This document shows, in pieces, positions 1-64,000 of a DNA stretch of 64,000 nt. A program made the translations under genes and the position numbers. Source of the stretch: Desulforegula conservatrix Mb1Pa (GTDB lineage Bacteria > Desulfobacterota > Desulfobacteria > Desulfobacterales > Desulforegulaceae). Location of the stretch: assembly GCF_000426225.1 (NCBI RefSeq), contig NZ_AUEY01000005.1:62001-126000 (forward strand), given 5' to 3'. A model generated the notes under the pieces. The model was given only the letters and a program-made list of their open reading frames with translations. It was not told where the DNA came from and did no database searches. Numbering within the stretch: the first letter of the stretch is position 1; each line of letters opens with the position of its first letter.

Positions 1-483
1 ATTAAAAAATTCGAGGCTGCGGGCATTGCCTGTGAAAGGACCGAATCCTCAAAATTCGGCTATGATATAAAGGTATCTCTTGTTTCTGATAATGTGAGAC
101 CATTTGCTACCCTGATGCTCGAAAGCGGGTTTTATCTTGTATATGTTGCAGGTTTTCACGTTTCTCCTTTCATGAAGGTCGTCTATGAAATGGCAAGCTT
201 TGAAAGTGGGGTAAGGGTTCTGGCTATGGCGGACGCAAGCAAGGACAACACAGTGCCGACCATATCGGATATCTACCACGGAGCCTCATGGCATGAGAGA
301 GAAACCCGGGATTTTTTCGGAATAGTATTTGATGGTAATCCCGATATGAGACCGCTGCTTCTCATGGATACAGATGTTGATTTTCACCCGCTTCTTAAAA
401 ATGAAGGCCAGCTCAAATCCGTGGAGTCTGTCACATGGGCGCCAGAACCTGAAAAAAAAGTCGCTGAAACGCCAGCTTCATAA
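1..483 (+). CDS. nuoC: NADH-quinone oxidoreductase subunit C, 3' part (partial)
   Basis: The reading frame is open from the first base, so the N-terminus lies outside the window; about 160 codons are visible. The protein carries the 30-kDa subunit signature around GASWHERETRDFFGIVF, followed by a proline-rich stretch. NuoC belongs to the peripheral (hydrophilic) arm of complex I and helps connect the Fe-S chain to the quinone site, together with NuoB and NuoD. It ends 8 bases before nuoD and is the first visible gene of a run of co-directional nuo genes. NuoC and NuoD are separate here, unlike the fused NuoCD of enterobacteria. nuoA and nuoB presumably lie upstream. Confidence 0.93.
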   Translation: MKKFEAAGIACERTESSKFGYDIKVSLVSDNVRPFATLMLESGFYLVYVAGFHVSPFMKVVYEMASFESGVRVLAMADASKDNTVPTISDIYHGASWHERETRDFFGIVFDGNPDMRPLLLMDTDVDFHPLLKNEGQLKSVESVTWAPEPEKKVAETPAS

Positions 484-491
484 GGTGCAAA

Positions 492-1619
492 ATGATTTTT
501 CCGACAATTGACACAGAAAAAATTAAAGGCCAGAGACAGTTCTTCCTGAACATGGGGCCCCAGCATCCGAGTACACACGGTGTTCTGAGGGTTGTTCTTG
601 AGATGGACGGTGAATATGTCCTGGATCTTGACCCTGTGATCGGATACTGCCACAGGATGCACGAAAAGATGGGCGAATGCAGGCCCTGGCCTTCTTTTTT
701 GCCCAATACTTCAAGAATGGACTATGTCTGCGCTTTGCCCTACAACCACGGCTATGTGGCTGTTATAGAGAAGGCCACAGGCATAGTGCCGACAAGAAGG
801 GCAGAGTTTATAAGGGTTATCTCGTCGGAGCTGAACAGAGTATCGAGCCACCTGCTCTGGCTTGGTGCCTATCTTCTGGATCTTGGTGCTTTTACTCCGA
901 TTCTTTACTGCTTTGATGATCGTGAGCAGATATTAGACGCCCTCGAAGACGTCACAGGATCGAGACTCACCTACAGCTATTTCAGGGTGGGGGGCGTGTA
1001 CAGGGATATTGACGAAAAGTTCGTTGAAAGAACCAGGGCCTTTGTAAAAAGACTCAGGGGAAGATTTCAGATGTACGAACAGCTCGTCACAGGCAATGTG
1101 ATTTTCAGAAAGCGCGTTGAAGAAAACGGCGTAATATCGAGGGACATGGCTTTGCGCTATGGGGTCACCGGGCCTAGCCTGCGCGGGTCAGGAATCGAAT
1201 ATGACATAAGAAAGAAGATGCCTTATTCGATTTATAACGAATTCGATTTTGATATACCAACAGGAACGATTGGTGATTCCTTTGACCGATATATGGTCAG
1301 GTTTCTTGAAATGGAACAGAGTCTGAGAATCATTGAACAGGCCCTGGACAATCTTCCTGACGGACCATATATGGCTAAGGTGCCGAAGAAAGTTAAAATA
1401 CCGGCAGGCTCATACAGCTCGTCAGTCGAAACTGGAAGAGGCGAACTGTCGTATCATTTGGTAAGTGATGGATCAGATATACCATACAGACTTAAAGTGA
1501 GAACTCCTTCTTATTGCAATCTGAGTATTCTCCGTGAGCTTTGCAGCGGTATGCTTCTGGCCGACCTTGTGGCTGCAATTGGAAGCCTTGATCTGGTTAT
1601 ACCCGAGATAGATAGGTAA
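492..1619 (+). CDS. nuoD: NADH-quinone oxidoreductase subunit D
   Basis: This is the 49-kDa subunit, 375 aa, slightly shorter than the usual ~400. It shows the family pattern MGPQHPSTHGVLR near residue 20, the quinone-pocket region around YCHRMHEKMGE (residues ~52-62), and the SSELNRVSSHLLWLG and GVTGPSLRGSG segments related to the [NiFe]-hydrogenase large subunit. NuoD forms the quinone-binding chamber at the junction with NuoB and NuoH. The common YLHRGFEK motif reads YCHRMHEK here, a family variant. Immediately downstream comes nuoH rather than nuoE-F-G, so the NADH-oxidising module is not encoded at this locus. Confidence 0.97.
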   Translation: MIFPTIDTEKIKGQRQFFLNMGPQHPSTHGVLRVVLEMDGEYVLDLDPVIGYCHRMHEKMGECRPWPSFLPNTSRMDYVCALPYNHGYVAVIEKATGIVPTRRAEFIRVISSELNRVSSHLLWLGAYLLDLGAFTPILYCFDDREQILDALEDVTGSRLTYSYFRVGGVYRDIDEKFVERTRAFVKRLRGRFQMYEQLVTGNVIFRKRVEENGVISRDMALRYGVTGPSLRGSGIEYDIRKKMPYSIYNEFDFDIPTGTIGDSFDRYMVRFLEMEQSLRIIEQALDNLPDGPYMAKVPKKVKIPAGSYSSSVETGRGELSYHLVSDGSDIPYRLKVRTPSYCNLSILRELCSGMLLADLVAAIGSLDLVIPEIDR

Positions 1620-1623
1620 ATAA

Positions 1624-2622
1624 ATGGAATCTATTCTGGCCATATTTCCACCCGAACTTTTGAGAATCCTGATTTCAGGCATATTAGTAATTGCACTGGT
1701 GTTTCTCAATGGTCTCGTAATGGTTTATTTTGAAAGAAAGCTTGCAGGTTACATGCAGTACAGATGCGGTCTGATGGAAATCGGATGGCAGGGAGTGCTG
1801 CAGAGTCTTGTTGACGGAATAAAGCTTATCTCAAAAAGACTCGTTATACCAAAAAACGTTGACGGACCATTATACCGTATCGCACCCCTTCTTGCTTTTA
1901 CTCCTGTTGTTCTGCCATTTCTTGTTGTTCCGTTTGGCAAGCATCTGCAGGTAAGGGATCTGAATGTTGGTCTGATATTTGTGATGGCAATGGGTTCGCT
2001 TAATGTTATGGCAATATTTATGGCGGGCTGGAGTTCAAACAACAAATACTCCATGTTTGGAGCCATGAGAACGGTTGCCCAGAATATCGCGTACGAGATT
2101 CCCATTCTTCTTTCTCTTCTTTCAGTAGTTCTCGTTACAAACACCTTTAGCATGAGTGGCATAGTTGACGCCCAGAGCGGAGGGTCCTGGTTCATACTTC
2201 TTCAGCCAGTGGCTTTCCTCATCTATCTTGTAGCTGGTGTGGCCGAAACAAACAGGGCTCCATTCGACCTTCCAGAAGCAGAGAGCGAACTGACCGCAGG
2301 TTTTCATACCGAATACAGCGGAATAGCATTTGGCCTTTTCTTCCTTGGCGAATACGCAAACATGCTGACTGTCAGCTGCGTTGCAACCACACTTTTTCTT
2401 GGAGGATGGCATGGCCCATGGGAAGAATACTTCGGGACACTCTGGTTTTTTCTTAAAGCGTATTCCATCATGTTCTTCATGATATGGATAAGATGGACTT
2501 TTCCTCGTGTAAGGTTTGACCAGCTGATGAATCTGGCATGGAAATATCTTATACCTTTTGCGTTAGTTAACCTTTTAGTCACAGCGGCCGCAGTAAAATT
2601 TCTGCCGCTAATTTTTGTGTAG
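1624..2622 (+). CDS. nuoH: NADH-quinone oxidoreductase subunit H
   Basis: A polytopic membrane protein of 332 aa that anchors the peripheral arm and forms the lower part of the quinone cavity. The cytoplasmic loop signature NRAPFDLPEAESELTAGF (about residues 212-229) is intact, as is the early region QYRCGLMEIGWQGVLQSLVDGIK, here shown only as a reference to residues ~46-68. About eight hydrophobic segments are visible. The ATG lies 4 bases after the nuoD stop, indicating translational coupling. Length and motifs are normal, and there is no sign of frameshift. Confidence 0.97.
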   Translation: MESILAIFPPELLRILISGILVIALVFLNGLVMVYFERKLAGYMQYRCGLMEIGWQGVLQSLVDGIKLISKRLVIPKNVDGPLYRIAPLLAFTPVVLPFLVVPFGKHLQVRDLNVGLIFVMAMGSLNVMAIFMAGWSSNNKYSMFGAMRTVAQNIAYEIPILLSLLSVVLVTNTFSMSGIVDAQSGGSWFILLQPVAFLIYLVAGVAETNRAPFDLPEAESELTAGFHTEYSGIAFGLFFLGEYANMLTVSCVATTLFLGGWHGPWEEYFGTLWFFLKAYSIMFFMIWIRWTFPRVRFDQLMNLAWKYLIPFALVNLLVTAAAVKFLPLIFV

Positions 2623-2625
2623 GCT

Positions 2626-3063
2626 ATGGGCGGATATTTTTCAGATTTAATAGAAGGCGGCAAGAGTCTGGCTTCCGGGCTTGCGGTTACTTTCAAGGCA
2701 ATGATCTCACCTGTGGTCACAGTACAGTACCCCCGTGAGAAAATTGAAATAACACCGAATTTTCGTGGCCACATTGAACTCACCCTGGATGCTGAGCAGA
2801 GGATTAAGTGCATTGCCTGCGGTATGTGTGAAAAATCATGCCCTTCAGGGTGCATTAACGTAATCTCTGAAAAAAAGGAAGGGGAGAAGAAGAAGTCTCT
2901 GACTTCCTTCATGCTCAATTTCACAAAATGCAGCCTCTGCGGAATCTGTTGTGAATCCTGTCCTGCGGATGCGATCAGGTACTCTAACGAATATAATCTT
3001 GCAGGATTCACGAGGGAAGATTTTATAATGGATCTTGTAAAGAGGCTGGAGGACAAGAAATAA
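2626..3063 (+). CDS. nuoI: NADH-quinone oxidoreductase subunit I (2x[4Fe-4S] ferredoxin)
   Basis: A 145-aa protein with two ferredoxin motifs, CIACGMCEKSCP (residues ~62-73) and CSLCGICCESCP (~104-115), each supplying the CxxCxxCxxxCP ligands for one [4Fe-4S] cluster. These are clusters N6a and N6b of complex I, which carry electrons towards NuoB. The N-terminus (residues 1-40) contains an amphipathic membrane-proximal segment. The gene starts 4 bases after nuoH and its stop overlaps the nuoJ start (TAATG), consistent with one polycistronic message. Confidence 0.97.
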   Translation: MGGYFSDLIEGGKSLASGLAVTFKAMISPVVTVQYPREKIEITPNFRGHIELTLDAEQRIKCIACGMCEKSCPSGCINVISEKKEGEKKKSLTSFMLNFTKCSLCGICCESCPADAIRYSNEYNLAGFTREDFIMDLVKRLEDKK

Positions 3064-3599
3064 TGGAACTTTACAGCCTTGTGTCGGAATTTCTTTTTTT
3101 TGCTTTCATGGGTATAACCGCATCAGGTGCGATTGTAGCTGTCAGGGCAAAAATACTCATGCATGCTGTTTTCGGGCTTGCGGTCTGCCTTCTTGGCGTG
3201 GGCGGTCTTTACTATTATCTGGGCAGCATGTTTCTTACAATGATGCAGATACTGGTATATGTGGGCGCGATCTGTATTCTGATGGTTTTCGGAATAATGG
3301 TTGGCTACACTCCGAATCAGGTCGCTGAAAAAAATCTCAAAGGAAAGCATTCTTTACTTGCGGGACTTACTGCCCTTTCAGGTGTGATTCTTATAGGAAC
3401 CTCAATAGTCAGAAACAAAGGAATTTGGATAAGCACAGGCGAAAGGGTAGGCGACTACTCTCTCAATCATTTGGGTTCCAGATTCCTTCATGAATACTGC
3501 CTGGCGTTCGAACTTATATCGGTTGTACTTCTGGCTGCGATCATAGGATCAATAATACTTGCAACCATAAGGGAAGATGGAGGAGATGATGCAGCTTAA
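3063..3599 (+). CDS. nuoJ: NADH-quinone oxidoreductase subunit J
   Basis: A 178-aa membrane protein with five predicted transmembrane helices. The conserved third helix, with the pattern TMMQILVYVGAICILMVFGI around residues 59-78, is the NuoJ/ND6 signature, including the pi-bulge region. NuoJ lies between NuoH and the antiporter-like subunits and takes part in coupling electron transfer to ion pumping. The start codon overlaps the nuoI stop, and the 3' end overlaps nuoK by 11 bases if the preferred nuoK start is used. Confidence 0.95.
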   Translation: MELYSLVSEFLFFAFMGITASGAIVAVRAKILMHAVFGLAVCLLGVGGLYYYLGSMFLTMMQILVYVGAICILMVFGIMVGYTPNQVAEKNLKGKHSLLAGLTALSGVILIGTSIVRNKGIWISTGERVGDYSLNHLGSRFLHEYCLAFELISVVLLAAIIGSIILATIREDGGDDAA

Positions 3600-3921
3600 T
3601 GCTTTCTACCCGAGCCTGAATCTCGAAACATACCTTATTATATCTGTGTTTCTGCTGATTACGGGCCTTTATGGAATGATACAGCATAGAACAATAATTG
3701 GCATGCTGATATCCACAGAGCTGATTCTGAACGGAGCCTGTCTTAATTTCATGGCCTTTGCAAAGTTTCTTGGCCCGGACGCAGCCACCGGACAGGTATA
3801 CACCCTTTTTATCATGGGAATTGCTGCGGCCGAGGCTGCAATAGTTGTCAGTATGATGCTTGCTGTGTTCAGAAAATTCAGAAGCATTGATCCTGAAGAA
3901 ATTAACGGGCTTAAACATTGA
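3589..3921 (+). CDS. nuoK: NADH-quinone oxidoreductase subunit K
   Basis: A small polytopic protein of about 110 aa with three transmembrane helices. The signature LISTELILNGACLNFMAF holds the conserved membrane glutamate of helix 2, and GIAAAEAAIVVSMMLA holds the helix 3 glutamate; both belong to the proton path of complex I. ATGs exist at 3577, 3586 and 3589. GGAGG at 3579-3583 sits 5 bases before 3589, so that start is preferred; a start at 3577 would place the ribosome site inside the gene. The gene overlaps the end of nuoJ. Confidence 0.93.
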   Translation: MQLNAFYPSLNLETYLIISVFLLITGLYGMIQHRTIIGMLISTELILNGACLNFMAFAKFLGPDAATGQVYTLFIMGIAAAEAAIVVSMMLAVFRKFRSIDPEEINGLKH

Positions 3922-3957
3922 CGAACCGGAATAATCCTGGGAACTCCTTAAGGTAAT

Positions 3958-5451
3958 ATGAGCATGGAAACGATTGTAACAAGTAAGATCCTGATGGCAC
4001 CATTCATACCGATGGTAACAGCGGCTCTTGTCATGGCATCAGGTAAAAGACCCAACATCAGGGAATCCTGGTCTATTATCGGTGCTGTTCTGACGTTTTT
4101 GTCAGTGGCGTTCCTCGTACCTCACATATTGAAAGGCGTGAATTATTCATATGAACTTTTCTCCCTTTACCCAGGTATCACGGTTCGCTTTAATGTGGAT
4201 GCCCTGGGTATTCTTTTTGCGGGGACTTCGTCATTCTTATGGATACTCGCAGGGTTCTACTGCATAGGATATATGAGGGGGCTTAACGAACACGCCCAGA
4301 CAAGATTCTATGTTTGCTATGCCGTATCAGTCGGTGCTGCCGTGGGAGCAGCCTTCAGCGGAAACCTTTTTACTCTGTACCTGTTTTACGAAATAATTTC
4401 GATATTCACATATCCTCTTGTCATGCACCATCAGGATGCGGAAGGCTATGAGGGAAGCAGAAAATACCTTGTTTATCTGATGTTTACCTCAAAGGCTCTT
4501 CTTCTTCCAGCTATGGCCATAATTTACGTCCAGTGCGGAACCCTCGATTTTGCCGCCGGTGATATAGTCAACGGGATATTTCCGAGTGACGCGTCCAGGG
4601 TGCTTGTAACAGTAAGCTACTTCATGTGTCTTTTTGGTTTTGCCAAAGCAGGTATCATGCCGTTTCATAACTGGCTGCCGTCTGCCATGGTCGCTCCGAC
4701 TCCTGTCAGCGCACTTCTTCATGCGGTTGTCGTTGTAAAGGTCGGTGTTTTTTCGATATGCAGGGTAATGCTTTCCCTGTTCGGAACAAAAATTCTGTCT
4801 GATCTCGGTCTGGGAATAATCACCTGTTATATTGCTTCCTTCACCATTCTGACTGCTTCCATAATAGCGCTTACAAAGACAAATCTAAAGGCAAGGCTCG
4901 CTTATTCAACTATAAGTCAGCTTTCATATATAATACTTGGTGTGGCCATGCTGGTGCCCGAGGGAATAACAGGCGGTCTTATACACATCGCAAATCATGC
5001 ATTTTCCAAAATCACTCTGTTCTTTTGTGCAGGAGCGATTTTTGTTGTTTCCGGTAAAAAGGAAATTTCAGAACTTAATGGCATTGGGTACAGAATGCCC
5101 CTTACAATGATCGCTTTTGGTATAGCCTCCCTCAGCATGATCGGTGCTCCGCCTGTTAGCGGGTTCGTGAGTAAATGGTATCTTGCACTCGGAGCCATGA
5201 AAATACACAGCGTAATACTTTTATGCGTACTTCTCATAAGCAGCCTTTTGAATGCCGGATATTTCGTACCTGTTTTTTATACGTCTTTTTTTGGCAAGAA
5301 TTTGAATCCAGGCGGCGAAACAGGCAGTTTAGAGAATACAACAATAGCGCGCCTGATGATTATTCCGCTATGCATTACGGCAGTCGCGTCCGCTGTTTTT
5401 GGGGTGTTTCCGGATTTGTTCCTGAAAATAATAAACTTGCTGGTGGTTTAA
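3958..5451 (+). CDS. MrpD/NuoL-family antiporter-like membrane subunit
   Basis: A 497-aa polytopic protein of the proton-translocating antiporter family (MrpD, NuoL/M/N). The conserved core is present: a glutamate in the helix LYLFYEIISIFTYPLVM (~residue 145), the lysine region HAVVVVKVGVFS (~260), and GFAKAGIMPFHNWLPSAM. In length and motifs it is closest to MrpD-type subunits of Na+/H+ antiporters rather than to classical NuoL, since it lacks the long C-terminal helix. It lies where nuoL is normally found, after nuoK, and is followed by an 83-aa membrane protein and a second, NuoL-like subunit. It probably contributes an extra ion-pumping module to the complex, or it is an alternative L subunit. 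Confidence 0.85.
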   Translation: MSMETIVTSKILMAPFIPMVTAALVMASGKRPNIRESWSIIGAVLTFLSVAFLVPHILKGVNYSYELFSLYPGITVRFNVDALGILFAGTSSFLWILAGFYCIGYMRGLNEHAQTRFYVCYAVSVGAAVGAAFSGNLFTLYLFYEIISIFTYPLVMHHQDAEGYEGSRKYLVYLMFTSKALLLPAMAIIYVQCGTLDFAAGDIVNGIFPSDASRVLVTVSYFMCLFGFAKAGIMPFHNWLPSAMVAPTPVSALLHAVVVVKVGVFSICRVMLSLFGTKILSDLGLGIITCYIASFTILTASIIALTKTNLKARLAYSTISQLSYIILGVAMLVPEGITGGLIHIANHAFSKITLFFCAGAIFVVSGKKEISELNGIGYRMPLTMIAFGIASLSMIGAPPVSGFVSKWYLALGAMKIHSVILLCVLLISSLLNAGYFVPVFYTSFFGKNLNPGGETGSLENTTIARLMIIPLCITAVASAVFGVFPDLFLKIINLLVV

Positions 5452-5452
5452 T

Positions 5453-5704
5453 ATGCTCGTTAAATTGATAGGCTATCTTCGTGACAGATCAGGGCTGCTA
5501 AGAATTCTTTTTTTCGGCCTTCTTGTCTGTATAGTTGGATTTGACTTCATTGCAGAACGTCATGAGGCTCATTTCTGGGGTGATAAAATTCCCGGATTCT
5601 GGGCTGTGGCCGGATTCTGCGGATGTGTCATCATGACCCTGATATGGAAGGGCCTTGCTCACTTTATCCTGACGAAGGACGAGGGGTTTTACGATAATGA
5701 GTGA
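5453..5704 (+). CDS. Small two-helix membrane protein in the nuo operon
   Basis: An 83-aa protein with two clear hydrophobic segments (residues ~15-33 and ~46-66) and charged ends. It starts 1 base after the preceding antiporter stop and overlaps the next gene by 8 bases, so it is almost certainly translated as part of the operon. I do not recognise a named family. Its place between two antiporter-like subunits suggests an accessory subunit or assembly factor of the enlarged membrane arm, which is an inference from position only. Confidence 0.75.
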   Translation: MLVKLIGYLRDRSGLLRILFFGLLVCIVGFDFIAERHEAHFWGDKIPGFWAVAGFCGCVIMTLIWKGLAHFILTKDEGFYDNE

Positions 5705-7457
5705 TTTTTTTGTACATCCGTCGATTCTGTTTATACTGGGAGCAGTTACACTGCCTTTTTTCAGAAAAATGCGTCTTGACAAGATTCTGCTTGTCCTGAT
5801 TCCCGTACTCGCATTCTGGCAGATCAGATATCTTCCAGAAATTTTCGGGCAGATGAACTATCTTGGGTTTGAGATAGTATTCGGAAAAGTGGACAGGCTG
5901 ACCTATGTATTTCTCCATGTATTTACCCTCATGGCAATTATAGGAGCCATATACGGGCTAAAAACCAAAGATACTGGCCAGCAGATAGCAGCAATGCTCT
6001 ATGTTGCAGGTTCGCTTGGTGTTACCCTCGCCGGAGACTACCTCACGCTGTTCATTTTCTGGGAACTCATGGCTTTTGCCTCAACTTTTCTTGTCTGGTA
6101 CAGAAAAAAGAAGAAGTCAGTTGATGCCGGATTCAGATATCTGCTTGTACATATGGCTGGCGGGCTTATTCTGCTTGGCGGTATTTTCCTCAGGTACAAG
6201 AATATACATGATCTGACCTTTACCCAGATAATTCCAGCTGATGCAACAATGGCTGATTATCTGATCCTGATTGGCTTTGCGCTAAATGCGGCTGTTCCTC
6301 CGATTCACGCTTGGTTGCCCGACGCATATCCGGAGGCGACTGTCACAGGCGCTGTTTTCATGTGCGCCTTTACCACAAAGACCGCAGTATATGTTCTTGC
6401 AAGAGCATTTCCCGGTTTTGAGATCCTTGCGATACTCGGAGCAGTGATGACACTATATGGTGTCGGATACGCAATAATTGAGAATGATGCCCGAAGGATT
6501 CTTGCCTACCATATTGTCAGCCAGGTCGGATACATGGTCTGCGCAGTCGGAATAGGGTCTGCAATGGCTATAAACGGAGCCTGTGCCCACGCATACGCCC
6601 ATATTATATATAAGGCTCTTCTTTTCATGGGCGCTGGCGCGGTTCTTGAGATGACAGGCAAATCCAAGCTGAGCGAACTCGGCGGTCTGTGGAAAAAAAT
6701 GCCTTTAACGATGATCTTTACAGTGATCGGAGGGATTTCGATTTCGGGGTTTCCTCTTACAAGCGGATTTGTCAGCAAGTCAATGATTGTGGTCGCGGCT
6801 GGAGAAGGCCACAGAATAGTTATCATGCTGATGCTTCTTCTTGCTTCTGTCGGAACTTTTCTCTCTGTCGGCGTCAAGCTTCCTTATTTTATCTGGTTTG
6901 GCAAGGATTCAGGAGTCGAGGCAAAAGAAGCTCCCATAAATATGCATATTGCAATGGGGATAGCAGCTTTTCTGTGCTTCTTCATAGGCGTTTATCCTGA
7001 GTATCTTTATAATCTATTGCCATACGCCACCGAGTACAAGCCTTATTCAGCATATCATCTCTCGGAATCGATGCAGATTCTCGGTTTTACAGGACTCGGG
7101 TTTTATCTGATGCTCAAGAAGCTTCATCCTAAAGACTATATAAATCTCGATGTTGACTGGTTTTACAGAAGAGGCGCCCAGTTTTTTATGTGGATTGCCA
7201 GAAAGCCGGTCGCAAAAACAGACGATGTAGCAAATGAGGTCTATAGAACTGTCGGCCTCAGAATGACCATGATGATAGCCAGATTCATGTCATGGTTTGA
7301 CTGGAGAGCCATAGACGGAGCCATTGACGGCAGTGCACGCGGAGTAGTCAAAGCCGGTGACGGTCTCAGGCATATTCAGACAGGCAAGCTTCAGCAGTAT
7401 ATTGGCGCTGCGGTCTTAATCCTGTTCACGGTTATAATGATAACGGTTTTCATTTAA
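5697..7457 (+). CDS. NuoL-like proton-translocating subunit
   Basis: A 586-aa antiporter-family protein. The core contains TLFIFWELMAFASTFLVWYR with the key glutamate (~residue 122), GFALNAAVPPIHAWLPDAYP, and SGFPLTSGFVSKSM. Beyond about residue 470 there is a C-terminal extension with NLDVDWFYRRGAQFF, an amphipathic DWRAIDGAIDG region, RHIQTGKLQQYIG and a final transmembrane helix. That layout matches the lateral-helix end of NuoL, so this is the likely functional NuoL, although annotation pipelines may call it MrpD. It overlaps the 83-aa gene by 8 bases. Confidence 0.85.
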   Translation: MSDFFVHPSILFILGAVTLPFFRKMRLDKILLVLIPVLAFWQIRYLPEIFGQMNYLGFEIVFGKVDRLTYVFLHVFTLMAIIGAIYGLKTKDTGQQIAAMLYVAGSLGVTLAGDYLTLFIFWELMAFASTFLVWYRKKKKSVDAGFRYLLVHMAGGLILLGGIFLRYKNIHDLTFTQIIPADATMADYLILIGFALNAAVPPIHAWLPDAYPEATVTGAVFMCAFTTKTAVYVLARAFPGFEILAILGAVMTLYGVGYAIIENDARRILAYHIVSQVGYMVCAVGIGSAMAINGACAHAYAHIIYKALLFMGAGAVLEMTGKSKLSELGGLWKKMPLTMIFTVIGGISISGFPLTSGFVSKSMIVVAAGEGHRIVIMLMLLLASVGTFLSVGVKLPYFIWFGKDSGVEAKEAPINMHIAMGIAAFLCFFIGVYPEYLYNLLPYATEYKPYSAYHLSESMQILGFTGLGFYLMLKKLHPKDYINLDVDWFYRRGAQFFMWIARKPVAKTDDVANEVYRTVGLRMTMMIARFMSWFDWRAIDGAIDGSARGVVKAGDGLRHIQTGKLQQYIGAAVLILFTVIMITVFI

Positions 7458-7541
7458 TTGAATAAAGAGTTTGCTGCAGATAATTCACAGCAGCAAATAT
7501 TGTGTTCAGATTCTATAATCTGGTTTTAATAAGGCTTGGAA

Positions 7542-9101
7542 ATGGATCAACATCTAATTTACAACTCGATCGGATACCCTGTACTGTCCGCAGTGACATT
7601 TATTCCTCTGGCGGGCGCGCTTGTCGCTTTATTCATAAAAAATGAAACAATGCTGAAGCTGTGGGGTTTTCTTGTAACTGTATTTGCACTTGTGCTGTCG
7701 CTTCCACTTTATACGAATTTCGATGCGACGTCGGTTAAATTTCAGTTTGCCGAGGTTTACCCGTGGTTTCCGGCTCTTAACCTTGACTATGTAGTCGGGG
7801 TCGATGGCATGAGCACGCTGCTTGTGCTTCTGACCACATTTATAATGCCACTTTGTATCCTGTGTTCCTGGAATTATATAAAAGACAGGCTCCAGGAATT
7901 TATATTTGTGGTTCTTCTCATGGAGACCGCAATGATAGGTGTTTTTATAAGTCTTAACACAGTCATGTTTTACATATTCTGGGAAGCGATGCTCCTTCCG
8001 ATGTACCTTATAATAGCAGTGTGGGGTGGGCCAAGAAAGGATTACGCATCCATCAAATTCTTTCTTTATACCCTCATAGGAAGCGTATTTCTTCTTGTTG
8101 CTATCATCGCCCTTTATATTAAGACCGGAACCTTTTTTATACCCGATCTCATGGGACAGAATTACGCTTTCATGTTCCAGTTCTGGATATTTCTTGCCTG
8201 TGCACTCGCGTTTGCCATCAAGATACCAATGTTTCCGCTTCATACCTGGCTTCCGGCGGCCCATGTCGAGGCGCCGACTGCCGGCAGCGTAATACTTGCA
8301 AGTATTCTCCTTAAAATGGGCGGATACGGATTTTTAAGACTCTGTCTTCCCATAACTCCGGAAGCTGTAGCAGTATGCGCTCCATATATGATCGGAATAT
8401 CAGTAGTTTCAATACTTGCAGGTGGCTACCTTGCTCTTGGTCAGTCTGATATAAAAAAGCTGATTGCCTATTCCAGCGTAGGTCATATGGGATTTGTGAC
8501 CCTTGGCGTGTTTTTGCTGAATTCCCAAGGGATAAAAGGCGCAATGCTCCAGATGATCAATCATGGAATTACAACTGGAGCGCTGTTTATCTGCGTCGGA
8601 ATTATTTATGAAAGAACCCATAGCAGGGAAATTTCTGCAAACTCGGCCCTTGGAATGTTCATGCCGATTTATGTTACCTTTCTTGGTATCTTCTCCCTTT
8701 CTTCCCTTGCGTTTCCTGGAACTAATTCCTTTGTGGGTGAGTTCCTGGTTCTTCTGGCGGCTTTCGGTAAATACCCGGTGGTCGGAGGTCTCGCCGTTGT
8801 TGGCGCTGTACTTGCTGCGGCCTATATGCTCAGACTTCTTCAGAAAATGGTTTGGGCCGATTCAGACGGGCACGCCCACCACGGCCACGATGAAGGACAC
8901 CACGGTCATGAAAAGGAAGAACATCATCTTTCTGACCTTGGTTTCAGGGAGGCTGCAATGCTTGTGTTTCTGACTATTTTTGTATTCTGGATAGGTCTGA
9001 ATCCATCGCCTATCCTTAAAATCATGAATGCAAGCGTTGATAATCTGGTTACCCAGGCAGGCGCTGACAAGGTTGTGGGCGTGACTGCAGCAATGAAATA
9101 A
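7542..9101 (+). CDS. nuoM: NADH-quinone oxidoreductase subunit M, with His-rich loop
   Basis: A polytopic antiporter-like subunit of 519 aa. Typical segments are VDGMSTLLVLLTTFIMPLCI, the glutamate helix FYIFWEAMLLPMYLIIAVWG, and FAIKIPMFPLHTWLPAAHVE. A TTG at 7536 is in frame, but the ATG at 7542 is preferred because AAGG (7531-7534) lies 7 bases upstream of it. Between the last helices (bases ~8868-8930) sits an unusual histidine-rich loop with nine His in about 22 residues, mixed with Gly, Asp and Glu. A 78-base gap separates it from the NuoL-like gene, so an internal promoter is possible, though none is clear. Confidence 0.95.
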   Translation: MDQHLIYNSIGYPVLSAVTFIPLAGALVALFIKNETMLKLWGFLVTVFALVLSLPLYTNFDATSVKFQFAEVYPWFPALNLDYVVGVDGMSTLLVLLTTFIMPLCILCSWNYIKDRLQEFIFVVLLMETAMIGVFISLNTVMFYIFWEAMLLPMYLIIAVWGGPRKDYASIKFFLYTLIGSVFLLVAIIALYIKTGTFFIPDLMGQNYAFMFQFWIFLACALAFAIKIPMFPLHTWLPAAHVEAPTAGSVILASILLKMGGYGFLRLCLPITPEAVAVCAPYMIGISVVSILAGGYLALGQSDIKKLIAYSSVGHMGFVTLGVFLLNSQGIKGAMLQMINHGITTGALFICVGIIYERTHSREISANSALGMFMPIYVTFLGIFSLSSLAFPGTNSFVGEFLVLLAAFGKYPVVGGLAVVGAVLAAAYMLRLLQKMVWADSDGHAHHGHDEGHHGHEKEEHHLSDLGFREAAMLVFLTIFVFWIGLNPSPILKIMNASVDNLVTQAGADKVVGVTAAMK

Positions 9102-9157
9102 TTATGTTCTTAAGAATAATTCTGGCTTTAATAGATTAAATTATATGGAAAATTAGT

Positions 9158-10579
9158 ATGCAGGGTTTGATATTCATTCCAGAGTTGGCGTTTATTGCGG
9201 TTTCACTGATTTTTTTCTTTATATCCCTTGGCAAGCCTTCCCGGGCCTTTGTCCAGAATGCAGCAATCGTGCTTTCTGCGATCCTTGTCCTTGCATCTCT
9301 TGGAGGGTTATGTGAAAAAGGAAGCCTCTTTTACGATGCGTACAGGATTGATGCTTATTCCCAGATTTTCAAGGTAATCATCAGCATAGGTCTGTTTCTG
9401 ATTATTTTCATGGGATATGGCTTGCGGGGCATATCCGAGAAATACCACCCAGAATATCTGATGTTTCTGACCATAAGCTCTATGGGGCTTGTATTTTTGA
9501 CAAGTTCGGTTGAACTGATCACCATGGTATTGAGCCTTGAGATATCATCATTCTCACTTTATGTGATCATACCCTTTAGAAAAACCGCCGGGTTTGACAA
9601 GCAGATGGAATCTGGCATCAAGTATGTACTTTTCGGCGCGGTCGCAAGCGGTATCTCTCTTTATGGATCTAGCTACGTTTACGGAGCCTGCGGAACCACC
9701 TATTTTTATCAGCTATCCAAAATAATTCCTGGAATGATAGCGACAAGTCCAATGGCAATGATTGGCCTGTTGATGCTCATGACCGGGTTTTTCTTTAAGC
9801 TTGCAATGTTTCCGATGCACTTCTGGACGCCTGATGTTTACGAAGGTGCTGCCAACGAGACAGCAGGTTTTGTGGCCACACTTCCAAAAATAGGCGCAAT
9901 CGCGCTTCTTATAAGACTTGCCGCTTTTGCCGGAGTTGACAGGCCTGATTTTGTCAAGGTTCTCATGATCCTTTCGTTTTTCTCCATGACCATCGGGAAC
10001 CTTTCCGCTCTTGTTCAGACAGATCTGAAGAGGCTTGCGGCTTATTCCAGTATAGCCCATGCCGGTTACATCATGATTGGTCTGCTGACCCTCAGCACAT
10101 CAGGCTTTTCAGCGGCCATATACTACGGAGCCGGTTATGTCCTGATGAATGTGGCGCTTTTCTATGTAATTTACCATGTGGCTGCGGAAGGCGGAAATGT
10201 CACCTTTGACAGCCTTAAAGGGCTTTACAAGAGATCTCCTATTCTTGCCATGACACTAGCAGTTAGTGCCCTTGCACTTGCCGGAATTCCACCGACAATG
10301 GGTTTCACCGGTAAATTCATGCTTTTTACGGCAGCCATAGAAAAAAAATATTATGCAATAGTAATTCTCGCTGTAATAAATGCCGGCATAGCAGGTTTTT
10401 ACTATCTGAAGCTCATTAGGGCCGCCTATACGACCACAGAAGAGAATATCGAAAAGACAGTCCTTCCTGCATCGTCTTATTGCCTGGGTTGTGTTCTGAT
10501 CGTTGGTATAATAGCAATTGGTATAATGCCTCAGTTTCTTATTGAGATGGCCCTGAAGGCGCTTGAGACGATTCTGTAG
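9158..10579 (+). CDS. nuoN: NADH-quinone oxidoreductase subunit N
   Basis: A 473-aa polytopic membrane subunit, the antiporter-like protein nearest to NuoK in complex I. It has the helix with the conserved glutamate around VLSLEISSFSLYVIIPF (~residue 127), GFFFKLAMFPMHFWTPDVYE with the conserved lysine and His, and ALAGIPPTMGFTGKFMLF near residue 375. The gene ends the nuo operon, and a hairpin with a T-run follows 26 bases after the stop. No fusion or truncation is seen. Confidence 0.95.
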   Translation: MQGLIFIPELAFIAVSLIFFFISLGKPSRAFVQNAAIVLSAILVLASLGGLCEKGSLFYDAYRIDAYSQIFKVIISIGLFLIIFMGYGLRGISEKYHPEYLMFLTISSMGLVFLTSSVELITMVLSLEISSFSLYVIIPFRKTAGFDKQMESGIKYVLFGAVASGISLYGSSYVYGACGTTYFYQLSKIIPGMIATSPMAMIGLLMLMTGFFFKLAMFPMHFWTPDVYEGAANETAGFVATLPKIGAIALLIRLAAFAGVDRPDFVKVLMILSFFSMTIGNLSALVQTDLKRLAAYSSIAHAGYIMIGLLTLSTSGFSAAIYYGAGYVLMNVALFYVIYHVAAEGGNVTFDSLKGLYKRSPILAMTLAVSALALAGIPPTMGFTGKFMLFTAAIEKKYYAIVILAVINAGIAGFYYLKLIRAAYTTTEENIEKTVLPASSYCLGCVLIVGIIAIGIMPQFLIEMALKALETIL

Positions 10580-10605
10580 CGCCTCGCTAATAATTGATGA
10601 ATAAA

Positions 10606-10635
10606 GGGAGAATGCTGATGTGTTCTCCTTTTTTT
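10606..10635 (+). terminator. Rho-independent terminator after nuoN
   Basis: The arms GGGAGAA and TTCTCC form a short stem and are followed directly by a run of seven T. The position just after the nuoN stop fits the end of the nuo message. The stem is only 6 bp, so strength is uncertain. Confidence 0.7.
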
Positions 10636-10674
10636 ATTTTATGACCAAGCTAAGTGTTAAAAAAACAGATTTGA

Positions 10675-10802
10675 CGGTCTCGCAAAAAGCCAGAAAAGGG
10701 CGTCATGGTCATAACGGATTTGATACGGCATCTTTGTATTTTCAGATATTTATGGGTTCCAACCTTCGCCGGACTGGCTGAAAGATGGCTTTTTGCGACC
10801 TT
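10675..10802. repeat. Dispersed TIR element, family 1, copy a
   Basis: The ends are GGTCTCGCAAAAAG and CTTTTTGCGACC in inverted orientation, about 128 bp apart. The interior contains GGCATCTTTGTATTTTCAG, shared with the other copies. No coding sequence is present. It lies between convergent nuoN and the ygjP-like gene. This is a diverged copy, in which the internal CATTCCGG hairpin is degraded. Confidence 0.8.
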
Positions 10803-10814
10803 GGCAGATTTGAA

Positions 10815-11489
10815 TTAAAAATTCATGCTTCTTGAATTTTTTTTAAGCCATAATTCCTGCTCCCTGTAGTCAGGCAAAAGTTCTTCAACCTTGTCCCAGA
10901 AAAGTTTGGAGTGGTTTCTGACCTTAATGTGGGCGAGTTCATGTACAATCACATAATCAATTACCTCAACCGGGCACATTGCAAGTCTCCATGACAGATT
11001 GATATTCCCCCTGTGACCGCACGAGCCCCATCTTTTTTTTGCGCCTGTTATTTTGAGGCTTGAGGGTCTTATGCCCGTCTTTTCGGACACCATGGCGCAT
11101 CTCTCGGACAGAATTTTCAATGCTTGATTTTTATACCATTCAAAGAGCTTTTTTTCAGCATCATGGAGAAAGGATTCCGGGATTTCTAAACGGTCACCGT
11201 TAACACCAATATTGTTTCTGTTTAAGGTGGATTGAAGAATATAACTTGATCCGAGGAAGGGGAAACTCTCGCCTGGAGCGAAAGCCTTTTCTTTGATGTT
11301 GCTTATCTGTCCAATTTTGTCCTTTATCCATGCGTGTTTCTTAAGAACAATGTCAAAAATGATTTCATCACTTAGTCCAAGTGGTGCTCTGACTATAATT
11401 TCTGATTTCGGGGTAATCGTTATGGAAACCGACTTTCGCCTTGTTCTGATCAGTCTGTCAATGTAAAGATTCTGTTTTTTTGAGTTCAT
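10815..11489 (-). CDS. YgjP-like (DUF45) metal-dependent hydrolase
   Basis: A 224-aa protein with the DUF45/M48-like zinc motif VIVHELAHIKVRNHSKLFW (residues ~180-198), in which HELAH supplies two His ligands and the catalytic Glu, with a third His downstream. The preceding KKRWGSCGHRGNINLSWRL segment is characteristic of YgjP-type proteins. Members of the family have been described as metallohydrolases acting on nucleotides or as minimal metalloproteases, and the substrate here is unknown. It is monocistronic on the minus strand, with the TIR repeat just beyond its 3' end and two tRNA genes upstream. The ATG start at 11489 gives a normal family length. Confidence 0.88.
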   Translation of the reverse strand: MNSKKQNLYIDRLIRTRRKSVSITITPKSEIIVRAPLGLSDEIIFDIVLKKHAWIKDKIGQISNIKEKAFAPGESFPFLGSSYILQSTLNRNNIGVNGDRLEIPESFLHDAEKKLFEWYKNQALKILSERCAMVSEKTGIRPSSLKITGAKKRWGSCGHRGNINLSWRLAMCPVEVIDYVIVHELAHIKVRNHSKLFWDKVEELLPDYREQELWLKKNSRSMNF

Positions 11490-11522
11490 TGGATGGAAGT
11501 ATTTGGGAAAAGTCTATGAAAC

Positions 11523-11556
11523 AAAAAAACGGATTCCGATTATTTCGGAACCCGTT
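11523..11556 (-). terminator. Terminator of the tRNA-Ser transcript
   Basis: Read on the minus strand, ACGGGTTCCGA and TCGGAATCCGT pair around a small loop and are followed by a run of seven T. It lies about 20 bases beyond the tRNA-Ser(GCU) 3' end and would terminate the tandem tRNA transcript. Confidence 0.8.
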
Positions 11557-11576
11557 GTTTTAAACCTGCTTTGACC

Positions 11577-11670
11577 TGGCGGAGAGAGAGGGATTCGAAC
11601 CCTCGATACGCTTTTACGGCGTATACTCGCTTAGCAGGCGAGCGCCTTCGACCTGCTCGGCCATCTCTCC
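11577..11670 (-). tRNA. tRNA-Ser (anticodon GCU)
   Basis: On the minus strand the acceptor stem GGAGAGA pairs with TCTCTCC. There is a long variable arm typical of serine tRNAs (the pairing runs either side of GCCGTAAAAGC), the T-loop GGTTCGAATCC, and an anticodon loop reading CTGCTAA, which gives anticodon GCU for AGC/AGU codons. The discriminator base is G and the CCA end is encoded (TGGC on the plus strand at 11577-11580). The length with CCA is 94 nt. Confidence 0.96.
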
Positions 11671-11685
11671 TGACAAGGTGTTTTA

Positions 11686-11773
11686 TGGCGGAGGAGGTAG
11701 GATTTGAACCCACGGAGCTGTTACACTCAACGGTTTTCAAGACCGCCGCCTTAAGCCACTCGGCCACTCCTCC
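11686..11773 (-). tRNA. tRNA-Ser (anticodon UGA)
   Basis: On the minus strand the acceptor stem GGAGGAG pairs with CTCCTCC. The molecule has the D-arm GGCCGAGTGG, an anticodon loop CTTGAAA giving UGA, a long serine-type variable arm, and T-loop GGTTCAAATCC. The discriminator is G and CCA is encoded at 11686-11688. It lies 15 bases upstream of the other serine tRNA and is probably co-transcribed with it. Confidence 0.96.
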
Positions 11774-12314
11774 GAAAAAACACGCTATCTTTATCACTTA
11801 GGTATGGACAGGTCAATAACTTTTTATTGGGTTGCCAGGTCTTTGTGTTGATTATTTAGTAATTATTAAATAAATAACTGATTTAAAAATGAAAAAAAAT
11901 GATGAAAAAAACTCGTGTAAAATTATGACGGTGCAAAATCAGGTAAATATCGCCCACGGCGACCATTAATAAAAATGAGCAACTTTAATTGGTGGTATAG
12001 CAAAAAGTCAAAATGGGCTGTGTTGTAATGTCTGTCTTGATTAAGCATCTTTGTAATTTCAGACAGTTCTGGATTTCAGTCTGCGCCGGAATGACGGGAA
12101 TCAGACATTTTGCGAGTCCATCACAGTTCAGGCACTGAAAGGATCAATGCCGATAAAAAATACCAAAAATAAATAGAGGATCAGATGAATTTTGTTTTAA
12201 TGAATAAGATCTGGTTTTTTCGAATCTTGGTTGACTTTGGTGCATTATGATTTATAAATATTGAGACTAAAGGCAGTATAACTACAAGTGCCTTAATTTG
12301 AGGAGAGAATAGGA
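11774..12314. other. Intergenic region between tRNA-Ser and acidic orphan gene
   Basis: About 540 bases without a gene. The first part is very A+T rich and should contain the divergent promoters for the tRNAs and for the gene at 12315, but no single promoter can be chosen with confidence. The only structured element is a family 1 repeat (11999-12120). An AGGAGA ribosome site lies at the right end. Confidence 0.6.
11999..12120. repeat. Dispersed TIR element, family 1, copy b
   Basis: Starts with GCAAAAAGTC and ends with GACATTTTGCGAG in inverted orientation. It contains AGCATCTTTGTAATTTCAG and TGCGCCGGAATGACGGGAAT, matching the interior of other copies. Non-coding. Confidence 0.78.
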
Positions 12315-12806
12315 ATGAAGAGTAAATATCTTCTGAGTAAGCAGGATGGAGCCATTGTAATTGAGGAGAGGGGAGAACTCGATCCTGGTACTTTTTCATC
12401 TTTATCCGAGAAAAAAATGGATATCGAGGATTTTGATGAAGCAGTAAAAATAGGTACTGCGGCTGTTGTAGAGGTTTTCAGGGATAATAATATTTTCCCA
12501 CCAAGCTCGTATGCTAATCAGATAGCAGAAGCCATAATCGAGATGCTCAAAGACGGAGCAGAACCGGAAAAAGAACTGTTATTCAATGATCTTGATTTTC
12601 TGGTCAAAGGCGAACGTCCAATTATTGTCGCTCCTGATGTCGAGTCTGAAGCAGCTGAAATAGATATCATTGATGACATGCTTGCTGATGATGTGGATGA
12701 AGAAGCAGCATTCATCGAAGATGATTTTTCAAGTCTTGAAGATCCTGAGAGCGGATCCCTCAAAGTTGCAGATGATGATATCGGTGACATGGATATCGAC
12801 GTGTAA
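12315..12806 (+). CDS. Acidic hypothetical protein
   Basis: A 163-aa soluble protein that I do not recognise. Residues 1-100 look like a compact mixed alpha/beta domain. From about residue 105 the sequence is strongly acidic, dominated by Asp and Glu with few basic residues, and ends in DDDIGDMDIDV. There is no signal peptide or membrane segment. AGGAGA lies 8-13 bases before the ATG, and a strong terminator follows, so it is a monocistronic, probably well expressed gene. Acidic tails of this kind often mediate protein or cation binding, but no function can be assigned. Confidence 0.75.
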   Translation: MKSKYLLSKQDGAIVIEERGELDPGTFSSLSEKKMDIEDFDEAVKIGTAAVVEVFRDNNIFPPSSYANQIAEAIIEMLKDGAEPEKELLFNDLDFLVKGERPIIVAPDVESEAAEIDIIDDMLADDVDEEAAFIEDDFSSLEDPESGSLKVADDDIGDMDIDV

Positions 12807-12873
12807 CTTTAAATGATTTTTGCATTCAAGAACCAATCCGGCTAAGAGGATGCAAGCTTTGTATCGGGTTAAC

Positions 12874-12904
12874 AAACCGGCTGTTAAGCTAACAGCCGGT
12901 TTTT
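12874..12904 (+). terminator. Strong rho-independent terminator
   Basis: AAACCGGCTGTT and AACAGCCGGTTT form a 12-bp stem around AAGCT, followed by T residues. It lies 68 bases after the acidic orphan gene. Confidence 0.92.
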
Positions 12905-12951
12905 AATTTTCAAGGGAAACAGGATTTTTTTGAGCTTCCATCAAAACTGAT

Positions 12952-13081
12952 GGTCTCGCAAAAAGCCGGAAAATCGTTTAAGCGTCATGCTGGACTTGAG
13001 CCTGTATCTTTGTATTTTCAGGGGCTCCTGGATTCCGGCCTGCGCCGGAATGACGAAAATCAGACTTTTCGTGACATTGTC
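12952..13081. repeat. Dispersed TIR element, family 1, copy c
   Basis: Begins GGTCTCGCAAAAAGCC and ends with GACTTTTCGTGACATTGTC. The interior has the hairpin ATTCCGGCCTGCGCCGGAAT and TGTATCTTTGTATTTTCAG. It lies at the 3' end of the minus-strand CBS-ACT gene, on the far side of the terminator at 12874. Confidence 0.85.
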
Positions 13082-13089
13082 AAAACCGG

Positions 13090-13773
13090 CTAAACCTCAA
13101 ATATCTGTCTGGTGTTGTCCTTGTGATCTATTACGTAAAGTAATTCCCCATGTTTTTTCATCTCTTCAAGAATGGAGGGGATCGTGTTCCTTTCTATGTC
13201 ATAAATCCTTAAGTATACGTTTATGAATCCATCGGGACTCTTTTCAGACGAACTTAAAACGCTAGCTGTTCTTCCCTTGAACTGATGGATTATATCCCTC
13301 ATTTCCTTTATGGATCCAGGATTGTCCTTGAGCTGGATCGCTATCTGGATTCCCCTTCCAGCCAGGCATGTCAGGGATATTAGGAGTCTGAAAATATCGC
13401 TTTTGGTTATTATTCCCTCAAGTTTTCCCTTGTCATCAGTAACAGGCAGTCCTGAAATTCGCTTTTCCAGCATTATAGCCGCAGCTTCCTCGGCAGAAGT
13501 ATCAGGAGAAATTCTGTAAGGGTTCTTTTTCATGAGATCTTTGATTTTTATTTTTGATGTCAGATAAATGAGCTCATGAATATCAAGGCTGGTAGCATCT
13601 GACGGTGACGCCTTTTTAAGGTCTCCGTCGCTGATGATGCCAACGAGCTCTCCCTTGTCCATTACTGGAAGAAGGCGCAGTTTGTGCTCTTTTAATATAT
13701 GAATAGCGTGCTGCATCGAGTCATCTGCATTGACCGTAATCACGTCCTTTGTCATCCATTTTTTGACCAGCAT
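13090..13773 (-). CDS. CBS-domain pair with C-terminal ACT-like domain (AcuB-like)
   Basis: A 227-aa cytoplasmic protein. CBS 1 covers residues ~5-60 (KKWMTKDVITVNADDSM, LLPVMDKGELVGIISDGDL) and CBS 2 residues ~78-135 (GLPVTDDKGKLEGIITKSDI). Residues ~143-225 look like an ACT-type ligand domain (IQIAIQLKDNPGSIKEM...). CBS pairs bind adenosine nucleotides and ACT domains bind small ligands, so a metabolic sensor is likely. The arrangement matches AcuB-like proteins, first named for acetoin utilisation in Bacillus; the regulated target here is unknown. GGAGGC precedes the ATG on the minus strand. Confidence 0.85.
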   Translation of the reverse strand: MLVKKWMTKDVITVNADDSMQHAIHILKEHKLRLLPVMDKGELVGIISDGDLKKASPSDATSLDIHELIYLTSKIKIKDLMKKNPYRISPDTSAEEAAAIMLEKRISGLPVTDDKGKLEGIITKSDIFRLLISLTCLAGRGIQIAIQLKDNPGSIKEMRDIIHQFKGRTASVLSSSEKSPDGFINVYLRIYDIERNTIPSILEEMKKHGELLYVIDHKDNTRQIFEV

Positions 13774-13953
13774 GGTTTGCCTCCTTTGAATTCAGTTTAA
13801 ATCATCACAATATATATTGCATAAAGCTTTGAGGCCGGCAATCACCTATTTCATATACTCCCAGACCTTTCTTGACTTGACCGCTAAAATTCTTTATTCA
13901 AGATAGCGCATTCGAAGTTATTGAAATATCCTGATAAAGAGGTGGCATTTTAT

Positions 13954-15624
13954 ATGATTCTTGAAGTTCTACGCAGTACTGTTTCTGAGGCCCTTAAAAA
14001 GGCGAACGCAGACGGAAGCCTTACAATTGATATAGCGGGCATGCCAGAGATTATGCTTGAAGAGCCGAAGATTGAGGCTCATGGTGATTTTTCCACAAAT
14101 CTTGCAATGACAATGGCAAAATCCCAGAAAATGCCGCCGAGAAAGGTTGCTGAAATACTTCTCCCTTTAATCGATACTGAAAAAAGTATTATTGAAAAGG
14201 TTGAGATAGCAGGTCCGGGTTTCATCAATTTCTATCTTAAAAAAGATGCCTGGCTGCCTGTACTCGATGAAGTTCTGAAAGACGGTAAGGATTATGGTCG
14301 GGTGTTTTTCGGAAAAGGACAGAAAGTCCAGGTTGAATTCGTAAGCGCAAATCCCACAGGGCCGCTTCATGTAGGTCATGGAAGAGGAGCAGCCGTTGGT
14401 GATGCTGTTGCTGACCTTCTTTCATTCTGCGGATACGACGTGGTCAAGGAATACTATATAAATGATTCAGGCCGTCAGATAAGTACCCTTGGCGGTTCAG
14501 TATATTTAAGGTTCAAAGAGCTTCATGGCGAGAAAATAGAGTTCCCTGAAGATTATTACCAGGGCGATTATATCATTGACCTTGCAAAGGAACTTGACGG
14601 GATTCGCGGGGCCGAGATTCTGTCCCTGCCTGAAGCAGATGGACGGCTTATCTGTGCAAGATATGCCGCTGACCAGATAATGGAAGGCATAAAAGATGAT
14701 CTCAATGCTTTTGGCGTAAATCACAATAAATGGTACAGTGAGCAGAGTCTCTATGATTCTGGCAAAGTTGAAAAAGCCATAGAAGATCTTAAAGCGCGGG
14801 GCGTTATCTATGAAAACGACGGCGCATGGTGGTTCAGAACAACTGATTACGGCGATGAAAAAGACAGGGTTGTTGTAAGAAGTAATGGGGATACCACATA
14901 TTTTGCCTCTGACATTGCCTATCATATGGAAAAATATGAGCGCGGTTTTGACAGGGTAATAGATGTCTGGGGCGCGGATCACCACGGTTATATTCCGAGG
15001 ATGAACGCATGCATCCAGGCTTCAGGGAATTCAAAAGACAAATTCAATGTCATCCTTGTCCAGCTTGTCGCTCTTTTAAGGGCTGGCGAGCCAGTTGCCA
15101 TGTCCACAAGAACCGGGGAATTCGTTACCTTGAAGGAAGTAGTGGACGAGACAGGAAAGGATGCCGCGCGTTTCATGTTCCTCATGCGTCATTATGACAG
15201 CCACCTTGACTTTGACCTTGAGCTGGCCAAGAAAAAAACAAATGAAAATCCTGTTTATTATGTGCAGTATGTCCATGCCAGAATAGCGAGCATACTTAAG
15301 AAGGCATTAGATGAAGGCAGGGCAGCATGCGTTTCATCTGATGCGTCGGGTCTTATTGAAACCGAAGAAGAAATGAGAATGATAAAGGCTATGGCAAGGT
15401 ATTCCCAGATTGTGGGTCTTGCCGGCAAGAATCTGGAGCCTCACAGAATCACTTTTTATCTTATGGATCTGGCCGGTCTTTTCCATGCTTTTTATAACAA
15501 GCACAAGGTTCTGACCGAAGATGCCTCGGTTGCATCGGCAAGGCTTCTTCTCATTTCAGCAGTTCAGACTGTAATACGAAACGGGCTGAGCCTTCTTGGA
15601 ATATCTGCTCCGGAACATATGTGA
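13954..15624 (+). CDS. argS: Arginyl-tRNA synthetase
   Basis: A class I aminoacyl-tRNA synthetase of 556 aa that charges tRNA-Arg. The HIGH-type signature is [18 protein letters not shown] (~residues 131-148), and the KMSKS-type loop is [11 protein letters not shown] (~380-390), a normal substitution in ArgRS. The N-terminal additional domain and the C-terminal DALR anticodon-binding domain ([17 protein letters not shown]) are complete. A TTG at 13921 is in frame, but the ATG at 13954 is better placed, about 9 bases after GAGGTGG. The gene heads a probable operon with the SPOR gene, gatC and gatA, with gaps of only 3-11 bases. Confidence 0.97.
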
Positions 15625-15630
15625 TAAGAT

Positions 15631-16950
15631 ATGACCATTGAGTTTGATAGAAAAGAAGGAACTGAACCTGAATTTCCGGGTAAGAAGAAAAAGACGGTTA
15701 CACTTGAGCGAAGAGTGATCTTTGGCTGGTGGATTTTTCTTACTTCTGTGGCTGCGTGGATGTTTTATCTTGGAATACTCGTGGGCAGGGAAAGCGCTCC
15801 CGTGTATTTTGATTCTCACCAGCTTGATTTCGATCTCATGGCCATGGTTAGCTCCGCCGTAAATCCTGAAAGTACGGATGTTGTTTTGCCTGAAACAACC
15901 GAATCCCAGGAGCTGGAGTTTTTTGAGGCTTTGAAGGATAATAAGGGCGGAAGTAAAAAAATTGAAGAACTGGCGTCTCTTCAGTCAAAAGCCAAGCTGG
16001 CTGCGCTTGAGCCTGAAAGGCTTCCTTCAACTTCAAAAGCGGCAAATAAGGATTCTGATAAAGAGGAAGGTGTTTCAAAGACTCCGGCTGATTCATCTGA
16101 TAATGGCAATGCTTCAAAGTCCAAAAGCATTTCGCCTGTAAAACCGGGTGAAAAAACGGTTGCTTCTGCCAAAGAAGTGAAAGCAGCGCAGGAAAAAACT
16201 GACAAGAAGACTGATGTAAAAAAGCCGGAAGATAAAAAGACTGACGATAAAAAAACAGTTGAAATAAAGACAGGCGATAAAAAACATACTGAAATTAAGA
16301 CTGATGCCTCAAAAACAGATACTAAGAAGCCTGAAAAAGAAAAAACGCCTGGCTCAGTGAAAAAAGACTCGAAGCCTGCGGTTGATACGGCAAGAAATAC
16401 CCAGCAAAAACAGGATACAAAGGCTGCCTCTGCTTCTGACAAAACAAAGGATTCTAAAAAGCAGACAGATGTAAAAACTATTATGCAGGACATTGCAGCA
16501 AAAAAAGCTGAAAAGCCTACAGACTCAGTTGCTGTAACGACTTTGGATCAGTTGAAGAATCAGACAATAGCTAAAGAGCAGCCTCAGAAAATTGTCGAGC
16601 CGGTGAAGCAGGAAAAACCAAAGGAAGCAACTGCTACCAAAGCAGGGGCTGTTAAAACAGAAAATAAAACTGCCGACAAGCAGACCGTGAATAAAGAGCA
16701 GTCAAAGCCGGTCAAGTACTCGATACAGGCCGGGGCATACACAACCCAGAATGATGCCGACGCATACGCCAAAAAACTATCCGGTGCCGGATACAGCACT
16801 TCCGTTGTTAAAGGCAAGGGTAGTGATGGCAAAGAATGGTACAGAATCCGGGTGGGTACATACGGCGACAAGCAAAAGGCTGTGAAAATGGCTGAAACCA
16901 TCAAGGGCGCCGGATTTCCGGCCATGGTCATTAACGTTCCTCAGGAATAA
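15631..16950 (+). CDS. SPOR-domain membrane protein with Lys-rich linker
   Basis: A 439-aa bitopic protein. A cytoplasmic N-terminus (residues 1-28) is followed by one transmembrane helix (VIFGWWIFLTSVAAWMFYLG, ~30-49), a very long Lys/Asp/Thr/Ser-rich low-complexity linker (~110-360), and a C-terminal SPOR domain (KYSIQAGAYTTQNDADAYAK to the end). SPOR domains bind denuded septal peptidoglycan, so a periplasmic role in cell division or wall binding is expected. It sits 6 bases after argS and 3 bases before gatC; the argS-SPOR pairing is familiar from deltaproteobacteria. The linker has imperfect short repeats of the type DKKT/KTD. Confidence 0.88.
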   Translation: MTIEFDRKEGTEPEFPGKKKKTVTLERRVIFGWWIFLTSVAAWMFYLGILVGRESAPVYFDSHQLDFDLMAMVSSAVNPESTDVVLPETTESQELEFFEALKDNKGGSKKIEELASLQSKAKLAALEPERLPSTSKAANKDSDKEEGVSKTPADSSDNGNASKSKSISPVKPGEKTVASAKEVKAAQEKTDKKTDVKKPEDKKTDDKKTVEIKTGDKKHTEIKTDASKTDTKKPEKEKTPGSVKKDSKPAVDTARNTQQKQDTKAASASDKTKDSKKQTDVKTIMQDIAAKKAEKPTDSVAVTTLDQLKNQTIAKEQPQKIVEPVKQEKPKEATATKAGAVKTENKTADKQTVNKEQSKPVKYSIQAGAYTTQNDADAYAKKLSGAGYSTSVVKGKGSDGKEWYRIRVGTYGDKQKAVKMAETIKGAGFPAMVINVPQE

Positions 16951-16953
16951 AGC

Positions 16954-17241
16954 ATGAAGATTACAAAAGAACAGGTAGTGCAGGTTGCCCATCTTGCCCG
17001 TCTTGAAGTGGATGAGGCAGATATGGAAAGAATAGCCGAGCAGATTGATAAGATTCTTGAATATATTGACACGCTCGCTAAGGCTGACACAGAAGGCGTT
17101 GAGCCTTCGTTCCAGGGTATAGATCATGATACGGCTTTCAGGGAAGATGTTCCTGTAGGTCATGTCGGTCAGGAAAATGCCACAGCCAACGCTCCTTCTT
17201 CGGAGGACGGATATTTCATTGTTCCAAAGGTTATAGGATAA
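16954..17241 (+). CDS. gatC: Asp/Glu-tRNA amidotransferase subunit C
   Basis: A 95-aa subunit of the GatCAB amidotransferase, which converts misacylated Glu-tRNA-Gln and/or Asp-tRNA-Asn. It shows the usual pattern [20 protein letters not shown] (residues ~10-29), [17 protein letters not shown] and the FREDVP region. It starts 3 bases after the SPOR gene and is followed 11 bases later by gatA. gatB is not in this window. Confidence 0.96.
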
Positions 17242-17252
17242 GGAAGTCAGCC

Positions 17253-18728
17253 ATGAAACTGCATGAACTGAAAATACATGAAGCACATGAGCTTCTTAAG
17301 AAAAAGGAAATTTCCTCAAGCGAGCTGACCCAGTCAGTTCTTGGAAGAATAAGAGAAATTGAGGAAAAAGTCGGCGCCTATATCACAGTTGACGAAGACT
17401 TTTCCATGGCCCAGGCCATTGCCGCTGACAAAGTAATTTCAGAAGGGAATATTAAAACCCTCACAGGGATTCCTTTGGGTATCAAGGATCTTATCTGCAC
17501 AAAGGGAATGAAGACAACCTGCGGCTCGAAATTTCTCGATGATTTTGTTCCACCCTATGACGCCACAGTCATGGCAAAACTCTACTCAGACGGTGCTGTC
17601 GTTTCTGGAAAGCTCAATATGGATGAGTTTGCCATGGGGTCATCCACAGAGAATTCTGCGATGAAGCTGACAAGAAATCCCTGGGATCTTTCAAGAATTC
17701 CCGGAGGCTCCAGCGGCGGTTCTGCTGCGGCTGTCGCTGCTGACATGTGTCTGGGGTCTCTTGGCTCTGATACGGGCGGATCCATTCGTCAGCCAGCCTC
17801 GCATTGCGGAGTTGTGGGAATCAAGCCGACTTACGGAAGCGTTTCCCGTTACGGTCTTGTAGCATATGCGTCATCCCTTGACCAGATCGGCCCGATAACT
17901 AAGGATGTAAGGGATTCTGCAATCCTCATGAACGCGATCTGCGGTTTTGATGGGAAGGATTCAACCTCGGCAAGAAGGGAATTCCCTGATTTCGTATCAG
18001 CAATAAATAATGCGGGTGACAATCTCAAGGGCATCAGAATAGGGCTTCCTGAGGAATACAATAACGCCGAAGGCCTTGATCCTGACGTTGCCGAGTCAGT
18101 AAAAAAATCCATGAAAATAATGGAGTCTCTGGGCGCTGAATTTGTTCCTGTAAGTCTTCCAAATACAAAATACGCCGTTGCTGTCTATTATGTAATAGCT
18201 CCCTGTGAGGCAAGCTCCAATCTGGCCAGATACGATGGCGTAAGATACGGCAGAAGAGCGGAGGACACTGAAGGCGGAATCATCGGCATGTATAAGGCCA
18301 CTCGTCTTAAAGGGCTTGGAGAAGAGGTTAAGAGAAGAATCATAATAGGAACATATGCCCTTTCCGAAGGCTATTATGACGCTTACTACGGCAAAGCTGC
18401 CCAGGTGAGGACTCTTATCAAGCAGGATTTCAATAAGGCTTTTGAAAAATGCGACATGATCCTTTCGCCTGTTGCTCCAACTCCTGCATTCAAGATTGGA
18501 GAAAAGACCGGTGATCCTCTGACCATGTATCTTTCGGATATTTTTACGCTTTCCACAAATCTTGCGGGTATTCCGGGAATCAGCGTGCCATGCGGATATT
18601 CCAAAGAAGGTCTGCCCATCGGTCTTCAGCTCCAGGCAGGATATTTCTGCGAGGAAAAACTTCTCAAGGCGGCTTATGTTTTTGAAAAAGCTGCGGCGCT
18701 TGAGAAACGAAAACCAGCTATAAAATAA
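17253..18728 (+). CDS. gatA: Asp/Glu-tRNA amidotransferase subunit A
   Basis: A 491-aa amidase-signature enzyme that releases ammonia from glutamine for tRNA-bound amidation. The Ser-cisSer-Lys triad is visible: the Lys in [14 protein letters not shown] (~residue 78), and the serines in [16 protein letters not shown] (~148-163) and [16 protein letters not shown] (~168-183). Length is standard. AAGGAAG lies before the ATG. The gene ends the argS operon, and a family 1 repeat with large inverted ends follows about 18 bases after the stop and may act as the terminator. Confidence 0.97.
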
Positions 18729-18745
18729 TAGTCTTGTATTGTTGA

Positions 18746-18861
18746 TGGGCTCGCAAAAAGTCCGATTCCTGTCATTCCGGCGCAGGCCTGAATCCAGGAC
18801 TAACTGAAAATACAAGGATGCCGGATTAACTCCGGCCCTTTTTGGGACTTTTTGCGACCTT
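18746..18861. repeat. Dispersed TIR element, family 1, copy d
   Basis: Inverted ends GGCTCGCAAAAAGTCC and GGGACTTTTTGCGACC, with interior TCATTCCGGCGCAGGCC followed by a GATGCCGGATTAACTCCGG hairpin. It lies directly after gatA. Confidence 0.88.
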
Positions 18862-18894
18862 GTCATTGTTAAATAGCCATAAAAAAGCCAATTC

Positions 18895-18934
18895 GTAGGT
18901 CGGATTAGAGCGTTCTTTGCTCGTAATCCGACAT
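18895..18934. repeat. TCGGATTA hairpin repeat, family 2
   Basis: Arms TCGGATTAGAGC and GCTCGTAATCCGA pair around GTTCTTT. The same sequence recurs at 32990 and 39891, and a variant at 45791. It is intergenic and non-coding. A second small inverted repeat, CCGGTGCGTGG/CCCTGCACCGG, follows at 18948-18975. Confidence 0.85.
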
Positions 18935-19003
18935 TGATCCGAATGCCGCCGGTGCGTGGAAATGTCCCTGCACCGGATTCAAATTTCCCCTTGGAGGTTC
19001 ATT

Positions 19004-19198
19004 TTGTCAGCCAGAATATCAGATAAAATATTTCCTGAAGGTGAATTTTTAAGAAAGGCTGTAAAATGGATAAACTCCGAGCTTAAAGCAGGAAGTAAAA
19101 AATCCGTCAGCATTCTTGTGGATGAAGCTTGCCTGCGTTTTAATCTCTCCCCCTCAGATTCGCTTATCCTTGAAAAGTCTTTCAAAAATCCCGAATAG
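19004..19198 (+). CDS. Small conserved-looking protein upstream of mutL (TTG start)
   Basis: A 64-aa soluble protein, basic in its first half (SARISDKIFPEGEFLRKAVK), that I do not recognise. In-frame codons extend back to an ATG at 18956, but that stretch reads through a repeat. A TTG at 19004 preceded by GGAGG (18993-18997) at a 6-base spacing is the likely start. It ends 22 bases before mutL and is probably co-transcribed. A function linked to repair is possible only by position. Confidence 0.6.
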   Translation: MSARISDKIFPEGEFLRKAVKWINSELKAGSKKSVSILVDEACLRFNLSPSDSLILEKSFKNPE

Positions 19199-19220
19199 AT
19201 CACTCATCAAGCAGGTTTGA

Positions 19221-21431
19221 ATGTCAAGAGTCAGAGTCCTTCCTGATATAATAATAAATAAAATTGCCGCCGGAGAAGTGGTTGAAAGACCTGCGTCCAT
19301 AGTCAAGGAACTTGTGGAGAACAGCCTTGACGCCGGAAGCACAAGGATTTTTGTTGATATTGAAGATGGCGGAAAAAGGCAGATAAAGATTTCTGACAAC
19401 GGAGAAGGCATGGAATATGAAGATGCCCTTCTCGCCATTGAAAGACACGCCACAAGCAAGATCATATCAGACGCGGATCTTTTTTCCATAAACACCCTTG
19501 GTTTCAGGGGCGAGGCTCTTCCAAGCATAGCATCTATTTCAAGATTCAGCCTGGAGACAAAGACAAAGACTTCGCAATCAGGCGTTTCTATTCATATTAA
19601 TGGTGGGAAAATTCTGAATGTCGAAGACTCAGGATGCGCTCCCGGCACAATCATCTCTGTCAAAGATATTTTTTTCAACACTCCGGCAAGACGCAAATTC
19701 CTCAAAACTTCACCTACTGAAATGGCCCATATTACGGAGATTCTGACATGTCTTGCTCTTCCCTGGCCATCTGTAAATTTCAGGCTTTCAGGAGACGGAA
19801 AAGTTGTTAAGAATCTTCCTGCGGTTGTTTCTCCTTTTGAAAGGGCTGTGGATGTTCTTGGCAGGGATCTAAGGGGCAAGATGCTCTATGTCGAGCGCGA
19901 GACTGAACACGTTACTCTTTCGGGCTGGATTTCGGAACCTGATGTGACAAGGGGATCAGGGCAGAAAATATATATTTTCGTAAATGGCCGATATGTAAAG
20001 GACAGGGGCATTATCCACGCCATGTGCGATGCCTATAAAGGAAGCCTGATGAAGGGACGGTTTCCGATGGCAGTTCTTTTCATGGATCTTCCGAATGGTA
20101 CTGTTGACGTGAATGTGCATCCGACAAAGCAGGAAGTACGGTTTTCAAACCAGAGGGATATATATGGGGCAGTAAGGGCAGCATGCCATGATGCGCTCAT
20201 GAAAAGAGAAGCAGCGCGAAATGTTCCCCAGAGACCGCAGGGCAGTCTGGCAATTTCCAACAGAGCTCCAAAACCGTATGAGCCTCCTATTTTCAGAAAT
20301 ACTGAATCCTATGCTAAGCCAGTAATCCCGGACATTACAGCTAAGAATGCTGACAGGGTATCTTCTGGCAAGCTGTCCCATGATAAGCTGTATAGTGATA
20401 AGCTGCCTGCTGATAAAAATGACTTGCCAGATAAAGAACGGCAATCTCTTTTCAAATCAGCGGAAAGCGCGTCAAAAGATATAAAAATACCAGATGTTCA
20501 GGAACTTAAGGCCTCTTTTGACAAGACTTCTTTTAAGGAAAATCTGCCCTGTGATAATGATTCTTTGTCAAAGCCTGTAGTTGAGCAAGAAGTCCAGAAC
20601 CTTAAACAAGATCAGGATTTGAATCGAGATCTTAATTTGAGTCAAGACTTGAACGGACAGGGCAGCATCGATGAATATCGTGCAGAGCCAGAAGAGCAGG
20701 GATATGCCGAAGTTCTTGAATCCTTGGTGACAGATGACAAGGCCATATCCGCAGATTTATCTGAGAATATGGATCTGGAGACTCAGGAAGCCAATAAGGA
20801 TGACTATAGATATGGAGAAAAAGCTTCTGAAGCACATTCCATATTCTCTTCCCTGAAAATAATTGGCCAGTTTAAAAAATCTTATATTTTATGTGATTCT
20901 GCTTCTGGCCTTGTGATCTTTGATCAGCACGCAGCACATGAACGCGTTGTTTATGAGAGATTCCAGCAGATGGCTTCAGGGAAGCTGCGTCCATCTGTCC
21001 AAAGGCTTCTTATGCCGGAGATTGTTGAATTTTCGCCCAAGGAGACCCTTGTGCTCATGGAAATTCTTCAGGAACTTTCAACATCCGGTATTGAAATTGA
21101 GCATTTCGGGGAGAATTCATTTGCTGTCAGGGCTGTGCCGTCTCTTCTGCCTGAAAACAGGATCAAGGATCTTCTCCAGGATATTATTGACAGACTTATA
21201 GAGTTCAGCGGGAAAAAGCCGGATCATGAAGAAATTTTCGGAGAGTGTTTTGCGGTGATGGCCTGCCACGCTGCCATAAGAAGCGGCCACGAACTTGCTG
21301 CTTCTGACATGAAAAATCTTCTTAATGATCTTTCATTGTGTGGGAATCCATTTCATTGTCCCCATGGAAGACCTGTCTATATGGTTTTGTCCGGGGACGA
21401 GATGGAGAAAAAATTCGGCAGAAAAGGGTGA
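19221..21431 (+). CDS. mutL: DNA mismatch repair protein MutL (endonuclease type)
   Basis: A 736-aa GHKL ATPase that couples MutS mismatch recognition to strand removal. The N-terminal ATPase motifs are ELVENSLDAGSTRI, DNGEGM, and GFRGEALPSI (residues ~35-105). A variable, charged linker spans ~345-545. The C-terminal dimerisation domain contains DQHAAHERVVYE (~residue 567), which fits the DQHA(x)2E(x)4E endonuclease motif, with ACHAAIRSGH and CPHGRP completing the metal site. The protein should therefore nick DNA itself, as in bacteria that lack MutH. The linker holds imperfect DKL and QDLN repeats. Confidence 0.96.
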   Translation: MSRVRVLPDIIINKIAAGEVVERPASIVKELVENSLDAGSTRIFVDIEDGGKRQIKISDNGEGMEYEDALLAIERHATSKIISDADLFSINTLGFRGEALPSIASISRFSLETKTKTSQSGVSIHINGGKILNVEDSGCAPGTIISVKDIFFNTPARRKFLKTSPTEMAHITEILTCLALPWPSVNFRLSGDGKVVKNLPAVVSPFERAVDVLGRDLRGKMLYVERETEHVTLSGWISEPDVTRGSGQKIYIFVNGRYVKDRGIIHAMCDAYKGSLMKGRFPMAVLFMDLPNGTVDVNVHPTKQEVRFSNQRDIYGAVRAACHDALMKREAARNVPQRPQGSLAISNRAPKPYEPPIFRNTESYAKPVIPDITAKNADRVSSGKLSHDKLYSDKLPADKNDLPDKERQSLFKSAESASKDIKIPDVQELKASFDKTSFKENLPCDNDSLSKPVVEQEVQNLKQDQDLNRDLNLSQDLNGQGSIDEYRAEPEEQGYAEVLESLVTDDKAISADLSENMDLETQEANKDDYRYGEKASEAHSIFSSLKIIGQFKKSYILCDSASGLVIFDQHAAHERVVYERFQQMASGKLRPSVQRLLMPEIVEFSPKETLVLMEILQELSTSGIEIEHFGENSFAVRAVPSLLPENRIKDLLQDIIDRLIEFSGKKPDHEEIFGECFAVMACHAAIRSGHELAASDMKNLLNDLSLCGNPFHCPHGRPVYMVLSGDEMEKKFGRKG

Positions 21432-21447
21432 TCGGTTCCGCTTAGAT

Positions 21448-21792
21448 TTAGGCGGCGAAAAGTTTGCCGGAAGGATTGCCGTATTGGCCGTAAATGGCAA
21501 AAAGAGCCCACCATTCAAGGTCATTATCAAATTTCACGGCCATTCCTTTGTCATCTATTCTTGATACAGCCCCCTTGGTATGGAGAATTATATGGCTGTG
21601 CCTGGCATTCAGTACAATTTCCACATCGCATGGCGTTTGAGGCCCTAAAAAATCAGGGATTTCTATGTAGATTCCTCCCATGCCGATATTTTTCGAGGTG
21701 CCCTCGGATATGAATGTCTCATCCAGGGATTTGACATTTACCCTGGTCTCGAAAACCACCCTGTTTCTCTGTCTTCTTTCATCTATGATCAT
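21448..21792 (-). CDS. PilZ-domain protein
   Basis: A 114-aa single-domain protein. The c-di-GMP-binding elements of PilZ are present: an arginine-rich N-terminal motif RRQRNRVVF (RxxxR type, residues ~6-14) and the later KNIGMGGIYIE, which corresponds to the D/NxSxxG motif in a divergent form (Ile in place of Ser). The minus-strand GGAGG lies 5 bases before the ATG at 21792, making that start better than the one at 21816. It is convergent with mutL, 16 bases apart. It may be a c-di-GMP effector for motility or surface behaviour, with reduced confidence in ligand binding because of the divergent second motif. Confidence 0.82.
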   Translation of the reverse strand: MIIDERRQRNRVVFETRVNVKSLDETFISEGTSKNIGMGGIYIEIPDFLGPQTPCDVEIVLNARHSHIILHTKGAVSRIDDKGMAVKFDNDLEWWALFAIYGQYGNPSGKLFAA

Positions 21793-21987
21793 ATTTGCCT
21801 CCACATCTGTACGCATTTTTTTTCTATACCATGAACCAGGAAATATGTGTAAGCAATTTTAAGCTTTTAAAACGCTGTTTTATGAACGTTAATTGTATTG
21901 ACCGGGCCATATTTTAAAGTTAATAGCAAGGATTTCGGCAGTGCCAATCAGGCATATGCCATCACGGATTCTTATTCTGGAGGGAAA

Positions 21988-22569
21988 ATGGGTTTAGCAG
22001 AATTGATGGCAATAGCCGTTGCCCTTGCCATGGACGCATTCTCCGTAGCTATCGCATCGGGCGCGTCAATGAAGTCTGTCAGTCTCAGGCAGACATTCAG
22101 ACTCGCCTGGCATTTCGGGCTTTTTCAGGCATTGATGCCTGTTATCGGATGGCTGGCCGGAAAGAGCATAGTTCGATACGTTTCGGAATTTGATCACTGG
22201 GTGGCTTTTGTTCTGCTTCTTTTTGTCGGACTCAATATGATAAGAAATTCCTTTTCAGGAGGGGATGACGAAGAAGCGGAACGTAAGGACCCCACAAAGG
22301 GCGGAACCCTTATAATACTCTCTGTCGCAACAAGTATAGACGCGCTTGCCGTGGGTTTCAGCATTTCAATGGCAGGCGTTGATATAATGATGCCGGCAGC
22401 TGTTATAGGCATTGTGGCCCTTGTTTTTACGGCAGGAGGCCTTCACCTTGGCAGAAAAATAGGCCAGATTCCAAAGTTAGGGGCTTTCTCCGAAGTTTTC
22501 GGAGGGCTTGCGCTTATTGGTATTGGGATCAGAATTCTCTATGAGCACGGCATCAGGCTGCCTTTTTGA
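21988..22569 (+). CDS. mntP: Manganese efflux pump MntP
   Basis: A 193-aa membrane protein with six predicted helices in two related halves. The signature aspartates are in ALAMDAFSVAIASGASMK (residues ~14-31) and TSIDALAVGFSISMAG (~114-129). Members export Mn2+ and protect against manganese excess. GGAGGG at 21979-21984 sets the start at 21988; the frame is open further upstream but would give an overlong protein. I looked for a yybP-ykoY manganese riboswitch upstream and did not find convincing conserved segments. The gene is convergent with cheB. Confidence 0.92.
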   Translation: MGLAELMAIAVALAMDAFSVAIASGASMKSVSLRQTFRLAWHFGLFQALMPVIGWLAGKSIVRYVSEFDHWVAFVLLLFVGLNMIRNSFSGGDDEEAERKDPTKGGTLIILSVATSIDALAVGFSISMAGVDIMMPAAVIGIVALVFTAGGLHLGRKIGQIPKLGAFSEVFGGLALIGIGIRILYEHGIRLPF

Positions 22570-22584
22570 ATTATTTACCGCTCA

Positions 22585-23649
22585 TCATGAACAAAGATTT
22601 ATGACTGCGTTCGGGATGGCGTTAAGTGGCAGAATCCTGTCCACGCCGCCCTTTTTTATGGCTTCGTTCGGCATTCCAAATACTATGCATGAAGCCTCGT
22701 CCTGGGCGATATTGTAAGCTCCTGCCTGTTTCATCTCAAGCATTCCCTGGGCGCCGTCATCGCCCATGCCGGTCATTATGACTCCAACCGCGTTGGCTCC
22801 CGCATATCTTGCGGTTGATCTGAAAAGAACATCCACAGACGGTCTGTGGCGGCTCACAAGCGGCCCTTCCTTTATTTCGACATAATACCTTGCCCCGCTT
22901 CTTTTCAGGAGTGTGTGCTTGTTGCCGGGAGCTATGAGTGCTCTTCCCCTGAGAACGGTGTCTCCGTTTTCAGCTTCCTTGACTTCTATCCTGCACGTTG
23001 AATTGAGTCTCCTTGCAAAGGCTGCCGTGAAATTCTCAGGCATATGCTGAACTATGACGATTCCAGGGCAGTCAACAGGAAACGCTTCGAGGAAAACCTT
23101 GAGCGCCTCAGTACCGCCTGTTGAGGCCCCCACCGCAACTATTCTCTCCGTTGTCTGGGCCATTGCCCATGTAGACGGCTTTGGAATTATCACATCAGCG
23201 GAAAGCTTTTTTTCGATTTTCCTGACTTGTCCGATCGCTTTGGGACGCACGACAGAAGCTGCTTTTACCGCATCGCATATGGCTATGGATGATTCCAGCA
23301 GAAACTGTTTTGTGCCGAGTTTGGGCTTCTGGATTATTTCAACAGCTCCGTATTCAAGGGCCTTGAGTGTGGTTTCGCATCCTTTTTCAGTGAGGCTTGA
23401 GCACATGACCACGGGGATTGGGTGCTGGGACATTATTTTATGCAGAAAAGTAATGCCGTCCATGCGCGGCATTTCCACATCAAGGGTTATTACATCAGGG
23501 ACTTCCAGTCTGATTTTGTCAGCTGCCGCAAAAGGATCCGGCGCTGTTCCCATGACCTCTATTGCAGGATCAGATTCAAGGATTGATTTCAGGGTTTCCC
23601 TTACAATGGCTGAATCATCAACTATAAGAACGCGGATTTTTTTCGGCAT
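22585..23649 (-). CDS. cheB: Chemotaxis response regulator protein-glutamate methylesterase
   Basis: A 354-aa two-domain protein. The receiver domain spans residues 1-120 with phospho-acceptor Asp57 in [12 protein letters not shown]. The C-terminal methylesterase domain (~165-350) has the catalytic Ser in [12 protein letters not shown], His in [11 protein letters not shown] and Asp in [12 protein letters not shown]. CheB removes methyl groups from, and deamidates, receptor glutamines, and so adapts the chemosensory signal. It is the last gene of the minus-strand cluster, 8 bases after cheR. Confidence 0.97.
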
Positions 23650-23657
23650 AGGATTAC

Positions 23658-24518
23658 CTAATATTCCTCTTTTCTGTAAACTGTGGATCCCATATGTACG
23701 AGCGGGACAGATAAACCGTTAAGATTCTCGGAATGCCCTGTAAAAAGATATCCGCCCGGAATAAGACAGCGGCAGAGCCTGTTTATTACCTTTTCCTGGA
23801 CAGCCCTCTCGAAATAAATGAGTACGTTTCTGCAGAAGATAACATCCAGAGGCCCGTCGCTGTCATACTTTTCGTCCATGAAATTAACCCTCTTGAAATA
23901 TACCTGGCTTCTGAGTGCGGGAATTATTCTGACTGTATTCTCGTATTTCCCTTTTCCCCTGAGAAGATATTTTTTACGCAGATTGGCATCTATAACTTCG
24001 ACCCTTTCGTGGTCGTATATGGCAAGTTCCGCCTTTTTAAGGACATCCGTGCTTATGTCCGTCCCAAGTATTGAAAACGAGAATCCCTTATGAACAGCGG
24101 CAAACTCGTTAAGGCACATGGCAAGGGTGTAAGGTTCTTCGCCTGTTGAACACGGAGCGCTCCAGATCCTGAATTTTTTTTTGAATCCTGCTCCGTTTCT
24201 GTTTATGAGCTCGGGGATGATTCTTTTTGTCAGAATATCGAAATGATTGGGCTCCCTTAAAAAATCGGTTTTGTTTGTGGTTACGGAATCTATGAAAATG
24301 AACAGCTCTTCTGACCGGCCTTTTTCTGTTTTTAGATATTCGATATACCCTGCGAATGATGACAGACCAAGGATTCTGATTCGCTTAAGCAGTCTTGACA
24401 GCAGCATGCTTTTTTTTGCCGGAGGCATCTTTATTCCCGTCTCAGAGTTCACTATGGAACTGAGTTCAAGGAATTCCTTGTCCGTCATTTTAAGATTCTG
24501 GATATTATTGGCTGACAT
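23658..24518 (-). CDS. cheR: Chemotaxis protein methyltransferase CheR
   Basis: A 286-aa SAM-dependent methyltransferase that methylates receptor glutamates. An N-terminal helical domain (residues ~10-75) precedes the Rossmann-type catalytic domain with [18 protein letters not shown] (~121-138), the SAM-binding motif that includes TGEEPYT, and [14 protein letters not shown] (~221-234). It shows no TPR extension. It is coupled to cheB downstream, and about 90 bases separate it from cheD. Confidence 0.96.
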
Positions 24519-24611
24519 TTATTCTCCTGGCTTTGATTTATCTGAATTTTGGGCCAGCACAGAGACACGCTATCACCAAGCCGCACAGGAAAGATTCAAA
24601 AAAAACAAATA

Positions 24612-25184
24612 TCAGAAAATAATAATTTCCTCTGTCTTTCCTGCCTCCTTCAATATCTGCTCCTGCTTTCTCTGCTCTTCTGTCATGATATTTTTTATGG
24701 CTGCCGGTATTATCTTTTTTATGAAAACGACTCCTGTGTCAGTATGAAACAGAACTTTTCTCCCTGCATCACCGCCAAGACTGCAACTCGCGAGCCTGAG
24801 CCCTTCCTGTTCAAGAAATTCGATAACAAACTCTGAATTTCTGATTCCGATGTGATCCTTGGAATTCATGGCGGACAGTGTGCATGCCCCTCCGAAAGCC
24901 TTGGCAATTATTATTTTTCTTTCTGCTCCGAGCTTCATCATCCTATTTATGAGTAGTTCCATGGCATTGATTCCGTATCTGGCCGAAAAATCGAAGTCAT
25001 TCCAGTTGGCTGTTCCTGGCAAGAGTATGTGGTTCATTCCCCCGATTTTTTTGACAGGTTCAAAAAGGCATACTGCGACGCACGATCCCACCACTGTTGA
25101 TATTATTTCAGGACGGCCCGATGCGTGGTATTCCCCTATATGTATGGAGACATGTCTTTTTGATTCGTGTATATACCTTCTCAT
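24612..25184 (-). CDS. cheD: Chemoreceptor glutamine deamidase CheD
   Basis: A 190-aa CheD-family protein, longer than the usual ~160 aa because of a C-terminal tail. The catalytic Cys35 lies in TVVGSCVAVCLFEP, and the His in GGMNHILLPG; the FGGACTLS region completes the fold. CheD deamidates specific receptor glutamines and in some systems interacts with CheC, which is not encoded here. The final ~45 residues are charged and helical (NIMTEEQRKQEQILKEAG) and unlike standard CheD. It starts 1 base after cheW. Confidence 0.94.
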   Translation of the reverse strand: MRRYIHESKRHVSIHIGEYHASGRPEIISTVVGSCVAVCLFEPVKKIGGMNHILLPGTANWNDFDFSARYGINAMELLINRMMKLGAERKIIIAKAFGGACTLSAMNSKDHIGIRNSEFVIEFLEQEGLRLASCSLGGDAGRKVLFHTDTGVVFIKKIIPAAIKNIMTEEQRKQEQILKEAGKTEEIIIF

Positions 25185-25185
25185 T

Positions 25186-25698
25186 TTAATCTGTCATGCC
25201 TGTCTCTTCTCTTTGTTTTTCAAGGTTGTTTGCTATTGCTATTTCTTCGGACGAAAAAACTTTGTCAATGTCGAGTATTATGACGAAGTCCTCGCCTAAC
25301 TTTCCCATACCTTTGATGAAATCGGTCTTTAGTCTTGTTCCGATTCTAGGTGGAGGCAGAATCATATCTGAATCTATATCGCATACTTCTTCCACGGAAT
25401 CTGCAATGACTCCGAGAATTGTGGGATCTCCGTCTATCATTACCTCCACTATGATGATTCTGGTATGAACGGTCTTTACCGTTTCCGGCATGCCCATCTT
25501 GAGCCTAAGGTCAATAACAGGAACAACTCCTCCCCTCAGATTTATCACGCCTCGCATGAAATCAGGAGTCCTCGGAACCTTTGTTATTGTGGTAAAGTCC
25601 AGCACCTCTTTGACCTGGGTTATGTCCAGGCTGAATTTTTCCTCGTCCAGATGAAAGGTCAGATACTGTTTTGTCTCGATTTGTATTTTCTCGGCCAT
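25186..25698 (-). CDS. cheW: Chemotaxis coupling protein CheW
   Basis: A 170-aa single CheW-like domain protein that links receptors to CheA. Typical segments are YLTFHLDEEKFSLDITQVKE (residues ~12-31), TKVPRTPDFMRGVINLRGGV (~37-56) with the conserved receptor/CheA-binding region NLRGxVVPVIDL, and GKLGEDFVIILDIDK near the end. It lies between cheA (33 bases upstream) and cheD. Confidence 0.96.
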   Translation of the reverse strand: MAEKIQIETKQYLTFHLDEEKFSLDITQVKEVLDFTTITKVPRTPDFMRGVINLRGGVVPVIDLRLKMGMPETVKTVHTRIIIVEVMIDGDPTILGVIADSVEEVCDIDSDMILPPPRIGTRLKTDFIKGMGKLGEDFVIILDIDKVFSSEEIAIANNLEKQREETGMTD

Positions 25699-25730
25699 GC
25701 TAAATTTTCTCCGCCTTTTTGTGATCTTTT

Positions 25731-27818
25731 CTAATGATGACTGTTCACCATATTCATTTCCATGGTAAATGCCATCTGTGAAAGCTGGTTGACATCCAGC
25801 ATGAGAGCAATGGTTCCATCGCCAAGAATTGTTGCTCCTGACACTCCTTCGACGTCCCTGTATACCCTGCCAAGCGATTTGATGACTGTCTGGTGCTGGC
25901 CTATCACCCTGTCAACCACAAAGCCGATTCTTGAGCCGTCCACTTCAGCAATGGCTATCTGGGAAATATCCGGGTGAGCGGAATTTATGCCGAAGAATTC
26001 ACGCAGGGAAATATAAGGCACGAGTTCTCCCCTTAAAGTTGCCATATGGCGGCCATGGGCCTTGTTTATCGTGTCTGATGTAAGCTCTATGCATTCCTCC
26101 ACAACAGAGAGGGGAAGAACAAAGCTTGTTGTTCCTATCTCGACAAGCAGACCGTCTATTATCGCAAGTGTCAGTGGCAGTTTGAGGGTAATTGTTGTGC
26201 CCCCTCCTTTTACGCTTTCTATTTCTATGGTTCCCCTAAGCGCCTCTATGCTTTTTTTGACAACGTCCATACCAACGCCCCGGCCGGAGACATCTGTGAT
26301 TTCCTTGGCAGTCGAGAATCCGGGATTGAAAATGAGGGAGAATATCTCTTTTTCAGGCAGGTCTGCGTCACGGTCAATGAGTCCTTTTTCTATTCCTTTT
26401 TTCTTTATGGCTTCGGCATCCAGGCCTGCTCCGTCATCTTTTATCTTGATAAGGACATTTGTTCCTCTGTGTTCGGCGCTCAGCTTGACGGTCCCATGGG
26501 CAGGTTTCCCCGTGCTTTTTCTGATATCAGCCTGTTCTATACCGTGGTCTATGCTGTTGCGGATTATGTGTACAAGGGGATCGCTCAGGCGTTCTATAAC
26601 TGTCTTGTCAAGTTCCGTGTCTCCGCCTTCGGTGATCATTTCAATGGATTTTCCAAGCTCGTCGGACAGATCCCTGACAAGCCGCTTGAATTTGCTGAAA
26701 GTCGTTCCAATGGGCAGCATTCTGATTCCCATGGCATTGTCCCTGAGGTCCGCGGTCAGGCGTTCCACCTCCTCAGCTATCATGACAAGCTCGGAATCAT
26801 TCTGGACAGACGCTTTCTGGGTGAGTCTGGCCTGAACAGTAACAAGTTCGCCAACAAGATCCACAAGCTTGTCGAGTTTGTCTGCAGCCACCCTTATGCT
26901 CGAGGCCGCGACTGTTTCCTGCCTCTTTTTGCGTATATCCCTTATGTATTCCTGTTCTACGAGTGCAGACTCGACAGCTTCTGGTTCAGCCTGTCTTGAC
27001 GCCACAATCAGTTCACCTATTTTTACTTTTTCGCCAAGGATCTGATTGAGGCCGTCAGAAGAAATCTCGCCCCTGCCGACCAGAATCTGGCCAAGGGGAC
27101 GATATTCAACATCATCTTCTATGTCTTCGCTGTCTATTTCCTCTATGCTTATATCACTGCCGTCCTCAACAAAAATGAATACATCCCTGATTTCATTAAC
27201 GCCGTTTTTTGTTGTCAGAAGTATGTCCCAGCCCATCTGGCAGGTTATGGGGTCAAGATTTTCAAGAATTGGGATTCTGTCAGGTCTTGCAGTTATTCTG
27301 CATCTGCCCAGCTCTTTCAGCTCATCCATGAGAAACAGGGGATTGCCGCCTGTGGCAAGGATCTGGGGATTGGGATAAAAACGGATTCTGTATGTGGCTT
27401 CCCTGGTTTTTTCTTCCTTTATTATTTCGGCGGGCTTTTCTTCATGGGAAGATGGCTTTTGCATTATCTCCCTGAAGCCTGAAAGGATATGCTCTGATCT
27501 GCCTTTGTCTATGGTTTCGCCTTCGACCATTTTACGGATCTGGTCACAGGCCTGGAGAGTAAGGTTGATGATTTGTTTTGTGACATGGATTTCTCCCGCC
27601 CTGACAAGGTCAAAAAACGTTTCCACATCATGGGTGAATTCGGCAATGTCATCAAAGCCGAACATTGCACCTGAACCCTTTATGGTGTGCATTGCCCGGA
27701 AAACCCGGCCTATGAGTTCCATGTCATCAGGTGTTTCCTCAAGCTCGAGAAGCGAAGCCTCGAGTTCTGTCAGAAGTTCATTCGCCTCTTCCTGATATGC
27801 CGCCTTGTGAATGTCCAT
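25731..27818 (-). CDS. cheA: Chemotaxis histidine kinase CheA
   Basis: A 695-aa CheA. P1 Hpt domain with phosphorylatable His44 in RAMHTIKGSGAMFG; a region around 140-270 with two segments that may include a P2-like CheY/CheB-binding domain; P3 dimerisation (LDKLVDLVGELVTVQARL); P4 ATPase with the N-box DPLVHIIRNSIDHGIE and G-boxes DDGAGLD and GRGVGMDVVK; and a C-terminal CheW-like P5 domain (~555-690). It autophosphorylates and passes phosphate to CheY and CheB. An additional ~50-residue charged segment (about 245-290) precedes P3. Confidence 0.97.
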   Translation of the reverse strand: MDIHKAAYQEEANELLTELEASLLELEETPDDMELIGRVFRAMHTIKGSGAMFGFDDIAEFTHDVETFFDLVRAGEIHVTKQIINLTLQACDQIRKMVEGETIDKGRSEHILSGFREIMQKPSSHEEKPAEIIKEEKTREATYRIRFYPNPQILATGGNPLFLMDELKELGRCRITARPDRIPILENLDPITCQMGWDILLTTKNGVNEIRDVFIFVEDGSDISIEEIDSEDIEDDVEYRPLGQILVGRGEISSDGLNQILGEKVKIGELIVASRQAEPEAVESALVEQEYIRDIRKKRQETVAASSIRVAADKLDKLVDLVGELVTVQARLTQKASVQNDSELVMIAEEVERLTADLRDNAMGIRMLPIGTTFSKFKRLVRDLSDELGKSIEMITEGGDTELDKTVIERLSDPLVHIIRNSIDHGIEQADIRKSTGKPAHGTVKLSAEHRGTNVLIKIKDDGAGLDAEAIKKKGIEKGLIDRDADLPEKEIFSLIFNPGFSTAKEITDVSGRGVGMDVVKKSIEALRGTIEIESVKGGGTTITLKLPLTLAIIDGLLVEIGTTSFVLPLSVVEECIELTSDTINKAHGRHMATLRGELVPYISLREFFGINSAHPDISQIAIAEVDGSRIGFVVDRVIGQHQTVIKSLGRVYRDVEGVSGATILGDGTIALMLDVNQLSQMAFTMEMNMVNSHH

Positions 27819-27836
27819 TTTTCTCTCCCGTTTTTA

Positions 27837-28202
27837 TTATCCTATGACCTTTTTCACCACCGCAATAAGCTGCTCAGGATTAAATGGCTTTACTATCCAT
27901 CCTGTGGCTCCTGCTTCCTTGCCGGCCATTTTTTTGTCGGCCTGGGATTCGGTTGTGAGCATGATGATTGGAACGAATTTATATTCAGGAATTGCCCTTA
28001 CCCGGCGTATCAGTTCGATTCCGTCCAGATTAGGCATGTTCAGGTCAGTGATGAGCATGTTGACGGCACAGCTTTTAATTTTCAGAAGAGCATCCTTTCC
28101 GTCAACAGCTTCGATTATGTCATATCCAGCCTGTTTAAGGGTAAAATTGATCATCTGCCGTACACTGTTGGAGTCGTCGGCCGTAAGAATCACCTTGGCC
28201 AT
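27837..28202 (-). CDS. cheY: CheY-like single-domain response regulator
   Basis: A 121-aa receiver domain only. The acidic pocket is in ILTADDSNSVR, the phospho-acceptor is Asp53 in LITDLNMPNLDG, and the conserved Thr and Lys are in IMLTTESQADKK and WIVKPFNPEQL. It is the probable phosphate recipient from the adjacent CheA. The ATG is 1 base after the STAS gene and the gene is 18 bases upstream of cheA. No CheZ, CheC or CheX phosphatase gene is visible near it. Confidence 0.95.
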   Translation of the reverse strand: MAKVILTADDSNSVRQMINFTLKQAGYDIIEAVDGKDALLKIKSCAVNMLITDLNMPNLDGIELIRRVRAIPEYKFVPIIMLTTESQADKKMAGKEAGATGWIVKPFNPEQLIAVVKKVIG

Positions 28203-28520
28203 TTATACCTCCTTTTCATCATGCTTTATGAGCTTCTCAATGGACAGGCATGCATTGTCCAGGGTCTGGAGGATTGATTCAGGGATGTTTGTGAAAGTCA
28301 GTTTTTTGCGGAGTCTGGCGGCTGATTTGCCTGCCGAATAAAGCAGCTGAATTGCCGTGAGGTCGCAGTCTGAAACCGAGCCAAGATCAATGTAGAGCTC
28401 GTCTCCTTTTTCAAATCCTGACAAAAGCTCGTTTTTGAACGCCTCTGCCTCATAAATGCTTAGGACTCCGCTTATTTTAAGGAGTGTTTTATCGTTTTCG
28501 GTTTCTGTCATGAACGCCAT
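28203..28520 (-). CDS. STAS-domain protein of the chemosensory cluster
   Basis: A 105-aa STAS domain (anti-sigma-antagonist fold) resembling MlaB-type and SpoIIAA-like proteins. The segment ELYIDLGSVSDCDLTAIQLL (residues ~49-68) is the phosphorylation-loop region, with Thr63 at or near the position of the usual Ser. A phosphatase or kinase partner of the Rsb type is not encoded nearby. It immediately precedes cheY with no gap, and AAGGAG lies before its ATG. STAS proteins occur in several che clusters, where their role is unclear; here it may scaffold or regulate the CheA/CheY branch. Confidence 0.85.
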   Translation of the reverse strand: MAFMTETENDKTLLKISGVLSIYEAEAFKNELLSGFEKGDELYIDLGSVSDCDLTAIQLLYSAGKSAARLRKKLTFTNIPESILQTLDNACLSIEKLIKHDEKEV

Positions 28521-28603
28521 ATGGTCTCCTTATTTTTTCCATTTAATGTGACGAAACGGCCAGCCTGTTCCTGAAAGGGCTATGGCCTGAACGTCAACTG
28601 CAA

Positions 28604-30604
28604 TCAGAAAAGTTCGACATTATTGCCAAAATCATCATCCTTGTTTTTTTGACCTGGTTTTTCAGACTCTTCGGCCGCATTGGAATCAATGACTTCTTTT
28701 TTCAGGATTTCTTCTCCATTTTCACTGACAGTTCCCGCATCGTTACTGTCAGTCGTATCAAACAGCTCTATATTGTCCCACAGCTCGACAGGCGCTTCGG
28801 CTGCCATAACCGCTTTTGTTTTTGAGGCCAGCATCTTTTCATGAACTTCTCTCTGCTGTTGCATTGTGTAAGTTTCTGCGAGACTGTCCGCAGATTCCGC
28901 CATATATGAACCCTGATTTTGAGTCCATGGCTCAAGGGCTACCAGATCATTCTCTATTCCCGATTTTATTTTTCCGAAATCTTTGGCAAGAATTTTAATG
29001 AAATCAAGATCTTTAACTGTTTCTGATATTGTCGAGCCTAATTCAGAGGCCTTTATTTTTGCGGCCGATTTTTTCCGCTCAAACAGATCATAGGTTTCCG
29101 CAAGCATTCTGGTTGTTTTTTCCAGATACACATAGGATTCATCATCTTTCAGATCCATTGAATTCAGTTTTTCGATCTGTTTGTTCGTATCCGAGATTAT
29201 GACGTTTACCTCAGAGACTATTTCATTGATCTGGTTTGAAAGTCCCACAAGGATCTGGGCCAGTTCTTCGAGTGTTCTTCCCTCTGCTCCGAGATGGGCC
29301 GCCTTGATGATGGCGTTCAGGGCTATCAGATGGGTGTCTGTGTTTACCCTGTCCACTGTTTTCATATATTCAGAAAGTCTTGATGCCGTAGATCCTGCCT
29401 TGGCCGTGACTTCTTTAAGTATGTCCGCGATTGCCCTTGATCTTTTCATGAGCAAGGCCAGCTCTGAAAAAGACTGTTTCAGGCGCCGGAAAGGATCCCT
29501 ATCCTTTGAGGCTGCATCTTCTTCTGTCTGGAGGTCGTTTATGAGGTTTTCTATGTTTGATTTTATTTCCGCAAACGCATTCCCGCATTTATGAAATACT
29601 TCTTCAACTTCCTCTGACATCGCTGCAAGCTGTGCATGCTGAAGATTGATTATTGCGTAAGCAGCCCCGATTCTCTCATTTTTTGCCTCTGATCCGGCGC
29701 CGGCTGAGATGGCTTCCCTGACCCTTGATTCCGCTTCGTTCAGAGAGCTGCTCATATGCTCTATCCTCTGGCGCATGCTGTCGTGAAACTGCATCTGCAT
29801 AACGATTTCGCCGGTCTGTCTGGAGATCTTTCCCGAATTATACGTGGCCTTTTCCATGATGTTTCTTGAAAGTACCATCAGGTTTTCTATGTCATTTACA
29901 GCTTCTTTTACTGTGGATGAGGCATCCTCAGCCATTTCTCCAAATTCGGCAAGGCCGGATTCAATGCTTTTTGTGGCTGTCTGCTGGGCTTTTCTGGCAT
30001 TTTCCGCATCTTCTCTTATGGCCGAGATTATCTCGATGATTTTTTCGGAAAGTGGTCTCATTTCTTCTGAAATGAACCCGAACATTTCGTTCGCAGCCGG
30101 TGATCTTCTGCTTTCAATTTTTATATTAAGTCCAACAGATCTGAAAAAACCCGCAGCTTTCTCAAATGAGTCACACAATCTGAAAAGCTTGTTCAAATTT
30201 CCTGAAATGGCTGCCATATCCGCTGATTTTTCGTGCACAAGATTTCTGTATGCATCAAGATCTTTCAGTGCTTTATCCGCAATCTCACCCGCGCTGTTTA
30301 TGCCCCCGTTGCCGTCTTCTTTGCCTATCTGTTCTGCTGCCTCATTAATCAGGCACAGGAGATCCGATATGTTTTTATGAAAACTGAAAAGACCGCTTCC
30401 GAGCCGAGTGAAATTGTTTTCTGATTTTTTGCTCCTTGAAACAAGGCCTGCGCCTGATTTATTTATATTTTCAATTACTTCGTACATTGCTTTATTGGAA
30501 GGAACCATGGCTGGCTTATGGCTGAAAAAGGCAGACAGTCTTCCCCCTGTTTTTATGATTAGATTCCTGATTGAATTTATTAATCTGGGAGTCGGATTCT
30601 TCAA
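28604..30604 (-). CDS. Soluble methyl-accepting-chemotaxis-like protein with C-terminal ELF motifs
   Basis: A 666-aa, mostly alpha-helical coiled-coil protein without transmembrane helices or a recognisable ligand domain. The middle region (NTDTHLIALNAIIKAAHLGAEGRTLEELAQILVGLSNQI, near residues 420-460) resembles the MCP signalling hairpin tip and its flanks, with a diverged tip. The last ~90 residues are acidic and disordered and carry the pattern DNIELF once and NNVELF at the extreme C-terminus. The start is TTG at 30604 with AGAGG 6 bases upstream. As first gene of the che cluster it is the likely cognate cytoplasmic sensor or scaffold. Confidence 0.75.
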   Translation of the reverse strand: MKNPTPRLINSIRNLIIKTGGRLSAFFSHKPAMVPSNKAMYEVIENINKSGAGLVSRSKKSENNFTRLGSGLFSFHKNISDLLCLINEAAEQIGKEDGNGGINSAGEIADKALKDLDAYRNLVHEKSADMAAISGNLNKLFRLCDSFEKAAGFFRSVGLNIKIESRRSPAANEMFGFISEEMRPLSEKIIEIISAIREDAENARKAQQTATKSIESGLAEFGEMAEDASSTVKEAVNDIENLMVLSRNIMEKATYNSGKISRQTGEIVMQMQFHDSMRQRIEHMSSSLNEAESRVREAISAGAGSEAKNERIGAAYAIINLQHAQLAAMSEEVEEVFHKCGNAFAEIKSNIENLINDLQTEEDAASKDRDPFRRLKQSFSELALLMKRSRAIADILKEVTAKAGSTASRLSEYMKTVDRVNTDTHLIALNAIIKAAHLGAEGRTLEELAQILVGLSNQINEIVSEVNVIISDTNKQIEKLNSMDLKDDESYVYLEKTTRMLAETYDLFERKKSAAKIKASELGSTISETVKDLDFIKILAKDFGKIKSGIENDLVALEPWTQNQGSYMAESADSLAETYTMQQQREVHEKMLASKTKAVMAAEAPVELWDNIELFDTTDSNDAGTVSENGEEILKKEVIDSNAAEESEKPGQKNKDDDFGNNVELF

Positions 30605-31037
30605 GAAAAGCCTCTTGATGTCTGTTTATGGTCTTGGGGAACCCTGGAATAAAGCGGCCGCCCAAAGAGTCATTTGGATAAAGCCTGGATTAGAATTGGA
30701 ATTATTAAATGGAATTACTGATCAGTAAAACTGGACAAGGTATCAAAAAGTCCGATTACAGTCATTCCGGAGCAGGACGGAATCCAGAAACAGCTGAAAT
30801 TATAAAGATGCCGGATCAAGTCCTGCATGACGACAAGGCCATTTTTAGACTTTTTGCGATTCCATCTAACTTGAATAATGTTCGGATTTTATGATGTATG
30901 CTGAAAATTAAGACAAAAACAATGTCTTGTTTTTTTATAGCGTTTCCTCAAGATAAGATCAATCAATTTAACCCACGTCAAAACAGGCCTCAATGATACT
31001 GATCTTGTATTCAGCTGCATCAAATAAAGATCCTACA
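30605..31037. other. Intergenic region with one family 1 repeat
   Basis: About 430 bases without a supported gene. It contains family 1 copy e (30735-30865) and a short hairpin AAGACA/TGTCTT followed by seven T at 30910-30936. The promoter of the chemosensory operon should lie at the left side of this stretch, but none is clear. Confidence 0.55.
30735..30865. repeat. Dispersed TIR element, family 1, copy e
   Basis: Begins ACAAGGTATCAAAAAGTCC and ends TAGACTTTTTGCGATTCC in inverted orientation. The interior CATTCCGGAGCAGGACGGAAT hairpin and the GATGCCGGATCAAGTCC segment match copies d and f. Confidence 0.85.
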
Positions 31038-32831
31038 TTATCTCGGATGAAGAATTGAATTCAGGACTGTGGGGTAGAATATTTCCATTGATATGGGTTT
31101 TGAAATATAGTCATCCATCCCGGCCAAAAGACATTTTTCCCTGTCTCCCCTCATGGCGTGGGCAGTTAAGGCGATGATAGGGGTATTTTGGTTTTCCCCG
31201 GACTTCCTGATAATTTTTGTGGCCTCGATTCCCGATACCACAGGCATCTGAACATCCATGATGATAAGATCAAATGTCAGGGTTGAAAGATGATCAAGTG
31301 CTTCCTGGCCATTTTTTGCACATACAGGGAAAATGTCTATTTTTGAAAGCATTTTTTCACATAGCTCCCTGTTTACGGGGTGATCTTCTGCAAGCAGGAC
31401 TTTCAGTTCTTTTTTCCCTTTTGAGGCCAGATGGTCATGGACATGCTTTTTGTAAAGTTCCAGATCCAGTCCGTTTTGCCCGGTTTTTTCATGAGAGCGG
31501 CCTGATAATGATTCAAGGCCAGGTTGTGAATACGGTAATGTTATGGTGAAGGTAAATAAGGAGCCTTTGCCTTTTTCGCTTTCTACTTCAATTTTTCCGT
31601 TCATCAGGGATGCGAGCTGTCTTGATATGGCAAGTCCCAGACCTGTGCCACCATATTTTCTTGTCATTGAACCGTCAATCTGGCTGAAAGCCTTGAAAAG
31701 ACGGTCTATTTTGTCTTTGTCCATTCCTATGCCAGCGTCTTTTATCATGAAGCTTACGCAAGCTTCATGTTCATTTTTCCAGGAACATTCCAGCTCTATC
31801 TGAACATCCCTGTTTTCAGAAAATTTAACGGCATTGTCAGCGAGGTTCATTACAATCTGCTTTATTCTCAGTGCATCGCCCATAAGAAGACCTGGAAAAG
31901 ATTCTGATTTATCGAATATGATGTTTATTCCCTTTTCCAGGGCTCTTGGAGTCAATGTGTCAATTATCTCTTCGATTATTTTTTCAGGCTTGAATAAATC
32001 AGGGTAGATTATCAGCTGACGGGCCTCTATCTTTGAAAAATCCAGAATGTCGTTTAAAAGATCAAGCAGATTTTCACCGCACGAGTTTATAAGATTCAGG
32101 TAATGCATCTGCTCGTCTGACAGTTCTGTATCCATGAGAATTTTTGTCATTCCCATAACTCCGTTCATGGGAGTTCTTATCTCATGGCTCATATTTGCAA
32201 GAAAAAGGCTTTTTGCCTGGCTTGCAGCTTCAGCTGCTTTTTTTGCCATTTCAAGGGCCTGTTCAGCGAGTTTTCTTGGTGTTATATCCCTTGTGACTCC
32301 TCTGAAGCCTGTCGGAGTGCCATTATGGTTTTTCATGAGTGTAATGGAGGTTTCGAGGAACCTTGGATTCCCGTCCTTATGGATGATTTCGTAAGCGACT
32401 CCCCGCATGGGTTCGCCGTTTTTATAAACTTTGTTGAATGCCTCGTAGAGGTTTTTAGCGTTTTCAGGAGTCATATAGGCCCTGTTATTCATGGCTAACA
32501 TTTCTTCTGCGCTATAACCAAGGACTTTGGTTATTCCCTGATTGACAAACAAGGTTTTCCCTGAAAGATCCACCTCGTAATATCCGTCTTCGATCTCATT
32601 CAGGATTTCCTGATGCTTTTTAAGTATATGGGATTGATTTACTACCCGTCTGTACCATAAAAGCGAAGCTATTGACCCTCCTGCGGAAATCCCAAGAATA
32701 AAGTCCAGGTTTGGCGTGTTTTTGATGTTCAGGATATTGGTGAATTCAGGGCGCAGGAATAGCATCCCTGCAAATGCGGCGAGGGCTGCGAGAAGAAAAG
32801 CTATGACATTTTTTTTAATCTTGTGCTTCAT
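31038..32831 (-). CDS. Membrane hybrid histidine kinase (PAS-HisKA-HATPase-REC)
   Basis: A 597-aa kinase. Two N-terminal hydrophobic segments (residues ~9-26 and ~43-60) are separated by a short loop. One PAS domain with PAC follows (~73-190), then HisKA with His216 in [15 protein letters not shown], a HATPase domain with the [14 protein letters not shown]-box (~395-407), and a C-terminal receiver whose phospho-acceptor Asp is in [13 protein letters not shown]. There is no DNA-binding output domain and no adjacent response regulator, so it probably signals through a separate Hpt protein. It is a single gene on the minus strand. Confidence 0.93.
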
Positions 32832-32989
32832 TTAGATAGTATTTGTGCCGAGATGATTACGCTTAAGGCATTTTGAGCGGCAAGTGTCTTATGTCGAACT
32901 TTATCGATACTAACAGCATTTCATCCTGTTTGGTATAAAAAAGTCTTTTTTTTGTTGGCTATCTTCTTATTAAATCAAGATTTATAATG

Positions 32990-33028
32990 TAGATCGGATT
33001 AGAGCGTTCTTTGCTCGTAATCCGACAT
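32990..33028. repeat. TCGGATTA hairpin repeat, family 2
   Basis: Matches the 18895 copy over TCGGATTAGAGCGTTCTTTG and CTCGTAATCCGACAT. It is intergenic, between the hybrid kinase promoter side and the acetolactate decarboxylase gene. Confidence 0.85.
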
Positions 33029-33113
33029 AAATCTTCGCTATTTCAACAGTATTGCATTCTGTATAGTCCCCGGAGTTATTGCGTTTTATGATGAAAGTGA
33101 ATCACCATGGCGG

Positions 33114-33887
33114 TCATTTTTCAATTTTCTGAAGATCAGCGTTTCTGTTTTTTGTGAGATCAGTTCCGCCGAACACATCATCATCTTTTGGAAGAACCAT
33201 ATAGAAACCATTGCATATGTCTATTTTGCATTCGGCATTTTTTGTTTCAAAGGAAAGTATGTGACCGCCTTTTGTCCTGTCTTTTGAAAGAAAATGAAGA
33301 TGATATCCTGGGACATTTAACCCTTTGACAAAAGGCGGACATCTGAATCCGACGATTGTTCCACTTATATTCCTCATTTTGAATCTCGGCTGATTTTTTG
33401 TTATTTCAGAAAGAGGGGAGTAGGGCTTTCTCTGGGCAGGGACGCTTCTTGTTTCCATAAAACTGAAGTCACCATCAATTCTTATGGCGCAAAACAGGTT
33501 TTTGTTTGGAGAGGCCATATCTATGATGTCTTCCATGGCTTTAAAATCAGTTTTATTTTCAATTGTTACGGTTTTTTCAGGCTTGAAATCGCAAATGGAG
33601 GCAAAAGGGCTTCCCGTATTCAAATCAGGAGAATAAACATTCCCGTCAGCCTTGATCTGGTAAATTTTCCCGTCAAGCACGACCATTTCTCCATCAAGCC
33701 CCTGAAAAGTTCCGAGACCGAAATCCCCGTTTTGGAGAAGTTCTCCGCACGACATATGACCGTCATAATTGCCGGCAATAAGAGAATCAATTGTGGAAAT
33801 CTGCATTATTGTGTCAGGCCTTGATATTGAACAGCCTGAGAAGATAATGCACAGAATGGAAAGATAAATAAATGTTGTTTTTTTCAT
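33114..33887 (-). CDS. Lipoprotein-type alpha-acetolactate decarboxylase
   Basis: A 257-aa protein with a signal peptide and lipobox ending at Cys19 (CIIFSGC), followed by Ser, which favours outer-membrane sorting. The mature part matches acetolactate decarboxylase: QISTIDSLIAGNYDGHMSCG, GDFGLGTFQGLDGEMVVLDG, SPFASICDF, and the zinc motif GYHLHFLSKDRTKGGHILSF with all three His ligands. The enzyme converts acetolactate to acetoin. An exported lipoprotein form is unusual, since most bacterial enzymes are cytoplasmic, although secreted forms exist in Brevibacillus. The gene overlaps the upstream MFS gene by 4 bases, so the two are translationally coupled. Confidence 0.85.
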   Translation of the reverse strand: MKKTTFIYLSILCIIFSGCSISRPDTIMQISTIDSLIAGNYDGHMSCGELLQNGDFGLGTFQGLDGEMVVLDGKIYQIKADGNVYSPDLNTGSPFASICDFKPEKTVTIENKTDFKAMEDIIDMASPNKNLFCAIRIDGDFSFMETRSVPAQRKPYSPLSEITKNQPRFKMRNISGTIVGFRCPPFVKGLNVPGYHLHFLSKDRTKGGHILSFETKNAECKIDICNGFYMVLPKDDDVFGGTDLTKNRNADLQKIEK

Positions 33888-35056
33888 AATGAGCTCACCT
33901 TTTTATTTGCTGAAATTCTTTGAAGTGTAATCCACATCCCCAGCATCAAACATCCTGCAACAAGGCTTACCACCCCTATTGTCCTGATCTTGTTTTCCCA
34001 GTCCAGGGATATCATCCACATTGAAATGGCGCCGAATATGAAATATGAAAAAATCATGATGGATGATGCGGCTCCGGCGTTTTTGTCCACCTGCTCAAGA
34101 ACGAGATTGTTGCTTGGTGGACGGCTCAGGCCTATGGAAAAAGTCAAAAGAGCCATTGGCAGGGCAAGGCTGTATGGGCCATGTCCGGCAAAAAGCAGCA
34201 TCCATAAACCTCCTGTCAGGATTCCGATAAATCCGGCTGTCATAAGATGTTTTGATGACATTACCCTTAGAAGTCTTGAGCATGAAAACGAACCCGCCAT
34301 GAAGGCCAGCGCGTTTGCTCCGAAGAAGTATCCGAAGGTCTGTTCTGTAAGTCCGAGCCTTGTGATGTATATGTCCGCAGAACCGCCAATGAACGCAAAA
34401 AGCGGAAACGCTGCTATGGCGACCATTATGGCGTAACCCATGAACTTCACATTCTTGAAAAGATATATGTAACCTGAGGCAAGTTCAGATACCTTTACTT
34501 TAATTGGATTTTTAAGGGTTTCTTCCATTTTGTAAACCCCGGCGAGTGAAATTGCCCCGAGAATCGCCTGGGACACAAAAATCCACGGCCATGAAAACCA
34601 TTTTAAGAGCCATCCACCTAAAACAGGGGCGAGCATTGGCGCAAGCGATACTATCACGGCGATCACTGCCAGAATCTGTTCCCTTTCTTTTCCAGTAAAA
34701 AGATCCTTACTGATCGCCATGGCAAGGGTCGCTGCAGCTGCAGCTCCTGCTGCCTGGATTATTCTTGAAACAATAAGGCTTTCCGCGTTTGGAGAAAGAG
34801 CGCAGAGAATGCATGCCAGAATATATAAACCTATTCCAGCCATGAGCGGCGGTCTTCTTCCGTATCTGTCGGAGACAGGCCCGTAAACCAGAAGCGAAAT
34901 GCAGTAGGCTATGAAAAAGCAGACAAGCGTCAGATTAATGACTGACAATGGCTGGTTCCACTGCTTCTGAAGAGTTGGTATTGCAGGGAGGTACATGTCT
35001 GTCGCAAGTGGTGGAAATGCGGTCAGAAGGGCTAACAAAGGGAGCTTTTTGTTCAT
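33884..35056 (-). CDS. Bcr/CflA-type MFS exporter
   Basis: A 390-aa 12-helix major facilitator of the drug:H+ antiporter family. Motif A is present as YGPVSDRYGRRPPLMAG (residues ~58-74), along with the LATDMYLPAIPTLQ region at the N-terminus that typifies Bcr/CflA. An in-frame TTG at 35065 exists, but the ATG at 35056 is preferred. It is the first gene of a two-gene operon with the acetolactate decarboxylase. Bcr/CflA members export bicyclomycin, chloramphenicol, sulfonamides or small metabolites, so the pairing raises the possibility of export of an acetolactate-related compound, an inference only. Confidence 0.88.
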   Translation of the reverse strand: MNKKLPLLALLTAFPPLATDMYLPAIPTLQKQWNQPLSVINLTLVCFFIAYCISLLVYGPVSDRYGRRPPLMAGIGLYILACILCALSPNAESLIVSRIIQAAGAAAAATLAMAISKDLFTGKEREQILAVIAVIVSLAPMLAPVLGGWLLKWFSWPWIFVSQAILGAISLAGVYKMEETLKNPIKVKVSELASGYIYLFKNVKFMGYAIMVAIAAFPLFAFIGGSADIYITRLGLTEQTFGYFFGANALAFMAGSFSCSRLLRVMSSKHLMTAGFIGILTGGLWMLLFAGHGPYSLALPMALLTFSIGLSRPPSNNLVLEQVDKNAGAASSIMIFSYFIFGAISMWMISLDWENKIRTIGVVSLVAGCLMLGMWITLQRISANKKVSSL

Positions 35057-35100
35057 GGTATACAACTTTATTTTAAAATGGGCCTTTGGGGCAAATTAAC

Positions 35101-35152
35101 AAAAGCCCGATTAAATCGGATCTAATCAGACCCAATCGGGCTTTGTTTTTTT
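35101..35152. terminator. Hairpin with T-run upstream of the MFS gene
   Basis: AAAGCCCGATT and AATCGGGCTTT are complementary arms around a 20-base loop, with seven T after it on the plus strand. It is downstream of hsdR on the minus strand and upstream of the MFS gene. It may end hsdR transcription or act as a 5' leader structure; its direction is not settled. Confidence 0.6.
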
Positions 35153-35209
35153 AACTTCAGAGAATCACATACTTATAAATATAGCGCTTTTCAATGCTTT
35201 TTAAATTTG

Positions 35210-35340
35210 ACAAGGTCGCAATAAGTCAGATTGCCGTCATTCCGGCGCAGGCCGGAATCCAGAAGCGGCTAAAATTACAAAGATGCCGAATCAAGTCCGG
35301 CATGACGCTTAAGCCATTTTTAGACTTTTTGCGAGACCAT
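35210..35340. repeat. Dispersed TIR element, family 1, copy f
   Basis: A well-preserved copy: ends ACAAGGTCGCAATAAGTC and GACTTTTTGCGAGACC, interior hairpins CATTCCGGCGCAGGCCGG and GCCGAATCAAGTCCGGC. Its last bases touch the hsdR stop codon. Confidence 0.9.
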
Positions 35341-38300
35341 CAAGCCTGGCTGAAATTCCTTAAATCCTCATAAAGATTGGCGTGCATTAATAGAATATTT
35401 TTAAGATCTATCCTTATCTTTTCAGAATCAATGGCCTGTTTACTCATGACACTGTGGGCCGCGAAAGCGTCTATTATGGCGTTCATTATCTCGCCTGCAA
35501 GATCAGGAGAGTTTGAAAACTGTTCCTTTGTGTTGTTCAAGGCCTGCTGCCTCAGAATTTCAGATTCAAGCAGCTTGCCTTTTAGCGCATGGTTCACATA
35601 AACAAGCCTGTCATTATCCGTGAGATCGCCTTCAAAAAGCTCATTCAGCTTTGAAATAAGCTCTTCAAGAAATACTCTCTGCTTTTCATTTACTGCGCCT
35701 GTTCCAGCTTCTGCCACAGGATAGAGCTTCGGATTTTCTCCGTTTGCGCCAAGCGGAACATCCTGTCTGCCCTTGTTTTTCAGGTTATGATGGGTGAGAA
35801 CAAGCTTTGAAAGGTCTATGGAATCCCTTTCCCTGCCAAATGCCAGAAGCGGAAGAAGTCTCTTGTAAAACATATGACGTTTTTCAATCGCAGTGTTTCC
35901 ATAGTCGAAAATCTGGGAAAGAAAGGAATATATTCTCTGATAGGTTCCAATGTCTTTTTTGAAAAGAAGCAGGGCATTAATCTCGTTCTGGGCGTCTGTT
36001 TCAGCCTGACTGTCTTTTCTGGCTTTCGCGTTTTTAAGATCCTCCACGGCATTCTTGTATTTCTGCAAAAGCCTCTGGCTGACCGGCTCTATGGCAGCAA
36101 CAAGATCGCTTTGTCTGGATTTTTCGTTAAGCTCGACATTAACAACCCTGTCTATCTCAAAATCATCATAATAACCGGCTGAATCAAGCTTCATGCGCAG
36201 ATCATAGACAAGATTCGGGTCTGAAACTCCTGAAAGCTCGGCAGTGGTGTAATATGTTTTAAATGCCTCAAGAACATCTTCAGGCTCATTCACAAAATCG
36301 ACTATGAAAGTTGTGTCCTTGCCCGGATATGAACGGTTCAGGCGGGAAAGTGTCTGTACCGCCTGAATTCCCGAAAGCTTTTTGTCCACATACATTCCGC
36401 ATAAAAGGGGCTGATCGAATCCTGTCTGGAATTTGTTTGCCACAAGGAGAATCTGGTATTCGTCCGTATTGAATGCCTCTCTTATGTCCCTGCCTTTGAG
36501 ACCGGAATTCATGGCAGAGGATGTTTCAGTAAATGGATCTTCCCCGGAATCCTTATCAATCACCTCGCCGGAAAAGGCCACAAGGGTTCCCATTTTTAAG
36601 CCCTGTTCCCTGATGTATTTGTCCATGGCAAGTTTCCAGCGCACGGCCTCGATTCTGCTTGCCACAACAACCATTGCCTTTCCTTTTCCTTCAAGAAGAG
36701 GAGAAACATTTTCCAGAAAATGCTCGACAACAACCTGAACCTTTTGGGAAATATTATAAGGATGAAGCTTTACCCAGCGCATTATGCCTTTCATGGCCTC
36801 GCTGCGCTCAACCTCTTTTTCTGACAGCTCCTTTCCTGAACTTGCAAGCTTGAAAGCAAGTTTATATGGCGTGTAATTTTTCAGAACATCCAGAATGAAA
36901 CCTTCTTCTATGGCCTGACGCATGGAATAGACATGAAATGGCTCCGGAAGATTATCAGGCCCGGCAGGAAGCCCTGGTTTCGGCCTTGTTCCGAAAAGCT
37001 CTATTGTCTTTGCTTTCGGGGTCGCAGTGAATGCGACGTATGTGATTCCGCTCTCTGATGCCCTTGCCGTCATCTGTGCGGCAAGAATATCTTCGGTTCC
37101 TATTTCTCCGCCGTCCGAGAGTTCTTTCAGTTCTTCCGCGTTCAGCACAGCCTTTAGTTTTGCGGCAGCGTCTCCGGTCTGGGAAGAATGAGCCTCGTCA
37201 GCAATTACTGCAAAGCGTTTGTTTTGAGTGGCCGAGAGTTCCTGAACAGCTTTTAAAGCAAAAGGAAAGGTCTGAATTGTGCAGACAACAATCTTTTTTC
37301 CGCCTGATAATGCCTTGGCAAGCTCTCCGCTCTTGCTTGTGCCTTCGCCTTTTATTGTGGCAACAACTCCGGTGGTTCTCTCAAAATCAAAAATTGCTTC
37401 CTGAAGCTGGGTGTCGAGGACTGTTCTGTCTGAAACCACAAGAACAGTATCAAAAAGCTTTTCATGGTTTGAATCATGAAGATCAGCCAGAAAATGGGCA
37501 GTCCAGGCAATGGAGTTTGTTTTTCCAGATCCTGCCGAATGCTGGATAAGATATTTCTGGCCAGGGCCGTCTTCAAGAACCTTGGCGAGCATTTTTCTTG
37601 TCGCGTCGAGCTGGTGAAAGCGGGGGAATATGATCTTTTTAATCTGCTTTTTTTTGTCTTTCTGGCTGACAATATACCTGCCTATTATCTCGAGAAAGCT
37701 TTCCCTTTCCCATATTTCCTCCCAGAGATAGGCCGTTCTGTGGCCTTTTTCGTTTAAAGGATTTCCGGCAGCTCCGCCATCTCCCTTGTTGAATGGAAGA
37801 AAAAACGTCGAAGCTCCTTGAAGATGGGTTGTCATGCGGACTTCCATGTTACTGACCGCAAAATGAACAAGTGCGCCATTCGGAAAGGAAAGAACAGGTT
37901 CAGAAGTTTGCTGGCCCTTTGGTTTGGGATGCCTGTCAAATCTGTACTGGTCAACGGCATCTTCGACGGACTGGGTGAAATCTGTCTTAAGCTCGCATGT
38001 GGCGACAGCGATTCCATTAACGAAAAGAACAAGGTCTATGCAGTTTTCATTGAAAAGGGAATATCGTAACTGACGGACAATTCTCAGCCTGTTTGCTGAA
38101 TATTTGGAAAGGATATCAGGATTCATGGCAAGGGCTGGCTTGAACTGGCTCATGGAAATGGGAGATCTCAAGCCTATCATTTCAAAGCCGTGCCTGATTA
38201 TTTCAAGCGTTCCGCGCTGGTTTATGGAATCCCTTAAACGGCTTAAAACAGCATCAGCCGCGTTTGTTCCGTGACTTTTTTCGAGCGCTTCCCAGGATTT

Positions 38301-38459
38301 TGGCTGGGTTGACCTTATCCATTCGATGACATCAGGCGGGAAAAGGGCGGTTTTTCTGTCATAAAGCTTTGCGTCGTCCTTTGAATAGATCCAGCCTTTG
38401 GATAAAAGTGACCCGCAGATCTCGTCCTCGAAACTGATTTCCTTGTGCAGACTGCTCAT
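35340..38459 (-). CDS. hsdR: Type I restriction enzyme, R subunit
   Basis: A 1039-aa restriction and translocation subunit. The N-terminal PDDEXK-type nuclease has Asp142 in NCIDLVLFVNG and Glu156-x-Lys158 in ATCELKTDF. The SF2 translocase follows with Walker A IQHSAGSGKTNS (~residue 306), the DEAH box VIADEAHSSQTGD, and FQTGFDQPLLCGMYVDK in the second RecA domain, then a C-terminal helical region. It cleaves unmodified DNA after ATP-driven translocation, in complex with HsdM and HsdS. The start ATG overlaps the hsdS stop (ATGA). The reading frame is intact. Confidence 0.96.
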   Translation of the reverse strand: MSSLHKEISFEDEICGSLLSKGWIYSKDDAKLYDRKTALFPPDVIEWIRSTQPKSWEALEKSHGTNAADAVLSRLRDSINQRGTLEIIRHGFEMIGLRSPISMSQFKPALAMNPDILSKYSANRLRIVRQLRYSLFNENCIDLVLFVNGIAVATCELKTDFTQSVEDAVDQYRFDRHPKPKGQQTSEPVLSFPNGALVHFAVSNMEVRMTTHLQGASTFFLPFNKGDGGAAGNPLNEKGHRTAYLWEEIWERESFLEIIGRYIVSQKDKKKQIKKIIFPRFHQLDATRKMLAKVLEDGPGQKYLIQHSAGSGKTNSIAWTAHFLADLHDSNHEKLFDTVLVVSDRTVLDTQLQEAIFDFERTTGVVATIKGEGTSKSGELAKALSGGKKIVVCTIQTFPFALKAVQELSATQNKRFAVIADEAHSSQTGDAAAKLKAVLNAEELKELSDGGEIGTEDILAAQMTARASESGITYVAFTATPKAKTIELFGTRPKPGLPAGPDNLPEPFHVYSMRQAIEEGFILDVLKNYTPYKLAFKLASSGKELSEKEVERSEAMKGIMRWVKLHPYNISQKVQVVVEHFLENVSPLLEGKGKAMVVVASRIEAVRWKLAMDKYIREQGLKMGTLVAFSGEVIDKDSGEDPFTETSSAMNSGLKGRDIREAFNTDEYQILLVANKFQTGFDQPLLCGMYVDKKLSGIQAVQTLSRLNRSYPGKDTTFIVDFVNEPEDVLEAFKTYYTTAELSGVSDPNLVYDLRMKLDSAGYYDDFEIDRVVNVELNEKSRQSDLVAAIEPVSQRLLQKYKNAVEDLKNAKARKDSQAETDAQNEINALLLFKKDIGTYQRIYSFLSQIFDYGNTAIEKRHMFYKRLLPLLAFGRERDSIDLSKLVLTHHNLKNKGRQDVPLGANGENPKLYPVAEAGTGAVNEKQRVFLEELISKLNELFEGDLTDNDRLVYVNHALKGKLLESEILRQQALNNTKEQFSNSPDLAGEIMNAIIDAFAAHSVMSKQAIDSEKIRIDLKNILLMHANLYEDLRNFSQA

Positions 38460-39841
38460 GCTGCCACCACGCTTTCTGAATCAGGGACAAAACCCCGGAC
38501 GTCGATCTTGCCTGTGACTGCTGCCGAGATGAGGGCTGTTCTGCGCTCCTGGAGGAGGGTTATGGCTTTTTGGGCTTCGGAGATGAGGGTGTCGAGTTTG
38601 GAGGTTTCTTTGTCAAGAAAAGCAGCAATAGCTTGTTGCTCGGAGATACTTGGAGTTACAAACTTAAATTTTTTAATAATTTCAATAGTAAAACGAGGCA
38701 TTGCCCCACCCACAAGACTATTCAATATAAAAGTTTTAAAAGATCTTGAATTTAGATGGTATGCTAAATATCTGGAATCAAAACAATCAGGATTCGGACG
38801 AAGCATTGCGACACTGGAAAGTAATGAAAATGGAGTATCTATAGTATTTATTGTGGCTATTCCTGCTGTTGCTCCATCCTTGATGTACAAAACGTCCCCT
38901 TTACAAACTGGACATCGTTTGTAAATTTCATCATGATCATCTTTACTAATATAAGATACATCTGAAAGATCTATGCCCCATTCCTTAATATTTTTTGCAG
39001 TAATGTAAAGATAATCTCCGCAGACATCACTTGCAGGGCTAAAGTGGGTGCCATCTTGAAGTTTATCAAGAATATAAATGGATTTTTTCACACTCCAATG
39101 CTCCGGCACATCGCCCAGCCATTCGATTCCTGAATCCTTCATCTTTGCATCAGGATTCAGACCTTTGGTGACTGCATGGGAGATAACAGCCTGACGCTTT
39201 TCCTTTAAAAGTTCTATCAGCTTCTGCTGTTCCGCAATCAGATTATCTATTTTGGCGGTTTCAGAATGCAGAAAATTTGCAATGAAATTTTGTTCAGACA
39301 ATGTAGGTGATATTATTTCTATATTACCAAGCATAGATCTACTTATTCTGTCTCTTGTTCCTCCTCTTGCAACAACCTCAATAAAAGAAAGGTAAGACGT
39401 AGTTGAAAGCATAAATACAATATAATGAGGATCAAAATCTGGAGAAACCTTCACAATGCAATTATCAACGGAAGTAATCATTTTTACTCCAAGAGATGGA
39501 GCTAAGCATGCACGCCCTGCTAGAATTGTACGAGATGACTGCAATCTGCATATCAGTACGTCATTTGGATTAACTTCTGTGCATGATAATTTTTGAAAAG
39601 TTTCTTCTGATACATATCTAAAGCCTTGTTCTTCATAGACGCCAGTTCCAATATTGCCGCATTGTATTAGCCTAACGCCCTCATTTGTTATATAAGGAGT
39701 CTCAATCCAATCCCCATCAATAAAAGATTTGGAATCAGGTTTTGCAATATGCTTAATACGAACTTTTTCCCAATGCTCCGGCACTTCCCCAAGCCATTCA
39801 ACCCCGCTGTCCTTATATTTCTCGTACCTCGGAAAACTCAT
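38456..39841 (-). CDS. hsdS: Type I restriction enzyme, specificity subunit
   Basis: A 461-aa protein with two target-recognition halves, each opening with a similar sequence: SGVEWLGEVPEHWEKVRIKH (residues ~12-31) and SGIEWLGDVPEHWSVKKS (~237-254). Each half ends in a long helix, HSETAKIDNLIAEQQKLIEL and KETSKLDTLISEAQKAITLL, the conserved coiled-coil spacers that bind HsdM. The half-site sequences decide a bipartite recognition sequence that cannot be read off here. It overlaps hsdR by 4 bases and starts inside one copy of a 66-bp direct repeat. Confidence 0.95.
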   Translation of the reverse strand: MSFPRYEKYKDSGVEWLGEVPEHWEKVRIKHIAKPDSKSFIDGDWIETPYITNEGVRLIQCGNIGTGVYEEQGFRYVSEETFQKLSCTEVNPNDVLICRLQSSRTILAGRACLAPSLGVKMITSVDNCIVKVSPDFDPHYIVFMLSTTSYLSFIEVVARGGTRDRISRSMLGNIEIISPTLSEQNFIANFLHSETAKIDNLIAEQQKLIELLKEKRQAVISHAVTKGLNPDAKMKDSGIEWLGDVPEHWSVKKSIYILDKLQDGTHFSPASDVCGDYLYITAKNIKEWGIDLSDVSYISKDDHDEIYKRCPVCKGDVLYIKDGATAGIATINTIDTPFSLLSSVAMLRPNPDCFDSRYLAYHLNSRSFKTFILNSLVGGAMPRFTIEIIKKFKFVTPSISEQQAIAAFLDKETSKLDTLISEAQKAITLLQERRTALISAAVTGKIDVRGFVPDSESVVAA

Positions 39842-39883
39842 GCTTCGTCCTCGTCTGTCACATTCTGAAGATAAGATTCATGC
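39818..39883. repeat. 66-bp direct repeat, copy A (hsdS start)
   Basis: Identical at 62 of 66 positions to 40271-40336. On the minus strand it carries the hsdS start ATGAGTTTTCC, preceded by codons that read LQNVTDEDEA and a TGA overlapping the ATG, that is, the tail of a yhcG-like gene. Confidence 0.9.
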
Positions 39884-39890
39884 GGATCTG

Positions 39891-39993
39891 TAGGTCGGAT
39901 TAGAGCGTCCTTTGCTCGTAATCCGACATGAACCGCCTTTGCATGGATGGTGCGTCGGATTACGGACAAAAAGCGTCCTGATCCGACCTACGA
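39891..39993. repeat. Paired TCGGATTA hairpin repeats, family 2
   Basis: One full copy (39891-39930) and a second inverted variant (39952-39993, GTCGGATTACGG to GATCCGACCTACG). The outer arms TAGGTCGGAT and ATCCGACCTA also pair, making a large nested structure. Confidence 0.85.
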
Positions 39994-40091
39994 AAACCTT
40001 ATCTTTGTCAATGGTTCTGCCATAATAAAAAATGAAAGGCGCTTGTTTTAAAAAAATTTGCCAATAAACTCATCATGCCCAAGATGGGCAT

Positions 40092-40166
40092 GTAGGGTGC
40101 GTGCCGTCCTTGCACTCACCATTGCCTGATAAAAACGGTGCGTGGAAAAGCGCCACGCACCCTACG
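40092..40166. repeat. GTAGGGTGCGTG inverted repeat
   Basis: Arms GTAGGGTGCGTG and CACGCACCCTAC enclose about 50 bases. Related GTGCG...CACCCTACGA sequences occur at 41891-41930 and 46657-46694. Non-coding. Confidence 0.8.
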
Positions 40167-40270
40167 TTTCGGATTCATGCCAAGGAGATGGTTAAGCTTT
40201 CTTTTTCATGAAAGTTCATCCTGAAAAAATCAAAAATCCCGAATTCAAAAACCTAAAATCCACGGCGTTT

Positions 40271-40336
40271 TTTCTCGTACCCCGGAAAACTCATGCTTAG
40301 TCCTCGTCTGTAACATTCTGAAGATAAAATTCATGC
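40271..40336. repeat. 66-bp direct repeat, copy B (yhcG end)
   Basis: Partner of 39818-39883. On the minus strand it contains the real end of the yhcG-like gene (LQNVTDED, stop TAA) followed 2 bases later by an ATGAGTTTTCCGGGGTACG remnant of the hsdS start, which runs into a non-coding sequence. Confidence 0.9.
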
Positions 40337-41307
40337 AGCTTTGCCTGAAGAAGTTTCTTGTCAGGCAACAGGGTCTGGTATTCGGCAATCATGGCTGGAG
40401 ACAGGGAACGGCTCAAGGCATATTCCACAACTTCCTCGTCCTTGCTGGCGCAGAGCAATACTCCAATGGCAGGGTTTTCGTGGGCTTTTTTCACATCACG
40501 GTCAAGTGCTTCGAGGTAAAAATCCAGCTTGCCAAGATATTCAGGCTCGAATCTTCCAACCTTCAATTCTATTGCCACCAGACAGTTCAGGCCACGATGA
40601 AAAAAAAGCAGGTCAATGCTGAAATCACGGTTGCCGACCTGCAAAGGAAATTCAGAGCCTACAAAACAGAAATCCCTGCCAAGCTCTATGAGAAAAGCCT
40701 TGAGCCTGTGCAGAAGTCCCTTGTGAAGGTCGCTTTCATCATGACCTTCCGGCATATTAAGAAACTCCACAATATATGAATCTTTGAATACATTCAGGGC
40801 ATCAGGATAAATTTGTGTCACCGCTGGTGACACTTTTACAGGATTAAGGACAGTGCGCTCAAAAAGGGCGTTTTTAAACTGGCGTTCAAGTTCCCTCTTG
40901 CTCCACTTCTCCCGGATTGCCATTCTCAGGTAGAATTCACGCTCTTCTTCACGTTTGCTCTGGCCAAGAATAATCAGATTGTGGCTCCAGGACAATTGTC
41001 GCACCAGTGGCGCGACTTTTTCATCATGCCTGTAAGTCTCGTAAAACTGCCTCATTCGGAACAGATTTCTACCTGTAAAACCCTTGAGTCCTGGCTGGCT
41101 TCCGGCAATGTGCGCGGCAAGCTGTTTTACAACGCCGTCACCCCATTCCGCAGCTTCAATCTTTCGACTGATATATGCGCCCACCTGCCAGTAAAGATCA
41201 ATCAGGGTTGTATTTACGGACTGATAAGCCTTCTGGCGGGCATTCCCAATGAGTTCCAGAACTTCGTCAAAGGAAACGCCTGTTGTAATCTGTGGTTTAT
41301 TATTCAT
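40297..41307 (-). CDS. YhcG-like PDDEXK nuclease-domain protein
   Basis: A 336-aa protein of the DUF1016/YhcG family. The N-terminal domain contains the family pattern LIDLYWQVGAYISRKIEA (from about residue 31) and GFTGRNLFRMRQFYETY. The C-terminal PDDEXK nuclease has Asp in RDFSIDLLFFHRGL and Glu-x-Lys in CLVAIELKVGRFEPEYLG. The ATG at 41307 overlaps the antitoxin stop (ATGA), so this start is preferred over one 39 bases upstream. Such genes are frequently found inside type I restriction loci and are likely to act in defence; a precise role is not established. Confidence 0.88.
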   Translation of the reverse strand: MNNKPQITTGVSFDEVLELIGNARQKAYQSVNTTLIDLYWQVGAYISRKIEAAEWGDGVVKQLAAHIAGSQPGLKGFTGRNLFRMRQFYETYRHDEKVAPLVRQLSWSHNLIILGQSKREEEREFYLRMAIREKWSKRELERQFKNALFERTVLNPVKVSPAVTQIYPDALNVFKDSYIVEFLNMPEGHDESDLHKGLLHRLKAFLIELGRDFCFVGSEFPLQVGNRDFSIDLLFFHRGLNCLVAIELKVGRFEPEYLGKLDFYLEALDRDVKKAHENPAIGVLLCASKDEEVVEYALSRSLSPAMIAEYQTLLPDKKLLQAKLHEFYLQNVTDED

Positions 41308-41516
41308 AATATTGAATTCAGGAGGTCTTTTTTTGCCGTTTCCCAATCTACAAACCTGTCTTTACCATCTGCAACGGCTTTTTCACGTTCGTTTAATATT
41401 TCACCATGCCAATCCGGAGACGAAAATTTTTTTTGGCTTTTGCACAGATCATCCCAAAGCATTTCCATTGCCATCAGTTTTTCTTCTGTTGTCATGTTCT
41501 GTATATTAATAGTCAT
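41304..41516 (-). CDS. Putative addiction-module antitoxin
   Basis: A 70-aa protein, MTINIQNMTTEEKLMAMEML at the start and DWETAKKDLLNSIL at the end, matching the putative addiction module component family (RelB-like, often beside RelE/ParE toxins). The segment SSPDWHGEILNEREKAVADG is characteristic. No ParE/RelE toxin gene follows; instead the stop overlaps the yhcG-like start. The antitoxin may be orphaned. The reading frame is open further upstream into a nucleotidyltransferase-like remnant, so a 96-aa fused form from a GTG at 41594 is also possible. Confidence 0.7.
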   Translation of the reverse strand: MTINIQNMTTEEKLMAMEMLWDDLCKSQKKFSSPDWHGEILNEREKAVADGKDRFVDWETAKKDLLNSIL

Positions 41517-41594
41517 AACATCTTCAAAAAAACGATATTTGACATTATCAGCGTTTAATAAAAGAATAAACTCTTTGAAGTCTCGGTTCTGCAC
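41517..41594 (-). pseudogene. 5' remnant of a nucleotidyltransferase-like gene
   Basis: From a GTG at 41594 with GGAGG upstream, the frame reads VQNRDFKEFILLLNADNVKY and then leaves the expected family sequence to run in frame into the antitoxin. The visible part resembles the N-terminus of small nucleotidyltransferase-like proteins (DUF6036 type), whose next residues would normally be a LVVGGYA-like active-site strand. That strand and everything after it is missing, as by an internal deletion. The identification rests on about 20 residues and on memory of the family. Confidence 0.5.
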
Positions 41595-41745
41595 CGTACC
41601 TCCATAAATGATACTCCTGCCTGATTTGCTCAAGAGCATCAAGCCTGAGAGCGGGTGGTTGTGAAGTCCAGTATCCGTAATCACTTTGCTGATCACGAAG
41701 ATTCACTTTGGTGACTGTTTTTTTGATCTGATGTGTTTTTTCCAT
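41548..41745 (-). CDS. Small conserved-type protein (RLQRVY family)
   Basis: A 65-aa protein with a C-terminal pattern EPRLQRVYSFIKR and a middle LDALEQIRQEYHLWRYGAE. Proteins with this ending are common as the first gene of a two-gene unit in front of nucleotidyltransferase-like genes, and here the second gene is truncated and overlaps it in another frame. Function is unknown, perhaps the antitoxin-like partner of the lost enzyme. It is 208 bases downstream of hsdM. Confidence 0.6.
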   Translation of the reverse strand: MEKTHQIKKTVTKVNLRDQQSDYGYWTSQPPALRLDALEQIRQEYHLWRYGAEPRLQRVYSFIKR

Positions 41746-41840
41746 AAACGAAATATAATATCAGGGTGATTTGCTTACAACCGTTATATTATTAGCCTAT
41801 TTTTAAGCAATCCATAAAGCGCATCATACAAACCATAACC

Positions 41841-41883
41841 AAAAGTTTTTGCGGAGCTTTTTTCAAAAAGCGACCGTTCGAGG
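41841..41883. repeat. GCGGAGCTTTTTTCAAAAAG repeat, family 3
   Basis: AAAAGTTTTTGCGGAGC followed by TTTTTTCAAAAAGCGACC. Related copies lie at 45931 (inverted), 46770 and 52680. Confidence 0.85.
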
Positions 41884-41890
41884 CAAGCGC

Positions 41891-41930
41891 ATCTGGTGCG
41901 CAAGCCTTAGAGCTTGAGCACCCTACGATA
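41891..41930. repeat. GGTGCGCAAGCC...GAGCACCCTACGA repeat, family 4
   Basis: Shares GGTGCGCAAGCCTT and GCTTGAGCACCCTACGAT with 46657-46694, with a central CTT hairpin. It follows a family 3 unit directly, as at the other locus in reverse order. Confidence 0.8.
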
Positions 41931-41953
41931 GGCCTAATTTACCAATCAACTCA

Positions 41954-43789
41954 TCACGCCCCAAGCCCTTTTATCATCGTCATTATCCGGTCAGTAACAA
42001 TTTTCAGGTCAGTGTCGATTTCCGTAAGAGATCTTGGAGGCTCGAAAACGTAAAAATGGCGGTTGAACGGAATCTCGTAGCCTGTCTTTGTCTTTTCGTG
42101 GTCTATCCAGGCATCTGGAACATGGGGCAGAACCTCGCGCCTGAAATATTCCTCGATGTCTTCATCAAGGGGAATGTTTTCGGTGTCCCTGAGGTTGGTG
42201 TCTGGCATGGGCTTGCCTTTCAGCTTGCCCTTTGTTCCGATTACAGGCTTTCCGTTTTCGTCTTTCTGGGGTCTTTCGACTGTTATTGTTCTGTATCCGA
42301 AAGCGGAATTTTTGAATATGCGTGAAAGTGGCGCAATCTTGACTTTTCCGCCTTCTGGCACAGCAGGCTCTTTTTCGCCTTGCAGGATTATCAGGCGGTC
42401 AGTTTCCTTTCCGTTTGAATCAAAAACATAGGCAATTTTAGCTTCTGTGAAGCTTCCGAAAAGTCTTGTTATGTCTGAAATATGCTGATCAGAAAGCTCT
42501 TTTCTCTTGCTTCCGAGACTTTTTCTCATTTTCTGCCAGAAGGAGCTTGCGTCAATGAGCTGGACAAAGCCTTTCCTGTTGTCTGGCTTGCGGTTCGAGA
42601 GAATCCAGATATAGGTTGAAATGCCTGTGTTGTAGAACATATCTGTTGGAAGCCCGATTATTGCCTCGACCAGATCGTTTTCAAGAACATAGCGCCTGAT
42701 CTCGCTTTCACCTGATCCTGCGCCGCCGGTAAAAAGAGGGGAACCGTTTAAGACAATGCCGAACCTGCTTCCTCCGGCTGCGGCTGGCTGCATTTTGCTT
42801 AAAAGATGCATCAGAAAAAGAAGTGAACCGTCCGAAACCCTTGGAAGGCCGGGGCCAAAACGTCCGTTAAAGCCCTGCTGTTCATGCTCCTTGCGGATTT
42901 CCTTTTCAACTTTTTTCCATTCAACACCAAAAGGCGGATTTGAAAGCATATAGTCAAATTTACTATGGCCGTGGCCGTCATCCGAAAGAGTATTGCCTGG
43001 GATGATGTTTGCGACTTCCTGACCCTTTATGAGCATGTCGGCCTTGCATATGGCGTAGGATTCGTCGTTCAGCTCCTGTCCGTGCATTGTCAGACGGGCC
43101 GTCGGGTTATGTTCTTCAAGATATTCTCCTGCGACCGAGAGCATTCCGCCTGTTCCTGCTGTGGGATCGTATATTGTACGGACAACTCCGGGCTTGGACA
43201 GAATCTCGTCGTCCTCCACAAAAATCAGGTTGACCATGAGGCGGATTACTTCCCGGGGCGTAAAATGTTCTCCTGCTGTCTCGTTGGAAATTTCCGCAAA
43301 TTTTCTGATAAGCTCTTCAAACACAAGGCCCATCTGGAAATTTGAGACAGTTTCAGGGTGAAGGTCGATTCCTGAAAATTTCTCAGTGACAAGATAAAGA
43401 AGGCCGCATTTGTTAAGACGATCTATCTGGGTGTAAAAATCGAAACGCTCGAAAATATCCCGGACAGAGGGCGAAAAAGCCTGGATATACTGCTCGAGAT
43501 TTTGCCTGATATGATCCTGATCTCCCATGAGCTTTTTCATGTCCATGGGAGAGGTGTTGTAGAATTTAAGGCCTGAAACCCTTAAAAGAAAAGGCTCTGG
43601 ATTGAGTCCCATCTTCTGCTTTGCTTCAAATTCCGCAAGAACAGCTTCTTTGGTTTCCTCAAGAACGCAGTCAATACGCCTTAAAACCGTGAACGGCAGA
43701 ATTACCTTGCCATATTCTGACTGTTTGTAATCTCCGCGAAGAAGATCAGCCACTGACCATATAAAAGATGAAAGTTCCTGCTGGTTCAT
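41954..43789 (-). CDS. hsdM: Type I restriction enzyme, M subunit
   Basis: A 611-aa N6-adenine methyltransferase. The SAM-binding motif I is [15 protein letters not shown] (~residue 208) and the catalytic motif IV is [13 protein letters not shown] (~286). The N-terminal HsdM helical domain ([20 protein letters not shown]) and a C-terminal extension for HsdS binding are present. It modifies the recognition site set by HsdS. It is the first gene of the minus-strand locus; yhcG and toxin-antitoxin-like genes separate it from hsdS and hsdR. Its promoter must lie in 43790-44200. Confidence 0.96.
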
Positions 43790-44200
43790 GTGATTCCTGT
43801 TTGCGTTCGGGCGAACTCTAAAAATTGCCTTTTTGCCAAAGTTTAATCGGGCAGCGTCAGCGTCGAATCCTCATTTATACCGCATAACCTCCGGTTCTTA
43901 GTGCGACGCTGCTGATTCCCATGTGCTACCACATCAAAAATTCTAATTTTTAGAGCCACCCTTCAGTTTATAACTGTTCTGGGTGTGTCGAAATAAGGGA
44001 GTTAAAAAAATGATGGCCACAGTAAGATGAACAGCGCCAAACTATCAAGACTTATCTTGGGATTTAAAGGACGCAAGTGCCATTTATTGAGTCTTTCCAT
44101 GATCTTTTGGGGTGCATCCTGTATTGACTTGGATAATAAACGGGTGTTACTTGATCCGGGTTGGCAATTTCTGAAAAGATAATCGAACCGGAGTTTTCTG
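43790..44200. other. Divergent intergenic region between hsdM and acyl-CoA synthetase
   Basis: About 410 bases without a gene. It contains a repeat (43851-43965) that shares sequence with the right edge of the window and otherwise no clear signals; GGAG lies at the right end as a ribosome site for the acyl-CoA synthetase. Confidence 0.55.
43851..43965. repeat. AGCGTCGCAC / AAAAATTCTAATTTTT repeat, family 5
   Basis: The segments GTGCGACGCT and TGCTACCACATCAAAAATTC recur in inverted orientation at 63953-64000. The near-palindrome AAAAATTCTAATTTTT is in both. GGCAGCGTC and GCGACGCTGC at either side of the left half can pair. Confidence 0.75.
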
Positions 44201-45778
44201 ATGATAATAACCGAAATACTGGCCAGAAACGCGAGGCTTTTTCCTGATGATACGGCGCTTGTGGAAAGAGATCCTGCAAACGGAACAAGAAAAAGCATTA
44301 CTTGGACGGAATTTGATTCGGTCTCGAACAGAATCGCAAACGCACTTGTGAAAAGAGGGGTCAAAAAGGGTGGCAGTGTGGTGCATCTCATGACCAACTG
44401 CCTTGAATGGCTTCCGGTTTATTTCGGGATTTTAAGAACAGGCGCAAAGGCCGTGCCTCTTAATTTCAGGTTTACGGAGGAGCTGATCGCCATGTGCGCA
44501 AATGTTTCCGAAGCCAGCGTGATTTTTTTCGGCGAGGAATTTATTGACCGTGTTGCATCAGCCAAGACCGAGCTTGATCTTTCAATTACAACATATATAT
44601 TTACTGGCCCCAAAGAGCATACACCCCGTTATGCCGAACATCTGGATGATTTTATCAAAAAGAGCGAGCCTGAATTTTTCGGCCCTGAAATCATTATCAC
44701 AGACAATGCCGCCATATATTTCACTTCAGGCACGACAGGAGTTCCCAAGGGCGTTCTCCTGACCCACAGGAATCTCGAATTTTCCTGCTATGTGGAAAAC
44801 AATCATCATTCCCAGAAAAAAGAAGACTCCTTTCTCTGCATTCCGCCCCTTTATCACACAGGAGCCAAAATGCATTGGTTCGGCAATTTTCTTGTGGGCG
44901 CTCCGGCTGTAATTCTAAAAGGGATAAAACCTGACTGGATTCTTGAGGCAGTTTCAGAGGAAAAGGTTTCAATAGTCTGGCTTCTCGTGCCCTGGGCCCA
45001 TGATATTCTTCTTGCCATCGAGCGAGGTGAAATCAAGCTTGATAATTATGATCTTTCCAGATGGAGACTCATGCACATAGGCGCACAGCCGGTTCCTCCG
45101 AGTCTTATCCAGAAATGGGGTGAAGTATTCCCGCTTCATGAATTTGACGTGAATTACGGACTTACAGAAGCAACCGGCCCTGGATGCCTTCACCTTGGAA
45201 TCCCTAACCGCCACAAGACCGGCTCCATCGGAATTGCGGGCTTTGACTGGGAATTTTCAATAGTTGACAGAAACCTTGATCCTGTACCGCTTGGGGAGCC
45301 GGGCGAGCTTATTGTAAAAGGGCCGGGAGTAATGAAGGAGTATTTCAAAAATCCCAAGGAAACCGCTACAAGCCTTGTTAATGGCTGGTTAAGGACAGGG
45401 GACATAGCCAGAATAGACAAGGACGGTTTTGTATGGCTGCTTGATCGCAAAAAAGACGTGATCATAACAGGCGGCGAGAATATCTATCCTGTCGAAATAG
45501 AGCATTTCCTGAGCCATCACGCAAGAATTCAGGATGTGGCAGTAATCGGCATTCCTGATGAAAGATTGGGAGAGGTTGTGGCTGCTGTAATCAAGCTTAA
45601 ACCCGGCAAGAATATGACAGAGGAAGAAGTCATGACTCTTTGTGAGCTTCTCCCAAGATACAAGAGACCGAAATTCATATATTTCGACGATGTTCCGAGG
45701 AATCCTACCGGAAAAATTGAAAAACCTGCGTTAAGAAAGAAATATGCCGGTATTTACAGCAGTTTTAAGATGTCTTGA
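44201..45778 (+). CDS. Long-chain/medium-chain acyl-CoA synthetase (AMP-forming)
   Basis: A 525-aa class I adenylate-forming enzyme. Core motifs are AIYFTSGTTGVPKGVLLTH (residues ~168-186), VNYGLTEATGPG (~320), GWLRTGDIARIDKDG (~400), KKDVIITGGENIYPVEIE (~415-432), and the catalytic Lys in NPTGKIEKPALRKK. It activates a carboxylic acid as acyl-AMP and then forms acyl-CoA. The substrate cannot be fixed from the sequence; fatty or aromatic acids are possible. It is a single gene on the plus strand. Confidence 0.92.
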   Translation: MIITEILARNARLFPDDTALVERDPANGTRKSITWTEFDSVSNRIANALVKRGVKKGGSVVHLMTNCLEWLPVYFGILRTGAKAVPLNFRFTEELIAMCANVSEASVIFFGEEFIDRVASAKTELDLSITTYIFTGPKEHTPRYAEHLDDFIKKSEPEFFGPEIIITDNAAIYFTSGTTGVPKGVLLTHRNLEFSCYVENNHHSQKKEDSFLCIPPLYHTGAKMHWFGNFLVGAPAVILKGIKPDWILEAVSEEKVSIVWLLVPWAHDILLAIERGEIKLDNYDLSRWRLMHIGAQPVPPSLIQKWGEVFPLHEFDVNYGLTEATGPGCLHLGIPNRHKTGSIGIAGFDWEFSIVDRNLDPVPLGEPGELIVKGPGVMKEYFKNPKETATSLVNGWLRTGDIARIDKDGFVWLLDRKKDVIITGGENIYPVEIEHFLSHHARIQDVAVIGIPDERLGEVVAAVIKLKPGKNMTEEEVMTLCELLPRYKRPKFIYFDDVPRNPTGKIEKPALRKKYAGIYSSFKMS

Positions 45779-45790
45779 TTGTTAGATGGG

Positions 45791-45828
45791 GAGGTCGGAT
45801 TAGGACGCCTTTGTCCCTAATCCGACAT
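45791..45828. repeat. TCGGATTA hairpin repeat, family 2 variant
   Basis: AGGTCGGATTAGGACGCC, TTTGTCCCTAATCCGACAT. The inner stem has changed to GGAC/GTCC compared with GAGC/GCTC in the others, a compensatory-looking change that keeps the hairpin. Confidence 0.82.
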
Positions 45829-45930
45829 TGATCTAAAGTGCATGCCTCCGGGGAGTCAATTTACCCCTTATAAGCCAAAGTTAGACAGGAATTATAAGGG
45901 TATTTAATGACACCGTTTACAAGGATAACT

Positions 45931-45970
45931 CCGGCGGGTCGCTTTTTGAAAAAAGCTCCGCAAAAACTTA
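45931..45970. repeat. Family 3 repeat, inverted copy
   Basis: GGCGGGTCGCTTTTTGAAAA then AAGCTCCGCAAAAACTTA, the reverse complement of the unit at 46770 and 52680. It lies just beyond the kdpC stop. Confidence 0.85.
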
Positions 45971-46053
45971 ATGATTTTTGTCGGTTGGCAAGAACACTGA
46001 ATAGAATTGGTTCCCACGCAAAACATGAAAATTGGTTGTGCGCAAGTTGGTTC

Positions 46054-46632
46054 CTATGCCTTTCCAAATTTTTTGTCGAGCGCCATATTCAGGCGCAGAA
46101 CATTCACCCTCGGCTCGCCGAAAATAAATAAATCCCTGCCTTCAGTAGTGTTTTCAATAATCTTTTTAATCATTTCAGGATCTGCGTTTCTGGATTTTGC
46201 TATTCTTGGAATCTGCCACATTGCAGCTTCGGTCGAAATATGCGGATCAAGCCCGCTTGCAGAAGCCATAACAAGTTCCACAGGCACAGGGCCTTTTGCG
46301 TCCGGGTTTTCTTTGATAAGACGTTCAGTATCTGTTTTTATCCTTTCCCTTAGTTTCTGTGAAGAAGGTCCGAGATTCGATCCACCCGAACTTGAAGCAT
46401 CATAACCGTTTCCGGCAGCTGATGGTCTTGGCTGGAAATAGGAAGGCTTTGAAAATGCTTGTGCAATCAGTTTTGATCCGACAGTCTCGCCCTTTTCATT
46501 TTTAATCATGCTGCCGTTTGCCTTGTCAGGAAAGATAACCTGAGCAATTCCTGTGACAGCCAAAGGATATATTATCCCGGTAAGTATGAGGGTTACAATG
46601 GCCACCCTTAATGCGATGATTATATTTTTCAT
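46054..46632 (-). CDS. kdpC: Potassium-transporting ATPase subunit C
   Basis: A 192-aa KdpC with one N-terminal transmembrane helix (ALRVAIVTLILTGIIYPLAV) and a periplasmic domain with QPRPSAAGNGYDASSSGGSN and PHISTEAA. It stabilises the KdpFABC complex. The ATG at 46632, after AAAGGA with an 8-base spacing, is preferred; the open frame upstream runs into an inserted repeat. The gap of 195 bases to kdpB is large for this operon and is filled by two repeat units. Confidence 0.95.
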   Translation of the reverse strand: MKNIIIALRVAIVTLILTGIIYPLAVTGIAQVIFPDKANGSMIKNEKGETVGSKLIAQAFSKPSYFQPRPSAAGNGYDASSSGGSNLGPSSQKLRERIKTDTERLIKENPDAKGPVPVELVMASASGLDPHISTEAAMWQIPRIAKSRNADPEMIKKIIENTTEGRDLFIFGEPRVNVLRLNMALDKKFGKA

Positions 46633-46656
46633 GCTTTGTTCCTTTATATTCGGCTT

Positions 46657-46694
46657 TCTGGTGCGCAAGCCTTGCGGCTTGAGCACCCTACGAT
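46657..46694. repeat. Family 4 repeat in the kdpB-kdpC gap
   Basis: GGTGCGCAAGCCTTGCGGC followed by TTGAGCACCCTACGAT. Almost the same sequence occurs at 41891-41930. Confidence 0.85.
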
Positions 46695-46769
46695 TACATA
46701 ATTTTCGATTTTCACGCCGACATATTCCTGTAATAATCGGAAATCCAGATTCAAAAATCTAAAATCCAT

Positions 46770-46814
46770 GAAGTTTTTGCGGAGCTTTTTACAAAAAGCG
46801 ACCCGCCGGAGGCA
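46770..46814. repeat. Family 3 repeat in the kdpB-kdpC gap
   Basis: AAGTTTTTGCGGAGC, TTTTTACAAAAAGCG and ACCCGCCGGAGGC in series, as at 52680-52724. It lies within 15 bases of the kdpB stop. Confidence 0.87.
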
Positions 46815-46827
46815 CTTTGCCTCCTCA

Positions 46828-48873
46828 TCATATCAGCCCTGCCACCTGAAGCATCATGTCAATCAGCTTTATTCCGACAAAAGGCGCTATAACTCCGCCA
46901 AGGCCATAAATCAGAAGAGAACGCCTGAGAAGAGCTGAAGCACCTATGGGTCTGTATTTTACGCCGCGCAATGACAGCGGAATCAGCAGTATAATAATGA
47001 TTGCATTGAATATTACGGCGGACAGAATAGCGCTCTGGGGCGAGGCAAGGCGCATGATGTTGAGAGGCGCAATCTGGGGGAGTGCCGAAACAAACAGAGC
47101 CGGAAGAATCGCAAAATACTTGGCTATATCATTTGCGATTGAAAAAGTGGTGAGCGAGCCTCTTGTCATGAGGAGCTGTTTTCCAACCTCGACCACTTCA
47201 AGAAGCTTTGTGGGGTTGGAATCAAGGTCTATCATGTTTCCAGCTTCCTTGGCAGCCTGGGTCCCTGTGTTCATGGCAACCCCGACATCAGCCTGGGCAA
47301 GGGCAGGGGCGTCGTTTGTTCCGTCTCCTGTCATTGCGACAAGCTTGCCTTTTGCCTGTTCTTCCTTGATGAACCTCATTTTGTCTTCCGGGGTGGCTTC
47401 AGCAAGAAAATCGTCAACTCCTGCTTCCTTTGCTATACATGCGGCTGTTCTTTTGTTGTCTCCTGTTATCATGACAGTCCTGATTCCCATGGCCCGGAAA
47501 CGCTCGAACCTGTCCTTTATGCCTTCCTTGACCACGTCCTTGAGATGGATTATGCCGAGAATCCTTGCTCCGTCTGCGACAGCCAGCGGAGTTCCTCCGT
47601 TGTCAGCGATCAGGTTGGTTATATCATGTATTTCCTGGGGTATTTCTCCTCCAAGTTTTGTTACATATACGCAGATGGCGTCAACAGCTCCTTTTCTTAT
47701 TTCCCTGCCGTCTATGTCGCATCCGCTCATGCGGGTATGGGCTGAAAAAGGAATGAAATGAGCATCATGGGATATAAGATCCCTGCCCCTGAGATGGAAT
47801 TCCTCTTTAACCAGAACAACAATTGATCTGCCTTCAGGTGTTTCATCAGCAAGGCTCGAAAGCTGGGCAGCGTCCGCAAGCTCATTTATGTCAATTCCCG
47901 GAGTCGGAATCAGGTCTGTAGCCAGGCGGTTTCCGAGGGTTATGGTTCCTGTCTTGTCAAGAAGAAGGGTGTCCACATCTCCTGCTGCTTCCACTGCGCG
48001 TCCGCTCATGGCAATAACATTTTTACGGATCAGGCGATCCATGCCAGCAATGCCAATCGCGGAAAGAAGCCCGCCGATTGTTGTGGGAATGAGACAGACC
48101 AGAAGGGCGATCATGACTGTTGCAGAAAGATGAATGCCTGAATACGCGGCCATTGGCACAAGACTTACGCATACAATCAGAAAGACGATGGTAAGCCCGA
48201 CAAGAAGAATATGAAGAGCAAGCTCGTTAGGCGTTTTCTGGCGGGAAGTGCCTTCCACAAGGGATATCATCCTGTCTAAAAAAGAGCCTCCGGGATCCGC
48301 GCCTATTTTAATGACAATCCGGTCAGAAAGAACCTTTGTGCCTCCTGTTACTGCGGATCTGTCGCCTCCTGATTCACGGATTACAGGTGCTGATTCGCCT
48401 GTTATTGCGGATTCATCGACCGAGGCTATTCCCTCGATAACCTCGCCGTCTCCGGGTATCATGTCGCCAGCCTCGCACACCACCATGTCTCCCTTTCTGA
48501 GAGTCGAGGATGCAACTGATTCTTCTTTCCCGGAAACCAGTATGCGGGCTTTTATATCCTGACGGAGCTTTCGAAGGGATGCGGCCTGGGCCTTGCCCCT
48601 TCCTTCTGCCACAGCTTCCGCAAAATTGGCAAACAGAAGGGTAAACCAGAGCCATGCTGTTATGCTTCCAGTAAACCATAACGGAGCGGAATCAGCGTCA
48701 GGAGCCACAATATCCCTCAGAAATGCTGCTGTTGTGAGTATGCTGCCGATCTCAACGACAAACATCACCGGATTTTTGATGACATGCACGGGGCTAAGTT
48801 TGCGAACGCTGTCAATGACAGCCTGCATGAGAATATCTTTATTAAAAAGAGAAACTGTTTTTGTATCAGACAT
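46828..48873 (-). CDS. kdpB: Potassium-transporting P-type ATPase subunit B
   Basis: A 681-aa P-type ATPase that energises K+ uptake through KdpA. The phosphorylation motif is [14 protein letters not shown] (Asp ~307), the actuator motif is [11 protein letters not shown] (~153-163), the nucleotide-binding KGAVDAI and hinge motif [17 protein letters not shown] are present, and the membrane helices are complete. It starts 12 bases after the kdpA stop. Length matches the usual ~680 aa. Confidence 0.97.
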
Positions 48874-48885
48874 TTTTTAACCTCA

Positions 48886-50607
48886 TCAAAAAGTTGTGCC
48901 GGTTACGGCCGCGAAATGCTCCACAATCGGCCCCAGAGTAAGTGCGGGGAAAAAAGTCAAAGCTCCGACTATTATGATGACAGATAGAAGCAGGACAAGG
49001 AACATTCCTCCGTCAGTATGGAAAGTGCCTGGGCCAGCTGGAACCGTCTTTTTAGCAGCCATTGAACCTGCGATGGCAAGGACAGGTATGATCATGAAGA
49101 AACGGCCAAACAGCATGGACAGGCCGAGGGTTATATTATACCAGTCTGTGTTGGCGTTAAGTCCTGCAAAGGCTGACCCGTTGTTTCCTGCTGCGCTGGT
49201 GAATGCGTACAGGATTTCTGAAAGTCCGTGGGGCCCGCTGTTGTTCAGGGACGAAACTCCGTAGGGCGCAACTGCCCCCCAGGCCGTGAATCCGAGTATT
49301 ATAATCGGGAATATGAGCACATAGAGCATCACGAACTTCATCTCGTTAGCTTCTATTTTTTTTCCAAGGTATTCTGGAGTGCGTCCAACCATGAGCCCTG
49401 CTATGAATACTGTCAGGATAACGAACATAAGCATTCCGTAAAGCCCTGCCCCGACTCCGCCAAATATTACCTCTCCAAGCTGGATATTCAGCATAGGGAC
49501 AAGGCCGCCTATTGGGTTAAAGCTGTCATGCATGGAATTGACAGCACCGCAGGACGCGTCTGTTGTTACTGTCGCAAAAAGGGAAGATCCTGTTATCCCG
49601 AATCTTGTTTCCTTGCCTTCCATATTGCCCGACTGCACACCCATATTGATTCCTGCAACAGCGGCATTCGGATGGGATTCCGCCCAGTATGTTGTTGCTA
49701 CTCCGGCAGTAAACAGAATTGCCATTGCAGCCCAGATAATCCATCCGTCCTTTTGGCTTTTGGCCATTCGGCCATAAGTGTATGTCAAAGCCGAAGGAAT
49801 CGCAAAAATGAGTATCATTTCAAACATATTGGAAAGCGGTGTCGGATTTTCAAAAGGATGAGCGCTGTTTGCATTGAAAAAACCGCCTCCGTTTGTGCCA
49901 AGTTCCTTGATAGCTTCCTGAGAAGCCACAGGCCCCATTGCAATGATCTGGCTCGATCCTTCAATGGTCATGATTTCATGGTAGGCGCTGAAATTCTGGA
50001 TAACTCCCTGGGAGACAAGAAAAATTGCGGCTATAAAGCTGATGGGCAGAAGCACGTAAATCGTACCCCTGATGAGATCTGCCCAGAAATTGCCGATTGT
50101 GGACGGCATTCCAGGTTTTATCTTTCTGGTGAAACCGCGGGCAATTGCAAGGGCAACGCCGATTCCTGCCGCAGCAGATGTGAAGTTGTGCCACGCGAGC
50201 CCTGCCATCTGCGAGAAATAGCTCATGGTCGTCTCGCCTGAATATGCCTGCCAGTTGGTATTAGTCGTAAAGCTGATGGAGGTGTTCATGGCGAGCCATG
50301 CAGGCACTGGCCCGAATTTCTGGGGGTTCAGAGGTAAAAGATTCTGAAACCTCAGGATCGCGTAAGTGATCAGCATGCTGATCACGCTGAACATAATTAG
50401 AGAGGCGGCGTATTCTTTCCAGCCCTGTTCCTCATCAGGATTAATTCCGCACACCTTGAAAAAGAATCTTTCCAAAGGGCCGAAAATTCGCGGCAGAGGT
50501 CTTTTGGGCCCTTCGAACACACTAAAAAGGTATGTTCCAAGCGGCTTGGTCAAGGCAAATACGACTGCCAAAAATATTAAAATCTGCAACCATCCGTTAA
50601 GTGTCAT
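48886..50607 (-). CDS. kdpA: Potassium-transporting ATPase subunit A
   Basis: A 573-aa channel-like subunit of the superfamily of K+ transporters. Selectivity-filter-type segments are visible, for example SFTTNTNWQAYSGE (~111-124), LGTNGGGFFNANSAHPFENP (~232-251), VTTDASCGAVNSMHDSFNP and SAAGNNGSAFAGL. GGAG lies 6 bases before the ATG on the minus strand. It provides the K+ path for the KdpB pump. Preceded by two very short membrane-peptide genes. Confidence 0.97.
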   Translation of the reverse strand: MTLNGWLQILIFLAVVFALTKPLGTYLFSVFEGPKRPLPRIFGPLERFFFKVCGINPDEEQGWKEYAASLIMFSVISMLITYAILRFQNLLPLNPQKFGPVPAWLAMNTSISFTTNTNWQAYSGETTMSYFSQMAGLAWHNFTSAAAGIGVALAIARGFTRKIKPGMPSTIGNFWADLIRGTIYVLLPISFIAAIFLVSQGVIQNFSAYHEIMTIEGSSQIIAMGPVASQEAIKELGTNGGGFFNANSAHPFENPTPLSNMFEMILIFAIPSALTYTYGRMAKSQKDGWIIWAAMAILFTAGVATTYWAESHPNAAVAGINMGVQSGNMEGKETRFGITGSSLFATVTTDASCGAVNSMHDSFNPIGGLVPMLNIQLGEVIFGGVGAGLYGMLMFVILTVFIAGLMVGRTPEYLGKKIEANEMKFVMLYVLIFPIIILGFTAWGAVAPYGVSSLNNSGPHGLSEILYAFTSAAGNNGSAFAGLNANTDWYNITLGLSMLFGRFFMIIPVLAIAGSMAAKKTVPAGPGTFHTDGGMFLVLLLSVIIIVGALTFFPALTLGPIVEHFAAVTGTTF

Positions 50608-50622
50608 TTTGAACTCCGGGCA

Positions 50623-50712
50623 TTAAAATTTTTCAGGTCTTATCAGGCTGTAAAAGAGATAGATCATCAAAAATACAGCGATGGCGGCACTAATAAGGTA
50701 TTCGGGATTCAT
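50623..50712 (-). CDS. kdpF: KdpF-like 29-aa membrane peptide
   Basis: The minus strand encodes a 29-residue peptide, MNPEYLISAAIAV then FLMIYLFYSLIRPEKF, with one transmembrane helix and the C-terminal pattern found in KdpF (helix, then a Tyr-x-x-Leu-Ile region and a final Phe). KdpF stabilises the Kdp complex in Escherichia coli, where it is also 29 aa. AAGGA lies 10 bases upstream of its ATG, overlapping the end of the preceding small gene. It ends 15 bases before kdpA. Confidence 0.85.
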   Translation of the reverse strand: MNPEYLISAAIAVFLMIYLFYSLIRPEKF

Positions 50713-50715
50713 TTT

Positions 50716-50805
50716 CTATTTCCTTAGTTTTTCAAGTCCGGACAAGTACATGACGCACATGCCGAAAAAGATCATAGTCATGGTTATTGCAAGAAGGTCA
50801 TTCAT
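50716..50805 (-). CDS. 29-aa membrane peptide preceding kdpF
   Basis: The minus strand encodes a second 29-residue hydrophobic peptide, MNDLLAITMTMIFFGMCV then MYLSGLEKLRK, with one transmembrane helix and a basic C-terminus. AGGAG stands 11 bases before the ATG, and it stops 3 bases before the kdpF start. It is the first gene after the sigma-54 promoter. Small proteins at this position occur in other kdp operons, and the role is not known to me. It may be a leader peptide, a regulator or a further subunit. Confidence 0.65.
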   Translation of the reverse strand: MNDLLAITMTMIFFGMCVMYLSGLEKLRK

Positions 50806-50873
50806 TGTTTGTATTTCTCCTGTTTTGTAGTGTGCTTAAAAATGGATATTCATAAGCTTACGCCATAATTAAG

Positions 50874-50889
50874 AGCATATTGCATGCCA
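50874..50889 (-). promoter_or_regulatory. Sigma-54 promoter of the kdp operon
   Basis: On the minus strand TGGCATGCAATATGCT matches TGGCAC-N5-TTGCW with GG and GC separated by exactly 10 bases. It is about 70 bases upstream of the first small gene. It overlaps a palindrome GAGCATAT/ATATGCTC at 50873-50896. The transcription start is expected near 50863. Confidence 0.82.
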
Positions 50890-50915
50890 TATGCTCGTGT
50901 TTATATGAATAGTAT

Positions 50916-50928
50916 TATCAATGATTTA
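50916..50928 (+). promoter_or_regulatory. IHF consensus site between UAS and sigma-54 promoter
   Basis: TATCAATGATTTA fits the IHF consensus WATCAANNNNTTR at every defined position. It sits between the promoter (50874-50889) and the UAS candidate (50983-50996), where DNA bending is expected for sigma-54 activation. Confidence 0.65.
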
Positions 50929-50982
50929 TGTGTGTATGGTGTGCGCATGCTTTGTTTTTTGCATATAGCCATAAAAAGAGTA

Positions 50983-50996
50983 TTGCAAAATGCAAG
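50983..50996 (-). promoter_or_regulatory. Palindromic activator site (UAS candidate) for kdp
   Basis: On the minus strand the sequence CTTGCATTTTGCAA, with TTGCA and TGCAA as half-sites, is flanked by AGAG and CTCT that also pair. The centre is about 110 bases upstream of the promoter -12 element. The identical 14-mer recurs at 52491-52504. Confidence 0.65.
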
Positions 50997-51139
50997 CACT
51001 CTATTAATCCGAATGAAAGCCTTTTCCTTCAGGAGGGCAGATATGACGTGAAAGAATGTTTTTAAATGCTTGGAGGTTATGTGATACTGTCAGAACTAAT
51101 TCATCCTGTTGACTACTCTCATTGAAAGCCCTGCGCCCT

Positions 51140-52468
51140 ATGAATATACTTATAATAGACGATGAACCAAATATCAGAAAAACCCTGTCCATGTGCCTTG
51201 AGTCTTCGGGGCACAGGACAAAGACAGTGAGTTGTTCAAAAGATGCCATTTCAGAGCTGGAGTCAGAGGTTTTTGATCTTGCTTTTGTGGATCTGAGGCT
51301 TGGAACTGAAAGCGGGCTCGATCTTATTCCTTCTATTGTATCTGTTTCTCCTTGGACAAAAATGGTTGTGATAACCGCGTTTGCTTCTGTCGAGACTGCT
51401 GTTGAGGCCATGAAGCTTGGCGCTTCGGATTATCTTGCAAAGCCTTTCAAGCCTGATCAGGTTCTTTTAATAGCAGAGCGAGTCGGTAAAATACGCCGCA
51501 TGGAGCAGAAAATCATCAATCTTCAGAATGATATTGAACGGCTTCATCCTTCGGTTTCATATTCATCATCAAATCCATCAATGCAGAAGGCTTTGGATCT
51601 GGCAGCCGAGGTTGCCGGGTCAGAAGCTGTTGTCATGCTGAGGGGGCCTAGCGGAACCGGTAAAACTGTTCTTGCAAAAGCCATTCATTCATGGAGCAAA
51701 AGAGCTGACAAGCCGCTTGCAGTAATATCATGCCCGTCTCTTTCGGCAGAGCTTCTTGAAAGCGAGCTTTTCGGTCATGTCAAGGGAGCATTCACAGGAG
51801 CGCTCCGGGATAATCCAGGCAGAATAGCTTCCTGCGAAGGAGGGACTCTTTTTCTTGACGAGATTGGAGACCTTCCTCTCCATGTTCAGCCCAAACTGCT
51901 TAGATTTTTACAGGACAGGGAATATGAACGTGTTGGCGATCATAAAACCAGAAAGGCAGACGTAAGAATAATAGCGGCAACAAACGCTGATCTTGAAAAA
52001 GCTGTCAGGGACGGCAGGTTCAGGGAAGATCTGTATTACCGCCTGAATGTGATTCAGATTGATCTTCCGCCTCTTTCAGAAAGACCTTCGGATGTTGAAA
52101 AAATAGCGTCTGACATGCTTTCCTTTTTCGGAGGCCAGAATCATAAAATGTTCAAGGGCTTTTCAGAAGAAGCCATGAAAGCCATGAAAGAATATTTATG
52201 GCCTGGAAACATCCGCGAACTTAGAAATGTGGTGGAAAGGGCGGCCATACTCTGCAAATCTGACACAGTCGATTTATGCCATCTTCCTGATTTTATTCAT
52301 GTCAGAAGTTCTGCCATGCGCATCGGTGATCCGGTTTCCATTTCAGAAATAGAAGAACAGCATATAAGGCGTGTTCTTGCTTCAACAAAAGTCATGCAGG
52401 AAGCCTCCGGGATTCTTGGAATAGATCAGGCAACTCTCTGGAGGAAGCGAAAGCAGTACGGGATATAG
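51140..52468 (+). CDS. Sigma-54-dependent response regulator (NtrC family)
   Basis: A 442-aa protein with three domains. Receiver (residues 1-120) with the acidic pair in IIDDEPN and phospho-acceptor Asp51 in [13 protein letters not shown]. The AAA+ domain (~140-370) has Walker [15 protein letters not shown], the sigma-54-contacting GAFTGA loop in [13 protein letters not shown], and Walker [12 protein letters not shown]. The C-terminus is a Fis-type helix-turn-helix ([18 protein letters not shown]). A TTG at 51122 is in frame, but the ATG at 51140 fits the receiver start. It is divergent from the kdp operon and the probable activator of it. Confidence 0.94.
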
Positions 52469-52490
52469 ATTTCAGCTTCTTTACTGATGT

Positions 52491-52504
52491 CTTGCATTTT
52501 GCAA
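52491..52504 (+). promoter_or_regulatory. Second copy of the 14-bp UAS palindrome
   Basis: CTTGCATTTTGCAA, identical to the kdp UAS in reverse orientation, followed by GCCTCT where the kdp copy has TACTCT. It is about 360 bases upstream of the sigma-54-type promoter at 52850. Confidence 0.65.
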
Positions 52505-52593
52505 GCCTCTTTTCTGCAATTCTTGTTTTTTTTAAGGCTCTGTTCCAGTTAAATGTTTAAATATGTAGAACAAATTGTTTTTAGTTTATTTTC

Positions 52594-52623
52594 TTGGGGA
52601 TCTTTTTGAAAAAAGATCCCCAA
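52594..52623. repeat. GGGGATC hairpin
   Basis: TTGGGGATCTTTTTG and AAAAAAGATCCCCAA form a near-perfect 30-base inverted repeat. It has no following T-run and is followed by an AAAACTTTATGATTTTT segment also found near 45961. It is related to the family 3 elements. Confidence 0.75.
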
Positions 52624-52679
52624 ACCCCTCAAAAACTTTATGATTTTTTATGATAACAGCCCATTATTTATATCATTGA

Positions 52680-52724
52680 AAGTTTTTGCGGAGCTTTTTT
52701 CAAAAAGCGACCCGCCGGAGGCAG
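52680..52724. repeat. Family 3 repeat upstream of the kinase gene
   Basis: AAGTTTTTGCGGAGC, TTTTTTCAAAAAGCGACC, CGCCGGAGGCAGC; same as 46770 with small changes. Confidence 0.87.
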
Positions 52725-52849
52725 CTTTTTATATTTCAATATCAAATGGTTATTACATATATCCTTCTCCACACTTAAGGGGAACAGGCCTTTTAAGGCA
52801 ACAACCTTATTATTATTTATCCATTCGTTAATCTATTCAGATTTAAATC

Positions 52850-52865
52850 TGGCACAAATCCTGCT
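52850..52865 (+). promoter_or_regulatory. Sigma-54-type promoter of the histidine kinase gene
   Basis: TGGCACAAATCCTGCT, with GG and GC exactly 10 bases apart and a perfect TGGCAC element. A start near 52876 would leave a 14-base leader in front of the ATG at 52890, just enough for AAGGAG. Confidence 0.78.
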
Positions 52866-52889
52866 TTTTCAGAAAATAAGGAGTTTAAT

Positions 52890-54764
52890 ATGATCGGAAT
52901 ACGCCAGAAGCTTGCTCTCGGATTTTTAAGTATTCTTGCAGTCAGTGCCGTAATTGGAGTCATGACAATGAGGCAGATGGATGATCTGGGAAAAGCCATA
53001 GATGTGATCCTCAGGGAAAATTACCGTAGCGTAATTGCCTGCCAGGACATGAAGGAAGCCCTTGAACGCATTGACAGCGCAGCTCTTATCTCTCTTACAG
53101 GAAATGAGCCAGTAAATATTGATGAACAAATCCTGAAATTCGATTCCGCACTTGAAACAGAGCTTGGAAATCTGACAATTCAGGGCGAGGCTGAAAAGGC
53201 TAACAAAATAAGAGCTTTATTCGGAGAATACCTGCCAATACTCAAAATGGTTACAGATACTTCCATTACTATAGATTCCCGCCGTGAAATATATTTCAAT
53301 AAGCTGTATCCATTGTTTTCAGGGATTAAAAACAATGCCCAGGATATTCTCGAAATAAACCAGAAAAACATGACAGATGCCAACGATGCTGCAAGGAGAA
53401 AGGCTTCTTCCGCACGCAGGCATCTGCTGATTGGTATTTTGTCTTCGGCAATTGTGGCGGTTTTATTCATATATCTTATCCAAAGATGGATTCTGGTTCC
53501 TTTAAGAAGGCTTATCGAATCAGCAGAAGAAATAAGTAAAGGAAGACTTGAGCTTGTAATAGAAACTGACTCAAGGGATGAGATGGGGCAATTGTCCGAA
53601 GCTTTTAATTCGATGGCAGAAGGTCTCAGGAAATTTGTCAGAGCGGAACGAATGGGGCTGACACGCGGGAGACGGGCAACAGAAGAGATTTTTAAGATTC
53701 TTCCTGTTGCAATAGCCGTGGCTGATCAAAATGGGATAATCGAGCTTGCCACAGAAGTTGCTGAAAAACAATTCGGGCTTTGTTCAGGTAAGGCTGTTGT
53801 GGATTCAGGTCTGGAATGGCTCAGGGAGATGGTTTCTTCTGTGCAGGCAAATGGTGAATCGGCTGCACTTGAGCGGGATGGGGGCCTGATCCAGCTTTTT
53901 ATTGATAACAGGGAGCATTTTTTCAGACCAGCTGTTATTCCGGTTCGATCTGATTACGCAGATGGAGAACTTTCCGGGGCAGCCATAGTAATTGAAGATG
54001 TAACTGCAATAAGGGAGCAGCAGGAATTGAAGAAAGGAGTGATTTCAACTGTTACCCATCAGCTTAAAACTCCGCTAACATCCCTTCGCATGTCTGTTCA
54101 TCTTCTTCTGGATGAAAAAATAGGGCATATTAATAAAAAACAGACCGAACTTCTCATTGCCGCACGTGACGAGAGCGAACGGCTGGCAAGTATTCTGGAT
54201 GACCTTTTGGATATGGACAGAATTGAATCAGGTCGGGAATTTCTGAATATCAAACCTGTGGACGCTAACATGCTTATCATGGACAGCATCGACTGCTTTG
54301 CCGCGGAGGCAAAGGACAGAGGGTTGAATCTGATCAGCATTCTTCCTGATGATCTTCCTGATGTAATGGCCGATTCAGGCATGGTCGCCCATGTTTTGGC
54401 CAATCTTATTTCAAACACTTTCAAATTCACAGATCCGGGTGGAACAGTAACGATAGGCTCTGAGAGATCCGGTAATATGGTGTGCTTTTCAATCAGGGAT
54501 ACTGGCAAGGGTATTAGTGAAGAGCATATTGGCAGGATTTTTGACAGGTTCTACAGAGTTCCGGGGCAAAATGGCCATTCCGGTGCAGGACTCGGACTTG
54601 CAATCGTAAAGCAGATTGTTGAGGCTCATGGGGGAACCGTAAGCGCTGAGAGCAAGCCTGGCAAAGGATCTGAATTCAGGTTCTCTCTGCCTGTATCTGA
54701 TGGCTGCCACTATTCTTGTGAAAATGAAAATCATGAAAATAAGGATGGGCTGAACCATGACTGA
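52890..54764 (+). CDS. Membrane histidine kinase (HAMP-PAS) linked to Kdp regulation
   Basis: A 624-aa sensor kinase. Transmembrane helix 1 is at residues ~8-27, a periplasmic helical domain spans ~30-175, and helix 2 is at ~178-200. A HAMP domain (~200-255) is followed by a PAS-like domain (~263-375). HisKA has His390 in STVTHQLKTPLTSLR, and the HATPase domain has NLISNTFKFTD and GAGLGLAIVKQIVEAHGG. The gene overlaps the KdpD-like gene by 8 bases and is preceded by a sigma-54-type promoter. It is the likely kinase for the activator at 51140. Confidence 0.92.
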   Translation: MIGIRQKLALGFLSILAVSAVIGVMTMRQMDDLGKAIDVILRENYRSVIACQDMKEALERIDSAALISLTGNEPVNIDEQILKFDSALETELGNLTIQGEAEKANKIRALFGEYLPILKMVTDTSITIDSRREIYFNKLYPLFSGIKNNAQDILEINQKNMTDANDAARRKASSARRHLLIGILSSAIVAVLFIYLIQRWILVPLRRLIESAEEISKGRLELVIETDSRDEMGQLSEAFNSMAEGLRKFVRAERMGLTRGRRATEEIFKILPVAIAVADQNGIIELATEVAEKQFGLCSGKAVVDSGLEWLREMVSSVQANGESAALERDGGLIQLFIDNREHFFRPAVIPVRSDYADGELSGAAIVIEDVTAIREQQELKKGVISTVTHQLKTPLTSLRMSVHLLLDEKIGHINKKQTELLIAARDESERLASILDDLLDMDRIESGREFLNIKPVDANMLIMDSIDCFAAEAKDRGLNLISILPDDLPDVMADSGMVAHVLANLISNTFKFTDPGGTVTIGSERSGNMVCFSIRDTGKGISEEHIGRIFDRFYRVPGQNGHSGAGLGLAIVKQIVEAHGGTVSAESKPGKGSEFRFSLPVSDGCHYSCENENHENKDGLNHD

Positions 54765-56412
54765 AAAACGAGCTGACAGCTTTCTCAGGCTTATAAAAAA
54801 ATCCCGGAGAGGTAGGCTCAAAATTTATCTTGGGTATTGCGCAGGAGTCGGCAAAACATATCAGATGCTGCTTGAAGCCCACAGGATGATGGCTGACGGT
54901 ATTGATGTATCTGTCGGAATAGTCGAAACCCATGGACGAAAGGAAACAGCGGCTCTCATTGAAGGCCTGAAACTGATCCCGCCCCGGATAACCACATACA
55001 GAGGAATAGAGCTTCATGAGCTTGATATTGATGCGATTCTTTCAGCAAAGCCCTCGGTTGTTCTTGTTGACGAGCTTGCCCATACCAATGTGCCAGGAAG
55101 CAGAAATTCAAAAAGATATCAGGATGTCGAAGAAATTCTTGCGGCAGGTATTCATGTTATTTCCACTCTTAATGTCCAGCACCTTGAAAGTCTTTACGAA
55201 ACTGTCGAAAGAGCCACAGGTGTAAAAGTCAAGGAAAGGATTCCTGATCGCGTGGTGGCTGAGGCAGATGAGGTCGTAAATGTGGATCTGACAACCCATG
55301 ATCTGAGGAGGCGTCTGAAAGAAGGGAAAATTTACGGTCATGAAAGGATAACGACTGCACTCGATAATTTTTTCAGACCGGCCAATCTTGAGCAACTCAG
55401 GGAGATTTCTTTGCGTGAAATGGCCGCACATATCGATTCCAAACGAAGAAATCCCCTTGAAGAGCAAGTATCATCAAGCCCTGATCAGGTAATGGTCTGT
55501 CTAAGCTCCAGAGGCCCTAACAGTGAGGCTCTTCTTCGTTATGCATCCCGTCTCGCCGGCAGGCTTAACAGAAACTGGTACGCAATTTACGTTCAGACTG
55601 CTTCAGAGCGGCCCACAGTAATAGATTCCGAAACCCAGCGTCTTTTGTCAAATGCCCTTGGCCTTGCCCAACAGCTTGGCGCGACTGTTTTCACTTACAG
55701 AGGAGACGACATTGTTAAGACAATGCTTCAATTTGCCACTGAATATCGGGTTGGGCACATTGTGATAGGAACTTCGGGCAAAAAGTCTGGTCTTTGGCAG
55801 AGACTGAAAGGAGAGCAGGGGATAGTGGAACGCCTGATTTCCGAAAGCAGGGGAATCACAGTGGTTGTTCTTGATACAAGGCAGATTTATAAGCCAGAAA
55901 AAGCATCGATTGACCATGAAAGAATCCAAGCAGCTAATCCGAGGACTGAAATGCAGTGGCAGAGCCGGATTAGGTCGTTGATTTCAGCAGAGAGAACAAT
56001 TATCTGGAATTCAGGCATGAACAAGGATGCAGCCATGAAAGAGCTTGTGTCGCTTTGCTGTTTAAGCTGCCCTGGCCTTTCTGATGAAAAGGCGTGGAGT
56101 TCGGTTATGCTTAGGGAACTCCAGGGTTCCACATTTTTTGGTGAGGATATAGCTATCCCGCACGCAAGGGTGGACGGCCTTGATCAGCCTGTGATTGCTC
56201 TGGGACTTTCGGCGCACGGCATATTCGAGCATGAAACAGGGCGCAGCACAAGAATCATGTTTCTTCTTCTTTCTCCGGGAAATGACCAGGAAGTTCATCT
56301 AAAATTATTGAGTGAAATAAGTAAGATGAGCAGAGACGATCAGTTCAGAAAAAAGCTTCTGGCTATGGAGTCAAGAAATGGAATTCTGGCCCTTTTTAAT
56401 GAAATCACTTAA
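54757..56412 (+). CDS. KdpD sensor domain-Usp-PTS EIIA fusion, no kinase
   Basis: A 551-aa soluble protein. Residues ~20-230 are the KdpD N-terminal sensor domain with Walker-type GYCAGVGKTYQML and VLVDELAHTNVPGS. Residues ~243-375 are a universal-stress-protein domain (VMVCLSSRGPNSEALLRYAS, HIVIGTSGKKSGLW). Residues ~408-551 are a PTS EIIA-2 (fructose/mannitol/Ntr type) domain with active-site His469 in FGEDIAIPHARVDG. The four transmembrane helices and the kinase core of classical KdpD are absent. It overlaps the kinase gene by 8 bases, so they probably act together. Fusions of this type occur in related bacteria; I know of no assigned function. Confidence 0.9.
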   Translation: MTEKRADSFLRLIKKSRRGRLKIYLGYCAGVGKTYQMLLEAHRMMADGIDVSVGIVETHGRKETAALIEGLKLIPPRITTYRGIELHELDIDAILSAKPSVVLVDELAHTNVPGSRNSKRYQDVEEILAAGIHVISTLNVQHLESLYETVERATGVKVKERIPDRVVAEADEVVNVDLTTHDLRRRLKEGKIYGHERITTALDNFFRPANLEQLREISLREMAAHIDSKRRNPLEEQVSSSPDQVMVCLSSRGPNSEALLRYASRLAGRLNRNWYAIYVQTASERPTVIDSETQRLLSNALGLAQQLGATVFTYRGDDIVKTMLQFATEYRVGHIVIGTSGKKSGLWQRLKGEQGIVERLISESRGITVVVLDTRQIYKPEKASIDHERIQAANPRTEMQWQSRIRSLISAERTIIWNSGMNKDAAMKELVSLCCLSCPGLSDEKAWSSVMLRELQGSTFFGEDIAIPHARVDGLDQPVIALGLSAHGIFEHETGRSTRIMFLLLSPGNDQEVHLKLLSEISKMSRDDQFRKKLLAMESRNGILALFNEIT

Positions 56413-56566
56413 TCCGCCTTTGGAAATGCCTTTTCTTCATTGATATATTATATCTACTGGTTAATATGTGATTGATGACATTGTAAATAATTGATGGAGT
56501 AATGTGCGGTTAATTTGTTAAGGAAATATCTAAAAGATTATTTATCCGCACCTAAAAGGAGTTTTG

Positions 56567-57337
56567 ATGTTCGAGAACAAGATAAACGGAATGAATTTTA
56601 TATCAGGCGCATGGCCTCTTGATCCAGGTAAACCGACTGTTATCTTCATTCATGGTTCTGGCGGATCGTCGGTAATGTGGAAGGCCCAGGTAAAAGGGCT
56701 GTCAGGCAGCTTTAATACCATAGCGGTTGACCTTCCAGGTCACGGAAAAAGTGAAGGATTCGGCATGAACAGTATCAAGGCTTATTCTGATGCTGTGGCC
56801 GATTTTATAAAAGACATTGAAGCTCCATCGCCTGTGGCCTGCGGACTCAGCATGGGAGGCGCCATAAGTCTTCAGCTTCTTCTGGACAATAAAGAAATGT
56901 TCAAGACTGGAATTCTTATAAATACAGGTGCAAAGCTCAGGGTTCTTCCTCTGATTCTGAATATGGTGCAAAACGATTACAAATCATATGTTGATTCATT
57001 TGCGCTTACGGCAGCGGCGCCGACGACTGATTACAGTGTAATGATGGACATAATCGAGGCCAATGCCCAGTGTAATCCCTTTGTTGTTTATAATGATTTC
57101 ATGGCCTGTGATTCTTTTGACGTAATGAGTCGCCTCCCGGAAATAACCATGCCAGTTCTTGTCATGACTGCTGTTGAAGATAAACTGTCTCCGCCTAAAT
57201 ATGGGACATATCTTGCTGATAATATTAAAAGCTCTGTTCTTGTAAGCATTGATGGGGCAGGGCATATGTCTCCGGTCGAAAAGCCTGCGGAAGTAAACGG
57301 AGCAATAGCTGATTATATTGGAAGAATTGTTTTTTAA
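56567..57337 (+). CDS. Alpha/beta hydrolase
   Basis: A 256-aa alpha/beta-fold hydrolase. The oxyanion segment is VIFIHGSGGSSVMW (~26-39), the nucleophile elbow is CGLSMGGAISLQ (Ser ~105), the acid is Asp in MTAVEDKLSPPK, and the His is in GAGHMSPVEKP. Substrate unknown; the family includes esterases, C-C hydrolases and haloperoxidase-like proteins. AAGGAG at 56556-56561 fixes the ATG at 56567 rather than the TTG just before it. It is a lone gene with a terminator after it. Confidence 0.88.
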   Translation: MFENKINGMNFISGAWPLDPGKPTVIFIHGSGGSSVMWKAQVKGLSGSFNTIAVDLPGHGKSEGFGMNSIKAYSDAVADFIKDIEAPSPVACGLSMGGAISLQLLLDNKEMFKTGILINTGAKLRVLPLILNMVQNDYKSYVDSFALTAAAPTTDYSVMMDIIEANAQCNPFVVYNDFMACDSFDVMSRLPEITMPVLVMTAVEDKLSPPKYGTYLADNIKSSVLVSIDGAGHMSPVEKPAEVNGAIADYIGRIVF

Positions 57338-57390
57338 GAAGCTATATAGGGAACGACAAACAGATTTTTATAAAGTGCGAATTAGTCTTA

Positions 57391-57424
57391 GGGAACTTTT
57401 TCAAAAAGTTCCCCAGTTTTTTTT
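57391..57424. terminator. Bidirectional terminator
   Basis: GGGAACTTTTT and AAAAAGTTCCC pair, followed by CAG and a run of nine T. It lies between the convergent hydrolase and multi-PAS kinase genes. On the other strand the stem is followed by a weaker tract. Confidence 0.82.
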
Positions 57425-57440
57425 GATATTGGACTAAAAA

Positions 57441-60400
57441 CTATTTCAGAGCCATACTGATTTTTTCCTTAAGATCCCCGATTCTATAAGGCTTTTGAAT
57501 GAATCCAGTAAGCCCTTTATTTGCAAAAAGCACTGTGGCTTCATGCTCGCTGTATCCGCTGCTCAGGATAACCTTCTGGTCTGGTTTTATCTTTTTGATT
57601 TCCTTGAATGTGGCGGCCCCGTCAAGCCCGGGCATTGTAAGATCCAGAATTACGCAAACTATTTTATCGGAGTTTTCCTTAAATATGTGCAGGCCTTCGT
57701 ATCCGTTTCTTGCACTTAAGGTGCTGAATCCGAAAACTCTTAAAAAATCTATGCACAGTTCCCTTACGTGGTCTTCATCATCAATGACAAGTATGGTTCC
57801 TGTATTTTCAATATCCGATGAGTTTTTTGGCGTGCCTGTGTTTTGATACCCGTCGGAATTATTTTCAGATACAGGGAAAAGCACCTTGAAAGTGCTGCCT
57901 TTACCTGGTTCGCTGTCCAGAATGATAGCTCCGTGATGTCCTCTTATTATTCCAAGTACAGCAGCCATTCCAAGGCCTCTGCCCGTAAATTTTGTCGTGA
58001 AGAAGGGTTCGAAGATCCGCCTTTCGGTTTCTTTGTCCATGCCGCATCCGTTGTCTGTGACATCAAGAAACGCGAATATTCCTTGTTCAGGTTTTTCCTC
58101 AAGCCTGCTTTGTTTCAGATATTCGTCGGAGCACTCCATTACTCCGGTTGTTAGAGATATTATTCCAGGCGCGTTGCCAATGGCTTCCGCCGCGTTTGTA
58201 ATCAGATTCATTATTATCTGCTGAATTTGCCCTGGATCTGCTTCAATATAAGGAAGATCATTTTTTACAGAAAGATCGAGGGTCACGGTTCTTGCTATTG
58301 ACGCACGGAAAAGCTCAGCGTTTTCTTTGACTATTCCACTTATATTTATCTGCTTGATCTCGAATTTGCCTTTGCCTGAATAGGCGAGCATCTGCCTTGT
58401 CAGCTCTTCTGCCCTGTATGATGCCTGGATTGCCTGTTCAATTCTTGTTTTTGCCTGTGATCCTGAAGGCAGGGTAAGAAGCGCCAGGTCAAGATTACCG
58501 AGTATGCCTGTCAGAAGATTGTTGAAGTCGTGGGCTATGCCCCCTGCCAGAACTCCGAGGCTTTCCAGTTTTTGGGCATGGAGAAGTCTTCTCTCCATTT
58601 CAAGCTTTTCGGCTTCTGCCTGTTTCCGATCGGTTATGTCTGTCATCACTGTGAGCCAGCAGGGGTCGTCCCCTAAATTGAACCTGTCCATGGAAAGTAT
58701 TCCATATACGCAGTTTCCGTTCTTTGCCCTGAGCTTTGCCTCAAAATCCCTTACCTGACCCTTTTCCTGAAAAATACGTTTGATTTCTTCCCTGTCCGAC
58801 GGATCATCAAATATGCCAAGATCCGTTGATTTCTGGCCTATGATTTCTTCCCTTGTGTATCCTGACACTTTTATGAAAGTGTCATTTATATCAATATACC
58901 GGCCTTCGCTCACAGTTGAAATGGCCATGACAGCTGAATTTGAATTGAAGGCGGTGGAAAATTTTTTTTCCGAAAGCTTAAGCTCCGTAATATCCCTGCT
59001 TATCCAGAAAACAGCTGGCTTGCTGTTCCACTCCCCCCTGAATGTTGAAATGTCAACTTCAATAGGATTTTTCTTTTTTGATATCAGGTGGATTCTGGAA
59101 TCGTGCTTGATACCTGAGAACATATCATTAAGCAGTTTACCTTCGCAGTCTGGCTGCTGGCACTCAAGTATGTCTGATATTGGTATCCCCAAAAGTTCTT
59201 CTTCGGAGAATTCAAGGCGCTTTATTACAGAATCGTTTACATGGATGATGATTCCGCTCTCATCAAGAATAAAGATCAGATCATTGACTGTTTCAAAGAA
59301 TGTTTCAAAATTGACCTGGCTCTGGATAAGGGAATCCTCAATATTTTTTCTTTCAGTAATGTCCCTTCCCACTTTGATAAGGCCACGCCTTTTTCCGTCA
59401 GGATAAAACATGGGGATTTTTATATTGTCAAAAACCATTACCGTGCCGTCTTTTTGTGGTATTCTTTCGTCTTTTCTTGTTATTACCCCGAGCTCCCATG
59501 TTTTTTCGTCTGAATCATCCCTTATGTTAAGGGTGTCTCTGTAAAATTTATTGAATTCGGCAAGCTCCGAGTTTTTTTTGCCCCTGTAGTCGACCCCTTC
59601 AAGTCCCATGAGCTTTATATAAAAGTCATTTGCCTCAAGCCATTTCCCGTCTCCATCCTTGAAGCAAACAATATCAGGCATGGAATTTATGAGGGTCCTG
59701 AGTCTTTCCTCATTTTCAGCAAGAGCTTCTTCTGCTTTTTTTCTTTCTGTGATGTCTATGTTTACGCCAACTATGCCTTTGTGCGGAGACTCGGGGAAAA
59801 TGGGAACTATTATCTGGTAATAGTTTGTTTTTGCTCCGTTTATGGAAAATTCGATCTCCCCGATAACCTGCTCTCCGTTATATGCTCTCCGGTTGTTGTG
59901 TTTCCAGATCTCCATGTTTTCAGGGTTTGTGTTTATTTCCTCGGGTGTCTTGCCTATGACATTGCCCCATTTTTTTCTGCTGGCGGAATTCTGGAGTATA
60001 TAGGTCTCTTTCTCATCCAGCGCGAAAATATCAAAGGGAAGGCTCTCAATCGTGGAATACAAAAGGGCTTCGCTTTTTCTGAGGGCCTTTTCAGCCTTTT
60101 TGCGCTCAGTAATGTCCTGAATCATTGCAATAAGGTATTCAACCTCGTTTTTTTGATTTTTAAGGCAGCTTACGGAGATATTGACATGGGCAATGCTTCC
60201 GTCTTTTCTGATATATCTTTTGTCCATGGTGTAGCCGTCAGATTCCCCTGAAATAAGCCTTTCAAAATGCCTTGTTTCCTCTTCAATGTTTTTGGGATCA
60301 GTAATGCTGTCCCATGTCTGGGCCTGGAGTTCCTCCCTGGAGTAACCGAGTATCTCGCATAGCCTGTCGTTGAAATGAACCCATTTTTTGTCAGGAGTTG

Positions 60401-61652
60401 TTGTTGACATGCCTGTAAGCCCGAGCTCGAAGTAGCCCCTGAAAAGTTGTTCGCTTCTGTGGAGAGCTTCTTCTGTTTTTTTCAGCTCTGAGATGTCCCT
60501 TGCCACCCCTAATACAGAGATTGTTTTCCCGTTTGAATCAAATTCCGGGAACAGTTTCCAGTCAAGAAAAAGCTCCCCATGTCCGCTTTCCCAAGCGAAT
60601 GTGGTGCTTTCAGGATTTCCTGTGTCAAAGACTTTTTTTATTTTGCTTTCCCAGAATTCGCAAATGGCCTTATCAAAACCCATTTCACGATGGCTCTTCC
60701 CTATAATTTCTTCAGGTGTTTTTGAGACTATCCTCATCGCCGCCTTATTTGCGTATATGTGCCTGAAGTCCCTGTCGTACCTGAGGATGATATCCTGGCT
60801 GTTTTCGGAAAGGGATCTGTATTTGGCCTCGTTTTCCATGAGGACTTCTTCTGATTTTTTTCTGTCGCTGATGTCCCTTGTAACGGCTATGACTTTTTCG
60901 CTTTTGCCTATTTTTTCATTTTTGAGCGAAACCTCACCGAAAAACAGGCTCCCGTTTTTTCTTTTGCAAAGCCAGTCAAAAACCTGCGGCCCTTCGTTCC
61001 TTGTTTTTTTGATGAACTCCATGGCTTCTTTTCGACTGTAGGGAGGGAATCCTGCTGAAAAAACTTCAATATCGCATTTTAAGGCTTCATCACGCTCATA
61101 CCCATACATTTTGAGCATGCGGTCATTCACATCGAGTATTTTGCCTGTTTTCGCATCGTGTATGAATATAGCCTCGTTTGTCGCGTTGAATATGCTTCGG
61201 TAGTTCTCCTCGCTTTCCTGAAGAGCCTTCTGGGCCTTTATGAGCATCCCTTTTTCTCTGTTAAGGCTGTCGATTTCCTCCTCACTGGTCTTTAAAACAT
61301 ATACGAGATCATCTTCGGAATCCTTCAGGGAGAGCATGCATGTATCTAAGTCTTCATTGCAGATCGTATCAAGAAAACAGGACAGGACATTTATGGGTAA
61401 AGGGATTTCATTTTCAGGGTATGTCATATGCCATAGCCTGGAAGTCAGTTTTGAGCATTCGTTAGATTTGCCCTTTGTCAGAACAATCCCTGTGATCATG
61501 TCCTTCATGAACCCCATTTTTTGCATGAAGACATCCAGGTTTTCTGCAAGGATGCACAGGCAAATGCGGCTCGCTTCTTCAGGATCAGGGATTCTGAGGT
61601 CAAAGCCATCAGGCTTTTCTTGGGTTAGGCTGACGAAGGTTTTGTGTGCCAT
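57441..61652 (-). CDS. Cytoplasmic hybrid histidine kinase with seven PAS domains
   Basis: A 1403-aa protein with no transmembrane helix. Residues 1-145 form an unrecognised N-terminal domain and a helix. Seven PAS/PAC units follow (~148-1020), each ended by a DIxxRKxxEE-type linker (DISDRKKSEEVL, DITERKKAEKAL, DITDRKQAEAEK and others). The HisKA has His ~1039 in GGIAHDFNNLLTG, the HATPase domain has GRGLGMAAVLGIIRGHHG, and the C-terminal receiver has the acceptor Asp (~1335) in VILDLTMPGLDG. It is a single gene. The signal may be redox, light or small ligands, but no cofactor motif is clear. Confidence 0.93.
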   Translation of the reverse strand: MAHKTFVSLTQEKPDGFDLRIPDPEEASRICLCILAENLDVFMQKMGFMKDMITGIVLTKGKSNECSKLTSRLWHMTYPENEIPLPINVLSCFLDTICNEDLDTCMLSLKDSEDDLVYVLKTSEEEIDSLNREKGMLIKAQKALQESEENYRSIFNATNEAIFIHDAKTGKILDVNDRMLKMYGYERDEALKCDIEVFSAGFPPYSRKEAMEFIKKTRNEGPQVFDWLCKRKNGSLFFGEVSLKNEKIGKSEKVIAVTRDISDRKKSEEVLMENEAKYRSLSENSQDIILRYDRDFRHIYANKAAMRIVSKTPEEIIGKSHREMGFDKAICEFWESKIKKVFDTGNPESTTFAWESGHGELFLDWKLFPEFDSNGKTISVLGVARDISELKKTEEALHRSEQLFRGYFELGLTGMSTTTPDKKWVHFNDRLCEILGYSREELQAQTWDSITDPKNIEEETRHFERLISGESDGYTMDKRYIRKDGSIAHVNISVSCLKNQKNEVEYLIAMIQDITERKKAEKALRKSEALLYSTIESLPFDIFALDEKETYILQNSASRKKWGNVIGKTPEEINTNPENMEIWKHNNRRAYNGEQVIGEIEFSINGAKTNYYQIIVPIFPESPHKGIVGVNIDITERKKAEEALAENEERLRTLINSMPDIVCFKDGDGKWLEANDFYIKLMGLEGVDYRGKKNSELAEFNKFYRDTLNIRDDSDEKTWELGVITRKDERIPQKDGTVMVFDNIKIPMFYPDGKRRGLIKVGRDITERKNIEDSLIQSQVNFETFFETVNDLIFILDESGIIIHVNDSVIKRLEFSEEELLGIPISDILECQQPDCEGKLLNDMFSGIKHDSRIHLISKKKNPIEVDISTFRGEWNSKPAVFWISRDITELKLSEKKFSTAFNSNSAVMAISTVSEGRYIDINDTFIKVSGYTREEIIGQKSTDLGIFDDPSDREEIKRIFQEKGQVRDFEAKLRAKNGNCVYGILSMDRFNLGDDPCWLTVMTDITDRKQAEAEKLEMERRLLHAQKLESLGVLAGGIAHDFNNLLTGILGNLDLALLTLPSGSQAKTRIEQAIQASYRAEELTRQMLAYSGKGKFEIKQINISGIVKENAELFRASIARTVTLDLSVKNDLPYIEADPGQIQQIIMNLITNAAEAIGNAPGIISLTTGVMECSDEYLKQSRLEEKPEQGIFAFLDVTDNGCGMDKETERRIFEPFFTTKFTGRGLGMAAVLGIIRGHHGAIILDSEPGKGSTFKVLFPVSENNSDGYQNTGTPKNSSDIENTGTILVIDDEDHVRELCIDFLRVFGFSTLSARNGYEGLHIFKENSDKIVCVILDLTMPGLDGAATFKEIKKIKPDQKVILSSGYSEHEATVLFANKGLTGFIQKPYRIGDLKEKISMALK

Positions 61653-61859
61653 TGGAATTCCTGTTAAGCGATTTTTGGGACGAGTGATGTGAAAAAGGCG
61701 TTTGCTGCCCTTATATCTGCAAAAATGCTACAAAATATATCTCACATGGGATAACAAATCAAAAAGAATCATTTTGTTTTTAAAATAGGCTTTTTGAAGA
61801 TTCAGATCCATCCTTTCAAGTAAACATATTTATTGATTCGTTCTAAAGGATTCCAAACC

Positions 61860-63044
61860 ATGCCCTTATCAGGACTTAAGATACTTGACTTCACAACTCT
61901 TCTTCCAGGGCCACTTGCGACAATGAATCTGGCCGATCTTGGAGCAGATGTATTAAGGATCGAGTCTCTTTCAAAACCTGATCTTGTCAGATTTATTCCG
62001 CCTTTTATTGATGAAAAGGGCGATATCTCCTGTGTCCATGCATACCTGAACAGAAACAAGAGATCGCTTGGGCTTGATCTCAAAAATAAAGAGTCAGTCT
62101 CAATTATAGAAAAACTGATACTCGAAAAAGGTTTTGATATCATCATCGAGCAGTTCAGGCCCGGAGTAATGGATCGGTTCGGACTTTCATACCAGAGATT
62201 CAAGGAGATTAAGCCAGACATTATTTACTGTTCCATAACCGGTTATGGTCAGACAGGGCCGCTTAAAAACAGGGCAGGCCATGATATCAATTATCTGAGT
62301 CTTTCTGGTGTGATGAGCTTTTCAGGGACTAAAAAATCAGGGCCCTTTGTTCCCGGAATCCAGATTGCCGATATTGCGGGATCGCATAATTGCGTTACAG
62401 GAATTCTTGCGGCAGTAATTCATAGAATGAATACAGGCATGGGACAGCATATAGACATAGCAATGACGGACTGCATGTTTCAGTATAATGCTCTGACAGG
62501 CCCAAAAACTCTCTGCGGAGGAGAAGATGCTGGTTATGAAACAGAGGTTCTGAACGGAGGTTCTCTTTATGGCTGTTATGAAACTCTTGACGAGAGATAT
62601 CTTTCATTTGGAGGCCTGGAACCGCAGTTCTCAACCTCATTTTTTGAGGCTTTGGGCCTTGATGATCTAATTGAAGGAGGCGTTTTTCAGTTTGGGAATA
62701 TTGAAAAAGCAAAGAATGCCGTAAAAAATGTCATAAAATCCAAGCCTCTTTCTTATTGGGTTGAAAAATTTGCCGAAATAGACGCTTGTGTAGAGCCTGT
62801 GCTTACTTTTTCTGAGGCAGTCCTGACGGATCAAGCAAAGGCAAGAAATCTTGTTGTTGAAGTTCCTTTCTCAGAGGCAAAAACAATTCCCCAGATAGCC
62901 TGTCCGATAAAATTTTCAGAATGTGGGGCTTCGTATAAATGGGTTGGATGCCGCCTTGGGAATGATAATGATTTGATTCTGTCGTCGCTTGGATTCAGCG
63001 AGTCAGAAATCAGCAAGATCAAGGGAAATGGTGTTTTGGGGTGA
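61860..63044 (+). CDS. CoA-transferase family III / alpha-methylacyl-CoA racemase-like
   Basis: A 394-aa protein of the CaiB/BaiF family. It begins LSGLKILDFTTLLPGPLATM, has LADLGADVLRIES, AGHDINYLSLSGVMSF (~residues 137-152, with the His of racemases), and the conserved Asp in IQIADIAGSHN. The GHDINYLSLSGV form is typical of alpha-methylacyl-CoA racemases, so racemisation of 2-methylacyl-CoA is more likely than CoA transfer; both remain possible. AAAGGA at 61845-61850 supports the ATG at 61860. The TetR-type regulator gene downstream is in the same direction but has its own promoter. Confidence 0.9.
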   Translation: MPLSGLKILDFTTLLPGPLATMNLADLGADVLRIESLSKPDLVRFIPPFIDEKGDISCVHAYLNRNKRSLGLDLKNKESVSIIEKLILEKGFDIIIEQFRPGVMDRFGLSYQRFKEIKPDIIYCSITGYGQTGPLKNRAGHDINYLSLSGVMSFSGTKKSGPFVPGIQIADIAGSHNCVTGILAAVIHRMNTGMGQHIDIAMTDCMFQYNALTGPKTLCGGEDAGYETEVLNGGSLYGCYETLDERYLSFGGLEPQFSTSFFEALGLDDLIEGGVFQFGNIEKAKNAVKNVIKSKPLSYWVEKFAEIDACVEPVLTFSEAVLTDQAKARNLVVEVPFSEAKTIPQIACPIKFSECGASYKWVGCRLGNDNDLILSSLGFSESEISKIKGNGVLG

Positions 63045-63130
63045 TGTGTTTCCCTGCAAAAGCATTCCGTTCAATAAAAAAGTCTGATTCCAATGCAAAA
63101 TCTTAAGATATAAAGATTGTGGTAGTATTT

Positions 63131-63148
63131 ATTTTAAGATCTTAAAAT
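63131..63148. promoter_or_regulatory. 18-bp perfect palindrome upstream of TetR promoter
   Basis: ATTTTAAGATCTTAAAAT is a perfect palindrome ending 3 bases before the -35-like element. It could be a second operator or a binding site of another regulator. Confidence 0.55.
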
Positions 63149-63151
63149 CTA

Positions 63152-63182
63152 TTGACACTATCACTGTGTTAATGCATATATT
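63152..63182 (+). promoter_or_regulatory. Sigma-70-type promoter of the TetR gene
   Basis: A consensus -35 (TTGACA, 63152-63157) is followed by TATATT at 63177-63182 with a 19-base spacer, or CATATA with 17. The spacing is not ideal. The candidate -10 overlaps the operator palindrome. Confidence 0.5.
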
Positions 63183-63201
63183 GTAAAAGCTTACAATATA
63201 T
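63176..63201. promoter_or_regulatory. TetR-type operator candidate
   Basis: ATATATTGTAA and TTACAATATAT are perfectly complementary 11-bp arms around AAGC. The position over the -10 region and upstream of a TetR-family gene fits autorepression. Confidence 0.65.
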
Positions 63202-63207
63202 AACTAA

Positions 63208-63332
63208 TACCATTTTCAAATCAAAGATGAAATCAAGGCGGCAAGGAGGAGGCGACGCAAACGTACGTGGTTTGTACGTTGATGAGCTGACGACGATGCC
63301 AACATAGATAGCGCTTTGATTTGGAATTGGTA
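63208..63332. mobile_element. 125-bp MITE-like element with 19-bp inverted ends
   Basis: The ends TACCATTTTCAAATCAAAG and CTTTGATTTGGAATTGGTA are inverted repeats agreeing at 17 of 19 positions. The interior has GGCGGCAAGGAGGAGGCGAC and no gene. It lies between the TetR promoter/operator and the start codon, so it would be transcribed as leader RNA. Confidence 0.7.
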
Positions 63333-63356
63333 TAATTGATAATATATGGATGATGA

Positions 63357-63944
63357 ATGGGTCGCCCAAGTCTTGCAAATGAAAGAATCTCCCAGATTCT
63401 TGATGCTTTTGAAAACTGCATAAGAAAATATGGTCTCAAGGAAAGCTCCATTCCAAGGATTGCGGAAGAAGCCGGAGTCAAGCACAGCCTTATAAGGCAT
63501 TATATCGGAAACAGAGACAGCCTGATTGCAGCAATGGTGAATAGATTCACCGAACATTACCTCGAAATTATTCTGAAAGCGCTTTCCTCAAGGCCAGAAG
63601 GTGTTCATATAGATTCAACCGTGAAATATTTTTTTGATGAAGTAAGCAGATTCGAAGCCGAAAACCTCATATTTACCGAGCTTTTTGCAGCTTCAGGGCG
63701 CGATGATTTCATTAAGGTCCAGCTCTGCAGTCTTTACGGACGCATAACTGACATGGTCATAAGCCTGCTTTCGCTTGAATATCCTGAATCAAAATCAGAT
63801 GAGATTTCAACTGTCGCATATTCTCTTCTAAGCCTTTGGATCGGGCATTCAACACTTTTTCATTTGGATTTTGGAACTTCAGGAATTGAAATGGCTGCCA
63901 CATCAGCGAAACAGATAATTTCTGGCCTTGGCAGTTTAACATAA
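63357..63944 (+). CDS. TetR-family transcriptional regulator
   Basis: A 195-aa regulator. The N-terminal helix-turn-helix is SSIPRIAEEAGVKHSLIRHYI (residues ~32-52, written here in part as IPRIAEEAGVKHSLIRHYI), followed by GNRDSLIAAM, and the C-terminal ligand and dimer domain is about 130 aa. Targets are unknown; the adjacent racemase-like gene and its own promoter are the best candidates. The leader contains a MITE-like element and no strong ribosome site; the ATG at 63357 gives the standard N-terminus. Confidence 0.88.
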   Translation: MGRPSLANERISQILDAFENCIRKYGLKESSIPRIAEEAGVKHSLIRHYIGNRDSLIAAMVNRFTEHYLEIILKALSSRPEGVHIDSTVKYFFDEVSRFEAENLIFTELFAASGRDDFIKVQLCSLYGRITDMVISLLSLEYPESKSDEISTVAYSLLSLWIGHSTLFHLDFGTSGIEMAATSAKQIISGLGSLT

Positions 63945-63952
63945 GAGTACCT

Positions 63953-64000
63953 ATAAAAATTAGAATTTTTGATGTGGTAGCAAGGAAGCGTCGCACGGAG
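63953..64000. repeat. Family 5 repeat, cut by the window end
   Basis: AAAAATTAGAATTTTTGATG, then TGGTAGCAAGGAAGCGTCGCAC, shared in inverted orientation with 43921-43952 and 43909-43918. The right side is outside the window. It lies 8 bases after the TetR stop. Confidence 0.75.

Follow-up and report, generated by a model that had tools for sequence, protein, structure and literature searches.

Sequence evidence for a sigma-54-type promoter and activator site ahead of a KdpD-type sensor operon, and for a predicted sensor-side feedback in potassium uptake

The locus described here places the gene of an NtrC-type response regulator between a kdpFABC operon and two sensory genes, which raises the question of whether this activator would govern only the potassium pump or also the proteins that inform it. 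A preliminary description of the window (the whole stretch of 64,000 nt analysed here, part of a 4.47 Mb genome of 4,466,430 bases that was searched as well) had proposed that the activator controls both the pump and its own sensory partners in a closed circuit. As can be seen in Table 1, kdpFABC is read leftward, while the regulator, the kinase and the KdpD-domain/EIIA genes are read rightward, and the last two share 8 bases and probably form one transcription unit. The short hydrophobic ORF that precedes kdpF had no match in a family search. RpoN is encoded in the genome (PF04552 match, 204 bits). The fusion of a KdpD sensor domain to a PTS EIIA_2 domain (54757-56412) hints at a possible link between the phosphorylation state of the PTS and potassium sensing.

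Table 1. Features of the kdp, regulator and sensor region, in window positions.
Feature	Position	Strand	Remarks
kdpC	46054..46632	-	PF02669
kdpB	46828..48873	-	as query matches the KdpB position of relatives' kdp operons, 53-75% identity
kdpA	48886..50607	-	PF03814
kdpF	50623..50712	-	TIGR02115
Hydrophobic ORF, 29 aa	50716..50805	-	MNDLLAITMTMIFFGMCVMYLSGLEKLRK; precedes kdpF, first in kdp operon
Sigma-54-type promoter of kdpFABC	50874..50890	-	ATGGCATGCAATATGCT; 10/12, exact spacing; 105 bp from UAS1, 5' end to 5' end
UAS1, kdp side	50974..50996	-	TTGCA-N3-TGCAA palindrome 50983-50995 in 23-bp arm common to UAS2
NtrC-type response regulator	51140..52468	+	receiver, sigma-54 interaction domain, Fis-type HTH; GAFTGA present
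UAS2, kinase side	52491..52513	+	13-mer TTGCATTTTGCAA at 52492-52504; 23 nt past regulator stop
MITE-like dispersed repeat, 255 bp	52536..52790	.	ends GGCTCTGTTCC / GGAACAGGCC; between UAS2 and its promoter
Sigma-54-type promoter of kinase operon	52849..52865	+	CTGGCACAAATCCTGCT; 10/12, exact spacing
Sensor histidine kinase	52890..54764	+	HAMP, HisKA, HATPase_c
KdpD sensor domain + PTS EIIA_2 domain	54757..56412	+	without kinase domain

The 14-mer CTTGCATTTTGCAA, already noticed in the preliminary description, is indeed present in opposite orientations at 50983-50996 (minus strand) and 52491-52504 (plus strand), with no other exact copy in the window, and CTCT stands two bases past each copy (TA-CTCT and GC-CTCT). 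The match continues beyond the 14-mer and forms an inverted repeat of 23 bp with 91% identity (50974-50996 / 52491-52513). In the whole genome the inner 13-mer occurs exactly twice, against a naive expectation of about 0.13, and both copies lie beside the NtrC-type regulator gene; the reversed 13-mer, taken as a control, has no copy at all. The many unrelated copies lacking sigma-54 promoters that the preliminary description had named as a possible refutation are absent, the 13-mer being confined to UAS1 and UAS2, each of which has a GG-N10-GC promoter. A chance origin of the pair was rejected on this rarity and on the shuffle controls on the relatives' gaps given below. The looser TTGCA-N3-TGCAA motif has four further copies in the genome; no sigma-54-like site lies within 170 bp of any of them, and they were consequently dropped as regulon targets.

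Promoters were recognised by GG-N10-GC within TGGCAC-N5-TTGCW and scored out of 12. The interval from kdpA to the kinase gene contains exactly two sites of at least 9/12, one per UAS and each correctly oriented. The kinase-side site had been put forward as TGGCACAAATCCTGCT at 52850-52865, and both its GG-N10-GC spacing and the 24 bases between its end and the kinase ATG (52890) were confirmed. The same scan revealed no recognisable sigma-54 promoter belonging to the regulator gene.

The regulator served as query to collect relatives within its class and phylum and in a species-level genome collection, and its orthologues (~53-71% identity) provided 65 non-identical regulator-kinase gaps, the window excluded. 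If one mismatch is allowed, the palindrome is found 3' of the regulator gene in 59 of the 65 gaps, a sigma-54 site scoring 10 or more in 54, and the palindrome followed by the promoter 40-130 bp further in 46, compared with 0.5, 0.9 and 0.005 in mononucleotide shuffles, although these counts are somewhat inflated by the common ancestry of the relatives. A dinucleotide-shuffle control on 51 gaps, this time including the window, gave 46 versus 1.15, and 37 versus 0.0 for the pair. The median distance between UAS and promoter in the relatives is 98 bp, with 29 nt from the promoter to the kinase gene, and a second, degenerate palindrome appears 31-33 bp further in 53/66 gaps; the corresponding sites of the window, at 31 bp, match badly, with 3 and 4 mismatches. 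Among weaker regulator paralogues, only 1/27 holds the palindrome-promoter pair. The motif does vary, since the relatives closest by regulator (67-71%) often show a palindrome with one mismatch or no recognisable one. The pair is found in records under about ten phylum-level labels, some of which may be wrong because many of these records are metagenome bins; their titles include Desulfobacterota-type, Deferribacteraceae, Hydrogenedentota, Acidobacteriota, Planctomycetota, Fibrobacteres, Latescibacterota, Handelsmanbacteria, Fermentibacteria and Victivallis. Several Chlorobiaceae records have the palindrome but failed the strict pair test, and in the Chlorobiaceae loci L061 and L062 an APC-family permease (PF13520), which we take to resemble KimA-type potassium importers, is encoded between the UAS and the kinase gene, just past the regulator. 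A regulator-linked palindrome at a conserved distance before a sigma-54 promoter, as found here, is the arrangement of an NtrC-type enhancer.

According to this sequence pattern, the kinase/KdpD-like operon very probably has its upstream activating site at 52491-52513 and its -24/-12 promoter at 52849-52865, in a dual-promoter circuit that the regulator would drive. The phosphorylated regulator (51140-52468) would bind the palindromes of UAS1 and UAS2 and, by DNA looping, would enable the sigma-54 RNA polymerase to open both promoters. Low potassium, the presumed signal, would raise the pump and its sensors together, with kdpFABC lying here on the other side of the regulator gene and holding its own UAS-promoter pair, and the result would be a positive feedback on the sensors. 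The proposal of a closed circuit can thus be retained for the sensor side, where the conserved UAS and sigma-54 promoter support it, but not for the activator, whose own gene lacks a sigma-54 promoter and would stay outside; the predicted loop therefore runs via the kinase and the KdpD-like sensor. This suggests that selection keeps the sensor, and not the activator, inside the loop.

The spacing on the kinase side is unusual, 357 bp versus the relatives' median of 98. The 360 bases reported in the preliminary description are correct as an observed distance but do not represent the original spacing, as the MITE-like repeat lies in between. This element is flanked by TTTTAA at 52530-52535 and 52791-52796, an imperfect target duplication, and belongs to a family with at least 47 matches in the genome (255-280 bp, ends GGCTCTGTTCC, AT-rich 8-bp duplications that are exact in L147 and L151 and imperfect in other copies). 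It shows the properties by which MITEs are recognised: it is short and multi-copy, it has terminal inverted repeats and a target duplication, and it encodes no transposase. An ISL3-type transposase (PF01610), suggested by its ends as the driver, was not found in the genome. Family fragments are also seen in the window at 41842-41875, 45929-45979 and 46771-46818. Once the 255-bp repeat and the 6-bp duplication are subtracted from the 357 bp, 96 bp are left, within the relatives' range, so the odd spacing is attributed to the insertion of the repeat, which would have entered the kinase-side spacer later and extended it from about 96 bp.

Such an insertion could have reduced or abolished the activity of the kinase-side promoter. 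In the extreme case the site would be a relic: UAS2 would be uncoupled, the activator would now control the pump alone, and expression of the kinase would have another source, such as the transcript of the regulator gene. We regard this as unlikely. The exact 13-mer of UAS2 and a promoter whose 10/12 is no worse than the relatives' scores have persisted beside a repeat that is 8-14% diverged from its closest copies, and decay may therefore have had some time, whereas the long spacing, the multi-copy nature of the inserted repeat and the degenerate second tandem site are what a relic would be expected to show. Activators of the NtrC type generally act at a distance, and the inverted repeats of the element might hinder read-through from the regulator gene. 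Furthermore, in the relative L071 the UAS and the promoter stay about 107 bp apart despite a gap enlarged to 728 bp. The intact UAS2 and promoter favour a stretched pair that is still working. The locus offers a natural example in which the spacer between a bacterial enhancer and its promoter was lengthened by a mobile element, and a working pair would make it a natural test of how much distance bacterial enhancers tolerate.

Another reading, to which we give very little credence, takes the palindrome 3' of the regulator gene for an intrinsic terminator that resembles UAS1 only incidentally. Its position 23 nt past the stop codon, a possible 6-bp RNA stem (-6.7 kcal/mol) and the CCTCTTTTC that follows would fit a terminator, but five or more T in the next 8 nt appear after only 4/60 orthologous palindromes, so that stem and T run are not kept together, while the distance to the sigma-54 promoter and the 32-bp tandem repeat are conserved. 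The motif is found as well between divergent promoters where no gene ends, and at UAS1. A fold of 61 nt does not outperform shuffles (z -0.49), and one of 31 nt does (z -2.24), as is expected of any palindrome; the terminator was rejected on these fold statistics and on the rarity of T runs in orthologues. It is just as improbable that UAS1 and UAS2 work as a pair, with the regulator bound 1.5 kb apart looping out its own gene and UAS2 mainly supporting kdpFABC or repressing the regulator, although near-identical, oppositely oriented sites do flank the regulator gene: this layout was seen in the window only, and relatives have the kinase-side site and none upstream of the regulator.

With respect to the protein that would occupy the enhancer, the recognition helix of the regulator (16 residues) is near-invariant in orthologues, where it is conserved along with the motif, and is absent from ordinary paralogues; a few relatives of 40-46% with a variant helix also have the palindrome. 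None of the genome's other regulators was found to hold the same helix, and the nearest one differs. LuxO of Vibrio is likewise an activator of the NtrC type, and its ChIP-seq sites in V. cholerae, ttgcaaaatgcaa (qrr1) and ttgcattttgcaa (qrr3) (PMC10328515), are 13-mers identical to that of the window. In the qrr operators, two sites that act cooperatively lie about 100 bp ahead of the sigma-54 site (PMC11407668), a geometry that matches the relatives of the window locus. By analogy, these sites may be considered independent, albeit indirect, support for binding of the regulator to the palindrome. LuxO differs in controlling quorum-sensing small RNAs, while the window regulator is linked to potassium genes, and the key helix residues of LuxO, Ser423, Ile425, Tyr426, Arg427 and Lys428, correspond only partially to A-T-L-W-R-K. 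The regulator was rejected as a LuxO orthologue, as it scores 332 bits with the LuxO model against a cut-off of 800.

Sigma-54 control of kdp is already known from DVU3334, a response regulator that acts on kdp in Desulfovibrio vulgaris Hildenborough and whose binding motif has been reported as conserved in S. fumaroxidans and D. vulgaris Miyazaki (PMC3333781, PMC4641369). Both systems have an NtrC-type regulator, sigma-54 control of kdpFABC, which is predicted for the window, and a split KdpD (in the DVU3334 system, a KdpD/Usp protein and a separate kinase), and the window regulator combines a receiver, a sigma-54 AAA+ domain and a Fis HTH and is encoded beside kdp genes and a split KdpD. However, one target operon is listed for DVU3334, whereas in the window the kinase/KdpD genes and the pump have separate UAS-promoter pairs flanking the regulator gene. 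In E. coli, kdpFABC is likewise under two-component control with a KdpD-type sensor. There, KdpE belongs to the OmpR type and depends on sigma-70, and KdpD is a single protein, in contrast to the NtrC-type regulator and split KdpD of the window. New in the present locus are a kinase promoter that stands apart from that of the pump and is deeply conserved, an operator in common with LuxO, and a spacer that contains a mobile element; none of these was found described in the papers searched.

The strongest case for selection on the feedback comes from the position of the kinase across operon layouts, since the pattern recurs. In most Kdp-linked relatives (layout A), the regulator, UAS-promoter, kinase and kdpABC, often with a KdpD-like gene, follow one another in a single direction, and a single UAS-promoter pair 3' of the regulator serves kinase and pump. 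In L160, L161 and L165 (layout B), kdpFABC is opposed, and palindromes with two outward sigma-54 promoters lie between kdpA and the kinase. The window (layout C), with both pairs flanking the regulator, is unique in the relatives sampled. Other relatives have TrkH/TrkA-type potassium genes nearby in place of kdp (layout D), and in some of 47-49%, such as L204 and L207, the TTGCA-N3-TGCAA motif and promoter precede kdpABC-KdpD-kinase and the regulator is convergent (layout E). Judging from these arrangements, the kinase is in, or probably in, the UAS-controlled unit wherever the pair can be placed; at the family edge there are exceptions such as L093 (54%), where the kinase gene lies 31 nt past the regulator gene, which itself has the palindrome and promoter on its upstream side. 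The separate pairs for pump and kinase in the window and three relatives therefore indicate that the kinase feedback outlived operon splitting.

In its widest form, the proposal is of an ancient, cross-phylum sigma-54 regulon for potassium uptake, with a LuxO-like operator and an inducible kinase but not activator, kept through rearrangements and, in the window, with the MITE-stretched pair still working; for this whole we see about an even chance. One operator, one recognition helix and a fixed geometry would yield a testable prediction of the potassium genes that respond, namely Kdp and, in relatives, transporters of the TrkH/TrkA and APC types encoded in the neighbourhood of this regulator.

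Two further arrangements were observed among the relatives. L158 has two adjacent regulator paralogues, one after TrkH/TrkA-type genes and the other before kdp, an order that looks like the insertion of a kdp cassette into the other system. In Tahibacter and relatives (L096, L097, L099, L104 and L114), a variant palindrome near GTGCAGANTGCAA lies about 65-75 bp before the regulator gene, and the helix is a different one, STLYRKRK, which may reflect operator drift.

What the first reader, a model, noticed from the sequence alone, without database searches (positions are those of the whole stretch)
54757..56412. KdpD sensor domain detached from its kinase and fused to Usp and PTS EIIA
The protein keeps the KdpD sensor and Usp parts but lacks membrane helices and the kinase core; a PTS EIIA-2 domain with active-site His469 is attached. 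A separate HAMP-PAS kinase gene overlaps it by 8 bases. EIIA-Ntr is known to bind KdpD and affect K+ uptake in enteric bacteria, so the fusion may join two known partners in one polypeptide and could gate the neighbouring kinase.
Basis: partly seen in the sequence, partly recalled or inferred. Interest (0 to 1): 0.68.

Follow-up and report, generated by a model that had tools for sequence, protein, structure and literature searches.

The report
Potassium-pump switch fused to a phosphotransferase domain
A soluble protein that probably switches off the bacterial potassium pump carries, in one chain, an extra domain that cells use to report their energy and nutrient state by phosphorylation, so potassium uptake may be tied directly to metabolism in sulfate-reducing and green sulfur bacteria.

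Summary
The 551-residue ORF at 54757-56412 (+) is KdpD domain, KdpD-type Usp domain, then an EIIA-2 domain of EIIA-Ntr fold with His469; no membrane helix, no histidine kinase; it overlaps a separate kinase gene by 8 bases. It is a real family: in 44 distinct fusions, mostly from Desulfobacterota-type and Chlorobiaceae-type genomes, the phosphorylatable His and its partner Arg are invariant. The 43 fused EIIA domains analysed form one clade, so the fusion probably arose once. The split layout (NtrC-type regulator, kinase, short KdpD) is known from Desulfovibrio vulgaris (DVU3334-3336), and short KdpDs are known KdpB serine kinases; I found no account of the EIIA domain in the papers searched. 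The serine-kinase residues are kept, so I read the protein as a soluble KdpB serine kinase with a built-in PTS input, co-expressed with its kinase partner under sigma-54 control. The assembly's only two copies of TTGCATTTTGCAA lie upstream of the kdp and kinase-fusion operons. No function was tested.

The parts
54757..56412 (+). KdpD-Usp-EIIA fusion protein (551 aa)
   Evidence: Pfam PF02702 and PF00359; model pLDDT 85.4, pTM 0.49; Foldseek 2r8r, 7ji4, 3urr, 1a6j
54805..55434 (+). KdpD domain, residues 17-226: G26-X5-G32K33T34, D105/E106, R186, equivalent to the E. coli atypical serine kinase residues
   Evidence: E. coli residue roles from PMC11018627
55480..55881 (+). Usp domain, residues 242-375, with the E. 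coli-type RXXXR-X8-WXA(V/I)Y motif
   Evidence: motif definitions from PMC4686210 and PMC8214093
55966..56403 (+). EIIA-2 (EIIA-Ntr-like) domain, residues 404-549, Arg453 and phosphorylatable His469 (codon 56161-56163)
52890..54764 (+). membrane histidine kinase (weak 4HB sensor match, HAMP, HisKA with His389, HATPase)
51122..52468 (+). NtrC-family response regulator with GAFTGA (likely true start ATG at 51140, by inspection)
52850..52865 (+). sigma-54-type site TGGCACAAATCCTGCT, 24 bases before the kinase start codon
52492..52504 (+). palindrome TTGCATTTTGCAA, candidate regulator site for the kinase-fusion operon
50874..50889 (-). sigma-54-type site TGGCATGCAATATGCT upstream of kdpF/kdpA
50983..50995 (-). 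palindrome TTGCATTTTGCAA, candidate regulator site for kdp
50716..50805 (-). 29-aa hydrophobic ORF before kdpF
50623..50712 (-). kdpF-like ORF, 29 aa (named from position and sequence, recalled; no family search)
48886..50607 (-). kdpA
   Evidence: PF03814 E 3e-245
46828..48873 (-). kdpB, TGES motif with Ser161 (E. coli Ser162)
   Evidence: TIGR01497
46054..46686 (-). kdpC
   Evidence: PF02669 E 4.3e-73

Best explanation
The protein is a detached, soluble KdpD N-terminal half that acts as an atypical serine kinase on KdpB (Ser161 here) and so shuts the Kdp pump when K+ uptake must stop. The C-terminal EIIA domain is its built-in input: the PTS (EI, then HPr) phosphorylates His469 when PEP is plentiful, and the phosphorylation state sets the activity of the serine kinase. 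Transcription is a separate arm: the membrane kinase 52890-54764 senses the stimulus and activates the NtrC-type regulator, which fires sigma-54 promoters for kdpFABC and for the kinase-fusion operon, so the pump and its off-switch are made together. Shown here by sequence: architecture, intact catalytic residues, conserved gene cluster, promoter-like sites and palindromes, presence of EI and HPr genes. Inferred: KdpB phosphorylation by this protein, His469 phosphorylation, the direction of its effect, and regulator binding. The confidence is for a KdpB output with EIIA input, with or without an added effect on the kinase, so it overlaps with the second rival.
For: The serine-kinase residues of E. 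coli KdpD (G36 K37 T38, D109, E110, R190) are kept at a constant offset of four: 43 of 43 fusions with letters there, R186 in 44 of 44; W39 is Tyr here and aromatic in 40 of 43 (roles from PMC11018627). A short KdpD/Usp protein of Deinococcus does phosphorylate KdpB. kdpABC is in the cluster in 28 of 32 loci. KdpB ORFs, partial ones included, show TGES in 37 of 40 loci, although TGES is general to P-type ATPases (recalled). His469, Pro468, Arg453 and Glu454 are invariant in 44 of 44 although the aligned EIIA domains are only 28-47% identical to the window's. EI and HPr families are found in 24 of 24 genomes searched, with and without the fusion, G000 included. The Usp domain lacks the c-di-AMP consensus, and 17 of 17 Chlorobiaceae-type fusion genomes lack a detectable diadenylate cyclase, so an input other than c-di-AMP is needed there. 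Separate EIIA genes near kdp in five loci of other lineages and in alphaproteobacteria (PMC13104625) point to the same link.
Against: In four Chlorobiaceae-type loci the fusion has no kdpABC beside it, and two of those genomes (G465, G511; completeness not given) have no KdpA match at all, yet GKT, DE, R186 and His469 are kept in 4 of 4; KdpB cannot be the only target there. Diadenylate cyclase is present in G000 and in 18 of 22 fusion genomes of the window's phylum, so EIIA is not simply a replacement for c-di-AMP. Nine relatives inside the same clade lack EIIA, so the domain is dispensable in some lineages. The model does not fix how EIIA sits on the kinase domain (pTM 0.49). The EIIA domain falls below the PtsN equivalog cut-off. 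No biochemistry was done.
Confidence: 0.5

Rival explanations
1. One reading: the fusion is the soluble sensory subunit of the neighbouring histidine kinase. EIIA and the KdpD-Usp part bind the kinase and gate its activity, and so kdp transcription; KdpB phosphorylation is minor or absent.
For: A kinase orthologue is in the cluster in 32 of 32 loci and the regulator, whole or in part, in 30 of 32, the two misses at contig or stretch starts. In L184, L185, L191 and L193 kinase and fusion are next to each other without kdpABC, and 2 of those genomes lack a KdpA match. The two genes overlap by 8 bases in the window. PtsN controls KdpD kinases in E. coli and rhizobia.
Against: The PtsN contact sites seen named are in the GAF or transmitter part of KdpD, absent here. 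Serine-kinase residues are kept. In most loci the fusion follows kdpC rather than the kinase gene. In the kdp-less loci the sigma-54-type site before the kinase gene is degraded or absent and none was found before the KimA-like gene in those loci, so they may be drifting.
Confidence: 0.33
2. Both outputs (overlaps with the best explanation): the fusion passes the PTS signal to KdpB as a serine kinase and also gates the histidine kinase, as full-length KdpD carries both activities in one chain.
For: Combines the evidence of the best explanation and of the first rival; full-length KdpD is such a tandem kinase (PMC11018627).
Against: No direct evidence for either contact in these organisms.
Confidence: 0.3
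3. The EIIA domain is only a docking or dimerisation module, or a remnant, and is not phosphorylated.
For: Probably lost about three times within the clade (inferred); the EIIA sequence diverges fast.
Against: His469 and Arg453 invariant in 44 of 44 against a variable background; EI and HPr genes in 24 of 24 genomes searched.
Confidence: 0.1
4. Assembly or annotation artefact.
For: One fusion gene is split by a frameshift (G297, L110) and one across contigs (G208).
Against: Same single-ORF architecture in 21 of 395 genomes (G000 included) and 15 of 148 genomes in two searches.
Confidence: 0.01

Closest known systems
Short KdpD/Usp serine kinase (Deinococcus geothermalis KdpD; PMC11018627)
   Same: KdpD and Usp domains, no membrane or histidine-kinase core; serine-kinase residues kept
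   Different: Has an added EIIA domain; Usp lacks the c-di-AMP consensus of S. aureus-type KdpD (the Deinococcus Usp was not compared here); KdpB phosphorylation not tested
Split Kdp system of Desulfovibrio vulgaris DVU3334-DVU3336 (PMC3333781, PMC4641369)
   Same: GAFTGA response regulator, separate histidine kinase, KdpD-UspA protein, sigma-54 control of kdp
   Different: EIIA domain on the KdpD-Usp protein here; the passages read mention none for DVU3336 (its sequence was not examined)
EIIA-Ntr (PtsN) and its control of KdpD (PMC9239096, PMC13104625)
   Same: Domain fold and active-site His; link to Kdp
   Different: Here covalently attached to the KdpD N-terminal half; the contact sites seen named are in other KdpD parts; ptsN-in-kdp-operon cases are separate genes
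NCBIfam NF038185 KdpD-like non-kinase potassium sensor
   Same: Residues 4-371 match nearly the whole profile
   Different: 355.6 bits against a cut-off of 550; the 373-position model has no room for EIIA

Membership tests
Short KdpD/Usp atypical serine kinase | KdpD domain plus Usp, no membrane helices, no histidine kinase | tested here: met
Short KdpD/Usp atypical serine kinase | G-X5-GKT, Walker B DE, adenine-binding Arg and aromatic residue | tested here: met
   E. coli Trp39 is Tyr35 here
Short KdpD/Usp atypical serine kinase | phosphorylates KdpB on the TGES Ser | not testable with these tools
   Ser161 is present in the window KdpB but is not diagnostic
c-di-AMP-binding KdpD (a subset of KdpDs) | Usp consensus (A/G/C)-X-S-X-S-X2-N-(Y/F) | tested here: not met
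   Window CLSSRGPNS lacks the second Ser and the final aromatic; it has the E. coli-type motif
NF038185 KdpD-like non-kinase potassium sensor | curated cut-off 550 bits | tested here: not met
   355.6 bits
PTS EIIA-2 (Pfam PF00359) | score over gathering cut-off; active-site His | tested here: met
   75.4 against 27 bits; His469 in 44 of 44
EIIA-Ntr / PtsN (TIGR01419 equivalog) | curated cut-off 138.7 bits | tested here: not met
   56.8 bits; the best-matching solved EIIA folds are EIIA-Ntr
EIIA-Ntr / PtsN (TIGR01419 equivalog) | phosphorylated on His by HPr/NPr | not testable with these tools
   EI and HPr genes are present
D. vulgaris-type split sigma-54 Kdp system | NtrC-type regulator with GAFTGA, separate kinase, KdpD-Usp protein, kdpABC | tested here: met
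D. vulgaris-type split sigma-54 Kdp system | sigma-54 promoter for kdp and a regulator binding site | tested here: inconclusive
   Sites at 50874-50889 and 52850-52865 and two palindromes found only here in the assembly; hit counts in the window alone are at chance level; binding not tested; D. vulgaris motif not compared

The most novel reading that the evidence does not exclude
A single polypeptide in which PTS phosphorylation of a built-in EIIA domain directly switches an atypical serine kinase, a one-protein link from PEP status to K+ uptake that needs neither K+-sensing membrane domains nor c-di-AMP. The regulator-kinase-fusion unit is portable: in some Chlorobiaceae-type genomes it stands with a KimA-like K+ transporter and without KdpFABC.
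Probability: 0.35. Interest if true: 0.75.

Novelty: new variant of a known kind. Interest (0 to 1): 0.56.

Why it matters
[quoted passage not shown] A protein in which the phosphorylatable EIIA and the KdpD serine kinase are one chain makes the question testable with a purified protein and point mutants of one His. It would also give an input signal for short KdpDs in bacteria with no detectable diadenylate cyclase.

Tried and rejected
Rejected: that the EIIA domain replaces c-di-AMP outright. Diadenylate cyclase is found in 18 of 22 fusion genomes of the window's phylum and in G000, in 0 of 17 Chlorobiaceae-type fusion genomes, in 7 of 15 genomes with the short EIIA-less form in the phylum of G006 (one of the 7 marginal), and in 16 of 16 such genomes tested in the window's phylum; the pattern follows lineage.

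Rejected: that kdp-less copies show clear loss of serine-kinase function. Deviations at KdpD-domain positions otherwise invariant are 1, 5, 2 and 2 (L184, L185, L191, L193) against a mean of 0.49 and a maximum of 3 in 35 other fusion copies, one duplicate pair among them; L185 and L193 also deviate in Usp (4 each) and EIIA (2 each). The catalytic residues are kept.

Negative or weak: the number of sigma-54-type hits in the window is at chance level for both patterns used (TGGCA-N7-TGC: 3 found, 2.8 expected; two-mismatch consensus: 42 found, 37.7 expected). The promoter claim rests on position (2 of the 3 tight hits lie before these two operons), on the palindromes, and on recurrence in other loci. 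The palindrome with up to one mismatch is found twice in the window, 0.52 expected, 10 of 100 shuffles as high; exact copies in the whole assembly number 2, control pattern 0. Sites within 300 bases before the kinase gene: 19 of 41 loci, 18 of them at -32 to -72, against 180 of 8200 shuffles; 22 loci had none at the threshold; the 41 include two duplicate pairs and seven EIIA-less loci. No sigma-54-type site with palindrome was found before the KimA-like gene in 7 loci (one weak site in L196). In the four kdp-less loci the site before the kinase gene is degraded or absent.

Lentisphaerae and planctomycete loci with the short form and no kdpABC nearby (L017, L020, L021): seven chosen ORFs scanned; the only transporter gene of interest was a Na+/H+ exchanger-family gene about 6 kb away in L021. 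KdpA is found elsewhere in those genomes (G014, G016, G017). Plasmid records: 457 matched, 30 listed, none of the 30 aligned past residue 469, so no fusion was seen there.

Dropped rows: three duplicate fusions (L088, L120, L124) before the 44-row alignment; L110, L015, L057 and 30 of 38 full-length KdpDs before the KdpD tree; L007, too short, from the EIIA tree, in which one free EIIA is present twice (L002 and L149). Duplicates L192 and L201 are left out of the 32 loci counted.

Literature: nine searches listed no paper that I could see to describe an EIIA domain fused to KdpD; I read only the listings and, of eight papers, passages or sections, in an open-licence library.
Full report
WHAT IS THERE. 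The ORF at 54757-56412 (+) encodes 551 residues. Pfam gives KdpD (17-226, E 1.3e-93) and PTS_EIIA_2 (409-549, E 6e-21, positions 3-143 of 144). An AlphaFold2 model from a 50-row alignment has mean pLDDT 85.4 but pTM 0.49, with low-confidence linkers at 232-241 and 378-395: the domains are well modelled, their arrangement is not. Foldseek matches the solved KdpD N-terminal domain 2r8r (TM 0.95 by target), EIIA-Ntr 3urr and 1a6j (0.82, 0.85), and the KdpD-USP domain 7ji4 (0.83). No transmembrane segment is predicted.

SURROUNDINGS. Upstream on the same strand lie an NtrC-family response regulator with GAFTGA (51122-52468) and a membrane histidine kinase (52890-54764) whose end overlaps the fusion by 8 bases. 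Divergent from these are kdpF, A, B and C. Sigma-54-type sites lie at 50874-50889 (-), upstream of kdp, and 52850-52865 (+), 24 bases before the kinase start codon. By number alone such hits in the window are at chance level. The 13-base palindrome TTGCATTTTGCAA occurs at 50983-50995 and 52492-52504 and nowhere else in the 4.47 Mb assembly. The same palindrome occurs twice in a Victivallis locus, each copy upstream of a sigma-54-type site (L017). Before the kinase gene in related loci a site is found in 19 of 41, against 180 of 8200 shuffles, and TTGCA-N3-TGCAA-like palindromes lie further upstream in eight of the loci. The genome has one sigma-54 gene match, 0.6 kb from a free EIIA gene, so a separate PtsN-like protein exists beside the fused one.

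THE FAMILY. In the window's phylum 77 of 395 genomes match at E 1e-20 or better; 21, G000 included, have the fusion in one ORF, and 2 more have it broken by a frameshift or a contig end. In the phylum of G006, the genome of a Chlorobiaceae record (L009), 40 of 148 match: 15 genomes with the fusion (two have two copies), 15 with a short EIIA-less form, 10 full-length. Across 44 distinct fusion proteins Arg453, Glu454, Pro468 and His469 are invariant. A tree of the KdpD-Usp part puts all 43 fused rows in one 52-row clade together with 9 EIIA-less rows; the label needs at least 4 changes on that tree, 2 forced by strongly supported branches. A tree of the EIIA part puts all 43 fused domains in one clade (SH-aLRT 98) apart from 28 free or kdp-adjacent EIIA rows. 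The simplest history is one fusion and about three losses. Both trees are quick searches. The Chlorobiaceae-type rows form one supported clade near the Desulfobacteraceae ones, which suggests transfer between phyla.

GENE NEIGHBOURHOOD. I count 32 distinct related loci that reach upstream of the fusion (22, 10 more). A kinase orthologue is present in 32 and the regulator in 30; the two without a regulator (L193, L194) begin at a contig or stretch start. In four of the 30 the regulator is only a piece: cut by the fetched stretch in L181, L182 and L196, and a 107-residue ORF in L183. kdpABC is in the cluster in 28. The four exceptions are Chlorobiaceae-type: L184, L185 and L191 have regulator, KimA-like transporter, kinase and fusion; L193 has kinase and fusion at a contig start, and its genome carries a second fusion copy with kdpABC (L192). 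The L185 transporter matches KimA 6s3k at E 4.7e-67. G465 and G511 (L184, L185) have no KdpA match, out of 38 fusion genomes of which 34 have one; the other two without, G136 and G160, are 76 and 82% complete. In a further 18 genomes 16 have KdpA; G001 and G004, both with a fusion, have none.

HOW IT MAY WORK. Silberberg et al. (PMC11018627; abstract, passages and section 8 read) showed that the KdpD N-terminal domain is an atypical serine kinase that phosphorylates KdpB Ser162, that short KdpD/Usp proteins without a histidine-kinase core are common, and that a Deinococcus form phosphorylates E. coli KdpB and is stimulated by c-di-AMP. The corresponding residues are kept here at an offset of four. 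The window Usp lacks the c-di-AMP consensus. Diadenylate cyclase is not found in 17 of 17 Chlorobiaceae-type fusion genomes but is found in 18 of 22 of the window's phylum and in G000. EI and HPr are found in 24 of 24 genomes. I therefore favour a KdpB serine kinase whose input is the PTS-phosphorylated EIIA. I keep kinase gating as a serious rival because the kinase is the more constant neighbour.

KNOWN AND NEW. The split arrangement with a sigma-54 regulator is known in D. vulgaris (PMC3333781, PMC4641369; passages), split KdpD-N in Deinococcus and cyanobacteria (PMC5716572; passages), and ptsN inside kdp operons in about 10% of alphaproteobacterial genomes (PMC13104625; passages). PtsN control of KdpD is known (PMC9239096; passages). 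The c-di-AMP motifs come from PMC4686210 and PMC8214093 (passages). I saw no description of an EIIA-bearing KdpD in what nine searches listed and in what I read of these eight papers. It is a new variant of a known kind.

LIMITS. No interaction, phosphorylation or expression was tested.

Noticed in passing
window 50983-50995 and 52492-52504: Palindrome TTGCATTTTGCAA, only two copies in the whole assembly, each upstream of a sigma-54-type site of this locus.
   Followed up: yes
L184 4885-6879, L185 5226-7208, L191 5139-7142 (oriented by the fusion): KimA-like K+ transporter gene between regulator and kinase in Chlorobiaceae-type loci that lack kdpABC.
   Followed up: partly
window 50716-50805 (-): 29-residue hydrophobic ORF between the sigma-54-type site and kdpF.
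   Followed up: no
L053 12350-12847, L058 4321-4782, L026 2558-3079, L032 2468-2974, L036 2309-2788: Separate EIIA genes near kdp in Rhodospirillales, Archangium and Kapaibacterium loci.
   Followed up: partly
window 57441-61652 (-): 1403-residue hybrid histidine kinase with many PAS domains and a receiver domain.
   Followed up: no
L184, L185, L191, L193 upstream of the kinase gene: The sigma-54-type site seen in kdp-carrying relatives is degraded or absent.
   Followed up: partly
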